From positions 62,001-126,000 of the forward strand of contig JAGXIH010000020.1 of the NCBI GenBank assembly GCA_024635795.1: a stretch of DNA of 64,000 nt, given 5' to 3'. The DNA is from Salegentibacter sp. GTDB lineage: Bacteria; Bacteroidota; Bacteroidia; Flavobacteriales; Flavobacteriaceae. Positions within the stretch are counted from its first letter, which is position 1, and the number at the start of each line of letters is the position of its first letter. Both the position numbers and the translations under genes were made by a program. A model generated the notes under the pieces. It was not told the DNA's origin. It ran no database searches and saw only the letters and a list, made by a program, of their open reading frames with translations. Of this stretch, positions 1 to 64,000 are shown piece after piece.

Positions 1-118
1 AAAATGCCCGTCTGAATATTCATTTTTATAAGATACTTAGATGAAACTGAAGAAAAAGCTACCGACTCATATTTGGGTAAAGAAGCTAAATCTATCTGTT
101 CGTTGTTAAAATCTTTGG
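1..118. other. Window edge, no clear gene
   Basis: Nothing can be firmly assigned here. In plus frame 3 an open frame enters from the window edge and ends at a TGA at 42-44, so the last 13 codons of an upstream gene are possible. The fragment is too short to identify. The rest is AT-rich spacer downstream of the minus-strand menB stop. Confidence 0.2.
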
Positions 119-958
119 CTATGGGATCCATTTTTTATCAAAATTAGGTTTTCTTTTTTCAAGAAAAGCATCACGACCTTCTTTGGCTTCATCGGTCATA
201 TAGGCAAGACGTGTAACTTCTCCAGCAAAAACCTGCTGGCCGACCATTCCGTCATCGGTCATATTCATGGCGAATTTCAGCATTTTTATCGAAGTTGGTG
301 ATTTTTCCATAATTTCCTGCGCCCATTCATAAGCAGTATCTTCCAGCTCATCGTGCGGAATTACCGCATTTACCATCCCCATTTCGTAAGCTTCCTGGGC
401 TGAGTAATTTCTTCCGAGGAAAAAGATCTCGCGGGCCTTCTTCTGGCCTACCATTTTCGCTAAATAAGCCGACCCATAGCCGGCATCGAAACTCGTCACA
501 TCGGCATCGGTTTGTTTAAAAATAGCATGTTCCTTACTGGCAAGCGTTAGGTCACAAACCACGTGTAAACTATGCCCACCTCCTACGGCCCAACCCGGAA
601 CCACGCAAATTACAGCTTTCGGCATAAACCGAATTAATCGTTGTACTTCCAGAATATTCAAACGATGATACCCATCTTCCCCAATATAACCCTGATGACC
701 CCGGGCTTTTTGATCGCCCCCGCTACAAAATGCCCATTTTCCATCTTTAGCTGAAGGCCCTTCTGCTGAAAGCAAAACAACCCCAATAGAAGTATCTTCA
801 TGGGCATTGTGAAAGGCGTCCAGTAACTCGCTGGTAGTCTTAGGCCTGAAAGCATTCCTAACCTCCGGGCGGTTAAAAGCGATACGGGCTACCCCATTAG
901 CTTTCTTATAGGTTATATCCTCATACTCCTTAACTGTTTTCCAGTCTATCTTGCTCAT
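119..958 (-). CDS. menB: 1,4-dihydroxy-2-naphthoyl-CoA synthase (MenB)
   Basis: MenB closes the ring of o-succinylbenzoyl-CoA to give 1,4-dihydroxy-2-naphthoyl-CoA in menaquinone synthesis; it is cytosolic and in the crotonase fold. At 279 residues it is full length (E. coli about 285). The oxyanion-hole segment CVVPGWAVGGGHS lies near residues 118-130. The active-site stretch QTDADVTSFDAGYGSA lies at 149-164, with Asp151, Ser156 and Asp158 matching the Mycobacterium-type residues. Asp151 replaces the Gly of E. coli-type enzymes, which predicts a bicarbonate-independent (type II) MenB. It lies near menD, menF and menI on the same strand but is separated from them by three other genes. Confidence 0.96.
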   Translation of the reverse strand: MSKIDWKTVKEYEDITYKKANGVARIAFNRPEVRNAFRPKTTSELLDAFHNAHEDTSIGVVLLSAEGPSAKDGKWAFCSGGDQKARGHQGYIGEDGYHRLNILEVQRLIRFMPKAVICVVPGWAVGGGHSLHVVCDLTLASKEHAIFKQTDADVTSFDAGYGSAYLAKMVGQKKAREIFFLGRNYSAQEAYEMGMVNAVIPHDELEDTAYEWAQEIMEKSPTSIKMLKFAMNMTDDGMVGQQVFAGEVTRLAYMTDEAKEGRDAFLEKRKPNFDKKWIP

Positions 959-1030
959 AATTTAAATTTTAATGTAAAAATAAGATTTTTTGATGCTTCG
1001 GAAGAATTTAAAAATTTAAACAAAAGTATT

Positions 1031-1038
1031 TAGATTTG
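1031..1038 (+). promoter_or_regulatory. Putative -7 promoter element
   Basis: TAGATTTG fits the Bacteroidota -7 consensus TAnnTTTG and lies 35 bases before the ATG at 1073. I see no good -33 TTG at the usual distance, so the assignment is tentative. Confidence 0.4.
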
Positions 1039-1072
1039 CATTGTTTTTGATATCATTACGTAAAACTCCAAG

Positions 1073-1555
1073 ATGAAATTCCGCTTACTATTCCTTTTTT
1101 TCTTCTTCTCTGGTATTTCAGGCCTTGTAGCTCAGGAATTTGAAGCCTGGAATGCCGCCGATTTTGATTTGAACCGAAAGGAACTTAACCGAAGCCTGGA
1201 TGATTTTGATTTCGGCTTTGAGAAATCTAATTTTAATTTACCCAACGGAAAATTCCTGAATGTAGATAAAAATAAAAGAAACGGAATAGACATCGTTGCA
1301 CTGATCGATGAAAAGAATAACTACCGGCAGCGCACTGTAGATATTGGTTCACCCATCCCTAAAAAGGAAAGAAAGGATTTTGAATTTTCAAATCAAACCG
1401 GTTTGTACAATCGTGCTCAAGTAGAAAACGACGCCCTTAATTCAAATCCATATTACCGAAACCAGCGAATTTATCAGAATGCTCTACACAACTCAGCAGT
1501 GAGAAGCATGTATGGGCGCAGGCCATATTATTCTCCTTACGGCAGGTATTATTGA
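1073..1555 (+). CDS. Secreted Asn/Tyr-rich hypothetical protein
   Basis: I do not recognise this 160-residue protein. It begins with a clear signal peptide: basic MKFR, a hydrophobic Leu/Phe core, and a likely cleavage after VAQ near residue 21. The mature part is rich in Asn, Asp and Arg, has no Cys and ends in a Tyr/Arg-rich tail (YGRRPYYSPYGRYY). It has no transmembrane helix after the signal and no lipobox, so a periplasmic or surface location is inferred. It is divergent from menB and converges with the CvfB-like gene, overlapping that gene's 3' end by 7 bases. Confidence 0.75.
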   Translation: MKFRLLFLFFFFSGISGLVAQEFEAWNAADFDLNRKELNRSLDDFDFGFEKSNFNLPNGKFLNVDKNKRNGIDIVALIDEKNNYRQRTVDIGSPIPKKERKDFEFSNQTGLYNRAQVENDALNSNPYYRNQRIYQNALHNSAVRSMYGRRPYYSPYGRYY

Positions 1556-2388
1556 TTTTCTCTTAGGTAGATCCCGTCTTCGGTGATGTCGATCTTACGT
1601 TGCTTATAAAGATTCCCTGCAGCGCGTTTAAAACTCTTTTTACTCATCTCCAGCATATTTTGTATCTGGGCAGGATCAGACTTATCAGTGAGCTTAAGAT
1701 GGCCGTGGTTTGCCGCAAGTTCATCTAAAATGCGTTGAGCATTGGGTTCAATACTTCTGTAACCCGGCCGCTGAAGCATAACATCTATCTTCCCATCTGG
1801 CCTGGTTTTTTTTATAAAGCCTTTTACATGATCCCCAACATTAATTGGTTGGAAGATTTCATCGTTATATAGCAGACCCTGGTGAATTTCATTGATAATC
1901 ACATTATATCCGAGATCAGACTTATTGCTGATGATAAGGTCAACTTCTTCAAAAGGTTCTACCGTTAATTCAGAATTATCGAGAAATGCGTGAACCTTAC
2001 TTGAGGCCACCAAACGATTAGTTTCTTCGTCTAAATAACAAAAGACCAAATATCTCCCGTCTTTTTTCATCGGGTAAGCCTGTTCCTTAAAAGGAACGAA
2101 CAAATGTTTCTCCAATCCCCAGTCAAGGAATGCTCCAAATTCATTTACTTCAACACATTTTAAAAAGGCAAATTCGTCAAGTTTTACAAGTGGTTTTAAG
2201 GTAGTTGCCACAGGCCGTTCTTCGTGGTCCAGATAAACAAAAACTTCAATCTCCCCACCTATTTCCCAGGTTTCAGGGATGTATTTATTCGGAAGTAAAA
2301 CCTCATCACCTTCTTCATTGGTTAGAAAAAGTCCGGGCTCGGTTTCCCGATCTATAGTAAGGGTGTGATATTCACCAATATTCAGCAT
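1549..2388 (-). CDS. CvfB-like S1 RNA-binding protein
   Basis: This 279-residue cytosolic protein has the layout of the CvfB/YitL family: three consecutive S1-type OB folds (about residues 1-65, 66-140 and 145-215) and a C-terminal winged helix (about 220-279) that includes MSKKSFKRAAGNLYKQRKI. Within the S1 repeats, segments such as VNEFGAFLDWGLEKHLFVP and IKKTRPDGKIDVMLQRPGY are diagnostic. The family is linked to RNA binding and post-transcriptional control in Firmicutes, but the role in Bacteroidota is not known. It is next to, but not obviously co-regulated with, the DUF2853 gene. Confidence 0.88.
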   Translation of the reverse strand: MLNIGEYHTLTIDRETEPGLFLTNEEGDEVLLPNKYIPETWEIGGEIEVFVYLDHEERPVATTLKPLVKLDEFAFLKCVEVNEFGAFLDWGLEKHLFVPFKEQAYPMKKDGRYLVFCYLDEETNRLVASSKVHAFLDNSELTVEPFEEVDLIISNKSDLGYNVIINEIHQGLLYNDEIFQPINVGDHVKGFIKKTRPDGKIDVMLQRPGYRSIEPNAQRILDELAANHGHLKLTDKSDPAQIQNMLEMSKKSFKRAAGNLYKQRKIDITEDGIYLRENQ

Positions 2389-2496
2389 AACAAAAATTTA
2401 AAATGCAAAGATACTTTATAATTACCGGCTTTCACTTAAAAACAGGAAATCCGCATTTTGTTTCCAAAAAGCGGATTTCTCATTATATGTTTCGGT

Positions 2497-2841
2497 CTAT
2501 TTATAGACGCTTTCTTTCTTGAAATGTTTGGTAAGCAGGTAATATACCACCGCACGATACTTGTTCCGGTTAGATTTCCCGTATTTCTCCATTACCGCAT
2601 TTATGCCTACGTCCAGTTTCTCGTCGTCCTTAAGCCCCAGCTTTTTGATGAGAAAATTCTTTTTCACCGTTTCCATTTCAGATTCTGAAGAACTTGAAAC
2701 AGTTTCCGCATCGCTTCTGAAGATACTCGGGCCTAAAGCCTCAGTTACTTTTCTAAGAAGATCCACATCTGGCTCCTCCCCTACTTTTTCCTTTACGTCC
2801 TGGATATACTTTCCAACTTTTTCATCGGTTTTAGTTGCCAT
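2497..2841 (-). CDS. DUF2853 family protein
   Basis: This small soluble protein of 114 residues is mostly helical and matches the DUF2853 family, including the C-terminal block YGKSNRNKYRAVVYYLLTKHF. It has no signal peptide or membrane segment. The middle carries a Ser/Glu-rich linker (about residues 48-58). Function is unknown for the family. It lies between menD and the S1 protein on the same strand with gaps of 70 bases or more, so it may be transcribed on its own. Confidence 0.85.
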   Translation of the reverse strand: MATKTDEKVGKYIQDVKEKVGEEPDVDLLRKVTEALGPSIFRSDAETVSSSSESEMETVKKNFLIKKLGLKDDEKLDVGINAVMEKYGKSNRNKYRAVVYYLLTKHFKKESVYK

Positions 2842-2911
2842 ACTTTTTAAGTTAAATAGTTAATATGCTTAAAGTTAGCAAAAAACAGGACTTAATACCG
2901 AAAATCAAATC

Positions 2912-4645
2912 TTAAGATTTCATAAAATTGAAGTACTCCAGTAAAACCTCATCGTTGAGTTTTCGGGGGGTGAAAATTTCCAAAAGCTTAGGTCTTTCTG
3001 ATTCGTTGAAAAAGCTTTGCATTTCCTTCTCAATTTCTTCGGAATTTTTAGCCGAAGCATATTCTACCCCGTAAAGGTCACAAACCGGTTTAGCATCCAG
3101 GTGATGTACCGTTTCAAAATAAGTATCGAAATTCTCAGTATTCTTATTCCCAGGAAGTATTCTGAAAATTCCGCCACCCTGATTGTTCAACACAATTATC
3201 CTGAAATTAGAAGGCAGGTAGTTATTCCAAAGGGCGTTACTGTCGTAGAAAAAACTCAGGTCACCAACGATCAAAAGCGTTGGTTCTTTTGAGACACAGG
3301 CGGCTCCTGCAGCGGTTGATACACTGCCATCTATCCCGCTGGTGCCACGGTTACAAAAAATCCGCAAGGTCTCTTTCCATTTAAACAACTGCGCATAACG
3401 GATAATGGAACTGTTCCCTAGTTGCAGGATATACTTTTCAGGCACTGCAGGAGCGACAAGCTGCATCGCCTTAAGATCGGAATACGGAATCTCCTCCATA
3501 TATTCCTCGTGTCGTTCCTGTCGTTTCTGCCAGATCTCTTTCCAGTAATTTCCATAATCGCTTTCCTGGTTCTTCACCAAAGGAAGAAAATTGCTGAAAA
3601 ACGAATTTACATCGGTTTCAAAATGTTTGTTTAGGCAGAAAAAGGTATTGTATGCTTTTTTCTCATCGATATGCCAGTGTTGTTGAGGCTGATATTTCCT
3701 GAGGAAAGCTTTGATCTTTTTAGACACGATCATTCCCCCAAAAGTGAGCAGTATCTCCGGCTGGAGTTTTTTAAAAAACTCATCAGGATTTGCTTCTCTT
3801 TCAATAGGACCAATTACAGTATCGATCCTGGTTATGAAATCGGGGTGGTGCAAATTTGAGGTAGTTTCAGTAAAAAAGATCACCGAGTCATCTTTAGCCA
3901 GTTCGTCTAAAAACCTTTGTTCTACCGCATTGGGCTGAGCCACCCCAACGATCACCATCTTCCGCTTTGCCTTATTCCAGATATCAGCGTATGCGTTTAA
4001 CTGTTTTTCGGTATAAGTGCGCTCTTTGAGCTCTGGCAAGATCTGCAGCGGATTCACCTCAACATTTTCAACAAGGTCATACAAGGGCTCGTAAAAAGGC
4101 ACATTGAGGTGCACGGGACCTTTTCCTTCTATGGCCCTGTTCAGTGCCAGGTTGATCTCCCTCTCGTTGTGTTTCTGTGCTTCAAATTGTTTCTGCTGAA
4201 GTTTTGGATCAGTGGTGGTTTGGTCTAAGACCAACTCTGAATGTAAATTCGCCGAATACAGAATATGGTTTTCAAAAACATTCTTTTGCCTTATGGTTTG
4301 TCCATCCCCAATGTCAATACGTTCTATCGGCCGGTCAGCCGAAATGATCACCAACGGAATATCACTGTAAAAAGCCTCGGCAATGGCGGGATAATAATTC
4401 AGCAAAGCAGATCCTGAACTGCAAACCAGGGCCACAGGTTGTTGGAGTTGCTGAGCCATTCCTAAAGCGAAAAATGCCGCGGATCTCTCATCAATTATAC
4501 TATATGGTTTAATTTCGGGATGATGGGTAAATCCGAGAGTGAGCGGAGCATTTCGTGAACCCGGGGAGATTACTACGTGATGTATATTTTTGGCCACACA
4601 AAGTGCTACAACCGAGCGGGCAACAGGTATTTTGGAGTATTTCAC
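2912..4645 (-). CDS. menD: SEPHCHC synthase (MenD)
   Basis: MenD is the ThDP- and Mg-dependent enzyme that joins isochorismate and 2-oxoglutarate in menaquinone synthesis. Its 577 residues are full length. The N-terminal motif ISPGSRNAPL (26-35) and the catalytic Glu in IDERSAAFFALG (51-62) are present, followed by the NRGTSGIDGSVSTAAG segment and the ThDP/Mg motif beginning GDLSFFYDSNALWN with downstream NNQGGGIF. The start codon is GTG. It follows menF on the same strand after a 118-base spacer that holds a palindromic repeat. Confidence 0.96.
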   Translation of the reverse strand: MKYSKIPVARSVVALCVAKNIHHVVISPGSRNAPLTLGFTHHPEIKPYSIIDERSAAFFALGMAQQLQQPVALVCSSGSALLNYYPAIAEAFYSDIPLVIISADRPIERIDIGDGQTIRQKNVFENHILYSANLHSELVLDQTTTDPKLQQKQFEAQKHNEREINLALNRAIEGKGPVHLNVPFYEPLYDLVENVEVNPLQILPELKERTYTEKQLNAYADIWNKAKRKMVIVGVAQPNAVEQRFLDELAKDDSVIFFTETTSNLHHPDFITRIDTVIGPIEREANPDEFFKKLQPEILLTFGGMIVSKKIKAFLRKYQPQQHWHIDEKKAYNTFFCLNKHFETDVNSFFSNFLPLVKNQESDYGNYWKEIWQKRQERHEEYMEEIPYSDLKAMQLVAPAVPEKYILQLGNSSIIRYAQLFKWKETLRIFCNRGTSGIDGSVSTAAGAACVSKEPTLLIVGDLSFFYDSNALWNNYLPSNFRIIVLNNQGGGIFRILPGNKNTENFDTYFETVHHLDAKPVCDLYGVEYASAKNSEEIEKEMQSFFNESERPKLLEIFTPRKLNDEVLLEYFNFMKS

Positions 4646-4664
4646 AAATATATATTTTGAAAAG

Positions 4665-4726
4665 GCGTCACTCTGAATCTGGTTCAGGGTCTCCTGCTTG
4701 AAATAAGAAATATTTCAGGAAGACGC
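4665..4726. repeat. Imperfect palindromic repeat in menF-menD spacer
   Basis: Outer arms GCGTC (4665-4669) and GACGC (4722-4726) enclose two further hairpins, CTGAA/TTCAG and TGAAATA/TATTTCA. The compact nested layout resembles the dispersed palindromic repeats common in flavobacterial spacers. It would be folded within a menF-menD transcript. Confidence 0.5.
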
Positions 4727-4763
4727 TCTATTTGTCACCCAAAATTACAATTTTCCAGCGGAT

Positions 4764-5918
4764 TTATTTAACTAAAACGGCCTTGATGGTCTGCGCCTTG
4801 TCTTGCGTTTCTTCAAATTCCTGAAGAGGATCCGAATCTTTGGTTATCCCACCACCAACGAAGATCTCAGCTTCATCATCTTCAATCTTCATACAGCGTA
4901 AGTTAACAAATAAAGAAGTTGACGAACTGATGCTTCCATAAGCCTGGTTCTCCTGATTTCTTCGGTTTGAGTTGCGCTTAGTCTCCTTTTTTAAATTCAG
5001 CTCTCCCAGAAAGCCCGTATAGAATTCGCGGTCGTAATTTTCATTTTTTAATATGAACTCCATTGCGATATCCCGGGGCATCCCACAAACCGCAGGCGTG
5101 GGATGAAGGGTCATTATCAGTTCCTTTAAATTTGAAGTATCAGGTTGAATATCTCCCTGGATATCAGTGCGCAGATGCAGGAGGTTTCCGGCTCTGGCTG
5201 TGTAAGCTTCAGATCGCGAAACCTTTCCGGCGGTTACCTTTTCAACTCTTTCAAGGATATAATCGGTAACTATCTTTTGTTCTTCAATTTCCTTCTCTCC
5301 CCAGGTTACATCGGTGATTCCTTTAAAAGCCTGGGTTCCCGCCAGGGCCATTGTTTTGAATTTATTTCTTTCAACCTGAAGCAGGGTTTCGGGGGTTGCG
5401 CCTAACCAGATATCGGTTTTCGGGTGAAACCAGACATAAACAAAAGCCTCTTTATATTTCTTCAGCAAATCCTTAAAAATCTCCAGTGGTCCCAGTTGAG
5501 TTTCCACTTCTTCTTTGCGTGATAATACCACTTTTTTAAAGGCTCCCGCCATAATAGCATCTATGCCTTTCTGAACAAGGTTCTCGTGAGCGGACTTTTC
5601 CTTCTGAATAAATTGTTCCGGTGGAAATTCGGGGCTCTCTTTCTCCAGGGCCTTTTCGTGATCTATAAATCCGGAATATTCAGTTTGTAGGAATTCAGCC
5701 TTTTCCTGTGGAATAATATAGGTAGGTAACTGGCTTTCAAAAGGCGCAAAAACAAATCCGCTTTCGGTAAAATCATTCACCAGGTTTTCCGAAGCATCTT
5801 CCTGCAACAGGGCAGTGGTCATCCCTCTACCCGATCCCGGATCGTGCCAGGCTACAAATGGCTTTCCCTTGTGCAAATGCTCTTCAAGCCGACTAAAAAA
5901 TTCTTCTGCATTCATCAT
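4764..5918 (-). CDS. menF: Isochorismate synthase (MenF)
   Basis: The enzyme converts chorismate to isochorismate, the entry step to menaquinone, and is Mg-dependent. The 384-residue chorismate-binding domain shows FKKVVLSRKEE (128-137), GATPETLL (173-180), ALAGTQAFKG (191-200), the LLHLRTDIQGDI strand (246-257) and TLHPTPAVCGMPRD (270-283). A charged insertion at about residues 310-332 (KETKRNSNRRNQENQ) interrupts the final GFLGELN-to-NLRC region. menI ends one base upstream of its start, so the two are almost certainly co-translated. An entC-type siderophore role is unlikely given the menI/menD neighbours. Confidence 0.93.
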   Translation of the reverse strand: MMNAEEFFSRLEEHLHKGKPFVAWHDPGSGRGMTTALLQEDASENLVNDFTESGFVFAPFESQLPTYIIPQEKAEFLQTEYSGFIDHEKALEKESPEFPPEQFIQKEKSAHENLVQKGIDAIMAGAFKKVVLSRKEEVETQLGPLEIFKDLLKKYKEAFVYVWFHPKTDIWLGATPETLLQVERNKFKTMALAGTQAFKGITDVTWGEKEIEEQKIVTDYILERVEKVTAGKVSRSEAYTARAGNLLHLRTDIQGDIQPDTSNLKELIMTLHPTPAVCGMPRDIAMEFILKNENYDREFYTGFLGELNLKKETKRNSNRRNQENQAYGSISSSTSLFVNLRCMKIEDDEAEIFVGGGITKDSDPLQEFEETQDKAQTIKAVLVK

Positions 5919-6338
5919 TTACTTATTTTTTGGTAAAGCGATAGTTGTGAGTTTCACAAGCGAGATCAGGTTGTTCTCCTCATCGGTAATCTTTATTTCC
6001 CAAAGTTGAGTGGTACGTCCTTTATGGATAAAACTGGCTTTAGCATAAACAAAACCTTCAGAAATACTTTTTAAATGATTAGCCGAAATCTCAATCCCGC
6101 GAATAAAAAACTCTTCGGTATTCAAAAAAACATAACTGGCCATACTTCCAACGCTTTCTGCAAGGGCTACGCTGGCCCCTCCGTGTAACACGCCGTCCGG
6201 CTGATGTACTTTTGAAGTTACCGGCATTCTTGCAACGAGATAATTGTCTCCTGCTTCAGTAAATTCAATATCAAGGGTTTCCATCAATGTGTTTTTGCAC
6301 ACTTTTCTGGAAAGCTCCAGAATTTCTTCTTGGGTCAT
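5919..6338 (-). CDS. menI: DHNA-CoA thioesterase, hotdog fold (MenI)
   Basis: This 139-residue hotdog-fold protein closely resembles E. coli MenI/YdiI, which hydrolyses 1,4-dihydroxy-2-naphthoyl-CoA. The signature GVLHGGASVALAESVGS lies at residues 49-65, with the catalytic Glu61, and the HKGRTTQLWEIKI strand follows. I chose the ATG at 6338. An open frame continues upstream to 6518, but those 60 codons do not look like protein, cover a dispersed repeat and overlap the divergent hydrolase gene. It abuts menF, which supports a menaquinone role over phenylacetate metabolism (PaaI). Confidence 0.9.
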   Translation of the reverse strand: MTQEEILELSRKVCKNTLMETLDIEFTEAGDNYLVARMPVTSKVHQPDGVLHGGASVALAESVGSMASYVFLNTEEFFIRGIEISANHLKSISEGFVYAKASFIHKGRTTQLWEIKITDEENNLISLVKLTTIALPKNK

Positions 6339-6367
6339 CACAATAAGATTGGTTACTTTGTCAACTA

Positions 6368-6473
6368 CCTCGGGGCAAGCCCACGAAGTATTATAGAAAA
6401 ATATTTTGATTTTGAGGCCCGCCTGCGGAACGGGCAGGCAAACCTCAAAACATTTAAAATCTCGATTATCGAG
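6368..6473. repeat. Dispersed repeat, CGGGGCAAGCC / CTCGATTATCGAG type
   Basis: The element contains TCGGGGCAAGCCCACGAAG (6370-6388), a GC-rich palindromic centre around GCCTGCGGAACGGGCAGGC (6421-6439), and the palindrome CTCGATTATCGAG (6461-6473). The same blocks occur at 32710-32785 in the other orientation. It fills the divergent spacer between menI and the hydrolase gene. Confidence 0.7.
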
Positions 6474-6488
6474 TAAAAATACGTAAAA

Positions 6489-7130
6489 ATGAGCAACAAG
6501 AAACAGGTTTCCTACCAAAGCACCAATACCTATGAGGTTTTAAACACTTTCAGTCCTAAGACTAAAAACGTTTGGGTGGTTTGCCACGGCATCGGTTATT
6601 TGAGTCGGTATTTTCTGAAATATTTCAAACATTTAAACCCGGAAGAGAATTACATCATCGCCCCGCAGGCTCCCTCCAAATACTATCTCAGCGGAAAATA
6701 CACCCATGTGGGCGCCTCCTGGCTCACCCGCGAAAACACCGAATTGGAAACCGAAAATGTGCTGAACTATCTCGATGAAGTCTATAAAGCTGAAAATCTG
6801 CAAGATGCGCCAAAACTTCTCCTGTTTGGTTATTCCCAGGGAGTTTCGGTGGTTACAAGGTGGGCTGCAAAACGAAAGATTGCCTGTGATCACTTGATAA
6901 TGCATTCAGGAAAGGTGCCTGCGGAATTAAATCCTGAAGATTTCTCTTTTCTGAAAAACACAGGCTTTTCTTTTATCTATGGCAAGCAGGATGAATATTT
7001 AAAAGATGGTGTCATTAAAAAAGAAAAAGAACGCCTGAAAGAAATATTTCCAGCAAATTTGAAGATTCACAGTTTTGAAGGCGGGCACGAGGTGAGCAGA
7101 GAATTGATTACTGAAATAGCAGAAATTTAA
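6489..7130 (+). CDS. Predicted esterase, alpha/beta-hydrolase fold
   Basis: This 213-residue cytosolic protein belongs to the carboxylesterase/phospholipase (YpfH/lysophospholipase-like) branch of alpha/beta hydrolases. It shows the oxyanion segment VVCHGIGYLSRYF (30-42), the nucleophile elbow FGYSQGVS with Ser116, a likely acid in FIYGKQDEY (near residue 168-176) and the final His in EGGHEVS. There is no signal peptide. The substrate cannot be told from the sequence. It is divergent from menI, and a palindrome with a T-run directly after its stop should end its transcript. Confidence 0.85.
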   Translation: MSNKKQVSYQSTNTYEVLNTFSPKTKNVWVVCHGIGYLSRYFLKYFKHLNPEENYIIAPQAPSKYYLSGKYTHVGASWLTRENTELETENVLNYLDEVYKAENLQDAPKLLLFGYSQGVSVVTRWAAKRKIACDHLIMHSGKVPAELNPEDFSFLKNTGFSFIYGKQDEYLKDGVIKKEKERLKEIFPANLKIHSFEGGHEVSRELITEIAEI

Positions 7131-7132
7131 TT

Positions 7133-7150
7133 AACCCTTGCAGGGTTTTT
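7133..7150 (+). terminator. Hairpin terminator after esterase gene
   Basis: AACCCT/AGGGTT arms (7133-7147) separated by TGC are followed by a T-run and start 2 bases past the esterase stop. The sequence also belongs to the ACCCTTGCAGGGTT repeat family seen at 8484 and 25213. Confidence 0.6.
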
Positions 7151-7221
7151 GGATTAAATTGCAAAATCCGATAATCCTTTTAAATTTATATTCATAAAAT
7201 TAAAACTAACTCCACTGATTT

Positions 7222-8475
7222 TTGAAAAATAAAGAACTCCTGAAAAGCATAGGCCCCGGATTCCTGCTGGCGGGAGCTGCCATTGGAGTATCTCATTTGG
7301 TGCAGGCTACCCGCGCCGGCGCCGATTACGGTTTCATCTTAATCTGGGTACTTATTCTTGCCTGTATCTCTAAATATCCTTTTCTGGAATTTGGCCCCCG
7401 TTATGCGGCAGCTACCGGGCAGCATCTAATCTCGGGTTATAAACGCCTGGGAAAATTCCCCTACTGGATTTACATTTTTATTACCATCGGGAGTATGTTT
7501 ATCATCCAGGCGGCAGTTACCATTGTTACTGCGGGCCTTGCAGAACGCCTTTTCAATTTTGGATGGTCGCCTTTTATCTGGAGTCTGACAATTCTTGGGG
7601 CTAGTATTGCCTTGCTTTTAATCGGAAAATATCCCGGCCTGGATAAGAGTATGAAGGTAATCGTGAGCTTGCTAACTTTGGCCACACTCTTCGCCGTAAT
7701 TATGGCTTTTGGCGCAGGCACGCTGGAAACTGCCATAGAAACCAAAGCCCCTTCATTATGGACCACCGCAAGTCTGGGGTTTATTATCGCTTTTATGGGG
7801 TGGATGCCAATCCCGCTTGATGCTTCTGTCTGGCATTCTATATGGACCCGGGAAAAAGCAATTCAGAGCAAACAGAAAACCTCGGTTAAAGGAGCTTTCG
7901 TCGATTTCAATGTAGGATATCTTGCCGCTGCATTTATTGGTTTGCTGTTTTTCCTGCTGGGAGTTTTAGTGATGTTTGGCAGTGGCTCTTCCTTTTCAGG
8001 AAATAGTGTGGAATTTTCCAGCCAGCTGGTGGAACTCTACGGAAAAACCCTGGGAGCCTGGAGCAAACCCTTAATCTCTGTCGCTGCTTTCATCGCTATG
8101 CTGAGTACAGTAATCACCGTAACCGATGCCTTTCCCCGTGTAATTTCAGAATTAAAAGATCCGGAGAAAAATACCCTGAAAGACAGAAAACAAAAATGGA
8201 AGATCTACAGCTGGGCTGTCTTTCTTATTCCGGTTTTTTCGCTTTCCATATTATTCTTTCTTTCAGGTTCCTTTACGATTTTGGTGGATTTCGCCGCCGG
8301 ACTTTCATTTCTCTCGGCACCTTTTTTAGCCTGGTTTAATTACAAACTCGTCACCGGAAAACAAATGCCCAAAAGACACCGCCCGGGCAAAAAATACCGC
8401 ATCTTCAGCCTGGTTTGTTTCTGGTTTTTGGTGCTGTTTAATCTAGGATATTTGTATTATAGTTTTTTGGTTTAA
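7222..8475 (+). CDS. Divergent NRAMP-family transporter
   Basis: This polytopic membrane protein of 417 residues has about 11 hydrophobic segments and the NRAMP opening GPGFLLAGAAIG. The metal-coordinating DPGN motif of helix 1 is replaced here by GVSH. The helix-6 MPH region reads GWMPIPLDASVW. Canonical Mn/Fe uptake is therefore doubtful; another cation or a different substrate of the LeuT fold is possible. The start is TTG at 7222, which precedes the conserved KELLKSIGPGF opening. It stands alone between two hairpins and is not linked to a MntR/Fur-like gene. Confidence 0.82.
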   Translation: MKNKELLKSIGPGFLLAGAAIGVSHLVQATRAGADYGFILIWVLILACISKYPFLEFGPRYAAATGQHLISGYKRLGKFPYWIYIFITIGSMFIIQAAVTIVTAGLAERLFNFGWSPFIWSLTILGASIALLLIGKYPGLDKSMKVIVSLLTLATLFAVIMAFGAGTLETAIETKAPSLWTTASLGFIIAFMGWMPIPLDASVWHSIWTREKAIQSKQKTSVKGAFVDFNVGYLAAAFIGLLFFLLGVLVMFGSGSSFSGNSVEFSSQLVELYGKTLGAWSKPLISVAAFIAMLSTVITVTDAFPRVISELKDPEKNTLKDRKQKWKIYSWAVFLIPVFSLSILFFLSGSFTILVDFAAGLSFLSAPFLAWFNYKLVTGKQMPKRHRPGKKYRIFSLVCFWFLVLFNLGYLYYSFLV

Positions 8476-8483
8476 AATGAAAA

Positions 8484-8514
8484 ACCCTTGCAGGTTTTAA
8501 AAACCCGCAAGGGT
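8484..8514. repeat. ACCCTTGC...GCAAGGGT hairpin repeat
   Basis: The arms ACCCTTGC (8484-8491) and GCAAGGGT (8507-8514) form 8 pairs. One mismatch follows, then GGTTTT/AAAACC. It belongs to the same family as 7133-7147 and 25213-25249. Confidence 0.65.
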
Positions 8515-8525
8515 AGTATATAAAA

Positions 8526-8553
8526 AAAGCGCGACCTCTGCAGATCGCGCTTT
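8526..8553. terminator. Bidirectional terminator between NRAMP and dnaK
   Basis: AAAGCGCGA (8526-8534) pairs perfectly with TCGCGCTTT (8545-8553) over a 10-base loop, with A-runs on the left and T-runs on the right. It sits between two convergent genes and can serve both. Confidence 0.8.
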
Positions 8554-8631
8554 TGTTTACTTAATTTATTGTGATTTGAGATCCCAACCTTCATCGGGAT
8601 AAATCTCTCGACTCCGCTCGAGACAGGCTAT

Positions 8632-10566
8632 TTATTTAACCTCTTCAAAATCTACATCTTCAACATCGTCTCCACCTTTGGAGTCTCCTCCTCCGGGTTG
8701 ACCACCCTCGGCTCCGCCTTCAGGACCTCCTTGTGGGCCTCCGGCTTGTCCGCCCTGAGCTTCTGCCTGAGCTTTGTACATCTCTTCAGATGCGGTTTTC
8801 CAGGCTTCATTGATCTTGTCCAATGCAGGTTGAATGGTTTCAACTTCTTTGGTTTCGTAAGCTTTCTTCAACTCTTCCAAAGCTTCTTCGATAGGCTTTT
8901 TCTTGTCATCAGAAAGTTTATCACCAAATTCCTTAAGTTGTGTTTCGGTCTGGAAGATCATAGCATCAGCTTCATTCAGCTTATCTACTTTCTCCTTGGC
9001 CTTTTTATCGGTTTCGGCATTAGCCTCAGCTTCCTGCTTCATCTTTTGGATCTCTTCTTCGGTAAGACCTGAAGAAGCTTCAATTCGAATATCCTGAGAT
9101 TTTCCGGTAGCCTTATCGGTAGCGCTTACTTTAATGATACCGTTAGCATCAATATCGAAGGTTACTTCAATTTGAGGTGTTCCTCTTGGAGATGGTGGAA
9201 TTCCGTCTAAGTGGAATCTACCAATAGTTTTGTTATCGGCAGCCATTGGACGCTCTCCCTGTAACACGTGAATTTCTACTGAAGGCTGATTGTCGGCAGC
9301 GGTAGAGAAAGTCTGTGATTTTTTGGTAGGGATAGTTGTATTAGATTCTATCAATTTGGTGTTTACACCACCCATAGTTTCAATACCAAGAGAAAGTGGG
9401 GTAACATCAAGAAGCAATACGTCTTTTACATCTCCGGTTAAAACTCCACCCTGGATCGCAGCACCAATAGCTACAACCTCATCCGGGTTCACTCCTTTAG
9501 AAGGTTTTTTTCCGAAGAATTTCTCTACTTCTTCCTGGATCTTAGGCATACGCGTAGAACCACCTACAAGAATTACTTCGTCGATATCACTTTTTGAAAG
9601 TCCTGCATCATCCAAAGCTTTCTTCACCGGATTCATAGAACGCTTCACCAGTTCGTCGGCAAGTTGTTCGAACTTAGAACGGGTAAGGGTTTTTACAAGG
9701 TGTTTTGGTCCGCTGGAAGTAGCAGTTACATAAGGCAGGTTGATCTCGGTTTGAGTAGAAGAGGAAAGCTCAATTTTAGCTTTCTCAGCAGCTTCTTTCA
9801 AACGCTGAAGTGCCATCGGGTCTTTTCTTAGATCGATATCTTCAGCTTTCTTGAAGCTATCTGCAAGCCAGTCGATGATCACTTCATCAAAATCGTCACC
9901 ACCAAGGTGAGTATCTCCGTTAGTAGATAATACTTCAAAAACTCCATCTCCTAATTCAAGGATAGAGATATCAAAAGTACCACCACCAAGGTCATAAACC
10001 GCGATCTTCTGGTCCTGTGATTTTTTGTCTAATCCATAAGCCAGGGCTGCTGCAGTTGGCTCGTTGATGATTCGCTGAACTTTAAGTCCGGCGATCTCAC
10101 CGGCTTCTTTGGTAGCCTGACGCTGAGAATCGTTAAAGTAAGCCGGTACGGTGATCACCGCTTCGGTTACATCCTGTCCCAGGTAATCTTCAGCAGTTTT
10201 CTTCATTTTCTGAAGGATCATTGCTGAAAGTTCCTGTGGAGTATATTTTCTTCCGTCTATATCTACACGCGGGGTATCATTATCTCCTTTAATTACTTTA
10301 TAAGGGACTCTTCCGGCCTCCTTAGAAGACTCAGAATATTTATTCCCCATAAAACGCTTGATAGACGCTACAGTTTTTTCAGGGTTGGTTACCGCTTGTC
10401 GTTTTGCAGGATCTCCTACTTTTATTTCGCCGCCCTCTACAAAGGCAATTACAGAAGGTGTAGTTCTCTTACCTTCAGCATTAGGTATTACCGTTGGTTC
10501 GTTACCTTCCATTACGGCAACGCACGAGTTTGTAGTACCTAAGTCAATTCCAATTATTTTACTCAT
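8632..10566 (-). CDS. dnaK: Hsp70 chaperone DnaK
   Basis: DnaK is the ATP-driven cytosolic chaperone. All 644 residues are present: the ATPase domain opens with [17 protein letters not shown], carries [21 protein letters not shown] and [13 protein letters not shown], and is followed by the [11 protein letters not shown] linker/substrate domain. The C-terminal lid ends in a Gly/Pro-rich tail and [11 protein letters not shown]. It is monocistronic: no dnaJ, grpE or hrcA is adjacent, and I see no CIRCE element (TTAGCACTC-N9-GAGTGCTAA) upstream, so heat-shock control must be by other means. Confidence 0.99.
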
Positions 10567-10751
10567 AACTTTATACGTTGAATTTTATATTTATTAGATT
10601 CTTTTTGAGTTCGCTGTGTTAAAGTCAATCATTATGCCAGCGGAAAACTTCTGACAGGTTGTCACTTTTACCTGAAAGCCTTGCCAAATCTACTCTACGA
10701 AATCGATGTAAACTTTCCATTTTTAAACTATGCTTTAGCCTGACAAATCCT

Positions 10752-10759
10752 TATTTTTG
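10752..10759 (+). promoter_or_regulatory. Putative -7 promoter element of sdaA
   Basis: TATTTTTG matches TAnnTTTG and lies 21 bases before the sdaA ATG, giving a very short leader. The -33 box is not clear. Confidence 0.45.
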
Positions 10760-10780
10760 CATTCAAAATATTTGCTCTGA

Positions 10781-12214
10781 ATGCGAAAAATTGAATGTAT
10801 AAGCGTTTTTGATATGCTGAAGGTGGGTGTTGGCCCATCCAGCTCTCACACCCTTGGTCCCTGGCGTGCTGCCCAGCGTTTTATTGCTGAATTAAAGAAA
10901 AAAGGCTGTTTTGACCAGGTGGAAAAAATCCATATAGATCTTTACGGTTCACTTTCTCTAACCGGAAGAGGTCATGCCACAGATGTCGCCACGATTTTAG
11001 GCCTTTTAGGTCATGATCCGGTGACAATGGATATCAGTATAATTGACAGTGAGACAGAAAAAATCCGTCAGAATAATGAATTGTACCTCAATGGAGAAAG
11101 AATTATTTCTTTTAATATAGAAACCGATGTAAAATTCAACCGGAAGTTTCTTGAATTCCATCCAAACGGAATGACATTTCGAGCAAGCCTTTCCGACGGT
11201 AAAAAATACTCCTCTTCTTTCTATTCCATCGGCGGCGGATTTGTGGTCAAAAAGGAACGCAAGAATGCCAGCAAAAAGATGCAAAGCTTTTTGGAGTTTC
11301 CGTTTCCTATAGAAAAGGCAACCGAATTACTTCAGTATTGCAAGGAGCAAAACAAAGGTATTGCAGAAATAGTTTTGGAAAATGAAAAATCGCTCCGCAG
11401 CGAGGAAGAGATCGATGCCGGACTTCGCCAGATTTGGAATGTGATGTTGGAATCTATGTATATTGGCTGTCACACCGAAGGCACGCTCCCAGGCGGACTT
11501 AACGTGAAACGTCGCGCTTATGAAATGCACAAGCGTCTTATAGGAGACGAGCAATATTCAAATAAGGATGAATGGATCAACGCCATAAGAAGAACTGAGG
11601 TTAAATTCCGCCAGATCCTTAAATGGGTTAGCTGTTTCGCCTTTAGTGTGAACGAAGTAAATGCATCCCTGGGCCGGGTAGTCACCGCTCCTACAAACGG
11701 CAGCGCGGGAACCGTTCCCGCCGTGATGATGTACTATATGGTGATCGAGAACCACGATGCCACCTTTGAAGACCTGAAACGCTTTATGCTTGTAGCCGGA
11801 GAAGTGGGCAGTTTGTTTAAAAAGGGAGCAACCATTTCCGCAGCGATGGGCGGGTGCCAGGCTGAAATTGGAGTTTCTTCAGCAATGGCCGCAGCAGGAT
11901 TAACAGATCTTCTGGGAGGCACTCCAGAACAATCCCTAATGGCCGCCGAGATCGCTATGGAACACCACCTTGGGCTCACCTGCGACCCAATCGCCGGATT
12001 GGTTCAGATACCTTGCATTGAAAGAAACTCTATGGGGGCAATTAAAGCCATAAACGCTGCTGAAATCGCTCTGGAAAGCGATGCCAGTAAAGCTAAAGTA
12101 CCTCTAGACAAGGTGATTGAAACGATGTGGGACACCGCAAAGGATATGAATTCTAAATATAAAGAAACTTCAGAAGGCGGTCTTGCCGTGAAAGTGAATT
12201 TGAGTGATTGTTAA
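10781..12214 (+). CDS. sdaA: L-serine ammonia-lyase, single chain
   Basis: This Fe-S enzyme deaminates L-serine to pyruvate. Its 477 residues join the beta domain (start; SVFDMLKVGVGPSSSHTLGP) to the catalytic alpha domain. Cluster cysteines are visible in MGGCQAE, at Cys401 in CDPIAG, and at Cys412 in QIPCIERN. The chain ends in Cys477 (NLSDC), which fits the tail-in-mouth arrangement described for Legionella L-serine dehydratase, where the terminal Cys caps the cluster. It is a single gene, divergent from dnaK, with its own short leader. Confidence 0.95.
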   Translation: MRKIECISVFDMLKVGVGPSSSHTLGPWRAAQRFIAELKKKGCFDQVEKIHIDLYGSLSLTGRGHATDVATILGLLGHDPVTMDISIIDSETEKIRQNNELYLNGERIISFNIETDVKFNRKFLEFHPNGMTFRASLSDGKKYSSSFYSIGGGFVVKKERKNASKKMQSFLEFPFPIEKATELLQYCKEQNKGIAEIVLENEKSLRSEEEIDAGLRQIWNVMLESMYIGCHTEGTLPGGLNVKRRAYEMHKRLIGDEQYSNKDEWINAIRRTEVKFRQILKWVSCFAFSVNEVNASLGRVVTAPTNGSAGTVPAVMMYYMVIENHDATFEDLKRFMLVAGEVGSLFKKGATISAAMGGCQAEIGVSSAMAAAGLTDLLGGTPEQSLMAAEIAMEHHLGLTCDPIAGLVQIPCIERNSMGAIKAINAAEIALESDASKAKVPLDKVIETMWDTAKDMNSKYKETSEGGLAVKVNLSDC

Positions 12215-12320
12215 AGCCCCCGAAGGAAGGGTAGCTTTAACAATCAGAAATAAATATCTGGGAATTAGTCGCTTTAATCTCAGACAGTTTTAAATTGCAG
12301 TAATATTTAAAATTAAAATC

Positions 12321-12998
12321 TTGCAATTACTGAAACTTTCCCCAAAGACCAGAAACCTTTTCCGTAATTACTGGTTAATGCTGGGAACTTATTTTTTGTT
12401 CTTTTTCCTGTTGGGTTTTCTTACCACGGTAATGCCATCGATAGACCTTGAAAAATACCAGCAAACCGAGCTCTTTAATTTTATGAATGAAAGTCCGCTG
12501 GCTTTTGTAATAATGGCTGTGGTTATTGCACCGGTGCTGGAGGAAAGTCTTTTTCGAAGCCTGGTAAAACCCAGCCTTACCGAAATTTATATTTTTTTCT
12601 GTGCGGTTTTAAGTTTTATCGCTCTCGCATTTATTCCTACGGAAGCAAACACTATTTTGAAATACAGCCTGCTGGGACTTTCAGCGTTTTTGCTATTTCT
12701 TTTCTTCTCGGCCCTGAAACCATCCCGGTTTTTGAGAATATTCAGGTTATTGCTTTACCGCAATTATGTGATTTTCTGGATAATCACTGCCGTACTGTTC
12801 GGGTTGGTGCACGTATGGAATTATATTGAAGGCTGGGAATTTGACCTTATTCTATTAATATTAATATTTCCGCGGATAATCGCCGGATATTTCTTCGGAA
12901 AAATTAAGATTGAAAATCATAGTCTTATCTGGCCCATCTTCCTGCACGCAATGAAAAATGCCGTGGTGGTTTTCTTTCTCTTGCCCCGCCTTCTTTAA
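12321..12998 (+). CDS. CPBP-family intramembrane protease
   Basis: This is a membrane protein of 225 residues with six to seven hydrophobic segments. The CPBP/Abi (Rce1-like) motifs are present: VVIAPVLEESLFRSLV with EExxxR, FGLVHVWNY with the second-motif His, and a final FLHAMKNAVVV. It is a putative glutamate-type protease; substrates are unknown. The start is TTG at 12321, since the first ATG would remove part of the first helix. A second CPBP gene lies at 16717. It is close upstream of the alcohol dehydrogenase, but a 66-base gap leaves co-transcription open. Confidence 0.85.
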   Translation: MQLLKLSPKTRNLFRNYWLMLGTYFLFFFLLGFLTTVMPSIDLEKYQQTELFNFMNESPLAFVIMAVVIAPVLEESLFRSLVKPSLTEIYIFFCAVLSFIALAFIPTEANTILKYSLLGLSAFLLFLFFSALKPSRFLRIFRLLLYRNYVIFWIITAVLFGLVHVWNYIEGWEFDLILLILIFPRIIAGYFFGKIKIENHSLIWPIFLHAMKNAVVVFFLLPRLL

Positions 12999-13064
12999 TT
13001 TAACAAAGGCTTAAAAGTTGTTCCCTGTGCCATTTCGTAACTTATCAGCTAAAACAAAATAATT

Positions 13065-14069
13065 ATGAGAGCTGCACAAGTAAAAGAAAAGGGAGGAGAT
13101 TTTATTCTCGTTGATATGGATAAACCTTCCCCAAAAGAAAATGAAGTTTTGATAAAAGTGGAAGCTTGCGGCATTTGCCACAGTGATGCTTTTGTAAAAG
13201 ATGGGATTTTTCCCGGAATTCAGTATCCACGTGTTCCCGGCCATGAGGTTGTGGGAATTGTGGAGCAAGTAGGAGAAAAGGTGAAAAACTGGAAAAAAGG
13301 ACAGCGGGTTGGTGTTGGCTGGCACGGCGGCCATTGTTTTGAATGTGAACCCTGTCGACGCGGGGATTTCATTAGCTGTGAAAATGCCCAGATCAGTGGA
13401 ATTTCCTATGATGGAGGCTACGCCGAATATATGTGTGCCCCAAAAGAAGCTATTGCTGCTATCCCCGAAGAACTTTCTTCGGCTGAGGCCGCTCCCCTGC
13501 TCTGCGCGGGGATCACGGTTTTCAATGCCCTGAGAAATTCGGGGATTAAACCCGGAAATCTCGTAGCCGTACAGGGAATTGGCGGACTCGGCCACCTTGC
13601 TGTGCAATACGCTGCCAAAATGGGAATGCGCACTGTAGCCATTTCCACAAGCGACAGTAAAAAAGAACTGGCTAAGGAACTCGGCGCTCATCACTTCATA
13701 AACACAGACGAAAAGGATGCCGCAAAGGAATTACAAAACCTGGGAGGTGCAAAACTTATCCTGGCTACAGCACCATATAGTAAAGCCATAACTTCAGTTG
13801 TTGGAGGCCTTGGAACAGATGGGAAATTACTTATGGTAGCTGCTACTGGCGACCCTATAGAAGTCTCACCTATGGAATTACTTATGGGAAGAAAATCGGT
13901 GGCAGGATGGCCCAGCGGTACAGCAATGGACTCTGAGGATACGCTAAACTTCAGCGCTCTCACTGGCACAAGGCCTAAAATTGAAGAATATCCACTGGAT
14001 AAGGTTAATGAAGCCTATGACAGAATGATCAATAATAAGGCTCGTTTTCGGGTGGTTTTGAAGCCATAA
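13065..14069 (+). CDS. Zinc-dependent alcohol dehydrogenase
   Basis: This 334-residue MDR-family enzyme resembles the AdhP/propanol-preferring group. Catalytic zinc ligands are Cys38 in CGICHSD, His60 in VPGHEVVG and a Cys in LLCAGITVF. The structural zinc lobe has Cys91, Cys94, Cys97 and Cys105 in CFECEPCRRGDFISC. The Rossmann motif is VQGIGGLGHLAVQYA. It probably oxidises primary alcohols or reduces aldehydes with NAD(H). No neighbour indicates a particular pathway. A long open frame on the opposite strand (13011-13694) is its shadow. Confidence 0.93.
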   Translation: MRAAQVKEKGGDFILVDMDKPSPKENEVLIKVEACGICHSDAFVKDGIFPGIQYPRVPGHEVVGIVEQVGEKVKNWKKGQRVGVGWHGGHCFECEPCRRGDFISCENAQISGISYDGGYAEYMCAPKEAIAAIPEELSSAEAAPLLCAGITVFNALRNSGIKPGNLVAVQGIGGLGHLAVQYAAKMGMRTVAISTSDSKKELAKELGAHHFINTDEKDAAKELQNLGGAKLILATAPYSKAITSVVGGLGTDGKLLMVAATGDPIEVSPMELLMGRKSVAGWPSGTAMDSEDTLNFSALTGTRPKIEEYPLDKVNEAYDRMINNKARFRVVLKP

Positions 14070-14079
14070 TTTATCATCA

Positions 14080-14165
14080 CCTTGAGCGGAGCCTTGTCAA
14101 ATCGAGCGGAGTAGTGAATTTTTTAGTTATAACATTTAGTTCCGACTGCGCTCGAACTGACATTC
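14080..14165. repeat. Degenerate dispersed repeat in spacer
   Basis: The spacer carries TTGAGCGGAGCC, TCGAGCGGAGTAG and GACTGCGCTCGAACTGACATT, related copies in both orientations. The GAGCGnAGTnG motif is typical of flavobacterial intergenic repeats. No gene is visible. Confidence 0.45.
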
Positions 14166-14265
14166 TCTAATCCGGTTGTCCAGACTATTTCTTCGGAAGA
14201 AATTCATTTTGGCCAAATTTCTGCCTGGTTTTATCTTTCTTATCTTAGCCGAAAGACTTTTGGTT

Positions 14266-15303
14266 ATGCTCCCGACTTCAAGAATTTCACTTTTTCTCCT
14301 TTTTACCCTACTAAGCTTCAGCAGTTGTAAAAATGTTGAATCTGAAAATAATTCAGAAAAAATTTCAGGAACTGCTTCAGAAGATAATTCCCTGAACTTT
14401 CACGAAAAAATGATGGCAGAGATCGAAAAAATTGAAATCCGGGAAGACTCAATATCCACTGAAGGGATGATCAAAGTTGAAGGAGGAACCTATACTATGG
14501 GCGGGAATTCGCAACAAGCCAGGCAGGATGAATTTCCACAGCACCAGGAAACGATAAAAGACCTTTGGGTTGATCAAACCGAAGTTACCAATGCGCAATT
14601 CCGGCAATTTATAGAAGCTACTGGTTATGTGACCACCGCTAAAAAAGAATTTGAGGTTAACGGAGAAACTTATCCGCCGGGAGCTATGGTTTTTGATCCT
14701 GAAAATCCGGAGGCCTGGTGGAAATTTGTAAAAGGAGCTAACTGGAAGCAACCCGAAGGCCCGGAAAGTACTATTAAAGGAAAAGATGACTTACCTGTAG
14801 TACAAATCTCCTGGTATGATGCGATGGCCTATTCCAAATGGGCCGGGAAGCGCCTGCCAACCGAGGCTGAATTTGAGTATCTGGCCCGGGGTGGAAAGGA
14901 AAAACAGATCTACTACTGGGGCGATGATTTTTCTAAAGCTCCGGATTTTGTCAATTTTCACCAGGGAGATTTTCCTGTTTCCAATTCACAGGATGATAAT
15001 TTCGAGAATGCTTCTTCGGTTAAAAGTTTTCCGGCCAATGATTTCGGACTCTACGATATGGCGGGAAATGCCTGGGAATGGACCCTGGACACCTACTATC
15101 CCAACGCTTACGGCAGGCTGGAAAGCAGGACCGATGGTTATTTCAAGGAATATTTTAATGCAGATCAGCATAAGGTGATTCGGGGCGGCTCCTTCCTGTG
15201 CAGCGAATCCTACTGCACGGGATACCGCAATTCGGCCAGGATGAGTTCTACGCCAGACAGCAGCCTGGAACACCTGGGATTTCGCTGTGTGAAAGATATC
15301 TAA
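14266..15303 (+). CDS. Formylglycine-generating-type lipoprotein
   Basis: The gene encodes a 345-residue exported lipoprotein: the signal ends in LLSFSSC with Cys21 as the lipidated residue. I prefer the ATG at 14266 to the TTG at 14176, because it places the signal peptide at the N terminus. The FGE-sulfatase domain begins near MIKVEGGTYTMGGNS and includes DQTEVTNAQFRQFIE, GKRLPTEAEFEYLARGG and DMAGNAWEW. It ends in RGGSFLCSESYC. The C-x4-C pair matches the copper-binding catalytic cysteines of true formylglycine-generating enzymes. Sulfatase activation in the periplasm is therefore plausible, although no sulfatase is nearby. Confidence 0.88.
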   Translation: MLPTSRISLFLLFTLLSFSSCKNVESENNSEKISGTASEDNSLNFHEKMMAEIEKIEIREDSISTEGMIKVEGGTYTMGGNSQQARQDEFPQHQETIKDLWVDQTEVTNAQFRQFIEATGYVTTAKKEFEVNGETYPPGAMVFDPENPEAWWKFVKGANWKQPEGPESTIKGKDDLPVVQISWYDAMAYSKWAGKRLPTEAEFEYLARGGKEKQIYYWGDDFSKAPDFVNFHQGDFPVSNSQDDNFENASSVKSFPANDFGLYDMAGNAWEWTLDTYYPNAYGRLESRTDGYFKEYFNADQHKVIRGGSFLCSESYCTGYRNSARMSSTPDSSLEHLGFRCVKDI

Positions 15304-15764
15304 TTCTCCTTGCAGCCCGTCTTCTGCCGGGTATCTACCAGGTAAATGATCTTCCATTCCTCTTCCACCTGCATCAACTGGAAAGAATTCACCCCACAAT
15401 GACTGAACTCCCCGTTCAGATAAAAAGAATATGGCGTGGAAACATTAGCCATTTTTCCGTGAACCGAAATCTCAAAATCGTGAAGCACCTCTTCGAATCT
15501 GGTGGTTTCCGGAATAGAGGCGATCCCAGTCAGGAATTTGGTATAAGTATCTGTCGTGAGTTTGGTTTCTTTCTCTGAAGAAACCGAGATGCTGTGTAAA
15601 ATAACATCCTGATGGGCAAAACTTTTAAGTTTTATTGTATCCTGCTGATGAAAAGCCTCGAAAAAGTCAACGACCAGTTTTTTAGCCGATTCTTCATCGG
15701 AATTAGTTTGCGCAAAACTAATTGTGGTAAATAAAACCAGAGACAAGGTTATTAGAGATTTCAT
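15300..15764 (-). CDS. Exported SnoaL/NTF2-like protein
   Basis: This 154-residue protein has a signal peptide (MKSLITLSLVLFTTISFAQ) and a cone-shaped NTF2-like domain: KLVVDFFEAFHQQDTIKL, then an ILHSIS strand, and a C-terminal FQLMQVEEEWKIIYLVDTR. Such folds are used as small enzymes or ligand-binding modules; the function here is unknown. The ATG at 15764 is chosen because longer frames overlap panB and lose the signal peptide. It overlaps the 3' end of the lipoprotein gene by 4 bases, tail to tail. Confidence 0.75.
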   Translation of the reverse strand: MKSLITLSLVLFTTISFAQTNSDEESAKKLVVDFFEAFHQQDTIKLKSFAHQDVILHSISVSSEKETKLTTDTYTKFLTGIASIPETTRFEEVLHDFEISVHGKMANVSTPYSFYLNGEFSHCGVNSFQLMQVEEEWKIIYLVDTRQKTGCKEN

Positions 15765-15828
15765 ACGGGTTGATTTTTGATTGATGCGGTCTAATTTACT
15801 ACTTTTACTCAAATTTAAAAATTGATAG

Positions 15829-16647
15829 ATGTCTGTTGCAAAAAAGGAGTATAAAAGGGTAACCACCAAGTCCCTGGTAGATATGAAGCAAAATGGTGAG
15901 AAGATCGCGATGCTCACCTCCTACGATTATTCTATGGCGAAAATTGTTGATGGTGCCGGGATAGATGTGGTTTTGGTGGGCGATTCGGCCAGTAACGTGA
16001 TGGCCGGTCACGAAACCACCCTTCCTATCACGCTGGACCAGATGATCTATCATGCTCAGAGTGTTATCAGAGCTATTCATCGCGCACTTGTGGTGGTTGA
16101 CCTTCCCTTCGGAAGTTATCAGAGTGATCCTAAAGAGGCTTTGCGTTCTGCCATTAGGATTATGAAGGAAAGCGGGGCCCATGCTGTTAAACTTGAAGGT
16201 GGAAAGGAAATTAAGGAATCGTTAAAGCGAATTCTTCATGCCGGAATTCCGGTGATGGGACATTTAGGTCTTACTCCGCAATCCATCTATAAATTCGGGA
16301 CTTATACCGTTCGCGCCAAGGAAGAAGCGGAAGCAGAAAAACTTAAATCTGACGCGATATTGCTGGAACGCCTTGGTTGTTTTGCCATAGTTTTAGAAAA
16401 AGTTCCTGCAAAACTGGCCAAAGAAGTAGCGGAAAGCATCAGCATTCCTGTTATTGGAATTGGCGCAGGAAATGGCGTCGACGGTCAGGTGCTGGTAGTT
16501 CACGATATGCTGGGAATGACCCACGAATTCAATCCGCGCTTCCTGAGACGCTACGCCGATCTTCACGCCGAAATGACCAAAGCTTTTGAGAATTATCGGG
16601 ATGATGTGAAAAATAAGGATTTCCCTAGTGATGAGGAGCAGTATTAA
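15829..16647 (+). CDS. panB: Ketopantoate hydroxymethyltransferase (PanB)
   Basis: PanB transfers a hydroxymethyl group from methylene-THF to 2-oxoisovalerate, the first step of pantothenate synthesis. Its 272 residues match the family. The motifs [16 protein letters not shown] and [19 protein letters not shown] bind Mg and substrate. VKLEGGKEI and the catalytic Glu region [10 protein letters not shown] follow. The substrate, 2-oxoisovalerate, comes from the ilv pathway encoded further on. A CPBP gene and an RluA-type gene follow on the same strand. Confidence 0.97.
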
Positions 16648-16716
16648 AAATAAGATATTAGATTTGGAAGGTAAGCTTAGGATTAAATTATTTTTTTCTG
16701 AAATTATTTCTATGGG

Positions 16717-17502
16717 ATGAGTTTCACCAAAGCTGTCTTATTAACCCTCCTCATTTTCATTATCGAAGCAGGAATTGTCCTGACTTCGCTCTTTGTTTTC
16801 GATTCAAAAAATGCTCACCTCCATGGTATAAGTGTAATTATAGCAAGAGTTGTGGCTTATTCTACTGTTTTTATTTTATTTTGGAGAGGTAATGATCAAA
16901 AAGGCATTTTTCAGTTTTCAAAATTAAGACCTGTAGTAATACCACTCCTGCTTCCACTGATTGTCGCCACCGAATTTATTTTTAGACCCTTTTTTGATTA
17001 TGACAGAATTTTAATGCTGATAAATAATCAGGAATTACCCAATTACAATTACTCTTTTCAAGGCTTTACTGCTAAACAAATATATTCTTCAATTGCAGCT
17101 TTATTAGTGGCACCTATTATTGAAGAATTATTTTTCAGAAAGTTTCTAATTACCGAATTATTGAAAAAATACAGCATATCAATAACTTTATTAGTTTCAT
17201 CCTTTCTATTTGCGATTATACACTGGGAGACTCCTGTCAATTTATTACCATCTTTCCTTTTTGGTCTTTTGAGTGGTTTTATTTATTTTAAAACTAAAAA
17301 TATCGCCTACTCCGTTTTATTACATTTTTTTGCCAATATCGCAAGCCTGATTTTGACCATAGAAGGAGCGGCTTATTACAAATGGCTATCCTGGCTAAAT
17401 TTTGGATTTCTATACTGGACATTATTTATAATAGGCATAATTTCATGCTTAGGAATCCTGAAATATATCCTATTAATTACTAACCGGCCGGCTAAATTAT
17501 AG
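16717..17502 (+). CDS. CPBP-family intramembrane protease
   Basis: This 261-residue membrane protein has about eight hydrophobic segments. The CPBP motifs are LLVAPIIEELFFRKFLI (EExxxR), LFAIIHWETP and VLLHFFANIASL. The sequence is visibly richer in A/T at third positions than panB or the RluA-type gene on either side. It may therefore be an insertion into what is otherwise a panB-rluA pair. The substrate is unknown. It shares only the family motifs with the CPBP gene at 12321, so a recent duplication is unlikely. Confidence 0.85.
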   Translation: MSFTKAVLLTLLIFIIEAGIVLTSLFVFDSKNAHLHGISVIIARVVAYSTVFILFWRGNDQKGIFQFSKLRPVVIPLLLPLIVATEFIFRPFFDYDRILMLINNQELPNYNYSFQGFTAKQIYSSIAALLVAPIIEELFFRKFLITELLKKYSISITLLVSSFLFAIIHWETPVNLLPSFLFGLLSGFIYFKTKNIAYSVLLHFFANIASLILTIEGAAYYKWLSWLNFGFLYWTLFIIGIISCLGILKYILLITNRPAKL

Positions 17503-17529
17503 TAACGGCAATCTATCAATATTTCAAAT

Positions 17530-18231
17530 TTGAAACCCGACATCATCTCCACCGCTCAAAACCTTCAAGTCCTTTACGAAGACAATCATATTATTGTGGT
17601 GAACAAGCGCCCGGGAGATATCGTACAAGGGGATAAAACCGGGGATAAGCCGCTTAGTGAGGTGGTGAAATCCTACCTAAAGGAAAAACACAACAAACCC
17701 GGAAATGTGTATCTGGGAGTGGTTCACAGGCTGGACCGACCTACCAGTGGGATCGTGGTTTTCGCCAAAACTTCCAAGGCTTTGCCAAGGCTCAACAAAC
17801 TTTTTCAGAAGAAAGAAGCACAGAAAACCTATTGGGCGATTGTGAAAAATGCCCCGCCAAAAGCCACGGATATTCTTACGCATTTTTTAAAACGAAACCC
17901 AAAACAAAACAAGTCCTACGCCCATATTAAAGAAGTGCCCGACAGCAAAAAAGCCATCCTCGAATACCGGGTGCTCAAAAAACTTGATAATTATTACTTA
18001 CTGGAAGTAGATTTACACACCGGCAGGCATCATCAGATTCGCAGCCAGTTATCTGCCATTGGATGCCCCATTAAAGGTGATCTGAAATACGGCTTTGATC
18101 GTAGCAACAAAGATGCTAGTATACACCTGCATGCCCGGGAACTTAAGTTTGTTCATCCGGTAAAAAAGGAGGAAATTCATTTGGTGGCCCCGCCCCCGGA
18201 CGAAGTGCTATGGATTAATTGTTTAAACTGA
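17530..18231 (+). CDS. RluA-family RNA pseudouridine synthase
   Basis: The 233-residue catalytic domain isomerises uridine to pseudouridine in rRNA or tRNA. The catalytic Asp69 lies in VVHRLDRPTSGIVVFAKTSKAL. DLHTGRHHQIRSQLSAIGCPIKGD is the second conserved segment, mentioned here in part. There is no N-terminal S4 domain, so it is of the short RluA/RluD-like type and the target base cannot be assigned. The start is TTG at 17530, 27 bases after the CPBP stop. Confidence 0.92.
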   Translation: MKPDIISTAQNLQVLYEDNHIIVVNKRPGDIVQGDKTGDKPLSEVVKSYLKEKHNKPGNVYLGVVHRLDRPTSGIVVFAKTSKALPRLNKLFQKKEAQKTYWAIVKNAPPKATDILTHFLKRNPKQNKSYAHIKEVPDSKKAILEYRVLKKLDNYYLLEVDLHTGRHHQIRSQLSAIGCPIKGDLKYGFDRSNKDASIHLHARELKFVHPVKKEEIHLVAPPPDEVLWINCLN

Positions 18232-18248
18232 AACTGCCTAATACACCT

Positions 18249-18977
18249 ATGAAGAATTTTTACCCTGGATTAATTTTTATGTTCATTTCAATTTCCGCTT
18301 TTTCTCAGGATACCATTTATCTAGATAAGAATTATTCGGACCTGGATTCAAAAGAAAATGCCAAATATTATAAAATCATTACCCCTGCTTCAGAAAAAGA
18401 TACTGAATTTTTAAGAATCACCTATTTCATAGATGGACAAAAAAAGGCAGAACAATATTATAATATTAAAAACGATAAACCGGTATTTGAAGGCTTACAT
18501 AAACATTGGTATGAAACAGGAGAATTATTTTACCAATTACCTTATAAGAATGGCAAAAAACACGGTGAGCTGTTGGCCTACTGGAAAAATGGAGGGAAGA
18601 GACGGCGGGATACTTTTAAAAGAGATCAGTTAAAAGAAGGAAAAGTCTGGAATGAAAAAGGCGAAGAAACCCCATATTTCGAACATCATATTCCAGCATC
18701 ATTCCCCGGCGGAAGGGAAGAATTATATGCATTTTTGAAAAAAAATATCAATATCCCGCAAGAACAAAAACAAGGAGTTTCAGTAAGAGTAGTTTTAAGA
18801 TTTACAATAAATCCTGAAGGCGATCTCTCTGAAATCCAAATAGTAGAAGGAGCTCCACATCGGTATAATGCAGAATCCGTTAGGGTTTTAAGCAAAATGC
18901 CACGGTGGACACCCACCAAACGTTTTGGAGACCCTATTGCCACGAGATATACTTTGCCTATTATTTTTCAAAAATAA
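18249..18977 (+). CDS. Exported TonB-C-terminal-domain protein
   Basis: This 242-residue protein has a signal peptide (MKNFYPGLIFMFISISAFSQ). A MORN-like stretch (YETGELFYQLPYKNGKKHGE, about residues 90-110) is followed by a TonB C-terminal domain (SVRVVLRFTINPEGDLSEI and AESVRVLSKMPRWTP). This layout is common in Bacteroidota proteins thought to act in the periplasm, but the partner is unknown. The ATG at 18249 is chosen because it opens the signal peptide; a TTG at 18219 would overlap the RluA-type gene. It converges with the next gene with no spacer. Confidence 0.82.
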   Translation: MKNFYPGLIFMFISISAFSQDTIYLDKNYSDLDSKENAKYYKIITPASEKDTEFLRITYFIDGQKKAEQYYNIKNDKPVFEGLHKHWYETGELFYQLPYKNGKKHGELLAYWKNGGKRRRDTFKRDQLKEGKVWNEKGEETPYFEHHIPASFPGGREELYAFLKKNINIPQEQKQGVSVRVVLRFTINPEGDLSEIQIVEGAPHRYNAESVRVLSKMPRWTPTKRFGDPIATRYTLPIIFQK

Positions 18978-20522
18978 CTACCTGCTCATCTCAGACAATT
19001 TCCTGGAGATTACTGCAGCTACAGGCCGGTTCTCTATCTTGCTTTCCAACCAGGAAATAATATCCAGATATAAAAATGCGCGGCGCTCGTAAGGGTGGGT
19101 TTCATATTGCTTCAAGGTAGCGTGAAGTTTGCGAAATTCATCCTTGATATCCAACGGAGAAACATCTGGTAAATTCCTCAGAAAACGTATCATTTCCTTC
19201 TGAACCTTGTGCAGGTCATTCATTTTAATAAGAAACTTATAGGTGGATTTGATGAGACTTTCCAGATGATAGTCCATACCGGCTTCGTAATGGGCCACAA
19301 GATTCAGAATTCTGGAAAAACACATTAGATCTTCCCGCATCTCCAGGGATTTATTATCGATTATCTTTTTAAGAAATGCTATACATTGCTTGTTATCCCC
19401 ATTACCAAAATACAAACAGGCAATCTTATAATAGAAGACCATAATATGGTGTTCGTCTATTCGGCCTTTATATTTTTTGATCTTTTTCTGGATCTTCTCT
19501 ACCAGCTCTTCACCATTGGCAAACTCACCTTTCATAAAGCGTAAATTCAGCTTATTGGAATACAGATATAGAAAAGACAGGGCTTTTATATTATCGTCGT
19601 CCGGAATTTTGGGATCCTTAAGGGTGGCCTCCATTTTCTTCAACATCTTCTCAAACAACTTCACATGATTCAAATAAAAAAGAGACTCCAGTAAGTAGTG
19701 ATTACCCTTTATATAAGAAACAGGGTGTAATGAGACCAAATGCGGATATTCATTAAAAAGGTCTATCCATTTCATCGAATAGCGGTAACAGGCCAAAAAA
19801 TCCTGTGTGATAAAACTGAACCATAAATGCGCTTTATAGAGCCAGAGTTTCTCATGGAAACCCAATTCCTTAAAGTTATATTCGGGGATATTGTCGTAAA
19901 AATAACTTTTAATGGTCGCTGCTTCCTCCTCGGTCCTGGCATAACCCATTTTAAGAAAAATTCCGTAGAGCTGTAAGGAAAGGTTTGATAATTTTGCGTT
20001 TAACTGTGTAAGTGCACTTAGTTCTTCAGTTTGTTGAATCAATAACTCAGCCCGGTTCCGAATACTCCGGGTGATATACTGGGATTCAATAATCTTTTCC
20101 AATTCAAGAATCTCATAAGCCAGACTTTTCTCCTCGTAGTGCAAAGCCGTAGTCTTGGTTTTATCAAGCAGTTTAAGAGCCTGATTGTACAATCCTTTCC
20201 GATAAAGAATGTAAGCGAAATCCAGTTGCTCCCTAATTTGTACCGGCACGGTTTGATTTGCAGGATTAAGCCTTAAACTCACCAATATCTGTTTGTATAA
20301 ATGAGCTTTTACATTGGAGAGCTGCTGTTTACTGATCCTGGTTTTCTGTAAGATCTCATTCTCATCATACTTTTTCAGCTTGGTCATCACCTTGAATAAA
20401 TTCAGGAATTTACTGTCGGTGTTCACTCCAATTCTTCCTACATACAGAGAAAATTGTCGCTTTTCAGAAGGAGAAAGAGACTTTATAAGGGAAAACAGGT
20501 TATCGGTCAATTCATTAGTCAT
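18978..20522 (-). CDS. Unknown helical-repeat protein (514 aa)
   Basis: I do not recognise a named family. The protein is cytosolic with no signal or membrane segment. It opens with a helical block, LFSLIKSLSPSEKRQFSLYV, followed by a winged-helix-like stretch (NEILQKTRISKQQLSNVKAHLYKQIL). The rest is a long alpha-helical array resembling TPR repeats (for example IACLYFGNGDNKQCIAFLKKI). Proteins of this layout recur in Flavobacteriaceae. A scaffolding or regulatory role is a guess. It is divergent from leuA, with a 148-base spacer. Confidence 0.7.
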   Translation of the reverse strand: MTNELTDNLFSLIKSLSPSEKRQFSLYVGRIGVNTDSKFLNLFKVMTKLKKYDENEILQKTRISKQQLSNVKAHLYKQILVSLRLNPANQTVPVQIREQLDFAYILYRKGLYNQALKLLDKTKTTALHYEEKSLAYEILELEKIIESQYITRSIRNRAELLIQQTEELSALTQLNAKLSNLSLQLYGIFLKMGYARTEEEAATIKSYFYDNIPEYNFKELGFHEKLWLYKAHLWFSFITQDFLACYRYSMKWIDLFNEYPHLVSLHPVSYIKGNHYLLESLFYLNHVKLFEKMLKKMEATLKDPKIPDDDNIKALSFLYLYSNKLNLRFMKGEFANGEELVEKIQKKIKKYKGRIDEHHIMVFYYKIACLYFGNGDNKQCIAFLKKIIDNKSLEMREDLMCFSRILNLVAHYEAGMDYHLESLIKSTYKFLIKMNDLHKVQKEMIRFLRNLPDVSPLDIKDEFRKLHATLKQYETHPYERRAFLYLDIISWLESKIENRPVAAVISRKLSEMSR

Positions 20523-20635
20523 TGTAACAAGCAGGTTTATAAATCGCTGTAAATCAGCATAATTAAAGCTTATGATTAGTTTTTAATTATCGTAATACTC
20601 TTTCAGAAAACAGAATTAAGGGCAGGCTAAAACTA

Positions 20636-20643
20636 TACTTTAG
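20636..20643 (+). promoter_or_regulatory. Possible -7 element of leuA
   Basis: TACTTTAG is one mismatch from TAnnTTTG and lies 28 bases before the leuA start. No convincing -33 box was found. Confidence 0.3.
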
Positions 20644-20670
20644 TTAAAGATAAAGCAAAATAAATCTCTT

Positions 20671-21843
20671 ATGAGCACAGAAAAGGTAGAAATTTTTGAC
20701 ACGACGTTACGAGACGGAGAGCAGGTTCCAGGTTGTAAATTAAATACAGCCCAAAAACTTAAGATCGCCGCGCGCCTTGATGAGCTGGGAGTAGATGTTA
20801 TTGAAGCAGGTTTTCCTGTTTCCAGTCCCGGTGATTATCAATCGGTTTTTGAAATCTCTAAGCTGGCAAAGAATGCCGCCGTTTGTGGACTCACCCGTGC
20901 TGTTAAAAAGGATATTGAAGTGGCTGCTGAAGCTTTAAAATATGCCAAAAAACCTCGTATTCATACCGGGATTGGCACTTCAGATCCTCATATTAAATAT
21001 AAATTCAATTCTACAAGAGAAGAAATTATTGTGCGTGGTGCAGCCGCGGTTAAACACGCAAAGAATTTTGTGGACGATGTTGAATTTTATGCTGAAGATG
21101 CCGGAAGAACAGATAATGAATTCCTTGCCCGTGTTTGTACCGAAATGATAAAAGCCGGTGCAACGGTACTAAATATTCCAGATACTACAGGATATTGCCT
21201 TCCTGAAGAATACGGAAGAAAAATTAAGTATTTAAAAGACAACGTAAAGGATATCGACAAGGTCACACTTTCCTGTCACTGTCATAACGATTTGGGCCTT
21301 GCTACGGCAAACGCGATTGCCGGGGTAGTGAATGGTGCCCGACAAATAGAATGTACCATTAACGGAATTGGAGAGCGCGCAGGAAATACAGCTTTAGAAG
21401 AGGTCGTCATGATCTTAAGACAACACCCGACTTTAAATTTGAACACGCATATAGATCCTAAATTCCTTTTTGACACCAGTTGTATGGTTTCCCGGGAAAT
21501 GGGAATGTTTGTACAGCCTAACAAAGCAATTGTCGGCGCCAATGCCTTTGCACATAGCTCCGGAATACACCAGGACGGTGTTATTAAAAATCGAGAAACT
21601 TACGAAATAATCGATCCTGCAGAAGTTGGTGTAACCGAATCTGCAATCATACTTACCGCAAGAAGCGGAAGAGCTGCTTTGGCCTATAAAGCGAAGAAAA
21701 TGGGATACGATTTAACCAAACTTCAGTTGGATACTGTATACCACGAATTCCTGAATTATGCCGATGCCAGAAGATGTGTAGAAGACAATGATATTCACGA
21801 AATCATGGAAATTTCAGAAAGAAAAATAAGAGCTATAGCCTAA
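20671..21843 (+). CDS. leuA: 2-isopropylmalate synthase, short form (LeuA)
   Basis: LeuA condenses 2-oxoisovalerate and acetyl-CoA, the committed step to leucine. The HMGL-like TIM barrel starts with [18 protein letters not shown] (8-25), and the metal site is [32 protein letters not shown] is also present. At 390 residues it lacks the C-terminal LeuA-dimer domain that gives leucine feedback inhibition in enzymes of about 520 residues, so control may lie elsewhere. The leuC, leuD and leuB genes follow, which argues against homocitrate or citramalate synthase. Confidence 0.93.
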
Positions 21844-21848
21844 TGAAA

Positions 21849-21863
21849 CCAGCATGATGCTGG
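21849..21863. repeat. Small palindrome between leuA and leuC
   Basis: CCAGCAT and ATGCTGG flank a single G. No T-run follows, so it is not a terminator. It could be an RNA processing or protein-binding site within the leu transcript. Confidence 0.35.
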
Positions 21864-21940
21864 ACACTAAAAATGGCAACACAGGGATATGATTATAAAC
21901 CTGGATGAATTCCCAAGCTGGGATTGAATTTAAAACATAT

Positions 21941-23323
21941 ATGAAAAAAACCTTATTCGATAAAATCTGGGATGCCCACGTGGTAGAATCTATACCTAAT
22001 GGGCCCGATATTTTATATATCGATAAACACCTCATTCATGAAGTCACGAGTCCGCAGGCCTTTAATGAATTGAAAGAGCGTGAGATTTCGGTATTTAGAC
22101 CAGATCAAATTGTAGCGACCGCAGATCATAATACCCCAACTGAAAATCAACATTTACCGGTTAAAGATTTGTTGTCCAGAAAACAGCTTAAAGAATTAAC
22201 TCAAAATTGCCAAGAAAATAATATCACCCTTTACGGCCTGGGCCATCCTTACAACGGAATTGTTCACGTAATGGCTCCCGAACTGGGAATTACCCAACCG
22301 GGAATGACCATGGTTTGTGGAGACAGCCACACCTCTACTCACGGCGCTTTTGGCACTATTGCCTTCGGAATTGGCACCAGCCAGGTTTCCCAGGTTTTTG
22401 CCAGCCAGTGTGTTCTGGTTCAGAAACCTAAAAAATTACGGGTGAATGTTAACGGAAAACTCAAAAAAGGGGTTTTACCCAAAGATGTGATCCTTTACAT
22501 CATTAGCAAACTCGGAACAAATTCCGGTACCGGATACTTCTGCGAATATGCCGGGAATGTTTTTGAAGAAATGTCTATGGAAGGCCGAATGACGGTTTGT
22601 AACATGAGCATTGAAATGGGTGCTCGTGGTGGTTTGATCGCTCCGGATGACACAACTTTTGAATATGTAAAAGGAAAAGAATTCGCACCAAAAGGTGAAG
22701 AATTTGATACTAAAAAAGCTTACTGGGCAACTCTAAAAACCGATGAAGACGCTGAGTTCGACCAGGAATATTCTTTTGATGCCGAAGATATTGAACCGAT
22801 GATTACTTACGGAACAAATCCCGGGATGGGCATAAAAATTACCGGGACCATTCCCATGGAAGGTGGAAAAAGCGATGCAAAAGCTCTGGCCTACATGGGC
22901 TTTAAACCCGGAGAGTCTTTACTCGAAAAAACTATTAATTGGATTTTTATTGGTAGTTGTACCAATTCAAGAATTGAAGATTTTCGCCAGGCAGCGGCTT
23001 TTATTAAAGGCAAACAAAAAGCAGCAAACGTAAATGCACTAATTGTACCCGGTTCGCGCCAGGTTGCCGCCCAAATTGAAGCCGAAGGCTTAACGGAAGT
23101 TTTTGAAAATGCAGGTTTCACTCTTAGACAACCGGGTTGTTCGGCTTGTTTAGCAATGAACGATGATAAAATTCCTGCCGGTGAATACTGCGTTTCTACC
23201 AGTAATAGAAATTTTGAAGGAAGACAGGGACAAGGTTCCAGAACCATATTAGCAAGTCCGTTAACTGCAGCAGCGACGGCTATTTCAGGTAAATTAACCG
23301 ACTTTACAAAACACTTAAATTAG
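21941..23323 (+). CDS. leuC: 3-isopropylmalate dehydratase large subunit (LeuC)
   Basis: LeuC carries the 4Fe-4S cluster and isomerises 2- to 3-isopropylmalate together with LeuD. The 460-residue chain shows [25 protein letters not shown] near the start and [21 protein letters not shown]. The cluster ligands are in [12 protein letters not shown] and [12 protein letters not shown]. The ATG at 21941 is used; the frame is open to an ATG at 21905, but the 12 extra residues are not family-like. It is followed by leuD after one base. Confidence 0.96.
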
Positions 23324-23324
23324 G

Positions 23325-23939
23325 ATGGAAAAGTTTATCACATTAACCGATACAGCGGTTCCTTTAGAAATAGAAAATGTGGATACCGACCAGATTATCC
23401 CGGCCAGGTTCCTTAAAGCTACCGATAAAGCTGGATTTGGAGAAAATCTCTTTCGCGACTGGCGTTTTGATAAGAATGACGAGCCCAATCCTGAATTCGC
23501 CTTAAACAAACCGGAGTATAAAGGTTCGATCCTGGTAGCCGGAGATAATTTTGGTTGTGGTTCGAGTCGGGAACATGCGGCCTGGGCACTTAAAGCTTAT
23601 GGATTCACCGTTGTTGTGTCAAGCTATTTCGCTGATATTTTCAAAGGAAATGCACTTAACAACGGTTTGCTTCCGGTGCAGGTGAGTGCGGAGTTTTTAG
23701 ACCAGCTTTTCGTGGAAATCACCAAAGATACTTCCGTAGAAATAAAAGTAGACCTGGAAGCCCAGAAAATCGAGATTCCGAAGAAAGATATTTCAGAAAG
23801 TTTTGACATAGATCCGTATAAAAAAACCTGTATGATCAATGGTTTTGACGATATAGATTTCCTGGTAAGCAAACTGGATGCGATTAAAGAATTTGAACGG
23901 AAAAAATCACATAAAACACAAGCCACCACAGCCTTGTAG
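23325..23939 (+). CDS. leuD: 3-isopropylmalate dehydratase small subunit (LeuD)
   Basis: LeuD is the swivelling small subunit that completes the LeuC active site. Its 204 residues are the usual length. Diagnostic segments are [14 protein letters not shown] (18-31) and [22 protein letters not shown]. Its start lies one base beyond the leuC stop, so translation is probably coupled. Confidence 0.96.
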
Positions 23940-24004
23940 TTTTTAAAAATTTTAAAGATTATCTCCGATAGTTTTCGAAAAACCACACATAAAGAAGAAG
24001 AAAA

Positions 24005-25120
24005 ATGAAATTAAAAATAGCAGTTTTGCCCGGAGACGGGATAGGTCCTGAAATCACACAGCAATCAGTTAAGGTTTTAAAAGCTGTAGCAGATCGTTTC
24101 GATCACCACTTTCAGTTTGAAGACGCCTTGGTAGGTGCGGCAGCAATAGACTTGCTGGACAATCCGTTACCTGAAGCTACGCTGGAATTGTGCAAAAAAT
24201 CTGATGCTGTGTTGTTTGGGGCTATAGGACATCCAAAATACGACAATAACCCGGATGCAAAAGTAAGACCAGAACAGGGACTTTTACAATTAAGGAAAGG
24301 CCTTGGTCTTTTTGCCAACATTCGGCCGGTAAAAGCTTACGACAAACTTATAGAACAATCACCATTAAAGGCTGAACGAATTGCCGGAGCCAATATGGTT
24401 ATTTACCGCGAACTTACCGGTGGCATTTATTTTGGCGATAAATATACTGCGGAAGACGGCCAAAGTGCGACAGATGTTTGCACCTACTCGGTAGAAGAAA
24501 TTTCCCGGGTAGCTCACCTGGCTTTTAAAGCTGCCGAAAAACGTTCCAAAAAATTAACCCTGGTAGATAAAGCCAACGTTTTAGAAACTTCCAGGTTATG
24601 GCGTAAAACAGTCACTGAAATTGGAAAAGAATATCCCGAAGTGGAATTAGATTTCCTTTTTGTAGATAACGCCGCCATGCAAATGATCCTTAACCCTACG
24701 CAATTCGACGTAATTCTTACCGAAAATATGTTTGGCGATATTTTATCTGACGAGGCCAGCGTAATTGGGGGTAGTATCGGCTTACTGGCATCGGCATCTG
24801 TAGGAAAAGAAAGCGCGATGTTTGAGCCCATTCACGGTTCATATCCGCAAGCCACCGGAAAAGGAATTGCAAACCCGGTAGCCTCCATTTTATCGACGGC
24901 AATGCTCCTGGACCATTTCGGACTCACAGAGGAAGCAGACGCAGTTAAAAAAGCAGTAGAGCTAAGCATTAAACTAAACGTTTGTACCATAGATATTAAT
25001 AAAGACAACCATTATACCACAGAAAAAGTGGGTGATTTCCTTGAGGGCCTTATCAGCGAAGTTGATAATATTACGATCAACAACGAAAATCTGAACCTTG
25101 GACAAATGACTATTATTTAA
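24005..25120 (+). CDS. leuB: 3-isopropylmalate dehydrogenase (LeuB)
   Basis: LeuB oxidatively decarboxylates 3-isopropylmalate with NAD. The chain is 371 residues. It opens with [16 protein letters not shown] and contains [16 protein letters not shown], the substrate loop [31 protein letters not shown], and the metal Asp pair in [31 protein letters not shown] binds NAD. It is the last gene of leuACDB and is followed by a strong terminator. Confidence 0.97.
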
Positions 25121-25146
25121 GATTATTTTTTCTTCATTTATGTTTG

Positions 25147-25185
25147 ACCCTTCGTGTTTGTGTGGTACTCGCGGAGGGTTTTTTT
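25147..25185 (+). terminator. Rho-independent terminator of leuACDB
   Basis: ACCCTTCG (25147-25154) pairs with CGGAGGGT (25172-25179) with one T-G pair, and seven T residues follow. It starts 26 bases after the leuB stop. Confidence 0.8.
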
Positions 25186-25212
25186 AGTGATATCTTTCTT
25201 AAAAAACCTGCT

Positions 25213-25249
25213 CTAACCCTGCAAGGGTTTGGAACCCTTGCAGGGTTAG
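25213..25249. repeat. 34-base perfect palindrome, ACCCTTGCAGGGTT family
   Basis: Seventeen bases (CTAACCCTGCAAGGGTT) pair perfectly with 25233-25249 over a 3-base loop. It is the longest member of the family also seen at 7133 and 8484. It lies between the convergent leuB and argH genes. Confidence 0.75.
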
Positions 25250-25286
25250 ATTCGCTCCCTTGGAGTTTCTTCCACAAGATTTCCGC

Positions 25287-25353
25287 AGCTCCAGAGGAGC
25301 GATATATCTATAGCCATTTTTAAATAACAAGCGAGAAGAGCTCCAGAGGAGCG
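25287..25353. repeat. Two copies of AGCTCCAGAGGAGCG
   Basis: The palindromic 15-mer AGCTCCAGAGGAGCG occurs at 25287-25301 and 25339-25353, 52 bases apart and in the same orientation; the sequence after each copy differs. A degenerate copy (CGCTCCCTTGGAG) lies just upstream. This is an intergenic repeat cluster between leuB and argH. Confidence 0.65.
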
Positions 25354-25391
25354 GAATATAAATCCGCTGAATTATCCAGTAAACCAAGATC

Positions 25392-26669
25392 CTAAACCTG
25401 ATTCTTTTTCCTCCTGATCTCCTCCAGCGCAAGGTTATCCTTACTTCCCAGATGGGAGTGTTTTTTCCCTTCAGCAGCTTCATAGGTTCCTTCCTGAACC
25501 TGTTCGCCGATTATCTGATAAGCCTCTCTAAAAGATTTTCCCTGCATCACCAAATCGTTGATGCTGTCTACCGTAAACAGGTATTTATATTTTTCATCCT
25601 GCAAATTGATATCCTTAACTTTAATTAAAGCGATGGAATGAATAAAAACATCCAGGATCTCTTTAATATTTTCAACCGCATAAATGCTATTCTCCTTTAT
25701 CAATTGGTAATCCCGGTGATAGCCACTGGGCAAATTATTGGTTATCAGGATCATCTCATTGGCGATAGCCTGAAGTTTATTACATTTTCCACGTATCAAT
25801 TCAAAAACATCGGGGTTCTTCTTGTGAGGCATAATACTGGAACCTGTAGTGAGTTCATCGGGAAAAGTGATAAAATCAAAATTCTGACTCATATACAGAC
25901 AAATATCCATGGCAAACCTGGAAAGCGTATTGGAAACCGAAGTGATATTAGAAGTCACTGTTCGCTCACATTTTCCTCGTCCCAATTGGGCGGCCACGAC
26001 GTTATATTTTAAAGTCGAAAAGCCTAATTCCTTAGTGGTGAATTCCCGGTCTATTGGAAAAGAAGACCCATAACCCGCCGCAGAGCCCAACGGATTCTGG
26101 TCTACAACCTTTAATCCTGCTTCAAGCAAGTAAAGGTCATCGATAAGCAATTCTGCGTAAGCCGAAAACCATAAACCGAAACTGGAGGGCATCGCTACCT
26201 GCAAATGCGTATATCCCGGAAGAAGTTTTTCCTGATGCTCGTCTGCCAGGCCTAAAAGAACCTCTATCAGCTGCTTTGTTTTTCCTGAAATTTCCTGCAG
26301 GTTCTTCTTGAAATACAATTGCATCGCCACCAAAACCTGATCGTTCCTGGAGCGAGCGGTATGGATCTTCTTTCCGGTATCGCCTAATGCTTTTGTTAAA
26401 TCAAATTCAATTTTGGAATGTACATCTTCAAAATCTTCTTCTATTTCAAAAGTACCATGTTGAAGCTGCTGCTGAAGTTTAGCCAGTTCCCTTTCAATAT
26501 CGTTTACTTCTTCTGCTGTTAGAATCCCGACTTTCCCAAGCATTTTAGCGTGGGCTTTAGAAGCCTTTAAATCGAACTCTGCAATATGCATATCCAGCTC
26601 CCGGTCATTTCCCACCGTGAAGTTTTCAATCTTTTTATCTATAGCTAATCCTTTATCCCAGAGTTTCAT
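25392..26669 (-). CDS. argH: Argininosuccinate lyase (ArgH)
   Basis: ArgH splits argininosuccinate into arginine and fumarate. The 425-residue chain has the fumarase-superfamily signature GSSIMPHKKNPDVFELIRGK, which holds the catalytic Ser. TARSRNDQVLVAMQLYF and LPGYTHLQVAMPSSFG are also present. The ATG at 26669 is used; the longer frame to 26702 adds 11 non-conserved residues over a repeat. It is the last gene of the arginine operon, separated from argE by a palindromic repeat. Confidence 0.96.
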   Translation of the reverse strand: MKLWDKGLAIDKKIENFTVGNDRELDMHIAEFDLKASKAHAKMLGKVGILTAEEVNDIERELAKLQQQLQHGTFEIEEDFEDVHSKIEFDLTKALGDTGKKIHTARSRNDQVLVAMQLYFKKNLQEISGKTKQLIEVLLGLADEHQEKLLPGYTHLQVAMPSSFGLWFSAYAELLIDDLYLLEAGLKVVDQNPLGSAAGYGSSFPIDREFTTKELGFSTLKYNVVAAQLGRGKCERTVTSNITSVSNTLSRFAMDICLYMSQNFDFITFPDELTTGSSIMPHKKNPDVFELIRGKCNKLQAIANEMILITNNLPSGYHRDYQLIKENSIYAVENIKEILDVFIHSIALIKVKDINLQDEKYKYLFTVDSINDLVMQGKSFREAYQIIGEQVQEGTYEAAEGKKHSHLGSKDNLALEEIRRKKNQV

Positions 26670-26694
26670 AGTTTTATCCTTTTGACTATTATCA

Positions 26695-26746
26695 GACCTC
26701 ATAAGTCCCGATAGTTATCGGGATGAAAACCTGTGAGGTCTTTTTT
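26695..26746. repeat. Nested palindrome in argE-argH spacer
   Basis: The outer arms GACCTCA (26695-26701) and TGAGGTC (26734-26740) enclose a perfect TCCCGATA/TATCGGGA hairpin (26706-26723). A T-run follows on the plus strand only. In the minus-strand operon transcript it would be a stable spacer hairpin rather than a terminator. Confidence 0.65.
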
Positions 26747-27815
26747 AATTTTTAAAAGCCTTTTTAAGCAGTTTTATATATGTTTCAATTCCTTCTTCCA
26801 CTTCCTTCACATAAATAAATTCATCTGCGGAATGCGACCTTGTGGAATCACCGGGACCTAATTTTAAGGAAGGACAGCTAAGCATCGCCTGGTCTGACAG
26901 GGTTGGTGAACCATAGGTTTCCATCCCCAATGCGATTCCCGCCTTAACCAGTTCGTGATCTTTAGGAATCGATGAGGAATTTAACCTGAGCGAACGCGCC
27001 GTAATTTCATCCACCGGTGCTTTTTCCTGCAGAATCTGATCGATCTCAGCATTGGAATACGCGTCATTCACCCGAACATCGATTACCAGATCTACGTGTC
27101 CAGGAACGACATTATGTTGGCTTCCGGCATTGATCTGGGTGACTGTAAGTTTTACCTTCCCCAACGCTTCCGATTCCTTTGGAAAATCAAATTCTTCAAA
27201 CCATTTTAAAACATCAGCGGTTTTATAAATGGCGTTGTTATCGTTGGGATGTGCTGCGTGCGAGGGCGTTCCCTTTACTTTTGCATCAAAAACCACCAGG
27301 CCTTTTTCGGCAATGGCCAGTTGCATCAAAGTGGGTTCTCCAACAATAGCCACATCAATTTTAGGCATTTTTGGTAACATACAGGCAATCCCGTTTTTCC
27401 CGTTTATTTCTTCTTCCCCGGTTCCGGCAAAAATCAGGTTATATTTAAGGTCTTTGGCTTCGTAATACCAGGTAAATGTTGCGAGTAAGGACACCAGGCA
27501 ACCGCCCGCATCATTGCTACCTAAACCATATAATTTTCCATCTTCAATCTTAGCTTCAAATGGATCACGGGTGTAAGCCGAATTGGGTTTTACCGTATCA
27601 TGATGTGAATTTAGCAACAAGCCAGGCTTAGCCGGATCAAAATGTTTATTGGTCGCCCAAACATTGTTCAAATGCCTAAAAAAGATAATCTCCTTTTTAC
27701 TGAACCACTCTTCCAGCAAATCGGCTGTTTTATCTTCTTCTTTCGAAAAAGACTGGGTAGCAATAAGCTTTTTAAGTAATTCTATCGCATCATTTCGTAA
27801 TTCTTCGAGCTTCAT
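26745..27815 (-). CDS. argE: N-acyl-ornithine/citrulline deacylase (M20, ArgE-like)
   Basis: This zinc aminoacylase of the M20 family has 356 residues. Metal ligands lie in LLNSHHDTVKP and LGSNDAGGCLVSLLATF. The general-base Glu pair is in FAGTGEEEING, and the dimerisation domain follows. In this pathway it removes the acyl group after carbamoylation, so its substrate is likely N-acylcitrulline rather than N-acylornithine. The ATG at 27815 overlaps the argB stop (TGATG), which indicates translational coupling; a TTG one codon upstream is less likely. Confidence 0.88.
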   Translation of the reverse strand: MKLEELRNDAIELLKKLIATQSFSKEEDKTADLLEEWFSKKEIIFFRHLNNVWATNKHFDPAKPGLLLNSHHDTVKPNSAYTRDPFEAKIEDGKLYGLGSNDAGGCLVSLLATFTWYYEAKDLKYNLIFAGTGEEEINGKNGIACMLPKMPKIDVAIVGEPTLMQLAIAEKGLVVFDAKVKGTPSHAAHPNDNNAIYKTADVLKWFEEFDFPKESEALGKVKLTVTQINAGSQHNVVPGHVDLVIDVRVNDAYSNAEIDQILQEKAPVDEITARSLRLNSSSIPKDHELVKAGIALGMETYGSPTLSDQAMLSCPSLKLGPGDSTRSHSADEFIYVKEVEEGIETYIKLLKKAFKN

Positions 27816-28594
27816 CAATTACTGATTTTAGTATAAACAGATTCTTTTTTTAATAGTCTGAAATCCCCCAGAAATATATTCTTCACACCGCTTCCCAAAG
27901 CCTGGAAACAGTTATGCAGTTTTGGTAACATCCCATCACTAATTACTTTTTCTTCCAATAATTCCTGATATTTTTCCCTTGAAATTGTCCCAATTACCGA
28001 ATCATCGTCTCCTGCATCGGCCAGCACACCTTTTTTCTCAAAGCAGAAATAAAGTTCGGTTTCATAAATTGAACTCATTGCCTTAGCGATTTCCGCAGCA
28101 ACAGAATCGCCATTGGTGTTTAAAAGCAATCCATCTTCTGTACAGGAAATCGCTGAGAAAACCGGCGTTATCTCCTGGGCTAAAATCGAATTGATGAATT
28201 CTGAATTCACCTTCTCCACGTCTCCCACGAATCCGAAATCAACTTTCTTAACAGGCCGTTTTTTTGAAACAATGCTCAACCCATCTGCTCCACAAAGCCC
28301 CAGGGCATTATTCTGAAGAGCCTGCATCTTAGCTACGATGTTTTTATTGATAAGTCCGCCGTAAACCATGGTAATTACTTTGATCGAATCGGCATCGGTA
28401 ATTCTACGCCCCTCAAACATCTGGGTTTTATAACCGAGTTTTCCTGCAATTTCAGTAGCCAGGTTTCCCCCGCCGTGAACCAGGATCTTTGGTCCCTCCA
28501 GTGCGACAAAATCGCCAAGGAATTCAGCGAATTTTGTTTCATTCTCAATAAGCTTCCCTCCTATTTTTACAACTTTTAAAACTTCTTTTTTCAT
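27815..28594 (-). CDS. argB: N-acylglutamate kinase (ArgB)
   Basis: ArgB phosphorylates the gamma-carboxylate of N-acylglutamate. The 259-residue amino-acid-kinase fold opens with VVKIGGKLIEN and contains KILVHGGGNLATEIAGKLG and MVYGGLINKNIVAK; ISDGMLPKLHNC closes the domain. The ATG at 28594 is preferred over a GTG at 28609. It follows argF' after 34 bases and overlaps argE. Whether the acyl group is acetyl or succinyl cannot be read from this gene alone. Confidence 0.93.
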   Translation of the reverse strand: MKKEVLKVVKIGGKLIENETKFAEFLGDFVALEGPKILVHGGGNLATEIAGKLGYKTQMFEGRRITDADSIKVITMVYGGLINKNIVAKMQALQNNALGLCGADGLSIVSKKRPVKKVDFGFVGDVEKVNSEFINSILAQEITPVFSAISCTEDGLLLNTNGDSVAAEIAKAMSSIYETELYFCFEKKGVLADAGDDDSVIGTISREKYQELLEEKVISDGMLPKLHNCFQALGSGVKNIFLGDFRLLKKESVYTKISN

Positions 28595-28628
28595 AGTCCT
28601 TTTTGCCACTTAGAGCTTATTGGAAAAC

Positions 28629-29603
28629 TCAGATATTTTTCCCTAACTCGGTTTCTTTTACTTTTTCCTTCAGGATCCTTTTTAAAACCGCCTGGGCAGC
28701 AAAAGTTCGATTTCCTGCCTGCTGGATCACGACCGAGTTTTCTGAATCCAAAACCTCATCAGCAATTACCATATTTCGTCTTACCGGCAAACAATGCATC
28801 ACTTTTGCATTATTGGTTTGCTTTAATTTTTCTTCGGAAAAAGTCCAGGTTTTGTCCTCGCTCAGTTTTTGCCCGTAATTTTCATAGCTACTCCAGTTCT
28901 TTACATAAACAAAATCGGCATCTTTTAAAGCTTCGTCCTGGTTATGGATTACAGGAACATTTTTAGTGATTTCCGGATTTAGGTCGTAACCTTCAGGATT
29001 GGTGATCACAAAATCAACATCCAGCTTTTGCATAATTTCAGTAAAAGAATTGGGCACGCTTTGGGGTAATGCTTTTGGGTGCGGTGCCCAGCTAAGCACA
29101 ACTTTTGGCCTGTCTTTTTTCCTTAATTCTGAAATTGTAATCGCATCGGTAAGAGCCTGCAGTGGATGTCCGGTGGCGCTCTCAAGGTTCACAACGGGCA
29201 CTGAAGCATATTTTTTAAAACTATTCAACACTATTTCGGCTTCATCTTTTTCTTTGTCCTGTAATTCCGGGAACGCCCTCACGGCGATAATATCACAATA
29301 CTGCGATAATACAGCCGCTGCTTCTTTGATGTGTTCGGCTTTATCGGAATCCATTACGGCTCCTTCTTCAAACTCCAGTTTCCAGCTATCACTCCCGGCA
29401 TTCATCACCATCACGTTCATCCCCAGTAATTTCCCCGCTTTTTCGGTGCTTAAGCGTGTTCTCAAACTAGGATTAAAAAACAGCATTCCCAGGGTTTTTC
29501 CTTTGCCAATTTCCAAAGTAGAAGCAGCCTTCTTTAATTCCAGCGCTTCGGTGATTAATTGCTGTAAATCTTCTATATCTGATAAATTTGTGTAATTTTT
29601 CAT
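28629..29603 (-). CDS. argF': N-acyl (succinyl/acetyl) ornithine carbamoyltransferase
   Basis: This 324-residue enzyme carbamoylates an N-acylated ornithine and is of the Bacteroides SOTCase/Xanthomonas AOTCase type, not ordinary ArgF. The carbamoyl-phosphate site is FFNPSLRTRLST (42-53). The proline-rich loop SWAPHPKALPQSVPNSF and MHCLPVRRN are typical of the N-acyl group. The position that separates acetyl (Glu) from succinyl (Pro) enzymes is Ala89 in MDSDKAEH. This suggests an open pocket that could take a succinyl group. It sits between argD and argB. Confidence 0.92.
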   Translation of the reverse strand: MKNYTNLSDIEDLQQLITEALELKKAASTLEIGKGKTLGMLFFNPSLRTRLSTEKAGKLLGMNVMVMNAGSDSWKLEFEEGAVMDSDKAEHIKEAAAVLSQYCDIIAVRAFPELQDKEKDEAEIVLNSFKKYASVPVVNLESATGHPLQALTDAITISELRKKDRPKVVLSWAPHPKALPQSVPNSFTEIMQKLDVDFVITNPEGYDLNPEITKNVPVIHNQDEALKDADFVYVKNWSSYENYGQKLSEDKTWTFSEEKLKQTNNAKVMHCLPVRRNMVIADEVLDSENSVVIQQAGNRTFAAQAVLKRILKEKVKETELGKNI

Positions 29604-29635
29604 AAAATGCTTTTATTAGACTTTTGCGATTTACT

Positions 29636-30763
29636 CTATTTTAAAACAATTTTCAAGGCTTTAAATAGCTCATCGAAATGCTCTTTTTTAATGTTCAGTG
29701 ACGGTAAAATTCGCAGCAGTTTCTTGTTGGCGGCAGCTCCGGTAAAGATTTGATGTTTATATAAAAGTTCTTTTCTTAACTGGGCGATCTCAAAATCGAA
29801 TTCCAGGCCAATCATCAATCCACGACCTTTTATTTTTTTGATCTGCGGAATTTCCGCTGCCTGCTCCTTTACATATTCGAAAAGGTCACTGGCATTTATC
29901 AGAAGATTTTCCTTTTCAATTACTTTTAAAACCGAAATCCCTGCCACGCAGGCCAGGTGATTTCCACCAAATGTAGTTCCCAGCATTCCAGACTTTGCTT
30001 GAATGGCTTTATCGATTAAAACCCCGCCAATCGGAAAACCATTGCCCATTCCTTTCGCGATAGAAATAATATCAGGACGAATATTGTGTTTCTGAAAAGC
30101 GAAAAAATCGCCGGTTCTGCCGTAACCCGACTGTACTTCATCGGCAATCAAAACCGATCTATATTTTTTACACAATTCAGAGGTTTTTTGATGAAATTCA
30201 GTAGAAGCTTCATCCAGGCCGCCAACTCCCTGGATCACTTCCAAAATAACCGCCGCCACATCACCTTTTTCCAATTCCTTTTCAAGAGCTTCAGCATCTT
30301 CGAATTTAAGTTTTGTCGCGTTATGATTCTGGTTAAACGGAGCCTGGATGTTTTCGTTATCGGTAACAGCAACTACTCCGGAAGTCCTTCCGTGAAAAGC
30401 CTTTTCGAAATAAACAACCCGGTCTTTTCCGGTATGAAAAGAGGCTACTTTCAAGGCATTTTCATTCGCTTCAGCCCCCGAATTACATAAAAACAGGCTG
30501 TAATTTTTTACCCCGGAAAGTTTCTCCAGTTTATCGGCGAGTTCCTGTTGCAAAGGATTTTTAACCGAATTGGAATAAAAACCAAGCTCGCCCACTTGTT
30601 TGGAAATCGCATTCACATAGGCCGGATGGGAATGCCCTATGGAGATCACCGCGTGCCCGCCGTACAGGTCTAAATATTTTCTACCCTCTTTATCAAAAAC
30701 ATAAGCGCCCTTGCCCTTTACCGGAGTGATATCGTATAACGGATAAACATCAAATAATTCCAT
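29636..30763 (-). CDS. argD: N-acylornithine aminotransferase (ArgD)
   Basis: ArgD is a PLP-dependent class-III aminotransferase that makes N-acylornithine from the semialdehyde. Its 375 residues are the usual length. LFLCNSGAEANENALKVA binds the cofactor phosphate. VLIADEVQSGYGRTGDFFA holds the PLP-stacking Asp, and the Schiff-base Lys is in SIAKGMGNGFPIGGVL. It starts 2 bases after the proC stop, so the two are co-translated. Confidence 0.95.
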   Translation of the reverse strand: MELFDVYPLYDITPVKGKGAYVFDKEGRKYLDLYGGHAVISIGHSHPAYVNAISKQVGELGFYSNSVKNPLQQELADKLEKLSGVKNYSLFLCNSGAEANENALKVASFHTGKDRVVYFEKAFHGRTSGVVAVTDNENIQAPFNQNHNATKLKFEDAEALEKELEKGDVAAVILEVIQGVGGLDEASTEFHQKTSELCKKYRSVLIADEVQSGYGRTGDFFAFQKHNIRPDIISIAKGMGNGFPIGGVLIDKAIQAKSGMLGTTFGGNHLACVAGISVLKVIEKENLLINASDLFEYVKEQAAEIPQIKKIKGRGLMIGLEFDFEIAQLRKELLYKHQIFTGAAANKKLLRILPSLNIKKEHFDELFKALKIVLK

Positions 30764-30765
30764 AG

Positions 30766-31560
30766 TTAGTCGGTTGTAATGGTGTTTATTTTTTTGAAGG
30801 AAGCCTGAATGCCTTTTATTAAAGAAGAACTCAGTCCGTTGTGTTCCATTTCGTTCAGGCCCTCAATAGTGCAACCACGGGGCGTGGTTACCTTATCGAT
30901 TTCTTCCTCCGGGTGTTTTCCTGATTCTATGAGCAGGCTCGCCGCCCCCAGACAGGTTTGCATAGAAAGCTCGTGCGCGTCTTTAGCATCAAAACCAAGT
31001 TGTACTGCACCCTGAGTGGTAGCGCGGATAAGGCGCATCCAGAAAGCAATCCCGCTGGCACAAATTACAGTGGCGGCCTGCATTTTATTTTCAGGAATAA
31101 TAATACTCGTTCCCAAACGATTAAAAATAGCTTCAGCAATGGCGATTCGTTTTTTACCTTTTTCGTTGCTACAAAGGCAGGTCATCGATTTGCCCACGGC
31201 AATAGCGGTATTCGGCATGGAACGAACAATAAACTGCTCTTCTCCAACAATTGCCTCAATAGCAGGGGTTTTAAATCCCGTGACAGTAGAAATGAGTACG
31301 TGGTTTTCGTGAAGATCATCTTTTATTTCTTCAAGAATACGCTCCATTTGTGTGGGCTGTACCGCAAAGATCAGTATATCTGAATTTTGCACGGCTTCCC
31401 TGTTATCGCTCGTGATCTTCACCTTGGCATAATCTTCATATTTCTGAATTTCTTCGGTCTTTCTTTTCGTAAGATACAAGGTGGTAAACGCATTGTTTAC
31501 AATAAGGCCTTTGGCGATGGAAAGCCCAAGATTTCCGGTTCCGATAATGGCTATTTTCAT
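30766..31560 (-). CDS. proC: Pyrroline-5-carboxylate reductase (ProC)
   Basis: ProC reduces pyrroline-5-carboxylate to proline with NAD(P)H. The 264-residue protein begins with the Rossmann motif IAIIGTGNLGLSIAKGL. It contains IVRSMPNTAIAVGKSMT and ends with the dimerisation helices and KVTTPRGCTIEGLNEMEHNGL, the substrate-binding signature. It is embedded between argC and argD, 2 bases from the latter. This links proline synthesis to the arginine operon; N-acylglutamate semialdehyde itself is not its substrate. Confidence 0.94.
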   Translation of the reverse strand: MKIAIIGTGNLGLSIAKGLIVNNAFTTLYLTKRKTEEIQKYEDYAKVKITSDNREAVQNSDILIFAVQPTQMERILEEIKDDLHENHVLISTVTGFKTPAIEAIVGEEQFIVRSMPNTAIAVGKSMTCLCSNEKGKKRIAIAEAIFNRLGTSIIIPENKMQAATVICASGIAFWMRLIRATTQGAVQLGFDAKDAHELSMQTCLGAASLLIESGKHPEEEIDKVTTPRGCTIEGLNEMEHNGLSSSLIKGIQASFKKINTITTD

Positions 31561-31633
31561 TGGTTTGGTTTTAGTTGGTTGCTTGCCACGAATTCACTAA
31601 TATTCTTTCTTAATGATTTTAATAAATTATTTT

Positions 31634-31709
31634 CGTCATTGCGATCCCGATTTTATCGGGAGAAGCAATCTGCTAATTAAAAGATTACTTCACTTCGTTC
31701 GTAATGACG
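31634..31709. repeat. CGTCATTGCGA-type dispersed repeat
   Basis: The terminal arms CGTCATTGC and GTAATGACG enclose TCCCGAT/ATCGGGA and the motif AGAAGCAATCTG. Related copies lie at 42103-42160 and 42477-42610. It fills the argC-proC spacer of the arginine operon. Confidence 0.7.
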
Positions 31710-31733
31710 TTTATATTATAATTTTTTTTAATT

Positions 31734-32696
31734 CTAAAAATAACTCGCTTTTAATTTTAATCCTGATGTCTCTTCAAAACCAAACATCAAATTCATATTC
31801 TGAACTGCCTGCCCCGAAGCACCTTTCAATAAGTTATCAATAATACTGGTAATTAATAGTTTATCTCCAAATTTCTGCAATTTCAACAGGCATTTATTGG
31901 TATTCACTACTTGCTTTAAATGTAAATCTTCTTCAACCACAAAAGTGAAGACCGAATCATGGTAAGCTTCAGAATAGATCGCTTTGGCTTCCTCTATACT
32001 TCCTTCAAATTTCGTGTAAGCCGTAGCATGGATTCCCCTGGAGAAATTTCCCCGGTTCGGAATAAAATTTATTTCCGGCAGCTGAACATTCTGAAGTAGC
32101 TTCAAACTCTGGCCAATTTCATTTAAATGCTGATGTTCAAAAGCTTTATAACTGGAGAAATTATTATCCCTCCAGGTAAAATGTGTTGTGGCCGAAAGTG
32201 AAGTTCCCGCACCGGTTGCGCCTGTTACCGCATTTACATGGACGTCATCCTGCAACAATCCGGCTTTGGCAAGTGGCAAAATAGCAAGACTAATAGCTGT
32301 AGCAAAACAACCGGGGTTCGCGATAAAACCGGCTTCTTTGATCTTTTCTTTATTAAATTCAGGAAGGCCGTAAACAAAAGAGTGCTCACCCTGCATTCTA
32401 AAATCTGTGCTTAGATCTACGATTTTGGTATTTCCTGAAAACTGATTATCATTAAGGAATTTCACCGAATTTCCATGTCCTAAACAAAGAAAAACGACGT
32501 CTACATTTTTATTGATTTCTCCGTTAAATTTTAAATCGGTTTCACCCAGCAAATCCTGATGCACCCCTGCCACCGATTTTCCGGGTTGGGAGGTGCTATA
32601 AACAAAATCCAGTTTTACTTCAGGATGATTTATTAATATCCTGATGAGTTCCCCGGCCGTGTAGCCGGCCCCGCCAATTATTCCTGCTGTTATCAT
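31734..32696 (-). CDS. argC: N-acyl-gamma-glutamyl-phosphate reductase (ArgC)
   Basis: ArgC reduces the acylglutamyl phosphate to the semialdehyde with NADPH. The 320-residue chain starts with IIGGAGYTAGELIRILINHP. The catalytic Cys is in IANPGCFATAISLAILPL, and the substrate loop INFIPNRGNFSRGIHATAY includes the conserved Gly-His segment. It follows argG after an 87-base spacer that contains a dispersed repeat. Confidence 0.95.
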   Translation of the reverse strand: MITAGIIGGAGYTAGELIRILINHPEVKLDFVYSTSQPGKSVAGVHQDLLGETDLKFNGEINKNVDVVFLCLGHGNSVKFLNDNQFSGNTKIVDLSTDFRMQGEHSFVYGLPEFNKEKIKEAGFIANPGCFATAISLAILPLAKAGLLQDDVHVNAVTGATGAGTSLSATTHFTWRDNNFSSYKAFEHQHLNEIGQSLKLLQNVQLPEINFIPNRGNFSRGIHATAYTKFEGSIEEAKAIYSEAYHDSVFTFVVEEDLHLKQVVNTNKCLLKLQKFGDKLLITSIIDNLLKGASGQAVQNMNLMFGFEETSGLKLKASYF

Positions 32697-32709
32697 TTTC
32701 CTTCTTTTA

Positions 32710-32785
32710 CTCGATAATCGAGAATTAAATACTCCGAGGCTTGCCCCGAAATTAAATGTTTGTTTTTTAAATGCTTCGTGGGCTT
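32710..32785. repeat. Dispersed repeat, second CTCGATnATCGAG copy
   Basis: CTCGATAATCGAG (32710-32722) is followed by a CGAGGCTTGCCCCGA block and ATGCTTCGTGGGCTT. These are the same blocks as at 6368-6473 in inverted orientation. The right end meets the argG stop codon (32784-32786), in the argG-argC spacer. Confidence 0.65.
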
Positions 32786-33974
32786 AGCTGCTGGGCTTGT
32801 TGACATGTTGGTAAATCTTCCCGGCATTCGATAAAATTTTGATGAATCCTTTGGCATCATCGCCGGTCCAGGCTTTATTTTCTTCGCCGTAATTTCCGAA
32901 GTTGGAATTCATCAAATCGTTCTTAGATTTAATTCCATCAAGCGTGAATCGGTAAGGATAAAGCCTTACAAAAACCTCCCCGCTTACCTGCTTTTGTGAA
33001 CTTTCTAAAAAAGCTTCTAAATCCCGCATTACGGGTTCTAAGTACTGACCTTCGTGGAGATGCGTGCCATACCAATTCGCCAGGTAATCTTTATGCTGCA
33101 ACTGCCATTTGCTTAGCGTATGTTTTTCCAGTAAATGGTGAGCTTTAATAGTGATTAGTGCTGCTGCGGCTTCGAATCCAACCCTTCCTTTAATCCCTAT
33201 AATCGTATCTCCAACATGAATATCCCGGCCAATGGCATATCTGGAAGCGATCTTTTCAAGAATTTCAATATTCTTTTCCGGGGAATTTTCTTTTCCATTT
33301 ACGGCTGAAAGTTCTCCTTTGATAAATGTCAAACTGATTTGTTTTGGTTCTTTCTCCTGAAGTTGGGAAGGATAAGCACTTTCAGGTAAGGGTTTTTCTG
33401 AGGTCAGCGTTTCCGCTCCCCCCACACTGGTTCCCCAAAGACCTTTGTTCACCGAATATTTAGATTTTTCCCAATTCATCTCCACCCCATTTTGTTTCAA
33501 ATATTCAATCTCTTCCTGGCGGCTGAGTTGCTTATCCCTGATTGGCGTGATAATTTCAATTTCGGGAGCTATTATTTGAAAGATCATATCGAAACGTACC
33601 TGGTCGTTTCCTGCACCGGTACTGCCGTGGGCAATATATTTCGCATCGATCTTTTTAGCATAATTAACGATCTCTATGGCCTGAACGATCCTTTCAGCGC
33701 TTACAGATAGCGGATAGGTATTATTCTTCAAGACATTTCCGAAGATTAAATATTTTACCACTTTCTGGTAAAATGAAGAAACCGCATCAATATTCTTATA
33801 GGTCTTTGCCCCTATTTTTTGAGCGTTTTCTCCAATTTTCTTTACTTCTTCTTCTGAAAATCCACCGGTGTTAACACTCACCGCATGGACCTCAAAATTC
33901 TCTTCTTTAGATAAATATTTTGCGCAGTAAGAAGTATCCAAACCTCCACTGTATGCTATGACTACTTTTTTCAT
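32784..33974 (-). CDS. argG: Argininosuccinate synthase (ArgG)
   Basis: ArgG joins citrulline and aspartate using ATP. The 396-residue chain has the PP-loop VIAYSGGLDTSYCAKYL near the start and IAHGSTGAGNDQVRFD. IITPIRDKQLSRQEEIEYL and the C-terminal dimer segment also fit. It is the second gene of the operon after the GNAT gene. Its 3' end touches a dispersed repeat. Confidence 0.96.
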   Translation of the reverse strand: MKKVVIAYSGGLDTSYCAKYLSKEENFEVHAVSVNTGGFSEEEVKKIGENAQKIGAKTYKNIDAVSSFYQKVVKYLIFGNVLKNNTYPLSVSAERIVQAIEIVNYAKKIDAKYIAHGSTGAGNDQVRFDMIFQIIAPEIEIITPIRDKQLSRQEEIEYLKQNGVEMNWEKSKYSVNKGLWGTSVGGAETLTSEKPLPESAYPSQLQEKEPKQISLTFIKGELSAVNGKENSPEKNIEILEKIASRYAIGRDIHVGDTIIGIKGRVGFEAAAALITIKAHHLLEKHTLSKWQLQHKDYLANWYGTHLHEGQYLEPVMRDLEAFLESSQKQVSGEVFVRLYPYRFTLDGIKSKNDLMNSNFGNYGEENKAWTGDDAKGFIKILSNAGKIYQHVNKPSS

Positions 33975-34048
33975 TTCTTTAATTTAACACGTGCTTTTTG
34001 CCACGAATTCACTAATATTTTTATTATTCCGTCAAGGGTGAAGTTTTA

Positions 34049-34684
34049 TTAATTCCCGTTTTTTTCTTTTTTATAAAATAAAGTCTGCTTAATACTCTTC
34101 AATCGCTTAAAAGCTTTATCATTTAAGCTTTCTTTCTTCTCAGCCTTCTTCAAATCTTTTTTCCTTTCAGGATCATACATCATTCCTGTGCACAAGCACA
34201 TTTTTCGATCGGTCCTGGTGAGGATATCGTAATTCTTACAGGTTTGGCAGCCTTTCCAGAAAGCATCATCATCGGTGAGTTCAGAAAAGGGTACGGGTTG
34301 ATACCCCAGCTCATAATTGATTTTCATCACGGCCAGCCCGGTAGTGATTCCGAAGATCTTTGCCTGAGGATATTTCTTCCTGGAATGCTCAAAAATCACC
34401 TCCTTGATCTTCTTGGCCAGTCCCTGATTCCTGTAATCCGGATGCACAATTAAGCCTGAATTTGCCACATACCTGTCGTGACTCCAAGTCTCGATATAGC
34501 AGAAACCGGCAAATTTATCTCCATCAAGAGCGATTACGGCGTTAGCTTTTTCCATCTTGTTAATGATGTAATCAGGTGTTCTTCGGGCTATACCCGTACC
34601 ACGCACTTTCGCCGACTCTTCGATGGTATCACAAATGATCCCGGCATACCGGGAATGAGAAGTATTAGCAATGAGTATTTTCAC
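34049..34684 (-). CDS. GNAT acyltransferase leading the arginine operon
   Basis: This 211-residue protein has an N-terminal GNAT fold (about residues 1-135). VIALDGDKFAGFCYIETW forms the central strands, and SGLIVHPDYRNQGLAKKIKEVI carries the acetyl-CoA-binding R-x-x-G-x-A segment. A Cys-rich patch (FWKGCQTCKNYDILTRTDRK and MCLCTG) follows and could bind a metal. The tail is Lys-rich. The start is GTG at 34684. It is the only acyltransferase in an operon that lacks argA and argJ, so it is the natural candidate for N-acylglutamate synthase. This is inference, not homology. Confidence 0.82.
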   Translation of the reverse strand: MKILIANTSHSRYAGIICDTIEESAKVRGTGIARRTPDYIINKMEKANAVIALDGDKFAGFCYIETWSHDRYVANSGLIVHPDYRNQGLAKKIKEVIFEHSRKKYPQAKIFGITTGLAVMKINYELGYQPVPFSELTDDDAFWKGCQTCKNYDILTRTDRKMCLCTGMMYDPERKKDLKKAEKKESLNDKAFKRLKSIKQTLFYKKEKNGN

Positions 34685-34734
34685 TGACTGGGAATTTTAA
34701 GGATAAATTGAATTTTTATTTTTTCGCTGAAGGG

Positions 34735-34815
34735 GGAACCGGACTCACCTAAGTTCCAATAATTTACATACGCCCGGGGCGGGGGCGTATAAAGCGGGGG
34801 TTCCTGGCTGGAACT
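34735..34815 (-). ncRNA. Candidate structured leader RNA of the arg operon
   Basis: Five paired elements lie in 81 bases: GGAACC (34735-34740), AGTTCC (34752-34757), the perfect hairpin ATACGCCC/GGGCGTAT (34768-34790), GGTTCC (34799-34804) and GGAACT (34810-34815). GGAACC can pair with GGTTCC while AGTTCC pairs with GGAACT, which is an interleaved (pseudoknot) topology. Alternatively, adjacent arms can form two flanking hairpins. Mutually exclusive folds near the start of a biosynthetic operon suggest a regulatory RNA, but it matches no riboswitch class I know. Confidence 0.4.
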
Positions 34816-34829
34816 AAAATATAAGCGAG

Positions 34830-34853
34830 CTTTTCAGAAAAATTTCTGAAAAG
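34830..34853. promoter_or_regulatory. 11-base palindrome, possible operator or hairpin
   Basis: CTTTTCAGAAA and TTTCTGAAAAG flank two bases. It lies just upstream (in the minus sense) of the GC-rich leader structure. It could be an operator or an RNA hairpin; no strong T-run follows on the minus strand. Confidence 0.45.
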
Positions 34854-35035
34854 AACTGAAGTAAATATGTAAAAAAGTTTTTTCAAAATGTGATAATCAA
34901 ATAATATTAAAAAAGGACAGAACAGATTAATCGCTTAGCAACGGCGAAGGCGGCGCAAGCGAGAAACGGGGAATATTATTTGTGTCGTATTTATCACGTT
35001 GTAAATGTAATGCAATTTTCTAACCAACAAAAGAA

Positions 35036-36310
35036 TCACACCAAAAATTGAAATAAATTTGGTTTATCATTCAAATATTCCCCATAAAAATTCTTCGCTT
35101 TCATCCTGGCTACCAATGGTTCAAAATCGGCCGGATCGTTTAGTTCTATCCCTACCACCGCAGGACCATTTTCCCTGTGATGCTTTTTTGAATATTCAAA
35201 ATGGGTAATGTCATCATTAGGCCCCAGCACTTTGGCAACAAATTCCTTTAAAGCACCCGCACGCTGCGGAAAGCTTATCACGAAATAATGCTTTAATCCG
35301 GCATATAATAAAGCCCTTTCCTTGATCTCGGCAGTTCTGGTGATATCATTATTGCTGCCGCTTACGATACACACCACGTTTTTACCCTTAATCTCTTCAG
35401 CAAAATGATCCAAAGCTGATATTGCCATAGCACCCGCAGGCTCCACCACAATAGCATCCTGATTATAAAGGTCCAGAATGGTTTGACAAATTTTCCCTTC
35501 CGGGATGGTAATCATCTCATCAAGATTCTCCTTGCAAATAGCAAAATTTCTGCTACCAACCTTCTGCACTGCTGCTCCGTCTACAAAACGTTCAATATCG
35601 CCCAGTTCAACCACTTTTCCCTGTTGGAGAGAGGAAGTCATAGAAGGAGCACCTTCGGGTTCTACTCCTATAATTTTTGTATTGGGTGAAAGTTCCTTGA
35701 ATATGGAGGAGAGCCCGGCTAAAAGTCCTCCACCTCCAAGGGGTGCAAAAACGTAATCTATTGGTTCGCTGGCTTGCTCCAGGATCTCCAGGCCAATAGT
35801 AGCCTGGCCTTCAATAACTTTCTCATCGTCAAAAGGATGAATGAAAACCAGATCATATTTCTCACGGTGCTTAATCGCATTTTTAAAGGCATCATCAAAG
35901 GTATCGCCCTTCAAAACAACCTCAACCCACTCCCCGCCGAACATTCTGGTTTGTTCCACCTTTTGGCGTGGGGTCGTTCCCGGCATATAAATCACTCCCT
36001 TTGCCTGCAGTTTATTACAGGCAAAGGCAACACCTTGTGCGTGATTTCCGGCGCTGGCACAAATTACACCCCTGTCCAATTGATCTTGCGGAAGGCTGGC
36101 AATTTTGTTATAAGCCCCCCTAATCTTATAGGATCGCACTTGTTGCAGATCTTCCCTTTTCAGAAAAATATTTGCCGAATAGCGATTACTATAGGTAAAG
36201 GAAGGTGCAAGTGGGGTTTTCACCACCACCTTTTTAATCCTCTCTGCAGCTTCTTTTACAGCTTCAAGACTTGGTTTGTATATTTTGGTTTCTGCCAGCA
36301 ATGTGCTCAT
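35036..36310 (-). CDS. ilvA: Threonine deaminase (IlvA)
   Basis: IlvA is a PLP enzyme that makes 2-oxobutyrate from threonine for isoleucine. Its 424 residues comprise the catalytic domain plus one C-terminal regulatory ACT-like domain (about 330-424, including LKHYFVISFPQRAGALKEF). The Schiff-base Lys lies in LKREDLQQVRSYKIRGA, and the PLP phosphate loop is in APLGGGGLLAGLS. It is the last gene of the ilv unit; only one base separates it from ilvC. Confidence 0.94.
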   Translation of the reverse strand: MSTLLAETKIYKPSLEAVKEAAERIKKVVVKTPLAPSFTYSNRYSANIFLKREDLQQVRSYKIRGAYNKIASLPQDQLDRGVICASAGNHAQGVAFACNKLQAKGVIYMPGTTPRQKVEQTRMFGGEWVEVVLKGDTFDDAFKNAIKHREKYDLVFIHPFDDEKVIEGQATIGLEILEQASEPIDYVFAPLGGGGLLAGLSSIFKELSPNTKIIGVEPEGAPSMTSSLQQGKVVELGDIERFVDGAAVQKVGSRNFAICKENLDEMITIPEGKICQTILDLYNQDAIVVEPAGAMAISALDHFAEEIKGKNVVCIVSGSNNDITRTAEIKERALLYAGLKHYFVISFPQRAGALKEFVAKVLGPNDDITHFEYSKKHHRENGPAVVGIELNDPADFEPLVARMKAKNFYGEYLNDKPNLFQFLV

Positions 36311-36311
36311 C

Positions 36312-37787
36312 TTATTCGTGTATTTTTTTCATTGCAGTCATCGCTTTTCTTAGCCTTCCCCCAACTTTTTCAACAGGATGTTGCCTGATTTCATCATTAA
36401 CGGCGATTAACTTTTGATTGTCCACTCCGGTATAATCAGTTCCGAAAGAATGGCCTATAACCTCCTTTGGCAAAGCATTTACATAATCTTTAATGAGTGG
36501 TTTTGCTGAATGATCAAATAAATAACAACCGTATTCAGCTGTGTCTGAAATGATACGGTTCATCTCATACAATTTTTTCCTGGCTATCGTATTGGCGATA
36601 AGCGGAGCCTCGTGCAACGACTCGTAATAAGCCGATTCCTCGATGATCCCGGCCTCGACCATAGTTTCAAAAGCCAGTTCCACGCCCGATTTTACAAAGG
36701 CGATGAGTAAAACTCCTTTATCGAAATATTCCTGCTCGCTAATCTCTTCTGAAGTAGCTTCTGTCTTTTCAAATGCGGTCTGACCGGTTTCTTCCCGCCA
36801 TTCCAAAAGTTCTTTATCATCGTTCGCCCAGTCCTGCATCATCCTGCTGCTGAAAGCCCCCGAAATGATATCATCCATATGCTTTCTAAAAAGCGGACGC
36901 AATTTCACCTTTAATTCATCAGCAATTTCATTGGCTCTTAATTTGGCCGGATTAGAAAGCCGATCCATCATATTGGTGATCCCACCGTGTTTTAAAGCTT
37001 CAGTTATGGTTTCCCAGCCATACTGAATGAGTTTTGCGGCATATTTCGGTTCAACTCCATCAGCCACCATCTTATCGAAACTCAAGATAGACCCGGTTTG
37101 CAATACCCCACAAAGGATGGTTTGCTCGCCCATAAGATCTGATTTTACTTCAGCAACAAAAGAGGATTCCAGCACTCCTGCCCTGTCCCCGCCTGTCGCC
37201 ACAGCATAGGCTTTAGCCCATTCAAAACCAATGCCCTGTGGGTCATTTTCCGGGTGAACTGCGATAAGGGTTGGTACCCCAAAACCTCTTTTATATTCTT
37301 CGCGAACTTCACTTCCGGGGCATTTGGGAGCGACCATAATCACGGTGATATCTTCCCTTATCTTCATCCCTTCTTCCACGATATTAAATCCGTGGGAATA
37401 GGAAAGCACCGCATTTTTCTTTATATGAGGTTGAATAGCTTTTATTACTGAAGTATGTTGTTTATCTGGCGTTAGGTTAATTACCAGGTCGGCCTGGGGA
37501 ATAAGCTCCTCGTAGGTACCCACTTTGAAACCATTTTCTGAAGCGTTTTTATAAGATTGGCGCTTTTCCTTAATAGCTCCTTCTCTCAAAGCATAGGAAA
37601 TATCCAAACCGCTATCACGCATATTCAAGCCCTGATTAAGGCCCTGGGCTCCACAGCCAACAATTACTATTTTCTTGTCTTTTAAGGCAGCTACACCATT
37701 TTTGAATTCTTCGCTTTGCATAAAACGACAGGTCCCTAACTGGGCCAGTTGTTCTCTTAATGGCAAGCTGTTAAAATAGTTTGTCAT
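36312..37787 (-). CDS. ilvC: Ketol-acid reductoisomerase, class II (IlvC)
   Basis: IlvC isomerises and reduces acetolactate or acetohydroxybutyrate with NADPH and Mg. At 491 residues it is the long class II form with a duplicated C-terminal knotted domain, as in E. coli. The Rossmann motif [20 protein letters not shown] lies at about 39-58; [18 protein letters not shown] and VMETNLMGE-like [14 protein letters not shown] provide metal and substrate residues. It lies between ilvN and ilvA. Confidence 0.95.
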
Positions 37788-37796
37788 AACTTCTAA

Positions 37797-38327
37797 TTAA
37801 TTGGTTGTATTAAATTGTTCTAATAATTTTGAGATCTGCATCTCTTCTTTGGTTACCGCAATTGTGCCCGATCGCACAAACTGCATCAACCCGTATGGTT
37901 TTAATTTTTCGTAAAGACTATCGGTCTCACTGCGCTTTCCTGTTTTTTCTATCACAAAGAATTTGGGAGTTACCGTAACGATTCGTGCATTGGTTCCTTT
38001 TATAAAATCCTGAATACTGAGATCGCCTACAAATTCTGATGAATTCACCTTGTAAAGCGCGGTTTCCTGGTAGATCATCTCTTCATCGGTATGATAAAAA
38101 GCTTTGATCACCTCTATTTGTTTTTCGATTTGCTTAACGACCTTCTGCACCTGTTCCTCATTAACCTGCACCACGATGATGAAACGCATCACGCCTTCTA
38201 CTTCGCTTTTAGACACGGTAACGCTTTCTATGTTGATGTGTCTTTTCAGAAAGATCGCAGCGATACGGCTTAACAACCCCACATTGTTTTCTGTATAGAT
38301 CGAAACTGTATAATTTTTCTTTTCCAT
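37797..38327 (-). CDS. ilvN: Acetolactate synthase small subunit (IlvN/IlvH)
   Basis: This regulatory subunit of 176 residues has an N-terminal ACT domain (YTVSIYTENNVGLLSRIAAIF, then HINIESVTVSKSE) and the second ALS_ss domain ending in LMQFVRSGTIAVTKE. It binds valine for feedback control in the family. Its start codon overlaps the ilvB stop (TAATG), indicating coupled synthesis of the two subunits. Confidence 0.94.
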   Translation of the reverse strand: MEKKNYTVSIYTENNVGLLSRIAAIFLKRHINIESVTVSKSEVEGVMRFIIVVQVNEEQVQKVVKQIEKQIEVIKAFYHTDEEMIYQETALYKVNSSEFVGDLSIQDFIKGTNARIVTVTPKFFVIEKTGKRSETDSLYEKLKPYGLMQFVRSGTIAVTKEEMQISKLLEQFNTTN

Positions 38328-40060
38328 TACTCCAATAATATTTCTGAAACTGCCGCCCCGGTAGGAACCATAGGGAATACATTTTCTTCCTGTTCAACTT
38401 TTACTTCAAGGAAATAAGCTTCTTTAGATTCCATCATTTCCTTCACTGCATCTGCCAGTTGAGCTCTTTCGGTCACTTGGTTGGCCTTTATATGATAACC
38501 TTTGGCAATGGTTACAAAATCAGGGTTTACCATCTCGGTGGAAGCATAGCGCTTGTCAAAAAAGAGCTGTTGCCACTGGCGCACCATCCCTAAAAAACCA
38601 TTGTTGAGGATCACGATCTTCACCGGAACTTTAGTCTGAAAAATAGTTCCCAACTCCTGAATGGTCATCTGGTAGCCGCCATCTCCAATTACAGCCACCA
38701 CTTCCCGGTGTGGAACACCCATTTTCGCTCCGATAGCCGCCGGAAGGGCAAAACCCATAGTTCCCAATCCGCCGGAGGTCACCTTGCTGCGTGTTTGATT
38801 GAATTTAGAATATCTGCAGGTCACCATCTGGTGTTGCCCTACATCTGAAACTATTACCGCATCGCCTTTGGAGCAGGTATTGATCTCATCGATCACCTCT
38901 GCCATTCCAATTTTTCCACGTTCGGCATTAAGGTCATTTTTGATGATCTTATCAAACTCTATATCATATAGATCTTTGAATTCCTGATGCCAGGCCTTGT
39001 GCTCCTTCTCCTTTACAAGATCAAGCAGTAAGGCCAGGGTTTTATTCACATTTCCTAAAACAGGAATATCTGCTTTTACATTTTTATCTATTTCAGATGG
39101 GTCTATTTCAAGATGGATTACCTTGGCCTGTTTCGCATATTTATCAAGATTTCCGGTAACCCTGTCATCGAACCGCATCCCAATGGCAATAAGCACATCA
39201 CATTCATTGGTGAGCATATTCGGCGCGTAATTTCCGTGCATTCCCACCATCCCCACATTAAGCGGATGATCGGTAGAAAGGGCCGAAAGTCCCAGAATTG
39301 TCCAGGCAGCCGGAATGTCGGTTTTTTCCACGAGTTGCTTCAGAAGCTGTTCTGCTCCCCCAAGGATCACGCCCTGGCCAAAGATGATAAACGGCTTTTT
39401 AGCCGAATTGATCGCTTCCGCAGCCTTTTCAAGCTGTGGCATACTTATCTCAGGTTCAGGTTTATAACTTCGAATTCCTGAACATTTTTTATAACTGAAT
39501 TCCAGCGAAGCAAATTGCGCATCTTTAGTGATATCGATCAACACCGGCCCGGGCCTTCCTGATCTGGCAATATAGAATGCCCTGGCTATGATCTCAGGGA
39601 TCTCTTCGGCTTTGGTGATCTGGTAATTCCATTTTGTAATTGGCGTTGAAATTCCCACAATATCGGTTTCCTGAAAAGCGTCGCTTCCCAGCAAATGCGA
39701 GCCCACCTGCCCGGTGATACATACCAAAGGGGTAGAATCTATCTGGGCATCAGCAATTCCGGTGACCAGGTTAGTTGCTCCGGGACCAGAAGTGGCCACT
39801 GCCACTCCAACTTTCCCCGTTACCCTCGCATAACCCTGAGCCGCGTGCGTAGCGCCCTGTTCGTGGCGTGTGAGGACGTGGTGAATCTCTTTCTGGTACT
39901 TGTACAATTCGTCATAAACAGGCATTATTGCCCCTCCCGGGTACCCATAAATGGTTTCCACTCCCTCTTCCAACAAACACTTTATCACGGCTTCAGCTCC
40001 TGAAACCGTTGTTGTGGCAGGAGTGGCAAGCTTTTCGAAACTAGCTGTCTTTACTTCCAT
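38327..40060 (-). CDS. ilvB: Acetolactate synthase large subunit (IlvB)
   Basis: IlvB is the ThDP- and FAD-dependent catalytic subunit, 577 residues. YGYPGGAIMPVYDELYK (38-54) precedes the ThDP-activating Glu in TRHEQGATHAAQGYARVTG. GPGATNLVTGIADAQIDSTP follows, and the Mg/ThDP motif is GDGGYQMTIQELGTIFQ...NNGFLGM. It follows ilvD closely and overlaps ilvN. Confidence 0.96.
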   Translation of the reverse strand: MEVKTASFEKLATPATTTVSGAEAVIKCLLEEGVETIYGYPGGAIMPVYDELYKYQKEIHHVLTRHEQGATHAAQGYARVTGKVGVAVATSGPGATNLVTGIADAQIDSTPLVCITGQVGSHLLGSDAFQETDIVGISTPITKWNYQITKAEEIPEIIARAFYIARSGRPGPVLIDITKDAQFASLEFSYKKCSGIRSYKPEPEISMPQLEKAAEAINSAKKPFIIFGQGVILGGAEQLLKQLVEKTDIPAAWTILGLSALSTDHPLNVGMVGMHGNYAPNMLTNECDVLIAIGMRFDDRVTGNLDKYAKQAKVIHLEIDPSEIDKNVKADIPVLGNVNKTLALLLDLVKEKEHKAWHQEFKDLYDIEFDKIIKNDLNAERGKIGMAEVIDEINTCSKGDAVIVSDVGQHQMVTCRYSKFNQTRSKVTSGGLGTMGFALPAAIGAKMGVPHREVVAVIGDGGYQMTIQELGTIFQTKVPVKIVILNNGFLGMVRQWQQLFFDKRYASTEMVNPDFVTIAKGYHIKANQVTERAQLADAVKEMMESKEAYFLEVKVEQEENVFPMVPTGAAVSEILLE

Positions 40061-40071
40061 AATTCACCTTA

Positions 40072-41745
40072 TTAAAATTCGTCGGTTACGCAACCTTGTG
40101 AGGCCGAGGCAACCGTTCTTGCATATTTGTAAAGCACCCCTTTGCTGAATTTAAGCGCGGGAGCTTTCCAGTTTTTCTTTCTTTCTTCTATTTCTTTTTC
40201 GGAAAGAGCTACCTCTATCCTGTTGGTTTCGGCATTGATGGTGATCTGGTCCCCATCTTTCAGAAAAGCGATAAGTCCGCCTTCCTGGGCTTCGGGGGTA
40301 ATATGGCCTACCACATAGCCGTGGGTACCTCCTGAAAATCTTCCATCAGTGATCAAAGCGACGTCTTTACCGAGCTTTGCACCCATTATGGCTGAAGTTG
40401 GTTTTAGCATTTCAGGCATTCCCGGGCCACCTTTTGGACCTTCGTATCTTATTACTACAACATCGCCTTTCTTTACTTTTCCTTCGGAAATTCCATCGTT
40501 CGCGGCATATTCTGAATCGAATACCCGGGCCTTCCCGGTAAATTGCAAACCTTCCTTGCCGGTGATCTTGGCCACCGAACCTTCTTCTGCCAGGTTTCCG
40601 TAGAGAATACGAATATGTCCGGTCTTCTTGATAGGATGCTCCAAATCCCGAATCACATCCTGCCCGGCTTCCAGATCCGGAACGTCAGCCAGATTTTCAG
40701 CTAAAGTTTCCCCGGTTACGGTAAGACAATCGCCGTGCAACATTCCGTTTTGCAGCATATATTTTAAAACCGCAGGAATTCCGCCAATTCTGTGAACATC
40801 TTCCATCGCGTATCTTCCGCTGGGCTTGAGATCGGCCAGGAAAGGCGTACTGTCGCAGATTCGTTGAAATTCATTCAGACTGAAATCCACTTCTGCCGAT
40901 TTCGCAATTGCCAGGAAATGCAGCACCGCATTGGTAGACCCACCAAGAACGGTAAGCAGCCTGATGGCGTTCTCCAGAGATCTTTTAGTAACTATATCGC
41001 GGGGTTTGATATCTTTTTCAAGAAGCAAACGCATCGCTTTTCCTGCTTCAATGCTTTCGGTTTTTTTCAGTTCATTCGTGGCCGGATTTGAGGAATTATA
41101 AGGCAAAGACATTCCCAAGGCTTCAATAGCAGAAGCCATAGTATTCGCTGTGTACATCCCGCCACAGGCACCGGCACCCGGACAGGCTTTTTCAATAATA
41201 CTTTCGTATTCCTCCTTATCGATATCGCCGGCGGTCTTTGCGCCCCAGGCTTCGAAAGCAGAAACCACGTCCAGTTTCTTCCCGTTATGACACCCGGAAG
41301 CAATGGTACCACCGTAAACCAAAATTGCCGGACGATTAATGCGCAGCATTGCCATAAGGGCGCCCGGCATATTTTTATCGCAGCCTACCACGGTAACCAT
41401 CCCGTCGTACGACATCGCGTGCACCACGGTTTCTATAGAATCGGCTATGATATCACGGGAAGGAAGGGAATATCTCATTCCCGGGGTACCCATCGAAATG
41501 CCGTCGCTTACGCCAATGGTGTTGAAAATAAGACCTACCAGTTCTGCTTCTGTACATCCCTGTTTTACCAGTTTTGCCAGATCGTTAAGGTGCATATTAC
41601 AGGGGTTGCCCTCGTAACCGGTACTGGCGATCCCCACAAAGGGTTTTTTAAAATCATCTTTGGTAAGACCAATTGCGTGCAACATAGCCTGAGACGCCGG
41701 TTGCGAATCGCTTTGTGTTAAAACTTTACTGAATTTATTAAGCAT
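40072..41745 (-). CDS. ilvD: Dihydroxy-acid dehydratase (IlvD)
   Basis: IlvD is an Fe-S dehydratase that makes the 2-oxo acids of valine and isoleucine. The chain is 557 residues. Cluster cysteines lie in [25 protein letters not shown] and [20 protein letters not shown]. The ATG at 41745 gives the family-like [11 protein letters not shown] opening; the frame is open to 41808, but those residues look like leader. It is the first gene of ilvDBNCA and is preceded by a 901-base non-coding stretch. Confidence 0.95.
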
Positions 41746-42102
41746 TACTTTTTCTTCTTTTTCTTTTAAAAAATTAAAAGTAGCCTGATAAGATTTTGAC
41801 CATAGCATTTAAGCCGTTGCTTAATTACTTTCAGAGAGTTTTAAATACAGTTAATTAAATGATTTTCAGTAATTTGAAATCAATATAATTACGATAGCTG
41901 AAAACATAGTTTTTGAAGAAGCAATTCTTTCCTTAAATTCCTTTGTGAAGCAGCAGAGACAGGAAGTTTAGAAGATTCTGATTTGTTTGAGCTTATATTG
42001 AAAAATAAGGTTTTTTAAAGGGAATTAATGAGAAATTGACAATGCTGCTTTTTCCTTGGGAAATTGAAATGACAAATTATGAAATTCTCACTCCAAACAA
42101 AT

Positions 42103-42160
42103 GATCGCCGCGCTTCGTTCCTCTTCGCTCGCGATGACGAATCCCAGTAGGCGAACGTCA
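42103..42160. repeat. CGTCATTGCGA-family repeat fragment
   Basis: GATCGCCGCGCTTCGTTCC and CTCGCGATGACGA, followed by AACGTCATTGGGAGACC, are recognisable degenerate arms of the CGTCATTGCGA repeat family. Confidence 0.5.
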
Positions 42161-42248
42161 TTGGGAGACCCGTGATAAAAAATTAACTAGCGTGAGATGA
42201 TGACGTGTTACGAGCCTGGCGAGTTTAAACTCCGTTTGTGAGTGTAGT

Positions 42249-42331
42249 AAATCAGCAGCGTAAATAATTTTTGAAGCCTTGGAAAAAATTTAGCTGCTGA
42301 TTTGCGGTTTTTTGGCCTTATTGCCAAAAAA
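42249..42331. repeat. Tandem perfect hairpins of unknown origin
   Basis: AAATCAGCAGC (42249-42259) pairs with GCTGCTGATTT (42293-42303). TTTTTTGGC (42308-42316) then pairs with GCCAAAAAA (42323-42331). The pair of hairpins within 83 bases is more ordered than chance. It could be a decayed mobile-element end or a small RNA. Confidence 0.55.
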
Positions 42332-42476
42332 ACACCTCCACATAGGACGCCTTTTTTTGTTTCGTTTTTTGGGCGAGCAAAAAATGAAAATGGGGATTTC
42401 TAAACTAAGTTTTAAACTGGATTATAAATAGAAAAAAACTGACTATAATTAAATTTTAAAATAAGTCAATGGTATG

Positions 42477-42610
42477 GATCCCGATGAAAATCGGGAGACT
42501 CAAGCAATCTGTTGTAATCAGTTCTCAGTTAAGAGTTGCCACGGTTTACACTAAATAAATCGGAGTCTTCCAACGAAAGATTGCCACGGCCTTCGGCCTC
42601 GCAATGACGT
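42477..42610. repeat. CGTCATTGCGA-type dispersed repeat
   Basis: The block begins GATCCCGATGAAAATCGGGA with AAGCAATCTG and ends in AAAGATTGCCACGG / CCTCGCAATGACGTT. The motifs match those of the element at 31634-31709, with a longer centre. Confidence 0.65.
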
Positions 42611-42646
42611 TAATATAAACTGCTCACTGCGACTGCCAACTGAAAA

Positions 42647-44176
42647 CTACTTTTTCTTCTTCAGCGAATAAAGATCTTTCCTGCGGTCTTTCATATTTCT
42701 CACACTTCCAAAGTTATGAAGCTCCTTGAGCAGGTCCAGGTCTACGTCTACAAGCAAGGTGCTTTCGGTGTTTGGCGTGGCTTCCGCCTTGATCCCGTTT
42801 ACCGGAAAGGCAAAGTCAGAGGGGGTTAACACCGCGCTTTGAGCGTACTGAATATCCATATTATTCACTTTTGGCAAGTTCCCTACCGAGCCTGCAATAG
42901 CCACGTAACATTCGTTTTCCACGGCTCTGGCCTGGGCGCAGATCTTAACCCGGGAATATCCGTTTTGAGTATCAGTCATAAATGGCACAAAGAGAATATT
43001 CATTCCTTCCTCGGCAAGTATTCTTGAGACTTCAGGGAATTCTATATCATAACATATCAAAACCCCAACCTTCCCACAATCGGTATCGAAGGTTTGCAGT
43101 TTGCTACCGCCTTTCATCCCCCAGGCAGATTCCTCTGCCGGAGTGATGTGCAATTTTTCGTAGCGTTCGTAAGTTCCGTCGCGACGACAAAGGAAACCAA
43201 CATTATACATATGTTCCCCGATTACCATCGGCATACTTCCGGTGACGATGTTGATGTTATAGGTGATCGCAAAATCCTGGAAGGTTTCCAGCAGGCGTTC
43301 GGTATAGGTTGAAAGTCCACGGATGGCTTCAGGTTCGTTCAAATGATTGAACTCGGCCATAAGAGGCGCGTTAAAAAGTTCGGGGAATAGAATGAAATCG
43401 CTCTGGTAATCACTAACTGCGTCTACAAAGAATTCTATCTGGGAAACCAGCGAGTCATAATCTTTAAAAAGACGCATCTGCCACTGTACCAACCCAAGTC
43501 TGACTACTGTTTTTGGAGTATCAATCAGCTTTTTGGTTTTGGTATAGTAGATGTTGTTCCACTCCATCAGGATTGCATATTCCTTACTTTCAGCATCACC
43601 GGGAAGATAGCCTTTAATCACCTTTTTTACGTGAAAATCGTTGGAAAGCTGAAAAGACAAAACCGGATCGTGTATCTCCTGAAGCTTTACTTTTTCAATG
43701 TATTTCTTCGGAGTAAGTTCTTTCGCATATTTGGCGTAATTGGGGATCCTTCCGCCAAAGACGATAGATCTGAGATTGAGCTGCTCGCAGAGTTCCTTTC
43801 GGGCTTCATACAAACGCCTGCCCAAACGCATTCCGCGGTACTCGGGATGAATAAATACGTCTATCCCATAGAGCACATCGCCATTGGTGGTGTGATTAGA
43901 AAAATTGTCTCCGCCAATAATATCCTCGTAGGTATGGTTCTCGTCAAATTTCTTGGAATCTATGATGATCGCCAAGGCACACCCCGCGATCTTATTATCG
44001 ATCTCGATACAAAACTGGCCCTCGGGAAACTTGTTCACAAGATTCCTAATATCATCCTTGCTCCAGTATTCATCGGGCATCTTTTGATAACTCTTTATCA
44101 TAGAGACCTTGAGTTCCTGGTAATCTTTCAATCTAAGATTTCGGAGGTCTATTTTAGGTGTTTCATTCACGATCAT
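42647..44176 (-). CDS. GNAT acetyltransferase-nitrilase fusion
   Basis: This 509-residue two-domain protein has an N-terminal GNAT domain (about 1-215; IDVFIHPEYRGMRLGRRLYE is the acetyl-CoA loop) joined to a carbon-nitrogen hydrolase domain (about 225-505). The nitrilase triad is visible: Glu in ILFPELFNAPLM, Lys in YEKLHITPAEES and Cys in VGVLICYDIEFPEVSR. The domain pair suggests that amide hydrolysis and N-acylation act on one metabolite, but the substrate is unknown. It is a stand-alone gene. Cytosolic. Confidence 0.9.
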   Translation of the reverse strand: MIVNETPKIDLRNLRLKDYQELKVSMIKSYQKMPDEYWSKDDIRNLVNKFPEGQFCIEIDNKIAGCALAIIIDSKKFDENHTYEDIIGGDNFSNHTTNGDVLYGIDVFIHPEYRGMRLGRRLYEARKELCEQLNLRSIVFGGRIPNYAKYAKELTPKKYIEKVKLQEIHDPVLSFQLSNDFHVKKVIKGYLPGDAESKEYAILMEWNNIYYTKTKKLIDTPKTVVRLGLVQWQMRLFKDYDSLVSQIEFFVDAVSDYQSDFILFPELFNAPLMAEFNHLNEPEAIRGLSTYTERLLETFQDFAITYNINIVTGSMPMVIGEHMYNVGFLCRRDGTYERYEKLHITPAEESAWGMKGGSKLQTFDTDCGKVGVLICYDIEFPEVSRILAEEGMNILFVPFMTDTQNGYSRVKICAQARAVENECYVAIAGSVGNLPKVNNMDIQYAQSAVLTPSDFAFPVNGIKAEATPNTESTLLVDVDLDLLKELHNFGSVRNMKDRRKDLYSLKKKK

Positions 44177-44320
44177 AAGGTTTTACAGCCTGCGAAGATA
44201 CTGCGGAATTTAATGCTTTGAAAGCGCTATTTTTAAAGAAGATAAAAATATCAAAACAACTCCCGGAAAATAGTGGTCCGGACAGAAATATTTCCAAAAT
44301 TGCCTTTTATTCCTATTGAC

Positions 44321-44953
44321 CTATATCAGATATATTTTATGTTTTATGGCAAATAACACCAGGCCAATCCGGCTGCGCACGTTGAGTTTATTGAAAAGAC
44401 TTTCGCGATAACCGTCTATGGTCTTCGGACTTAAATTCATCTTTGCAGCAACCTGTTTGTAAGTCATTTCAGAACAGGCCAGGCCTAGAAACTCCATTTC
44501 CCGCGCACTAAGATTTTCAAAGGCTTTTGCCTTTCCGTGATTTTCTATGGCTTCAGAAACCGTATCGGTATAATAGTAACCTTCGTAGATCACCTGCTTC
44601 AGCGCATAACGGAATTCATCGGGGTCTATATCTTTAAGTAAATATCCGCGGCAGCCAAGTTTCACCATTCTAAAAATGGTTTCCTCATCATCCTCCATCG
44701 TTAATGCCAGCACTTTTTGTTCGGGATACTTATCCTTTAGCCAGACCATAGTTTTGGGCCCGTCCATAACCGGCATTTTTATATCCAGAAGAACGATATC
44801 GGGTTTTGGGCGGTTGGCACCAAAGAACTCCACGAGTTCCTGGCCATTTTTATAAAGCCCAGACACCTCGAACTCCCCAAAAGAATTCACCAGGTTTTGT
44901 AAAGATTTTGCAAATAGATTGTGATCATCTACAATTGCGACCGTTTTACTCAT
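44321..44953 (-). CDS. LuxR/NarL-family response regulator
   Basis: This 210-residue transcription factor has a receiver domain (residues 1-120) with the acidic pair Asp9/Asp10 in AIVDDHN, phospho-acceptor Asp57 in IVLLDIKMP, and Lys in YLLKDID. The LuxR-type HTH (about 145-208) includes LSAREMEFLGLACSEMTYKQ and NLSPKTIDGYRESLFNKL. The ATG at 44953 starts the receiver domain and lies 2 bases after the kinase stop. It is the output of the two-component pair at the end of the duplicated-module unit, and plausibly regulates that unit. Confidence 0.93.
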   Translation of the reverse strand: MSKTVAIVDDHNLFAKSLQNLVNSFGEFEVSGLYKNGQELVEFFGANRPKPDIVLLDIKMPVMDGPKTMVWLKDKYPEQKVLALTMEDDEETIFRMVKLGCRGYLLKDIDPDEFRYALKQVIYEGYYYTDTVSEAIENHGKAKAFENLSAREMEFLGLACSEMTYKQVAAKMNLSPKTIDGYRESLFNKLNVRSRIGLVLFAIKHKIYLI

Positions 44954-44955
44954 AA

Positions 44956-45738
44956 TTATTCTTGCACCTTGGTTGGATAGGCTAAATATAAGCAAGTTCC
45001 CGCACCTGGTGAAGAATCAAGCGAAAACTTAGTGTTTACCAGTATTGCCCGGCTTTCCATATTAAAGAGTCCGGAGTTCTTTGAGATGCTTTCCTTATCG
45101 AATCCCTTCCCGTTATCACAGGCTTTGATTCTTATCTCTTCAGGATCATAGGCTATAGAAACATCCAGATTTGAAGCCTGCGCGTGCTTGATAACGTTGG
45201 AAAAGAACTCCTGGAGTATTCTGAATAAAATTATGCTGTGTTGCTGCGGAATCTCCTGGTTTTCTCCTGAAACTTCCAGGTTGGTTTCAATAACGCCCAT
45301 CCGCTGAAACCTTTCCAGTTCATTTTCTACGGAAGTGTCTAAACCGGCATAACCAATCACCTGATTGTTCAGGGATTTTGACAGCGAGCGCACTTCCCGA
45401 AGCGAATTGGCCACGGTTTCTTTAATTTCCAGGGCTGAAGCTTTCTCGGCTTCCGCGAGGTTTTTTGAAAAAATATTAAGCTGCATATTGGCAACTGATA
45501 GTAACTGACCAATATTATCGTGCAATTCCCAGCCTACATTCTTCAAGGTTTGTTCCTGCATTTCTATACGCGAACTGGCTATTTCCCGCTCAAAACGCTG
45601 TTCGGTTTCATATTGCTCCTGTAACATCTTGTTTTTTCGTTTTTGGTACACCACGAAAAATACGATCACAAATGCAGTAAGCAGCAGAATTACTACAATA
45701 AAGTATACAATAAGTAAAAGTTCTTCTTTAGAGAGCAT
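44956..45738 (-). CDS. Sensor histidine kinase without sensor domain
   Basis: This 260-residue kinase is of the HisKA_3 (NarX/DegS) class. One transmembrane helix (about 8-30) is followed by a coiled coil (about 32-68), the phospho-acceptor His in VGWELHDNIGQLLSVA, and an HATPase_c domain with FFSNVIKHAQA (N box), ACDNGKGFD (G1) and SPGAGTCLYL. There is no periplasmic or PAS/GAF input domain. Its start overlaps the 3' end of the upstream membrane-protein gene by 11 bases, suggesting that the membrane protein supplies the signal. The ATG at 45738 is chosen; a longer frame exists to 45792. Confidence 0.9.
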   Translation of the reverse strand: MLSKEELLLIVYFIVVILLLTAFVIVFFVVYQKRKNKMLQEQYETEQRFEREIASSRIEMQEQTLKNVGWELHDNIGQLLSVANMQLNIFSKNLAEAEKASALEIKETVANSLREVRSLSKSLNNQVIGYAGLDTSVENELERFQRMGVIETNLEVSGENQEIPQQHSIILFRILQEFFSNVIKHAQASNLDVSIAYDPEEIRIKACDNGKGFDKESISKNSGLFNMESRAILVNTKFSLDSSPGAGTCLYLAYPTKVQE

Positions 45739-46444
45739 TTTGTAATTTTTTAGGGTAAGTCTTTCTCTTTTTGGCCAGCCATAAAAAAGCAATGCTGTAG
45801 GAACTATACATAAGAATATTCATTGCAATTAAAACAATACTACTAAGTTCAACAAATTCCGGACTTTTGTTTGTAAAATATTTAAAATAAATAATAATAG
45901 GAGTTGTGCAGAGAAAATATAAAAGCGCAGCAAAAGAAATGTAAAAACTAATTTCCCTTTTTATAATTAAAATTTTAGAACTCAATAAAATTTCGAAATA
46001 ATAATAAAAAATCACTCCCAACAGAAAAATACTCCCTAAAACAAAAGTTACTGCAGAATTACTTTGGAAAAATACATCTGAAACTATTAAATTGACAATA
46101 CAGATTAAAACATAAACAATCAGAAGTTTATCAATAAGCTTTCCTATTTTCTCGTTTAAAATATTCCATCTAAAATATAGAATATAACTAACAAAACTGA
46201 TAATAAGATATGGATTAAAAAGCCAGAAGTTTCTATACCAAAAAGTATTTTTAAGAAAATGTAAGGGTTCATTCCAATAAATTATCGCAGGTATGAATCC
46301 AATAGTTTCAACGAAAAATGTAAACAATAAAAAATACGAGAAAAACCCAATCGCCTTATCAGTTGGGTTTTTCCGGTAATAATATAAACCGGATATTGCT
46401 GCAACAGCCTCAAGTAAAAATACCAGAAATCTGAGATCTTGCAT
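45728..46444 (-). CDS. Polytopic membrane protein, module copy 1
   Basis: I do not recognise this protein. It has 238 residues with about seven hydrophobic segments and no signal peptide. It is paralogous to the gene at 46952: FLKNTFWYRNFWLFNP corresponds to FLKDSPFSRNTWYFNL, and SSKILIIKREISFY to SDKILNFKRNLFFY. The ATG at 46444 overlaps the stop of the small soluble gene (TGATG), and its own end overlaps the kinase. The codons are strongly AT-rich. A receptor-like role for the adjacent sensor-less kinase is inferred. Confidence 0.8.
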   Translation of the reverse strand: MQDLRFLVFLLEAVAAISGLYYYRKNPTDKAIGFFSYFLLFTFFVETIGFIPAIIYWNEPLHFLKNTFWYRNFWLFNPYLIISFVSYILYFRWNILNEKIGKLIDKLLIVYVLICIVNLIVSDVFFQSNSAVTFVLGSIFLLGVIFYYYFEILLSSKILIIKREISFYISFAALLYFLCTTPIIIYFKYFTNKSPEFVELSSIVLIAMNILMYSSYSIAFLWLAKKRKTYPKKLQNAL

Positions 46445-46830
46445 CAATAGTTAGTTGGAGGCCAGCCTGAGGTAATAATATTCATTGGCTCAATCTCATA
46501 ATTATTAGGATCGGAATCTTCTTCAGCACTTTCCGGCTCTCCTGGTGCTTCTTTGGTTGGTGCCAGGAACACCGTAGCGTAGCCTTTTTTCTCTTTTGTT
46601 TTAGGATAAGCGCCCAAATAAAACCGAATTCCCGGTTTCTCTACGCCCTGTCCTTTAGATTTCTCCCGAACATAGTCAAGATACTCCTGCAATTCATCCA
46701 GGCTGTACCAGAATTCGCGGGTATCTTCATAGCCCTGCCCCCGCTGTATTTCTTTTCCGCGAGTACGCACCCATTCATCCTGTTCTTTTCGTGCCTCCTC
46801 AACGCTGATGCATTTTTTTGGCTTTTTCAT
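46444..46830 (-). CDS. Small soluble protein, module copy 1
   Basis: This unrecognised 128-residue hydrophilic protein has no signal peptide. It is paralogous to the gene at 47727, sharing KPKKCIS at the start, TRGKxIxR (about 23-30), EYLxYVxEKS (about 50-59), TVFLxxTK (about 86-93), a Glu/Asp/Pro-rich linker, EIEPxN, and a terminal WPPxxY. The fold is unknown. It is co-translated with the membrane protein that follows. Both copies are preceded by the same palindromic leader (see 46836-46877). Confidence 0.8.
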   Translation of the reverse strand: MKKPKKCISVEEARKEQDEWVRTRGKEIQRGQGYEDTREFWYSLDELQEYLDYVREKSKGQGVEKPGIRFYLGAYPKTKEKKGYATVFLAPTKEAPGEPESAEEDSDPNNYEIEPMNIITSGWPPTNY

Positions 46831-46835
46831 ATGAT

Positions 46836-46877
46836 TGGTTTTTGGTTGGTTTCCTTAAAATTTTGTTAAGCTAAATC
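46836..46877 (-). promoter_or_regulatory. Duplicated palindromic leader, copy 1
   Basis: The segment contains CTTAAAATTTTGTTAAG (46854-46870), a palindrome with CTTAA/TTAAG arms, flanked by TGGTTTTTGGTTGGTT and GCTAAA. Nearly the same sequence lies before copy 2. It begins 5 bases before the start codon. Confidence 0.6.
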
Positions 46878-46951
46878 TATATAAAGTTTTTGAGGAAAGC
46901 AACTCTTTAAATAAGAAGAAAATAAGCTTCATTATATGTAATTAAGTGCCT

Positions 46952-47704
46952 TCATCTAACTTCACTTGTTTTTAATTCCCGATTTTCTGTTCTATTAAAA
47001 ATGACTGCCATAAATCCAATAACATACATTCCATATAGAAAAACGTTAGCATACCTCAAAACACTAGCAAAAAGATTAATAAAATCAGGATTAGCTTCCA
47101 GAAAGTAAACGGAGTAAATATTTATAGGCTGGACGATCAAAAAGTAAATTAATATCCCGGTAAAAACGTAGAAAAACAGGTTTCTTTTAAAATTTAGAAT
47201 CTTATCACTGGTAAGCAAATCATATAAATAAACGCCTACACTTACTGAAATCCATATTGCTCCAACCAACAATATTGGTACGTTATAAGCCTGAAAAATA
47301 TCACTCCCAAGCAGAATTAAACCGATAGAATATATGAGGTATATACCAGTACCACGTCTAATAAAAGTTTTTAATTTAGGATTTAAAATTTCCGACTGAA
47401 TAAAATAAGAATAACACAGGATGAAGTAAATCTGTGCTAAATTAAAATACCAGGTATTTCTTGAAAATGGAGAATCTTTTAAAAAAGAAGCTGTTTGATA
47501 ATTATCAAAATAAGCCCATAATGAATATCCCCCTAAAACATCAATGATAAAGACCGACCATAGAAAATATACAAAAAATCTTTTATTCTTAGCGACTTTG
47601 GGATGCAGGACCAAGAAAATACTGCCTGTGAAAGCAGCTAAAAATTCCATCAAGAAAGTTACATATATCTTCTTTTCAATATAGAATTCAAAAAGCTCGT
47701 TCAA
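46952..47704 (-). CDS. Polytopic membrane protein, module copy 2
   Basis: This unrecognised 250-residue membrane protein has about seven hydrophobic helices. It shares with the copy-1 protein the FLK-x(4)-RNxWxFN block, the SDKIL-x(2)-KR block, and the tail SVxxxxNxxxYxxYxIxF. The start is TTG at 47704; the next ATG (19 codons on) would remove the start of helix 1. It follows its small partner after 22 bases. A 121-base spacer with the second leader separates it from copy 1. Confidence 0.75.
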   Translation of the reverse strand: MNELFEFYIEKKIYVTFLMEFLAAFTGSIFLVLHPKVAKNKRFFVYFLWSVFIIDVLGGYSLWAYFDNYQTASFLKDSPFSRNTWYFNLAQIYFILCYSYFIQSEILNPKLKTFIRRGTGIYLIYSIGLILLGSDIFQAYNVPILLVGAIWISVSVGVYLYDLLTSDKILNFKRNLFFYVFTGILIYFLIVQPINIYSVYFLEANPDFINLFASVLRYANVFLYGMYVIGFMAVIFNRTENRELKTSEVR

Positions 47705-47726
47705 AAATTTTAAATTTTAAATAAAA

Positions 47727-48116
47727 TTATTCCCCATAAACACCGGGAGGCCATAAACCACTGCCTGTATTATACGGTTCGATTTCAGGATTATCCTCAA
47801 AATCTGATTCTTCTTCCTCTATGTTTTCCGATTTCGGTTTAGTAGCCGAAAGAAATACCGTGCTCAGACTTGGTTTTCCATTTCCAGGGGCATAAGATCC
47901 CATCCAGATACAAACTCCGGGATCTTCAATTCCTTTTTCTCCAGATTTTTCTTTTACATACTTAAGATACTCTTCTAATTCAGCCACACTAAATTTCACG
48001 GCGCAAACATCCTTGTGCTTCTCTGATCTTTCAATGGCTTTTCCTCGGGTTTTCCACCATCTTGATTGAAGGTCTTTCGCCTCCTGGCGGGAAATGCATT
48101 TTTTTGGTTTTTCCAT
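47727..48116 (-). CDS. Small soluble protein, module copy 2
   Basis: This unrecognised 129-residue hydrophilic protein is the paralogue of the one at 46444, and the first gene of the six-gene unit. Conserved blocks run MEKPKKCIS, TRGKAIERS, EYLKYVKEKS, STVFLSATK, an acidic linker (EEEESDFEDN), EIEPYN and WPPGVY. Cys7 is shared with copy 1; the other two (Cys38, Cys69) are not. It has no signal or membrane segment, so it is expected in the cytosol. Confidence 0.8.
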   Translation of the reverse strand: MEKPKKCISRQEAKDLQSRWWKTRGKAIERSEKHKDVCAVKFSVAELEEYLKYVKEKSGEKGIEDPGVCIWMGSYAPGNGKPSLSTVFLSATKPKSENIEEEESDFEDNPEIEPYNTGSGLWPPGVYGE

Positions 48117-48118
48117 AA

Positions 48119-48162
48119 TTTTGGTTTTTGGTTGGTTAACTTAAAATTTTGTTAAGCTAAAA
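48119..48162 (-). promoter_or_regulatory. Duplicated palindromic leader, copy 2
   Basis: CTTAAAATTTTGTTAAG (48140-48156) lies in the same flanks (TTGGTTTTTGGTTGGTTAA and GCTAAAA) as at 46836-46877. Conservation of a non-coding palindrome in front of both copies suggests an operator or RNA element. Confidence 0.6.
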
Positions 48163-48227
48163 TTAGTGAAAATTCCTGGAGCTTAAAAAAACCGGGAGCG
48201 AATACGAGACTACCAAAGGTTTAAAAT

Positions 48228-48302
48228 AAAAAAGTGCCGTCTTGGTTTATCGGAAAACTAACTACCCTACCAATTAGTTTTCCACCTTAACGACACTTTT
48301 TT
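48228..48302 (-). terminator. Leader hairpin with T-run, possible attenuator
   Basis: Outer arms AAAAAAGTG (48228-48236) and CACTTTTTT (48294-48302) enclose a perfect 10-base inner stem, GGAAAACTAA (48252-48261) with TTAGTTTTCC (48274-48283). On the minus strand it ends in TTTTTTATTTT. It lies between the promoter and the first gene of the six-gene unit, so it could be an attenuator or end a short RNA. It could also be bidirectional. Confidence 0.6.
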
Positions 48303-48338
48303 GCCCCAAAACACTTTAGCTAACTAAAATGACTGATA

Positions 48339-48369
48339 CAAATGTAGACGAAGGTATACTTGTCTACAA
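48339..48369 (-). promoter_or_regulatory. Promoter with dyad operator of the six-gene unit
   Basis: On the minus strand TACATTTG (48339-48346) is a perfect -7 TAnnTTTG, with TTG (48367-48369) 20 bases upstream as the -33 element. The inverted repeat TGTAGAC-N12-GTCTACA (48343-48368) overlaps both boxes, as an operator would. Confidence 0.6.
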
Positions 48370-48388
48370 GGGGAAAAATCCCCTTTTT
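48368..48388 (+). terminator. Small GC hairpin with T-run
   Basis: AAGGGGA and TCCCCTT flank four A residues and are followed by TTT on the plus strand. It lies just upstream of the minus-strand promoter, downstream of pxpC. It may insulate the two units. Confidence 0.45.
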
Positions 48389-48447
48389 GATAATTCATTG
48401 AAAGAAATGTTATTTAAATTCTAAATAATAACCGGTTTCCAAAATTT

Positions 48448-49305
48448 TTAGGAACCTGATTTAAAATGTACTTCCTCTCCTGTCTTCTTCTGCACCAGGA
48501 TGTTAAGGGAATGTTCACTAAGCTGAAGTACTCTGGGATAACCGCCCGTGGTTTGGCAATCCCGCATTAAAATGATAAGATTTCCTCCCGGAGTGAGTTG
48601 TACAGTACCGGGCAAGACCGGTCCGGTGATGATGGGTTCCAGTTGGTTTTCCAGTTTTTCCCCGAGCTGCACCGCCATTCGGTTATTGTTTTTACTAATG
48701 CTGAAGTTGGTTTTTTGCAATTTAGTTTTTAATTCCTGCGGAAGCCGGTCAAATTCAGGCCCGGGAAAGACTTTGATCTCAGAAGTCTCCAGGTAAGAAG
48801 GATCGAATTTCACTGAAGCATAGGTCTCCTTTTCCTCTCCTGAAACTGCTGAATAAGGCAGACGATGGCCTTTCTCCAGTTTTTGAAATTCCGTAATTCC
48901 CTCATACCAGCTGCGGCTTTCCAGGATCTTTTCGGTTTGAAAACCACCTGCGATGGCGAGATAGGCCCTGGAACCTTTCACCGGTCTTCCGAAACTGAGC
49001 ACATCTCCGGATTCTACTTTAATGACCTCATTATTCTCTATTTCTGCATCATTGAGTTTCGGACTGAGATAAGCTCCACTAATCGCGATCTTAGTTGGCG
49101 CCGGAAATTTAAGTTTTGGGCCCATTTGGGTTATTTCCAAAACCGCGGCATCGGCCTTATTTCGTAAAATGAGATTCGCTGTTTTTAAAGCCAGCCTGTC
49201 CATCGCTCCCGAAAAAGGAACTCCGTATTTCTGAAATCCGCGCCGACCAAAATCCTGAATGCTGGAAAATAATCCCGGGTGTAAAACTTCGATCTCAGCC
49301 TTCAT
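48448..49305 (-). CDS. pxpC: 5-oxoprolinase subunit C (PxpC)
   Basis: PxpC belongs to the KipA/biotin-dependent-carboxyltransferase-like family and, with PxpA and PxpB, cleaves 5-oxoproline to glutamate using ATP. The 285-residue chain shows GLFSSIQDFGRRGFQKYGVPFSG (partly cited), PGPEFDRLP and LTPGGNLIILMRDCQTTGGYPRV near the C terminus. Its start overlaps the pxpB end by 11 bases. It is the last gene of the unit. Confidence 0.93.
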   Translation of the reverse strand: MKAEIEVLHPGLFSSIQDFGRRGFQKYGVPFSGAMDRLALKTANLILRNKADAAVLEITQMGPKLKFPAPTKIAISGAYLSPKLNDAEIENNEVIKVESGDVLSFGRPVKGSRAYLAIAGGFQTEKILESRSWYEGITEFQKLEKGHRLPYSAVSGEEKETYASVKFDPSYLETSEIKVFPGPEFDRLPQELKTKLQKTNFSISKNNNRMAVQLGEKLENQLEPIITGPVLPGTVQLTPGGNLIILMRDCQTTGGYPRVLQLSEHSLNILVQKKTGEEVHFKSGS

Positions 49306-50026
49306 AGTTTTCCTTTTTTAGTTGAAATTTACCATCGGAAACCTGTTGCGAAATCTCCTCAAATTCCACTTTGGAAACGGAATAAAATTTCACCTTGTCG
49401 CCAGGCGAAATTTCACAAGGCGGGTCTGAATTTTTATCGAAAAAATTCACCGGACAATTGCCTAAAATCTGCCAGCCGCCGGGACTGGATTTTGGGTAAA
49501 TTCCGGTCTGATTTTCACCTATCCCCACAGCCCCTTTTTCGATCTTCAAACGCGGCTCTTTTTTACGCGAGATCTGAAGCTTTTTATCAAGGCCACCAAG
49601 GTATAGAAATCCGGGTAAAAAACCTATAAAATAAACCGTGTAAACCGGGGCAGTATGCAATTCGATTATTTGAATTTTTGAAAGCTTTTTTTGACTGGAA
49701 ATTTCTTCCAGGTCCCAACCGAATTCTTCATCATAACACACAGGCAGATGAAATATTTGCCGGTTGGATAATTTTATTATCTTAGCTTCATCAAACAGTC
49801 GTTTTAAAGCTGAAACCTCTCCATAGACGTCTTCTATAGCAAACAGGTAACTAATTAATAACGAGTTGTATGTGTTGGTTACCTCAACTTTTACTTCATC
49901 ATAAAATTCTTCCAGCTTATTTTTGTAAAAAAGCAACTTTTCGAGCAGGCTTTCATCGATCACCGGCTCAAATTGAACCAGGATCGCCCGCTCCCCCATC
50001 GTCGATATTTTTGGAAATTCAGCCAT
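49295..50026 (-). CDS. pxpB: 5-oxoprolinase subunit B (PxpB)
   Basis: PxpB is the KipI-like cyclophilin-fold partner of PxpC. Of 243 residues, the N-terminal domain starts STMGERAILVQFEP and the C-terminal one holds YFIGFLPGFLYLGGLD and GIYPKSSPGGWQILG, the family signature. The start overlaps the pxpA stop (TAATG). In Bacillus the same protein was first studied as a kinase inhibitor (KipI), but the full pxpABC set here supports the enzyme role. Confidence 0.94.
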   Translation of the reverse strand: MAEFPKISTMGERAILVQFEPVIDESLLEKLLFYKNKLEEFYDEVKVEVTNTYNSLLISYLFAIEDVYGEVSALKRLFDEAKIIKLSNRQIFHLPVCYDEEFGWDLEEISSQKKLSKIQIIELHTAPVYTVYFIGFLPGFLYLGGLDKKLQISRKKEPRLKIEKGAVGIGENQTGIYPKSSPGGWQILGNCPVNFFDKNSDPPCEISPGDKVKFYSVSKVEFEEISQQVSDGKFQLKKENYEG

Positions 50027-50763
50027 TAGGTGTTCTTGATTTTAATGTTTTTTTCGGCCAGTTTTTCGTGTAAATATTTCAAAATTTCAACCGAATTTGG
50101 GGTGTCGCTATGCAGGCAAAAAGTGTCTGCCTTGCAGCTGATATCTACGTCGTTTTCACAACGAATTTTCCCTTCAGAAAACATAGCAAAAAGATGCTCA
50201 AAAACGGCTTCTTTTTCAGTGATCAAAGCCCTGGGTATTGAACGCGAAACCAGGCTGTAATTTTGGTTGTAATTCCTGTCCGCAAAAGCTTCAAAAATGA
50301 GTGGAATTTTCCTTTCTGCCATTTCAGAAATCACCGAATTCTGAGGCACAAAAAGCGGTAAAATTTCATCGAATTCCAACACCGAATCGATCACGATCTG
50401 AGCGATCTTTTCATCTTTTGCGGCATCGTTATAAAGTGCCCCGTGAGGTTTTATGTGGCTGAGTTTTGCACCTTCGGCTTCAGCGATCTGCTTCAGACTT
50501 AAGATCTGGGCGACCAAAGAAAGCTGAAGATCTTCCGCAGAAATGTCCAGGGATTTTCTTCCGAAGTTTTCCTTATCGGGATAGGAAGGATGCGCGCCTA
50601 TCTCCACATCGTGTTCCAGAGCCAGAGCTACTGTATGCTGCATCGTCTCCAAAGTACCCGCGTGACCACCACAGGCGATATTACAGGCCGAAATAAGCGG
50701 CATCAGGTCGGCATCGTAATTGCCCCCTTCGCCCAGGTCGCAGTTGATATGAATTTCTTTCAC
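50026..50763 (-). CDS. pxpA: 5-oxoprolinase subunit A (PxpA)
   Basis: PxpA belongs to the LamB/YcsF family. The 245-residue chain opens INCDLGEGGNYDADLMPLIS. It contains ISACNIACGGHAGTLETM, IGAHPSYPDKENFGRK, LSHIKPHGALYNDAA and a C-terminal CLHSDTPNS segment, all typical. It is overlapped by pxpB and lies 31 bases after the transporter gene, so it belongs to the same operon. Confidence 0.95.
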   Translation of the reverse strand: MKEIHINCDLGEGGNYDADLMPLISACNIACGGHAGTLETMQHTVALALEHDVEIGAHPSYPDKENFGRKSLDISAEDLQLSLVAQILSLKQIAEAEGAKLSHIKPHGALYNDAAKDEKIAQIVIDSVLEFDEILPLFVPQNSVISEMAERKIPLIFEAFADRNYNQNYSLVSRSIPRALITEKEAVFEHLFAMFSEGKIRCENDVDISCKADTFCLHSDTPNSVEILKYLHEKLAEKNIKIKNT

Positions 50764-50794
50764 GGTTTATGGTTTTAACAATATTCAGTAAAGA

Positions 50795-52015
50795 TCAGAA
50801 ACTCCCGATCACGCTCACAATGGCCTTTATCCCCAGGAAAACAGACAATGCGATCACCAGAATTCCCAGAATATTTTGCCAAACACTGTTGCGATGCTGC
50901 CCCAGCACTGAATGTTTATTAACTATCCAAAATAAGAAAATCGCGATTACGGGCAATAGAATTCCGTTGGCAATTTGAGCAAACCGAATGATCTCGATGG
51001 GGTTGATCTGTAAAGACGAAAAGAAAACACCCAGGATGAGCACTCCTGCCCACACCATTTTAAATTTTGCGGAAGCCATTCCGCCTTTCCACCCCAGAGA
51101 GCCCTGCACCACGTAGGCCGCAGCCAGAGGAGCGATTATGGAAGAAGTGATCCCGGCAGCTAAAAGTCCCAGCGCCATAAACCAGGTGGCAAATTTCCCG
51201 AAAAGCGGTTCAAGGCTAAGAGCCATATCGGCCGCGGAATTTACATCGGTGATTCCGGCCGAGGCTGCGGAGATTAGGATCGCCATAGAAACCACACCTC
51301 CCAGGAGGATGGAAACCACCAGTTCTTTTCGGGCTGTTGGCAGAAAGGAAGAATCCTTCCACTTTTCACTCACCAGGGAAGCGTGCAGAAATAAATTATA
51401 AGGTACCACCGTAGTTCCTACAATAGCCATAACCGTAAGCAAGCCGGCGGCATTGGTGGTGGGAATAAAACCTTTTAAGACTTCAAAAATATCGGGTTTG
51501 GTAAGGATAGCGGTAAGCACAAAGCTGATACTCATTAGTAATACCAGTCCTATGAAAACTTTTTCCAGGGTTTTGTAGCTTCCGGAGAAGAGCAGAAGAA
51601 AAGCGATAAATCCAATGAGCAAGCTCCAGAGATTGAGCTGAAAAGTACCCAGCTGCAGACTCTGATCCCCAAAGATGGCCTGAGCGCCAAGAACTGCTCC
51701 GGTGATATTTCCGGCTTCGTAGGCGGCATTACCTATCACTATGGCCGAGAAGATTAAAATGATTGAGAAAACCCTTAAAAATGGTCTTTTGATCTCTTCG
51801 CGAATTACTTCGCTGAGACCTTTTTGCGACACCACTCCCAAGCGGGCCGACATTTCCTGCAAAATGATACAGGAAAACACAGAGAGTAAAAGCGCCCATA
51901 GGAGGCTGTAACCAAATTCCACCCCGGCCAGGGTACAGACCGTCACCGTTCCCGGACCGATAAATGCTGCCGAGACCAGAATACCCGGCCCTAGATTTTT
52001 TAAAAAATTTCTCAC
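50795..52015 (-). CDS. Divergent NRAMP-family transporter, pxp-linked
   Basis: This 406-residue membrane protein has about 11 helices and opens LGPGILVSAAFIGPGTVTVC. The helix-1 DPGN metal site reads GPGT and the helix-6 MPH reads VPYN, so the classical Mn/Fe ligands are missing. B. subtilis has an NRAMP-like ycsG gene next to its ycsF (pxpA), so the link is conserved. Uptake of 5-oxoproline or of a metal needed by the enzyme are both possible. The start is GTG, overlapping the preceding stop (GTGA). Confidence 0.85.
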   Translation of the reverse strand: MRNFLKNLGPGILVSAAFIGPGTVTVCTLAGVEFGYSLLWALLLSVFSCIILQEMSARLGVVSQKGLSEVIREEIKRPFLRVFSIILIFSAIVIGNAAYEAGNITGAVLGAQAIFGDQSLQLGTFQLNLWSLLIGFIAFLLLFSGSYKTLEKVFIGLVLLMSISFVLTAILTKPDIFEVLKGFIPTTNAAGLLTVMAIVGTTVVPYNLFLHASLVSEKWKDSSFLPTARKELVVSILLGGVVSMAILISAASAGITDVNSAADMALSLEPLFGKFATWFMALGLLAAGITSSIIAPLAAAYVVQGSLGWKGGMASAKFKMVWAGVLILGVFFSSLQINPIEIIRFAQIANGILLPVIAIFLFWIVNKHSVLGQHRNSVWQNILGILVIALSVFLGIKAIVSVIGSF

Positions 52016-53157
52016 TTGCCCTTGCGGGATTCATTGAGCGCGTAGATGGCAAAACTGCCTAACCAGTGCCCACCTTCGTAGCTGTCGCCTACTAAATTAG
52101 GAAAAGAATAAGCCACGTGCCTATCGGCGACGCTCTTTAAATGACCAAATTCTTCAGGGTATTTATTGACCAGGCCGTAAAAAACCCAGGCGCGGCTAAA
52201 ATTCAATCCGTCGAGATGTACCAGTTTTCCATCGGTGCGATCGGAAACTTCGCCTACTTCAATATCGAAACCTTCTTTTTTAAGATCTGGCATAAAATCT
52301 TCTACCCACATTATAAAAGCATTTTTAGGCAAAACACGTCGCATGATATTCACCTCCTCCAAACAAGGAGAAAGAAAATCGAAGCCACCCGGCTCCCAGG
52401 ATATGGGGCAATGGTCATCACTAAGGTAAAAATCTTTAGCCCGCTTCGAGATAAGGTCTTGAAACTCCTTATTTTCGACAGTAACTGCATAATCCCAGGC
52501 GTAAGACAATGCAAAGGCAGTATTCTCGTGTTCTCCAACCCTGATAGGATAATTGAGTTTTGGCAGAAACTCCGTGTAGCGTTCTACAATAAGATCGGTT
52601 AAAGGCTGGAGATTTTGATCAAGTTCTTCAGCCAGGGGATCATCCCAGGTCTTGAGTTCCTCTGCCAGCTTGAGCAACCAGGCCCAGCCATAGGTGCGCT
52701 CATAAGAATCGCTTTCTTCTCTTCTAAAATATTCCAACTCTCCCCGAATATTTTCAGCAGAAAGACTCTTTTGAAGTAATTCCCTGATTTGTTCGCGCTT
52801 TTCAAGCTTTGGAAACTGTTTGAGAAGGCTTACCAGGGACCAATGCCCGTGCACCGAAGAATGCCAGTCAAAACAGCCATAAAAGGCGGGATGAAGTTCG
52901 CTTGGCTCCCCCATCGCTTCCTTGTTTTCCAGAGTTTGCCCCAGTTTATTAGGATATTCGGTTTCAATACAAGAAAGGGGAAGTTCGGCCAGTTTATTGG
53001 CTTCCTCGAGATCAAATTCTATGCTTTCGCTAAGTAAAGCCTCGGTATTTGTAGGTGCTTTTATACTATCGGCTTCATCTGCTGAAACTTTTTCAGAGCT
53101 TTCGTTGTTTTTACAGCCGGAAATAATTATTAAGAGAAGCAGGATTATTCGTTTCAT
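52012..53157 (-). CDS. DUF2891 lipoprotein
   Basis: This exported lipoprotein of 381 residues has a signal ending in LLIIISGC, with Cys15 as the lipid site. The DUF2891 domain follows, beginning with ELHPAFYGCFDWHSSVHGHW and containing ERTYGWAWLLKLAEEL and NYPIRVGEHENTAFALSYAW. It is mostly helical, probably an alpha/alpha toroid as in glycan or peptide-active enzymes. The function is unknown. Its stop overlaps the start of the NRAMP gene, so it is the first gene of the 5-oxoproline operon and may feed it with substrate. Confidence 0.86.
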   Translation of the reverse strand: MKRIILLLLIIISGCKNNESSEKVSADEADSIKAPTNTEALLSESIEFDLEEANKLAELPLSCIETEYPNKLGQTLENKEAMGEPSELHPAFYGCFDWHSSVHGHWSLVSLLKQFPKLEKREQIRELLQKSLSAENIRGELEYFRREESDSYERTYGWAWLLKLAEELKTWDDPLAEELDQNLQPLTDLIVERYTEFLPKLNYPIRVGEHENTAFALSYAWDYAVTVENKEFQDLISKRAKDFYLSDDHCPISWEPGGFDFLSPCLEEVNIMRRVLPKNAFIMWVEDFMPDLKKEGFDIEVGEVSDRTDGKLVHLDGLNFSRAWVFYGLVNKYPEEFGHLKSVADRHVAYSFPNLVGDSYEGGHWLGSFAIYALNESRKGK

Positions 53158-53239
53158 CGGTTATGGGTTGTGAGCAAGTAAAGATATAAGTTTATAGATA
53201 AACCCTCTAAAAATTTGCATTCATTTATAATTTAGAAAC

Positions 53240-54778
53240 TTAACCCAGCCAACCGTCCCGATCCAGACTTCTATACTGAATGGCTTCGCTGATGTGACTG
53301 GCCGCAATATTTTCAGATTGCTCCAAATCGGCGATACTGCGGGATACCTTCAAAATACGATCATAGGCCCTGGCGGAAAGATTGAGCCGTTCCATCGCAG
53401 TTTTTAGCAGTTGTTTGGAAGCTTCATCCAGATCACAGAACTCACGTATCTGCTTTACGCTCATTTGAGCATTATAATGGACGTTGGGATTTTCTTTAAA
53501 ACGCTGCGTTTGAATTTCCCGGGCGGCTGTAACCCTTTTCCTTATATCAACACTGCTTTCTCCCCGGCGTTCTTCGCTGAGTTTTTCAAAAGGTACAGGC
53601 GTAACTTCAATATGAATATCTATTCTATCCAGGAGTGGACCACTAATTCTACTAAGATAACGCTGCATTTCGGCAGGGCTGGAAGTTACCGGAGAATCGG
53701 GATCATTAAAATAACCGCTGGGACTTGGGTTCATACTTGCCACAAGCATAAAACTTGAAGGATAGGTTACAGTGAATTTAGCACGGGAAATTGTGACTTC
53801 ACGATCCTCGAGCGGTTGGCGCATCACTTCAAGCACGCCGCGTTTAAACTCAGGAAGTTCATCCAGAAATAAAACCCCATTATGCGACAATGAGATTTCC
53901 CCCGGCTGCGGATAAGCCCCGCCGCCGACAAGGGCGACATCCGAAATTGTGTGGTGAGGGCTCCTGAAAGGTCGCTGAGACATCAAACCTACATTTTCAC
54001 GTATCCTGCCAACTACACTATGAATTTTAGTAGTTTCCAAAGCTTCATGCAAAGTCATAGGAGGTAGAATACTGGGAAGGCGTTTTGCCAGCATTGTTTT
54101 TCCTGCTCCCGGCGGACCGATTAGAATGATATTATGCCCCCCGGCTGCAGCTATCTCCATACAGCGTTTGATGGATTCCTGCCCTTTTACATCGGCAAAA
54201 TCGTGGTCGGGATTATCCAGGCTTTTATAAAATTCTTCACGGGTATCGATGATGGTTTGCTCCAGAGGTTCTTCCTTATCAAAAAACCTGATCACTTCCA
54301 TTATATTATCCACGCCATAGATCTTAAGCCCATTCACTACAGCGGCTTCCTTTGCGTTTTGCTTGGGTAGGATGAAGCCTTTAAAACCTTCTTCTCTGGC
54401 TTTAATGGCAATAGGAAGCGCCCCCTTTATGGGTTGCAGACTTCCATCGAGGGAAAGCTCCCCCATTATTATATAATCTGAAATGTTATCAGCCTTGATC
54501 TGGCTTGAAGCGGTTAGAATACCGAGGGCAAGTGTAAGGTCGTAGGCCGAGCCTTCTTTCCGAAGATCAGCCGGGGCCATATTCACTATAATTTTTTTTC
54601 CCGGAAATTTATAACCGGTATTCTGTAAGGCGGCGGTTATGCGATAACTACTTTCTTTGACAGCGTTATCGGGTAAACCAACCAGATGATATCCAATGCC
54701 GGTAGCTACATTTACTTCAATAGTAATTGTAGTTGCTTCTACCCCAAAAACGGCACTTCCGTAAACTTTTACCAGCAT
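53240..54778 (-). CDS. comM: YifB/ComM-family AAA ATPase
   Basis: This cytosolic 512-residue protein has an N-terminal Lon-protease-like domain (about 1-165), a Mg-chelatase-type AAA domain with Walker A IGPPGAGKTMLAKRLPSI and Walker B GVLFLDELPEFKRGVLEVM, and a C-terminal helical lid (about 400-512). ComM in other bacteria is a hexameric helicase that promotes branch migration in natural transformation. No competence gene lies close by, so the symbol is by similarity only. Confidence 0.92.
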   Translation of the reverse strand: MLVKVYGSAVFGVEATTITIEVNVATGIGYHLVGLPDNAVKESSYRITAALQNTGYKFPGKKIIVNMAPADLRKEGSAYDLTLALGILTASSQIKADNISDYIIMGELSLDGSLQPIKGALPIAIKAREEGFKGFILPKQNAKEAAVVNGLKIYGVDNIMEVIRFFDKEEPLEQTIIDTREEFYKSLDNPDHDFADVKGQESIKRCMEIAAAGGHNIILIGPPGAGKTMLAKRLPSILPPMTLHEALETTKIHSVVGRIRENVGLMSQRPFRSPHHTISDVALVGGGAYPQPGEISLSHNGVLFLDELPEFKRGVLEVMRQPLEDREVTISRAKFTVTYPSSFMLVASMNPSPSGYFNDPDSPVTSSPAEMQRYLSRISGPLLDRIDIHIEVTPVPFEKLSEERRGESSVDIRKRVTAAREIQTQRFKENPNVHYNAQMSVKQIREFCDLDEASKQLLKTAMERLNLSARAYDRILKVSRSIADLEQSENIAASHISEAIQYRSLDRDGWLG

Positions 54779-54829
54779 TTAAAGAATTGTTTCTTTAAAT
54801 TTAGTAAAATTTATGAAATGATTTGAGTC

Positions 54830-55687
54830 TTAAACGTTTAAGACGTTATTTCGATAGTATTCAATAAGGCCATCAATAGGTCTTCTCACTATATTCCCAA
54901 TCTCAATACCATATGGCTGGGCCACAGCACGAATTATATCTTCGCTAAAAAAAGCGATACTACCTATAAAATGTACCGGTACATTCTGGGCCTGTTTGTA
55001 TGAAAGAACCCTGGAATGCATAAAATCGGTAATGCCTTCGTGAACCAGTTTATAGAAATATCCGTTACGTTCGTTGGTGAAAATAAATTCAGCAAAATTC
55101 GCGAGATAGGTATTCGGATTTTCCTTTCTATAGAGGTTTTTCTTAATCTCGTCTGAATCAAGATTATATTTCTGCTCAAAAATAGTCGCCAATTCGGGCG
55201 GCATTCTTTTGTAATAGTAATCCCGAATAAGTCTTTTTCCGAAGTAATTACCACTGGCTTCATCCATAAGAATATATCCCAGGGAATGAACTACCTGTTG
55301 AATTTCTTTTCCATCGTAAAAACAGGAATTAGAACCAGTACCTAGTATACAAACTATACCGGGTTCTGTAGTTGCGGCGTATACAGCAGCCACAATATCT
55401 TCTTTCACGATTACCTCATTGGAATTCGTAAAAAAGTTGGTGAAAATATCTTCCAGAAGTTTACGGGGTGTTTCGGTGCCACAACCGGCACCAAAAAAAT
55501 GAACCCTTTCTACCTTATCTTTTACTTCACGTAGATCTATGTTTTCTTCAATACGCTGTTCAAGAACCAACTCAGGAAAAACCGCTGGGTTTAGCCCTTT
55601 GGTTCTGGTTTTAAAAACCTGCTCTCCCTGTGCATTCAATAGGATCCAATCACATTTAGTTGAGCCACCGTCTGCTAATAAAATCAT
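54830..55687 (-). CDS. BadF/BadG-type sugar kinase (GlcNAc kinase-like)
   Basis: This 285-residue member of the ASKHA fold has the phosphate-1 loop LLADGGSTKCDWIL at the start and ILGTGSNSCFYDG as phosphate-2. SLGYILMDEASGNYFGKRLI is typical of BadF/NagK-like kinases. N-acetylglucosamine is the usual suggestion, not proven here. It follows gap on the same strand but is separated by a strong terminator, so it is probably expressed on its own. Confidence 0.85.
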   Translation of the reverse strand: MILLADGGSTKCDWILLNAQGEQVFKTRTKGLNPAVFPELVLEQRIEENIDLREVKDKVERVHFFGAGCGTETPRKLLEDIFTNFFTNSNEVIVKEDIVAAVYAATTEPGIVCILGTGSNSCFYDGKEIQQVVHSLGYILMDEASGNYFGKRLIRDYYYKRMPPELATIFEQKYNLDSDEIKKNLYRKENPNTYLANFAEFIFTNERNGYFYKLVHEGITDFMHSRVLSYKQAQNVPVHFIGSIAFFSEDIIRAVAQPYGIEIGNIVRRPIDGLIEYYRNNVLNV

Positions 55688-55707
55688 TTGTCTTATTATG
55701 GTTTAAA

Positions 55708-55776
55708 AAAAAGCCTGATGAAAACGGCTGCAGATTTCTAGAAATCCTACAGTTCCAATTTTCCTTCAGGCTTTTT
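55708..55776 (-). terminator. Terminator after gap
   Basis: AAAAAGCCTGA (55708-55718) pairs perfectly with TCAGGCTTTTT (55766-55776), with a long loop. On the minus strand the stem is followed by eight T residues. It lies 10 bases after the gap stop and before the kinase gene. Confidence 0.82.
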
Positions 55777-55785
55777 CATTTAATA

Positions 55786-56802
<1,017 letters not shown>

Positions 56803-57786
56803 TTACACAGAAGTGATGTTCGCCACCCTTCTTAATTCTTTGTCTAATTTGCGCTTTTCCTTGAGCGCTTTTTCCAATGATACATGAACCACTTTCTGAT
56901 GGTGCACCCCAACCATAATATTGGATTTACCATCGGTAAGTGCTTCTACTGCCCCTACACCAAGTTTACTTGCCAGCACGCGGTCAAAACAACTTGGAGA
57001 GCCTCCACGTTGAATGTGCCCCAGTACCGACACCCTAATGTCGTACTCTTCATATTTTTCGCCGATATGTTCGGCGAGTTCAAAAATTGTTTTACCGCTT
57101 TTCTCTCCTTCTGCTACCACGATAATACTTGAGGTCTTTCCGGATTTTTTACTCTTTTCCAGAGAGTCCATCATTCTTTCTACACCACCATCTTCCTCAG
57201 GAATAAGAATTTCTTCTGCCCCTGCACCAATACCACTGTTTAAAGCGATATCACCGGCATCACGACCCATTACTTCAATAAGGAAAAGTCTGTTATGGGA
57301 ACTGGCGGTATCTCTAATCTTATCTATGGCTTCTACCACCGTATTAAGTGCGGTGTCATAACCCAGGGTATAATCGGTGCCACTAATATCATTATCTATG
57401 GTTGCCGGGATTCCAACAACCGGAAAATCGAACTCCTGATTGAACAATAGTCCTCCGGTAAAGGTTCCATCCCCACCTATAACGACAAGGGCATCTACCC
57501 CGGCCTTTTTAAGATTTTCATAAGCTTTAGCTCTCCCCTCTTTGGTTTTGAATTCCATTGCGCGGGTAGATTTAAGGAAAGTCCCTCCTTTATTAATTAC
57601 ATTTCTTACAGATCTTGCGTCAAGCTTTTCAAAATCGCCTTCAATAAGACCCTGATAGCCCCGGTAAATACCCGTACACTCAAGGTTGTAATAAGAACAA
57701 GCCCGTACAACGGCTCTTATTGCGGCATTCATTCCGGGAGCATCTCCTCCGGAAGTTAATACTGCTATATTATTGATTTTCTTCAT
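56803..57786 (-). CDS. pfkA: ATP-dependent 6-phosphofructokinase (PfkA)
   Basis: PfkA phosphorylates fructose-6-phosphate. Its 327 residues include VLTSGGDAPGMNAAIRAVVR, DALVVIGGDGTFTGG, the catalytic PATIDNDISGTDYTLG, and IEVMGRDAGDIALNSG. The Gly-Asp after GGDGT (GGDGTFTG) marks an ATP-dependent enzyme rather than a PPi-dependent one, which has GGDD. It is the first gene of the pfkA-gap operon. Confidence 0.97.
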   Translation of the reverse strand: MKKINNIAVLTSGGDAPGMNAAIRAVVRACSYYNLECTGIYRGYQGLIEGDFEKLDARSVRNVINKGGTFLKSTRAMEFKTKEGRAKAYENLKKAGVDALVVIGGDGTFTGGLLFNQEFDFPVVGIPATIDNDISGTDYTLGYDTALNTVVEAIDKIRDTASSHNRLFLIEVMGRDAGDIALNSGIGAGAEEILIPEEDGGVERMMDSLEKSKKSGKTSSIIVVAEGEKSGKTIFELAEHIGEKYEEYDIRVSVLGHIQRGGSPSCFDRVLASKLGVGAVEALTDGKSNIMVGVHHQKVVHVSLEKALKEKRKLDKELRRVANITSV

Positions 57787-57865
57787 CGTTACCTCAAAGC
57801 TATTTCAATTGATCAATATAACCTAATTTCCGCAAAAACTAAATCGTTTTCGGTTAATAACTAAT

Positions 57866-57895
57866 AAAAACAGCCCACTTTTGCGGGCTGTTTTT
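57866..57895 (-). terminator. Terminator of the maltodextrin operon
   Basis: AAAAACAGCCC (57866-57876) and GGGCTGTTTTT (57885-57895) form an 11-base perfect stem over an 8-base loop. It starts 19 bases after the stop of the last GH13 gene on the minus strand. Confidence 0.85.
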
Positions 57896-57913
57896 AATAA
57901 ATTAGGAGTTTTT

Positions 57914-59350
57914 TTACTTATTTACTAATATTTCATATTGCCAGGGTGCATACTCCAAATTCTCATTTTCTGCCATTTTTACACTTTCCCCAGACATATA
58001 ATCGGTATACTCTCCATCCAGTTTTACCGTAAAATTAACAGGAGAATCACTGAAATTAGCAAGGTATATAAGCACCTGCCCATTCTTCTCGCGTTTGAAC
58101 GCCATTATCTTCTCTTCTTCTGAAGTTTCCAAAGCTTCATAAGAAGCCGCTTCTTTTGCTCCGTGAAGGGCAACATTTTCATTTTTAAGTTTTCCTAACT
58201 TCTTAAGGATTGGCCATACCTTCCCTTTTTCTTTGGAAATTGTGTCTTTTTCAAAAAATCTAAGTCTTTTATCCATATCATATTCCTGGCCGCTGTAAAT
58301 AAGAGGCATACCCGGAAGCGCATAACTAAAAGCAAGCATAGCTTCTGAAGCGTCTCCCATTCGTTCTTTCACAGTACCATTCCAGGAGTTTTCATCGTGA
58401 TTTGTCACGAAATTCATCAGGTAGTCATCATCCTGGTAAGTAGTGTCTATCTTTTGCATATAGGCATTCCAGTCTTTCACTGTTTTCTTACCCTGAGCCA
58501 TTTCATTCATAATATGGTGACCTTCCCAGTTATAACCCATATCGAAGGCATTATAGAAAAGATCCTTATCCTCAGATTCAGCCAACATGAACAGCGGTTT
58601 ATGGGATTCCAGCTTTTCTACAGCCTGTTCCCAGAATTCTGTAGGAACTTCACCGGCCACATCGGCGCGGAAACCATCGATATCATATTCTTTTACCCAG
58701 AATTCCATCTCTTTGGTCATCGCTTCCCAAAGTTCTTTATTATCATAGTTAAGGTCGGCAACATCAGTCCAACCCCAGCTTTCTCCCGTATCAGGATTTA
58801 AAGGATCGACAATTTCACCTTTTTCATTTTGGGTGTAAAATTCAGGATTTTCTTCAATCCAGTGGTGGTCCCAGCCGGTGTGGTTGGCTACCCAATCCAA
58901 AATCACATACATTCCGTTGTTGTGCGCGGTTTCCACAAGGTTTTCGAAATCATCAAAATTTCCGAATTCCGGATTTACATCGGTATAATCAGCAATCGCG
59001 TAGTAGCTACCCAGATATTTCTTTCTTTCCTCTTCGTCTTCAATATCTTCTACAGAAAGGTCTCCCTTTGCTTTTCGATTCTTCATAGAAATAGGGTAAA
59101 CCGGCATCAGCCAGATCACTTTTACTCCTAATTCCTTTAACTGCGGAATATCCTTGGTGAATTCCTCGAAAGTTCCTTCCGGAGAATATTGGCGGATATT
59201 CGCTTCATAGATTACAGCAGATTCCATAGCCTCGTTAGATACCGGCTCCAGGCTTTCCTGTTTTTCTTCTTTTTGCTCCTCCTGCTTTGGCTCATTCTTG
59301 CAGGATACCAACAGCACCATAAGAGCCATTATTATTGAAAATTGTTTCAT
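57914..59350 (-). CDS. GH13 alpha-amylase-type lipoprotein
   Basis: This 478-residue exported glycosidase has a lipoprotein signal (ALMVLLVSC, Cys17), so it is expected to be membrane-anchored. GH13 regions: VILDWVANHTGWDH (region I), DGFRADVAGEVP with the nucleophile Asp (II), LAESEDKDLF with the acid Glu (III) and FVTNHDENSW (IV). It probably hydrolyses maltodextrins. It lies 16 bases after the stop of the other GH13 gene, at the end of the pgmB-GH65-GH13-GH13 operon. Confidence 0.92.
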   Translation of the reverse strand: MKQFSIIMALMVLLVSCKNEPKQEEQKEEKQESLEPVSNEAMESAVIYEANIRQYSPEGTFEEFTKDIPQLKELGVKVIWLMPVYPISMKNRKAKGDLSVEDIEDEEERKKYLGSYYAIADYTDVNPEFGNFDDFENLVETAHNNGMYVILDWVANHTGWDHHWIEENPEFYTQNEKGEIVDPLNPDTGESWGWTDVADLNYDNKELWEAMTKEMEFWVKEYDIDGFRADVAGEVPTEFWEQAVEKLESHKPLFMLAESEDKDLFYNAFDMGYNWEGHHIMNEMAQGKKTVKDWNAYMQKIDTTYQDDDYLMNFVTNHDENSWNGTVKERMGDASEAMLAFSYALPGMPLIYSGQEYDMDKRLRFFEKDTISKEKGKVWPILKKLGKLKNENVALHGAKEAASYEALETSEEEKIMAFKREKNGQVLIYLANFSDSPVNFTVKLDGEYTDYMSGESVKMAENENLEYAPWQYEILVNK

Positions 59351-59366
59351 AGTTATTTATTTGTAT

Positions 59367-61232
59367 TTAGTTGATTTTTGTTGTTAAAAGGTATACGCCT
59401 TCTCCGTTTAATTCCAGGCTGTCATTCCATTCAAAAGTTTCTTCGGAAATCAGGTTTTTAAGGTTTTTCCCATCCAGGCCTAGTTGCTCAAATCTTTCAA
59501 GATCCAAACTAAAGTTTTCCTCATTTTTATTAAGAATGATAACTACACTTTCTCCTTCAGTCTGTCTCGTCAGAACATACACTCCATCCTGAGGTGCAAA
59601 ATGAAGGGTTTTCCCCGAGTGAATTGCCTCAGAGTTTTTGCGGTAGTTTAAAATTTTCTTCAGAAAATCCTGCATTCCCGTCTCTTCTTCGGAAAGTCCT
59701 TTTCCGGTGAAAGCATTGGTATCATGATCTTCCCAACCACCGGGGAATTCAGTTCGGATAAGTCCGTGGTCGCCCGGGTTGGCAGTATCATCCATGAGGA
59801 TCTCGGTACCATAATAAATTTGAGGTGTTCTTGGAAGCACCAGCATATAGGCCACAGCCATTTTTGTTTTGGCTACATCTTCATCCAATTGAGTAAAGAT
59901 CCTGCTCTTGTCGTGGTTGTCGGGAAATATCATTATATCCTCAGGACACTCATAGGCAAAATCGTTAGCCAGGCCTTCGTATAGCTTCGTGAGCCCACTG
60001 CCCCAGCCTTCTTCTTCCTTTAAACCTTTTACGATTTCACCTTGCATAGCAAAATCCATTGTAGATCTAAGGTTGGATTCGTAACCGTCTTTATTTTCTA
60101 CGCCATCCTGCCAATAACGAATTAACAGCGGATTATAACTCCACTCCTCTCCTACGATATTGAAATCGGGATATTCGGTCATTATAGCACCCGCCCAATC
60201 ACTCATAAAAGCTTTATCGGGGTATGGATAGGTATCCTGACGAATTCCACCAAGGCCGAGATACTCTATCCACCAAATACTATTCTGAATAAGATATTTA
60301 GCCATAAACGGATTTTCCTGATTCAGATCTGGCATGGTATCTACGAACCAACCCTCTGTCATTTTTTTCTTATCTACTTCGGCAGCATAGAAATCCTGGT
60401 TGGTAGTTCTTATATGATTGGATTTAGTTATTTCCTTGCCCTGCTCAAATTCTTCCTGGTAATTCAACCAGTCTTCAAAAGGCAGGTCTTCCATCCACCA
60501 GTGGCCGGAACCAATGTGATTGGCAACCTGGTCCATTATGAGCTTAATACCTCTTTCTCTGGATTTTTCGGCCAGTTCTTTATATTCCTCGAGAGTTCCG
60601 AAGCGAGGATCGACCCGGTAGAAATCGGTCATTGCATAACCGTGGTAAGAGCCGGATTCCATATCATTGATCAGTAATGGCGACGACCAAAGGGCAGTAA
60701 AGCCCATTTCGTCTATATAATCCAGGTGATCTATTATCCCCAGAATATCGCCCCCGTGACGCCCATAATCGTCATCCCTGTCTTTAGTTTTTTCCCTCAG
60801 CGAAGAATCTTCGTCATTAGAAGGGTCTCCATTTGCAAACCTATCAGGGGTGATAAGGTAAATTGCGTCTTTATTATTAAATCCAATGAAATGAGATTCA
60901 GGTCGGGTTCTTTCTTTTAATTCATATTCGTGAACAATCTTGTGGCCATTCTCCAATTTAAAAGTTATAGGAAAGCTTCCCGGTTGAGCCTGCTCTGTTA
61001 ATTCAAGGTCCAGGAACAGGTAATTGGGGCTTTTAGCACGATGAACAGCTTCCAGGATGATCCCGGTGGCATCAAGGCTTACTTCAGCCTTTCCAATGTT
61101 TTCCCCGTAGATCATCAATTGTACTTCGGAATTTTCAAAACCCAGCCACCAGTGAGGTGGTTCTACTCTTTCAATTTGAGCAGTCATAGAGAGGCTTCCG
61201 AAGAAAAGCAGGGTGATTAATATTTTTTTCAT
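59367..61232 (-). CDS. GH13 neopullulanase-like enzyme (SusA-like)
   Basis: The 621-residue exported enzyme has a signal peptide (ITLLFFGSLSMTAQ). An N-terminal cyclomaltodextrinase-type domain follows (about 20-110; VEPPHWWLGFENSEVQLMIYG), then the GH13 barrel. Catalytic regions: LIMDQVANHIGSGH (I), GGIRQDTYPYPDK with the nucleophile Asp (II), FNIVGEEW with the acid Glu (III) and IFPDNHDKSR (IV). It resembles periplasmic SusA-type alpha-glucan hydrolases. It produces maltose and short chains for the GH65 enzyme whose gene precedes it. Confidence 0.92.
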   Translation of the reverse strand: MKKILITLLFFGSLSMTAQIERVEPPHWWLGFENSEVQLMIYGENIGKAEVSLDATGIILEAVHRAKSPNYLFLDLELTEQAQPGSFPITFKLENGHKIVHEYELKERTRPESHFIGFNNKDAIYLITPDRFANGDPSNDEDSSLREKTKDRDDDYGRHGGDILGIIDHLDYIDEMGFTALWSSPLLINDMESGSYHGYAMTDFYRVDPRFGTLEEYKELAEKSRERGIKLIMDQVANHIGSGHWWMEDLPFEDWLNYQEEFEQGKEITKSNHIRTTNQDFYAAEVDKKKMTEGWFVDTMPDLNQENPFMAKYLIQNSIWWIEYLGLGGIRQDTYPYPDKAFMSDWAGAIMTEYPDFNIVGEEWSYNPLLIRYWQDGVENKDGYESNLRSTMDFAMQGEIVKGLKEEEGWGSGLTKLYEGLANDFAYECPEDIMIFPDNHDKSRIFTQLDEDVAKTKMAVAYMLVLPRTPQIYYGTEILMDDTANPGDHGLIRTEFPGGWEDHDTNAFTGKGLSEEETGMQDFLKKILNYRKNSEAIHSGKTLHFAPQDGVYVLTRQTEGESVVIILNKNEENFSLDLERFEQLGLDGKNLKNLISEETFEWNDSLELNGEGVYLLTTKIN

Positions 61233-61283
61233 TTTTCTATAATTAATAAACCTGCAACTTAAAATATAGCTGCAGGTTAGAAT

Positions 61284-63590
61284 TTAAACGGTCTTCTCCT
61301 GATTAGGGCTTACCTCCACAGTTTCACCATTAACTTTGATTTCAATAGCGCTATCGCCCTCCAGTAAAAATTTGGTTTGATCGCTGGTCACGGTAACCTT
61401 CAGGATCTGGTCCCGAAAATTAACCTTAAAGGAATAAGCCTGCCATTGATCAGGAATCTGTGGAGAAAACTCCAGCTGATCTTCTTTTACACGCATTCCG
61501 CCAAAACCTTCAACGATACTCATCCAGGTTCCGGCCATACTGGTAATATGACAACCTTGTTCTACCTCGTTGTTGTAATCATCAAGATCAAGTCGGGAAG
61601 TTCTAAGGTAAAAATCATAAGCCTGTTCCATTCTTCCCAGAACCGCAGCCTGGATACTATGCACACATGGCGACAGGGAAGATTCATGAACTGTTATAGG
61701 CTCATAATAATCAAAATGTTTTTCAAGCTCTTCTCTGCTAAAGTGATCCTCAAAGAAATAAAATCCTTGCAGCACATCGGCCTGTTTTATATAACAGGAA
61801 CGCAGGATACGATCCCAACTCCATTTCTGGTTGATAGGTCTTTGGCTTTTATCCAGTTCCCTTACAGGTTTTATCTCTTTATCCAGAAAACCATCCTGCT
61901 GAAGGAAAACATCATTTTCTTCCGAAAAAGGGAAATACATATCTTCCGAAACTTCTTTCCAGGAAATTAACTCGCTATCGGTAAGATTTGTGTGCCCCAT
62001 TATGCGGTCATAATCCTCCTCATAACCCTGCTCCACCTTATCGATCATCTCCAGAGTGTATTCCAAACACCATTTCGCGATATAATTGGTATACCAGTTA
62101 TTATTTACGTTGTTCTCATATTCATTAGGTCCGGTAACTCCCAGGATTACATATTTATTCTTTTCATTGCTAAAATTGGCTCTCTGATGCCAGAATCTGG
62201 CGACTGCGATCATTACCTCCAGCCCTTTTTCAGGGATATATCCAAAATCACCGGTAAAGCGCACATAATTATAAATAGCGTAAACCATAGCGCCGTTACG
62301 GTGGATCTCCTCGAAGGTGATCTCCCATTCATTATGGCTTTCTTCCCCATTCATCGTCACCATAGGGTAAAGGGCTGCACCATTCTTAAAACCTAGTTTT
62401 TTGGCATTTTCAATGGCTTTATCGAGTTGATTATACCGATAAGTAAGCAGGTTTCTGGCCACCTTTTGGTCTTTGGTCGCCATATAAAAAGGAATACAAT
62501 AAGCTTCGGTATCCCAGTAAGTGCTCCCGCCGTATTTCTCACCTGTGAAACCTTTAGGACCTATATTCAGTCTTTCGTCCTTTCCTAAATAGGTTTGATT
62601 TAGCTGGAAAATATTAAAGCGTATTCCCTGCTGGGCTTTCACATCGCCGGAAATTGTAATATCGGACATTTCCCAGATCTTCGCCCAGGCTTCTTTTTGC
62701 TGCTGAAGTAAATTCTCAAAACCTGAAGCCAGAGCTGTCTCCAATACCTGTTTTGCTGCTGAAACCAATTGATCTCTATCGTGGTTCATATCGGAAACGT
62801 AACCCGCATATTTTCTAAGACTAACTTTTTGTCCCTTTTTAGCATTAATTGAATAAGAGAAGGTTAATTTATCTTCGGTTTTAGATTCTTTAAAATCCAG
62901 GTCTTTTTTTTCTCCATCAACAAAAACTTCCGACTGCATAAAACTGCCTACATGAAATTCAGTCTTAAGAGTTTTTGAAAGAATAAAGCCTTGATTCCCT
63001 TCGGTTTTAACCTCTAAAGTCTTCCAGAAATGCTCTTCCCAATTGGCATCGGTATTTGTGATTCCGCCATCGAGATAAGGTTCAAAACGGACTTCTGCAT
63101 CGCTGTTTAATACCTCCACTTCAAAATCTATCGCCCCCAGTTCATCTTCAACAATAGACAAAAATCTGGTCGCTTTAACCGAGATTTCCATATCATTGGG
63201 CATAACAGCCACAAAACTGCGACGATGAAAGCCTTCTTTCATATTAAGCTCCCGCCTGAAATCTTTCACCTCTTTACAGGTAAAAAGATCCAGAGCTTCA
63301 TCGTTTACAAAAACATTTATCCCAATCCAGTTTGGTGCATTCAATACTTTGGCGAAATATTCCGGATAACCGTTCTTCCACCATCCCACTCTGGTTTTAT
63401 CGGGATAATATATTCCACCAATATAGCTTCCCTGGAAACTTGGCCCGGAATACTGTTCTTCGAAATTAGCACGCTGGCCCATCACCCCGTTTCCAATACT
63501 GAAAAGGCTTTCTGATGATTTTACTTTATCGGCATCAAATCCCTCCTCAAGTATTGACCATTCGTCTGGTTGTATATAATCCTGGTTCAT
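61284..63590 (-). CDS. malP: Maltose phosphorylase (GH65)
   Basis: This 768-residue enzyme breaks maltose with phosphate into glucose and beta-glucose-1-phosphate. It has no signal peptide, so it is cytosolic. The N-terminal beta-sandwich begins with SSESLFSIGNGVMGQRANFEE. The GH65 barrel has the acid Glu in GVTGPNEYENNVNNNWYTN, KYGGSTYWDTEAYCIPFYM, and INQKWSWDRILRS. Trehalose or kojibiose phosphorylases are related, but the adjacent pgmB and two GH13 genes favour maltose. It lies 8 bases after pgmB. Confidence 0.93.
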   Translation of the reverse strand: MNQDYIQPDEWSILEEGFDADKVKSSESLFSIGNGVMGQRANFEEQYSGPSFQGSYIGGIYYPDKTRVGWWKNGYPEYFAKVLNAPNWIGINVFVNDEALDLFTCKEVKDFRRELNMKEGFHRRSFVAVMPNDMEISVKATRFLSIVEDELGAIDFEVEVLNSDAEVRFEPYLDGGITNTDANWEEHFWKTLEVKTEGNQGFILSKTLKTEFHVGSFMQSEVFVDGEKKDLDFKESKTEDKLTFSYSINAKKGQKVSLRKYAGYVSDMNHDRDQLVSAAKQVLETALASGFENLLQQQKEAWAKIWEMSDITISGDVKAQQGIRFNIFQLNQTYLGKDERLNIGPKGFTGEKYGGSTYWDTEAYCIPFYMATKDQKVARNLLTYRYNQLDKAIENAKKLGFKNGAALYPMVTMNGEESHNEWEITFEEIHRNGAMVYAIYNYVRFTGDFGYIPEKGLEVMIAVARFWHQRANFSNEKNKYVILGVTGPNEYENNVNNNWYTNYIAKWCLEYTLEMIDKVEQGYEEDYDRIMGHTNLTDSELISWKEVSEDMYFPFSEENDVFLQQDGFLDKEIKPVRELDKSQRPINQKWSWDRILRSCYIKQADVLQGFYFFEDHFSREELEKHFDYYEPITVHESSLSPCVHSIQAAVLGRMEQAYDFYLRTSRLDLDDYNNEVEQGCHITSMAGTWMSIVEGFGGMRVKEDQLEFSPQIPDQWQAYSFKVNFRDQILKVTVTSDQTKFLLEGDSAIEIKVNGETVEVSPNQEKTV

Positions 63591-63598
63591 TTAATTCT

Positions 63599-64000
63599 CT
63601 ATTTTCTAAGTAGTTCTTCTATAAATTCTCTTTCTATTTCCGTGAAATCGGAAAACACATAATCGGCTTCACCTAAGGTGGTTTTATCACCAATTCCTAT
63701 ACTGATCATATTAGCCCGGTTCGCCGCCTGAATACCTGCTACCGCATCTTCAAAAACAATGCTGTCTTCGGGCTTTAAGCCCAATTTTTCAGCAGCGATC
63801 AAAAAGACTTCGGGATCGGGTTTTGCTTTGGTAACATTGGTGCCATCCACAATGGCATCAAACTTTTCCAGGAGATCGATTTTTTCCAGAATAGTTCGTG
63901 CATTTTTACTGGCTGAACCCAGGGCAAAGGGAATATCATTCTCAATTAGATAGCCGAGTATTTTTGACACACCCGGTAATATTTCAGACTCATCCATCTC
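63599..64000 (-). CDS. pgmB: Beta-phosphoglucomutase, partial (PgmB)
   Basis: The window cuts the gene; only its C-terminal 134 codons or so are visible, and the start lies beyond the right edge. The HAD-fold remnant shows ILPGVSKILGYL, FALGSASKNARTILEKI with the conserved Ser and Lys, KPDPEVFLIAAEKLG, and IVFEDAVAGIQAANRANM with the acidic Mg ligands. It turns beta-glucose-1-phosphate into glucose-6-phosphate, directly after maltose phosphorolysis. It lies 8 bases before the GH65 gene. Confidence 0.93.
   Translation of the reverse strand, partial: EMDESEILPGVSKILGYLIENDIPFALGSASKNARTILEKIDLLEKFDAIVDGTNVTKAKPDPEVFLIAAEKLGLKPEDSIVFEDAVAGIQAANRANMISIGIGDKTTLGEADYVFSDFTEIEREFIEELLRK

Follow-up and report, generated by a model that had tools for sequence, protein, structure and literature searches.

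A small protein, a seven-helix protein and a two-component pair: an undescribed cassette that may let flavobacteria recognize one another

Introduction

Why would a bacterium encode, twice in succession and directly ahead of a histidine kinase and its response regulator, a small protein and a membrane protein that match no described family? The question is raised by a stretch of 64,000 nucleotides of Salegentibacter sp. DNA (the window). We report here the cassette, its recurring linkage, the co-variation of two of its parts within one genus, a small RNA encoded beside it and the pattern of a palindrome upstream. Many flavobacteria carry one undescribed cassette, in which a small protein with a changeable tail (A), a seven-helix protein (B), a histidine kinase (HK) and a regulator (RR) appear to form one relay, and through which these bacteria may recognize one another.

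Organization of the cassette

In the window, six genes follow each other in the order A1-B1-A2-B2-HK-RR, all of them on the minus strand (Table 1). A1 and A2 share 44% identity (E 7e-28) and B1 and B2 29%, which bears out the sequence-only reading of two paralogous pairs followed by a kinase and a LuxR-type regulator. The overlaps noted in that reading are equally present: TGATG (46442-46446) is common to the A2 stop and the B2 start, and 11 nt (45728-45738) are shared by B2 and HK; gaps of 22 nt and 121 nt separate A1 from B1 and B1 from A2, respectively. Two of its elements need to be amended. The duplicated module, although real in the window, is not the general arrangement, as 38 of the 63 long loci considered below hold a single A-B-HK-RR set, and the unit, whose genes do occupy 44321..48116, extends to about 48385 when the RNA gene and its promoter are taken in.

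Table 1. Features of the cassette locus, in positions of the window
Feature	Position	Strand	Description
RR	44321..44953	-	Response regulator, 210 aa, receiver and GerE (LuxR-type) domain
HK	44956..45738	-	Histidine kinase, 260 aa, HisKA_3 and HATPase_c, single N-terminal hydrophobic segment
B2	45728..46444	-	Membrane protein of 238 aa with seven helices, N-out/C-in; proposed as receptor
A2	46444..46830	-	Small soluble protein, 128 aa
A2 C-terminal tail (IEPMNIITSGWPPTNY)	46447..46494	-	Proposed ligand part; co-varies with B; pLDDT <50 at residues 123-128
CTTAACAAAATTTTAAG	46854..46870	-	A2 leader; identical to the copy in the A1 leader
B1	46952..47704	-	Membrane protein of 250 aa, read from a TTG start, with an internal ATG as the alternative
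A1	47727..48116	-	Small soluble protein, 129 aa, KPKKCIS ... WPPGVY; no family match
A1 C-terminal tail (IEPYNTGSGLWPPGVYGE)	47730..47783	-	One position differs in genus relative G031 (L073)
CTTAACAAAATTTTAAG	48140..48156	-	A1 leader
Small RNA gene	48225..48334	-	About 110 nt, 5' end estimated
RNA -7 promoter element TACATTTG (TAnnTTTG)	48339..48346	-	T46 A47, T50 T51 T52 G53 invariant in 26/26 sequences
RNA -33 element TTG	48367..48369	-	20 nt ahead of the -7 element; not TTG in two L043 copies
Proposed RR operator AAGGGGATTTTTCCCCTT (palindrome)	48368..48385	.	Ahead of the RNA promoter; predicted

Linkage and distribution

Whether the pair recurs next to a HisKA_3 kinase and a regulator of the LuxR type had been set beforehand as the test of a system, and it does. 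Among 63 distinct long loci, selected by similarity to A alone and counted, for linkage and paralogues, after removal of five duplicates, B adjoins A in 63; 62 have HK and 50 have RR. Two of the 13 loci without RR are truncated by the locus end, and one is also devoid of HK. Short loci, with flanks of only 1.5 kb, gave B in 93/93 and HK in 90/93, some of them being the same genome places as long loci and some duplicates being included. Furthermore, A, B and HK stand together in 65/65 loci of a set that includes those of two further genera. Searches with A were positive in 125 of the 299 family genomes sampled (E 0.001) and, at E 1e-12, in 48 of 118 genomes of a genus outside the family as well as 37 of 199 of a further genus; the B family is present in 185 of the 299.

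Neither A (about 130 aa) nor B (seven transmembrane segments) matched a described family in Pfam, NCBIfam and further library searches, in line with the earlier failure to recognize any family for these module proteins. Together with the recurring linkage, this supports the proposal of an undescribed signaling system, a function that we infer.

The proteins of the cassette

The domains of HK (HisKA_3 and HATPase_c) and of RR (Response_reg and GerE) all pass the Pfam gathering cut-offs, which confirms their earlier assignment, and the two genes, a HisKA_3 kinase and a receiver-GerE regulator lying 2 nt apart, constitute a two-component pair. In HK, one short N-terminal hydrophobic segment leads into HisKA_3, and no sensor domain, nor anything further, rises above the Pfam cut-offs. 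PMC5350093 reports LuxR solos in Flavobacterium psychrophilum.

The seven-helix character suspected for the membrane protein agrees with the AlphaFold2 model of B2 (seven helices, pLDDT 87) and with the loop charges, the predicted inner loops being richer in basic residues than the outer ones in 24/24 B proteins. Against GPCR-type structures, Foldseek gave E 0.1-1.6, TM <=0.55 and 8-16% identity; the arrangement is consistent with theirs, but scores of this kind are like those of unrelated helical bundles, and therefore provide no evidence of common descent. Moreover, the B profile matched no PDB sequence up to E 1, and the Pfam domain 7TMR-DISM was absent from B1, B2 and the 24 B proteins scanned. 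The variability of B is not concentrated on its outer face (p=0.22; p=0.13 in a second test), and the columns associated with the tail of A are not biased towards that face (15/25 vs 65/111).

In turn, A2 is modeled with helices at residues 10-30 and 44-60, strands at 67-75 and 84-92, and a tail end of low confidence; the tail, roughly PxNxxxGGxPPxxY, is probably disordered. A crude rule applied to 173 A proteins, some duplicates among them, distinguished 104 without signal peptide, 48 lipoprotein-like and 21 with an N-terminal membrane segment. Since A thus comes in soluble, lipoprotein-like and anchored forms, no single compartment can be assigned to the tail, and the export of the soluble forms is left unexplained. 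Mean dN/dS was 0.33 for the tail, 0.39 for the linker, 0.13 for B, 0.13 for HK, 0.06 for the A body and 0.07 for RR, averaged over the 11 closest loci and over pairs with dS <3 only (45-55 of 55 pairs), dS being near saturation.

Co-variation of the A tail with B

In 13 Salegentibacter loci, HK and RR are conserved while the tail and B vary. The last 11 residues of A follow B closely in a partial rank Mantel test given HK, RR and the A body (r=0.84, p=0.0001; jackknife range 0.77-0.87), whereas the 16-residue tail gave r=0.20 (p=0.13) with HK, given RR and the A body, and r=-0.25 with RR, given HK and the A body. Left out of these tests were L036, whose B contains an assembly gap, L039, which belongs to another genus, and G031, which is without a module of the A2-B2 type. 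Once L041 and L042 are removed, the tail correlates with HK at r=0.35 (p=0.049); for the A body and B, r is 0.61 with the swapped L041 and 0.16 without it. Indeed, L041 and L044 differ by a module swap: their HK and RR are 93% and 95% identical, yet A is only 74% and B 35%, and the DNA profile concurs.

Judged from these sequences, the A tail and B are a polymorphic, putative specificity module beside a conserved HK-RR pair in Salegentibacter, where B distance is 0.33 at an HK distance of 0.075; in control genera with a near-fixed tail it is 0.10 at 0.05-0.07. Across many genera (42 loci) the tail-B coupling is weak, with r=0.15, not above the tail-HK value of r=0.18. Neither are tails clearly shared between A paralogues with a common B: tail identities were 50, 69, 94, 50, 31 and 69% in six such pairs, and 50, 44, 50, 50, 31, 19, 31, 62 and 62% in nine pairs in which each A has its own B.

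A proposed relay and its alternatives

The chances seem to us evenly balanced that the cassette is a self-contained relay, in which the tail of A would be the ligand of a receptor B that acts through HK and RR on the RNA or on A. A would carry a signal or be its precursor, with the specificity set by the C-terminal tail, and would be exported even in the forms without signal peptide. B, with its N-terminus outside, would read the tail as a separate receptor and might then pass the signal to HK, with its one membrane anchor and no recognizable sensor domain, in that presumed direction; HK would phosphorylate RR; and RR would bind AAGGGGaWWWWtCCCCTT beside a -33 element. In several lineages such an operator before A would mean autoinduction, and in Salegentibacter and its near relatives it would drive a dedicated small RNA as output, with targets that may be supposed. 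The relay is weakened by the several forms of A, by the lack of an outer-face bias in B, by the weak coupling of tail and B across genera and by the patchy occurrence of the palindrome before A in g240 and other soluble-A loci.

A-B alleles are exchanged together while HK-RR stays constant, as would be expected of kin, strain or density recognition. Going further, Bacteroidota could have here a peptide-type system for recognition between cells: a GPCR-shaped separate receptor would read a hypervariable tail and signal, through a sensorless HK and a LuxR-type RR, to a dedicated and sometimes duplicated RNA, with swappable ligand-receptor alleles; this reading we put forward tentatively, at somewhat less than an even prospect.

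The strongest alternative, although rather doubtful, is a stress or nutrient sensor, with A and B as a constant membrane sensory complex similar to UhpC-UhpB or LiaF-LiaS. The tail would merely dock A on its own B, the stimulus would be chemical or physical, and the divergence would be that of co-evolving subunits. It would fit the NCBIfam likeness of HK to UhpB and LiaS and of RR to NarL-type regulators, all under the equivalog cut-offs, as well as the occurrence of A in soluble, lipoprotein-like and anchored form, which suits a docking subunit. The tail is, moreover, almost fixed in two other genera (g127 and g240); allelic signal-receptor polymorphism like that of agr is seen in one genus only. 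The divergence of B in g240 still runs at twice that of HK (slope 2.06; 1.02 in g127). However, neither fast divergence of tail and B over a near-invariant A body nor the swap of a whole module under a fixed HK-RR is expected of a simple sensor that has one module in each genome.

It could also be argued that the co-variation is mainly linkage, neighboring DNA having moved together by homologous recombination with no contact between the proteins. The tail adjoins or overlaps B in the DNA, and therefore co-inheritance does contribute to the correlation; B is further correlated with the linker that precedes the tail (r=0.47), and its last quarter with the start of HK (r=0.37, p=0.03); mosaic alleles are seen. 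Linkage as the main cause is nonetheless improbable, as the correlation does not fall over the 700 nt of B (0.67, 0.70, 0.72 and 0.66 for its successive quarters in the 13 loci; 0.51, 0.54, 0.62 and 0.67 in the 11 closest), and no other 11-residue window in the A body, HK or RR equals the tail (0/458, the best at 0.59).

The small RNA and the palindrome

A covarying small RNA, newly found here, is encoded upstream of the cassette. It is laid out as a 5' hairpin, a GUUUUGGGGC linker, a long hairpin with an invariant GUAGGG in the loop region and a U-run terminator; its alignment has 97.2% of cells paired, with 12 pairs changed on both sides (0/500 shuffles as high), and its fold has z=-7.0. The RNA alignment comprises 25 sequences, L039 being included only in the DNA alignment of 26. 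The TAnnTTTG (-7) and TTG (-33) elements are taken, by the promoter consensus, to be its promoter. No Rfam family was matched above the gathering threshold. Genome searches, in which part of the first-look candidates were scored (12 per genome, then 150), yielded 20 strong matches across 15/15 genomes of the genus, all at the cassette locus. The pairing of its loop or linker with the A leaders was not distinctive in comparison with other gene starts.

An RNA on the ACAAGGGG strand, or a short reading frame, was considered and rejected, G-U wobble pairing and the terminator favoring the opposite strand. The rejected strand still folds, with z -5.7.

The palindrome AAGGGGaWWWWtCCCCTT is located before the RNA promoter or before A. 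In 26/26 RNA elements (21 exact, 5 slightly changed) it lies directly ahead of the invariant TAnnTTTG, and in g127 it precedes a TAnnTTTG before A in 23/23 loci. Against 100 shuffles per locus, which preserve base composition only, it is found upstream of A at p<=0.01 in 23/23 g127 loci, 6/6 tandem loci and 7/8 of the lipoprotein class, but only in 7/14 g240 loci and 12/32 rows of other soluble-A loci (10/25 distinct, 7 rows being second copies of the same genome places). Loci without an adjacent RR gave a significant match in 0/10, the adjacent RR having been directly checked in 1/23 g127 and 2/14 g240 loci. In the Salegentibacter upstream regions inspected, the palindrome occurs only at the RNA promoter and not at A, and hence nothing there points to autoinduction of A in Salegentibacter. 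Only RR and the RNA are kept in the relative G100, between the same neighbors (A and B were sought in the genome searches, HK within 14 kb); from this and from the palindrome we infer that RR controls the RNA.

That the GGGGAWWWWTCCCC palindrome would instead be the terminator of the preceding gene seems distinctly improbable: its halves can pair into a hairpin with T behind it, and the convergent odhB-like and retropepsin-like genes of other Salegentibacter have a similar palindrome between them, but its position before TAnnTTTG in all 26 RNA elements and all 23 g127 loci and the 0/10 in loci without adjacent RR speak against this. Finally, that the RNA is a mere leader or attenuator of the A-B-HK-RR operon is very improbable, given that it reads towards A in the window (ending about 110 nt before A1), G031 (L073) and L036, but points away from A in the other 12/15 loci of the genus, where the palindrome lies 154 to 1225 nt ahead of the A frame, and persists in G100 without A, B and HK.

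Relation to known systems

The closest parallel to the proposed relay would be agr of staphylococci (AgrD-AgrB-AgrC-AgrA, with RNAIII), where a ligand precursor, a membrane protein, a kinase and a regulator likewise share one operon, the polymorphic signal and membrane protein are swapped as alleles, and the regulator has few sites, one of them before a regulatory RNA beside the operon. Unlike agr, the cassette belongs to a different phylum and has neither AgrD nor the AgrB peptidase family, which was matched by neither B1 nor B2 (Pfam, NCBIfam) nor the 24 B proteins (Pfam); its receptor is apparently separate from the kinase, and its regulator is LuxR-type, Pfam finding GerE and not LytTR in RR. 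ComQXPA of Bacillus combines polymorphic pheromone and receptor parts with a conserved LuxR (GerE) output regulator, but its receptor lies within the kinase, whereas here it would be a separate protein beside a conserved kinase; no polyprenyl synthase match, as for the isoprenyl transferase ComQ, was found by Pfam among the six cassette proteins. In UhpC-UhpB-UhpA and LiaF-LiaS-LiaR, as in the proposed relay, a HisKA_3-type kinase that is paired with a LuxR-type regulator answers to a separate membrane protein. B1 and B2 (Pfam, NCBIfam) and the 24 B proteins (Pfam) match neither LiaF nor UhpC, and we know of no counterpart of A or of the RNA in those systems. As for GPCRs, their partner is a G protein, while that of B would be a histidine kinase.

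A literature search, confined to listings and abstract openings, with most subscription papers and preprints beyond reach, found neither the cassette nor a peptide-type recognition system of these bacteria. Should the model hold, this would be a widespread undescribed signaling system, whose ligand, receptor, regulator site and RNA output could all be put to the test; it would also offer a receptor physically apart from its own kinase and a natural case of ligand-receptor co-evolution. Since the exact core of the palindrome occurs only 1-5 times per Salegentibacter genome, the direct output of RR would be quickly testable.

A recurrent exact-core palindrome between convergent genes elsewhere in the genus was set aside as a terminator; further exact-core sites in the genus include L178, L181 and L186.

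Organization and recurrence of the cassette

The genome of the window is Salegentibacter-like, and all six genes (A1, B1, A2, B2, HK and RR) are encoded on its minus strand, with the overlaps described in the sequence-only reading borne out by the gene calls. HK, the histidine kinase, carries HisKA_3 and HATPase_c domains and RR, the response regulator, a receiver and a GerE domain, all above the Pfam cut-offs. No convincing family match was found for A, the small soluble protein with a variable C-terminal tail, or for B, the seven-helix membrane protein, in Pfam, NCBIfam, PHROGs, PADLOC or PDB sequences.

That reading had also named the linkage of module, kinase and regulator as a check, and this linkage recurs: among distinct long loci, chosen by similarity to A alone, B is present in 63/63, HK in 62/63 and RR in 50/63 (two of the RR-less ones are truncated by the locus end), and the short loci, partly the same places, have B in 93/93 and HK in 90/93. 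The plain order A-B-HK-RR accounts for 38 of the 63 long loci; A-B-A-B-HK-RR occurs in four, the window counted in, and A-A-B-HK-RR in three, and the remainder include longer arrays carrying B remnants. The B remnants of L073 and L089 are signs of module loss or displacement.

A was found in 15/15 genomes of the genus, in 125/299 of the family (single-sequence search), in 37/199 of genus g127 and in 48/118 of g240, a genus of another family (we tentatively take these two genera to be Flavobacterium and Chryseobacterium, respectively), and B in 185/299 family genomes. A phylum-wide sample has A in 21/247 genomes, just two of them outside the order, both weak. The sequence shared by the leaders of A1 and A2 (Table), of which a number of other Salegentibacter have the variant CTTAACAAAAAATTAAG, is not the candidate operator.

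Table. Positions of cassette features and of related observations in the loci compared
Feature	Sequence	Positions	Strand	Remark
Operon	window	44321-48116	minus	
Palindrome	window	48368-48385		beside small-RNA promoter
CTTAACAAAATTTTAAG, leader of A2	window	46854-46870		identical to A1 copy
CTTAACAAAATTTTAAG, leader of A1	window	48140-48156		identical to A2 copy
RNA and RR alone	L202 (genome G100)	6134-8300		
B-gene remnant	L073 (genome G031)	8163-8447		95 aa, between intact B and HK
Further B remnants	L089			
Assembly gap within B	L036	5387-6565		370 N; flanking sequence repeated on either side
Unusually long A-family frame	L062	4347-5405		353 aa, counted stop to stop
Unusually long A-family frame	L063	4737-5513		259 aa, counted stop to stop
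GGGGAWWWWTCCCC palindrome	L180, L182, L184, L187, L190	~1501		between convergent odhB-like and retropepsin-like genes

Co-variation of the tail of A with B

Across the 11 closest Salegentibacter loci, divergence amounts to ~9% in the A body, 15% in HK and 14% in RR, and to 25% in B and 39% in the last 11 residues of A. Over 13 loci, tail and B distances are correlated at r=0.84 (p=0.0001; partial rank Mantel, with HK, RR and the A body controlled); r stays at 0.77-0.87 when any single locus is dropped, and 0/458 windows of 11 residues in the A body, HK and RR match the tail-B value. For a tail of 16 aa, partial Mantel tests gave r=0.20 (p=0.13) against HK, with RR and the A body controlled, and r=-0.25 against RR, with HK and the A body controlled; leaving out L041 and L042, tail and HK reach r=0.35 (p=0.049). 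A body and B are correlated at 0.61 with L041, a Salegentibacter locus with an apparently swapped A-B pair, and at 0.16 without it. By quarter of B, the tail-B coupling is 0.67, 0.70, 0.72 and 0.66 (0.51, 0.54, 0.62 and 0.67 for the 11 closest loci only), a level course that argues against simple linkage decay.

Between L041 and L044, identity is 93% for HK, 95% for RR, 74% for A and 35% for B; at the DNA level it is 83-95% over HK-RR, 69-79% over A and 39-58% over B, and divergent intergenic stretches flank the operon on both sides. With HK and RR close but A and B divergent, the A-B pair appears to have been replaced while HK-RR stayed constant. In g127 and g240 the tail hardly varies, and B distance is 0.10 in either genus, the HK distance being 0.07 and 0.05, respectively; Salegentibacter, with the swapped L041 counted in, has a B distance of 0.33 at an HK distance of 0.075. 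Over all distances, the slope of B on HK is 1.02 in g127 and 2.06 in g240.

We propose a relay in which the tail of A would act on B, B on HK, and HK on RR, which in turn would act on the RNA (or on A). Its weak points are the compartment of the soluble A, the targets of the RNA and the want of an outer-face signature in B, where an outer-face excess was absent for variable and for tail-linked columns alike. We read the A-B pair as a candidate specificity module. Counting against this are the lack of outer-face preference and the weak coupling over 42 loci drawn from many genera, where tail-B (r=0.15) is no better than tail-HK (r=0.18). The main rival explanation is a stress or nutrient sensor, of which A would be the docking subunit. 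Nothing on the cassette, the RNA or the operator was found in open-access papers, preprints not included, and to the extent of these searches all three are undescribed under relay or sensor alike.

The small RNA and a candidate operator

Salegentibacter-type loci carry a conserved element of ~170 nt upstream of A, which reads, on the terminator strand, palindrome AAGGGGATTTTTCCCCTT, TTG, 20 nt (in the window), promoter element and an RNA of ~110 nt. The promoter element is TAC(A/T)TTTG in 23/26 copies and TATATTTG in 3/26; TAnnTTTG is the promoter consensus of the phylum. The window copy of the RNA folds at -39.6 kcal/mol (z -7.0), and its opposite strand at -25.3 kcal/mol (z -5.7). When 25 sequences are aligned, 97.2% of cells are paired, dropping to 43-54% when partners are slid, and in 12 pairs both partners have changed (48 cells, against 11.5 in shuffles; 0/500 as high). 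No Rfam family was found for the RNA. A covariance model gave 20 strong matches in 15/15 genus genomes, five of which have two copies, every match lying at the cassette locus, and the next best in these genomes has an E of 0.03. Degenerate AACCGAGAACTGA-type repeats separate RNA from A in several Salegentibacter (L033, L037, L044).

Under stricter filters, the RNA is present in 6/299 genomes of the family sample. In one of them, G100, the flanking genes are as in the window, and RNA and RR are the sole remaining cassette parts between them; A, B and HK were not found at this locus, nor is G100 among the genomes with A or B matches. We read the locus as a natural deletion that would tie the RNA to RR.

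The palindrome, proposed as the RR site, is exact in 21/26 RNA elements and slightly altered in five, and each of the 15 genus genomes has 1-5 copies of its core GGGGAWWWWTCCCC and none of the reversed control. With a matrix derived from the RNA promoters, the 300 nt upstream of the first A were scanned and compared with 100 shuffles of the same base composition per locus. Matches at p<=0.01 were obtained in 23/23 g127 loci, in each of which TAnnTTTG and then A follow, in 6/6 tandem, 7/8 lipoprotein and 7/14 g240 loci, in 12/32 rows (10/25 distinct) of other soluble-A loci, and in 0/10 loci with an RR-less operon; RR next to HK was confirmed for the tandem and lipoprotein loci, one g127 locus and two g240 loci. 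RR presence and palindrome therefore tend to co-occur, which suggests that autoregulation of A may be the older wiring, re-used for the RNA in Salegentibacter. The GGGGAWWWWTCCCC palindrome of the convergent gene pair (Table), recurrent in Salegentibacter, is probably a terminator.
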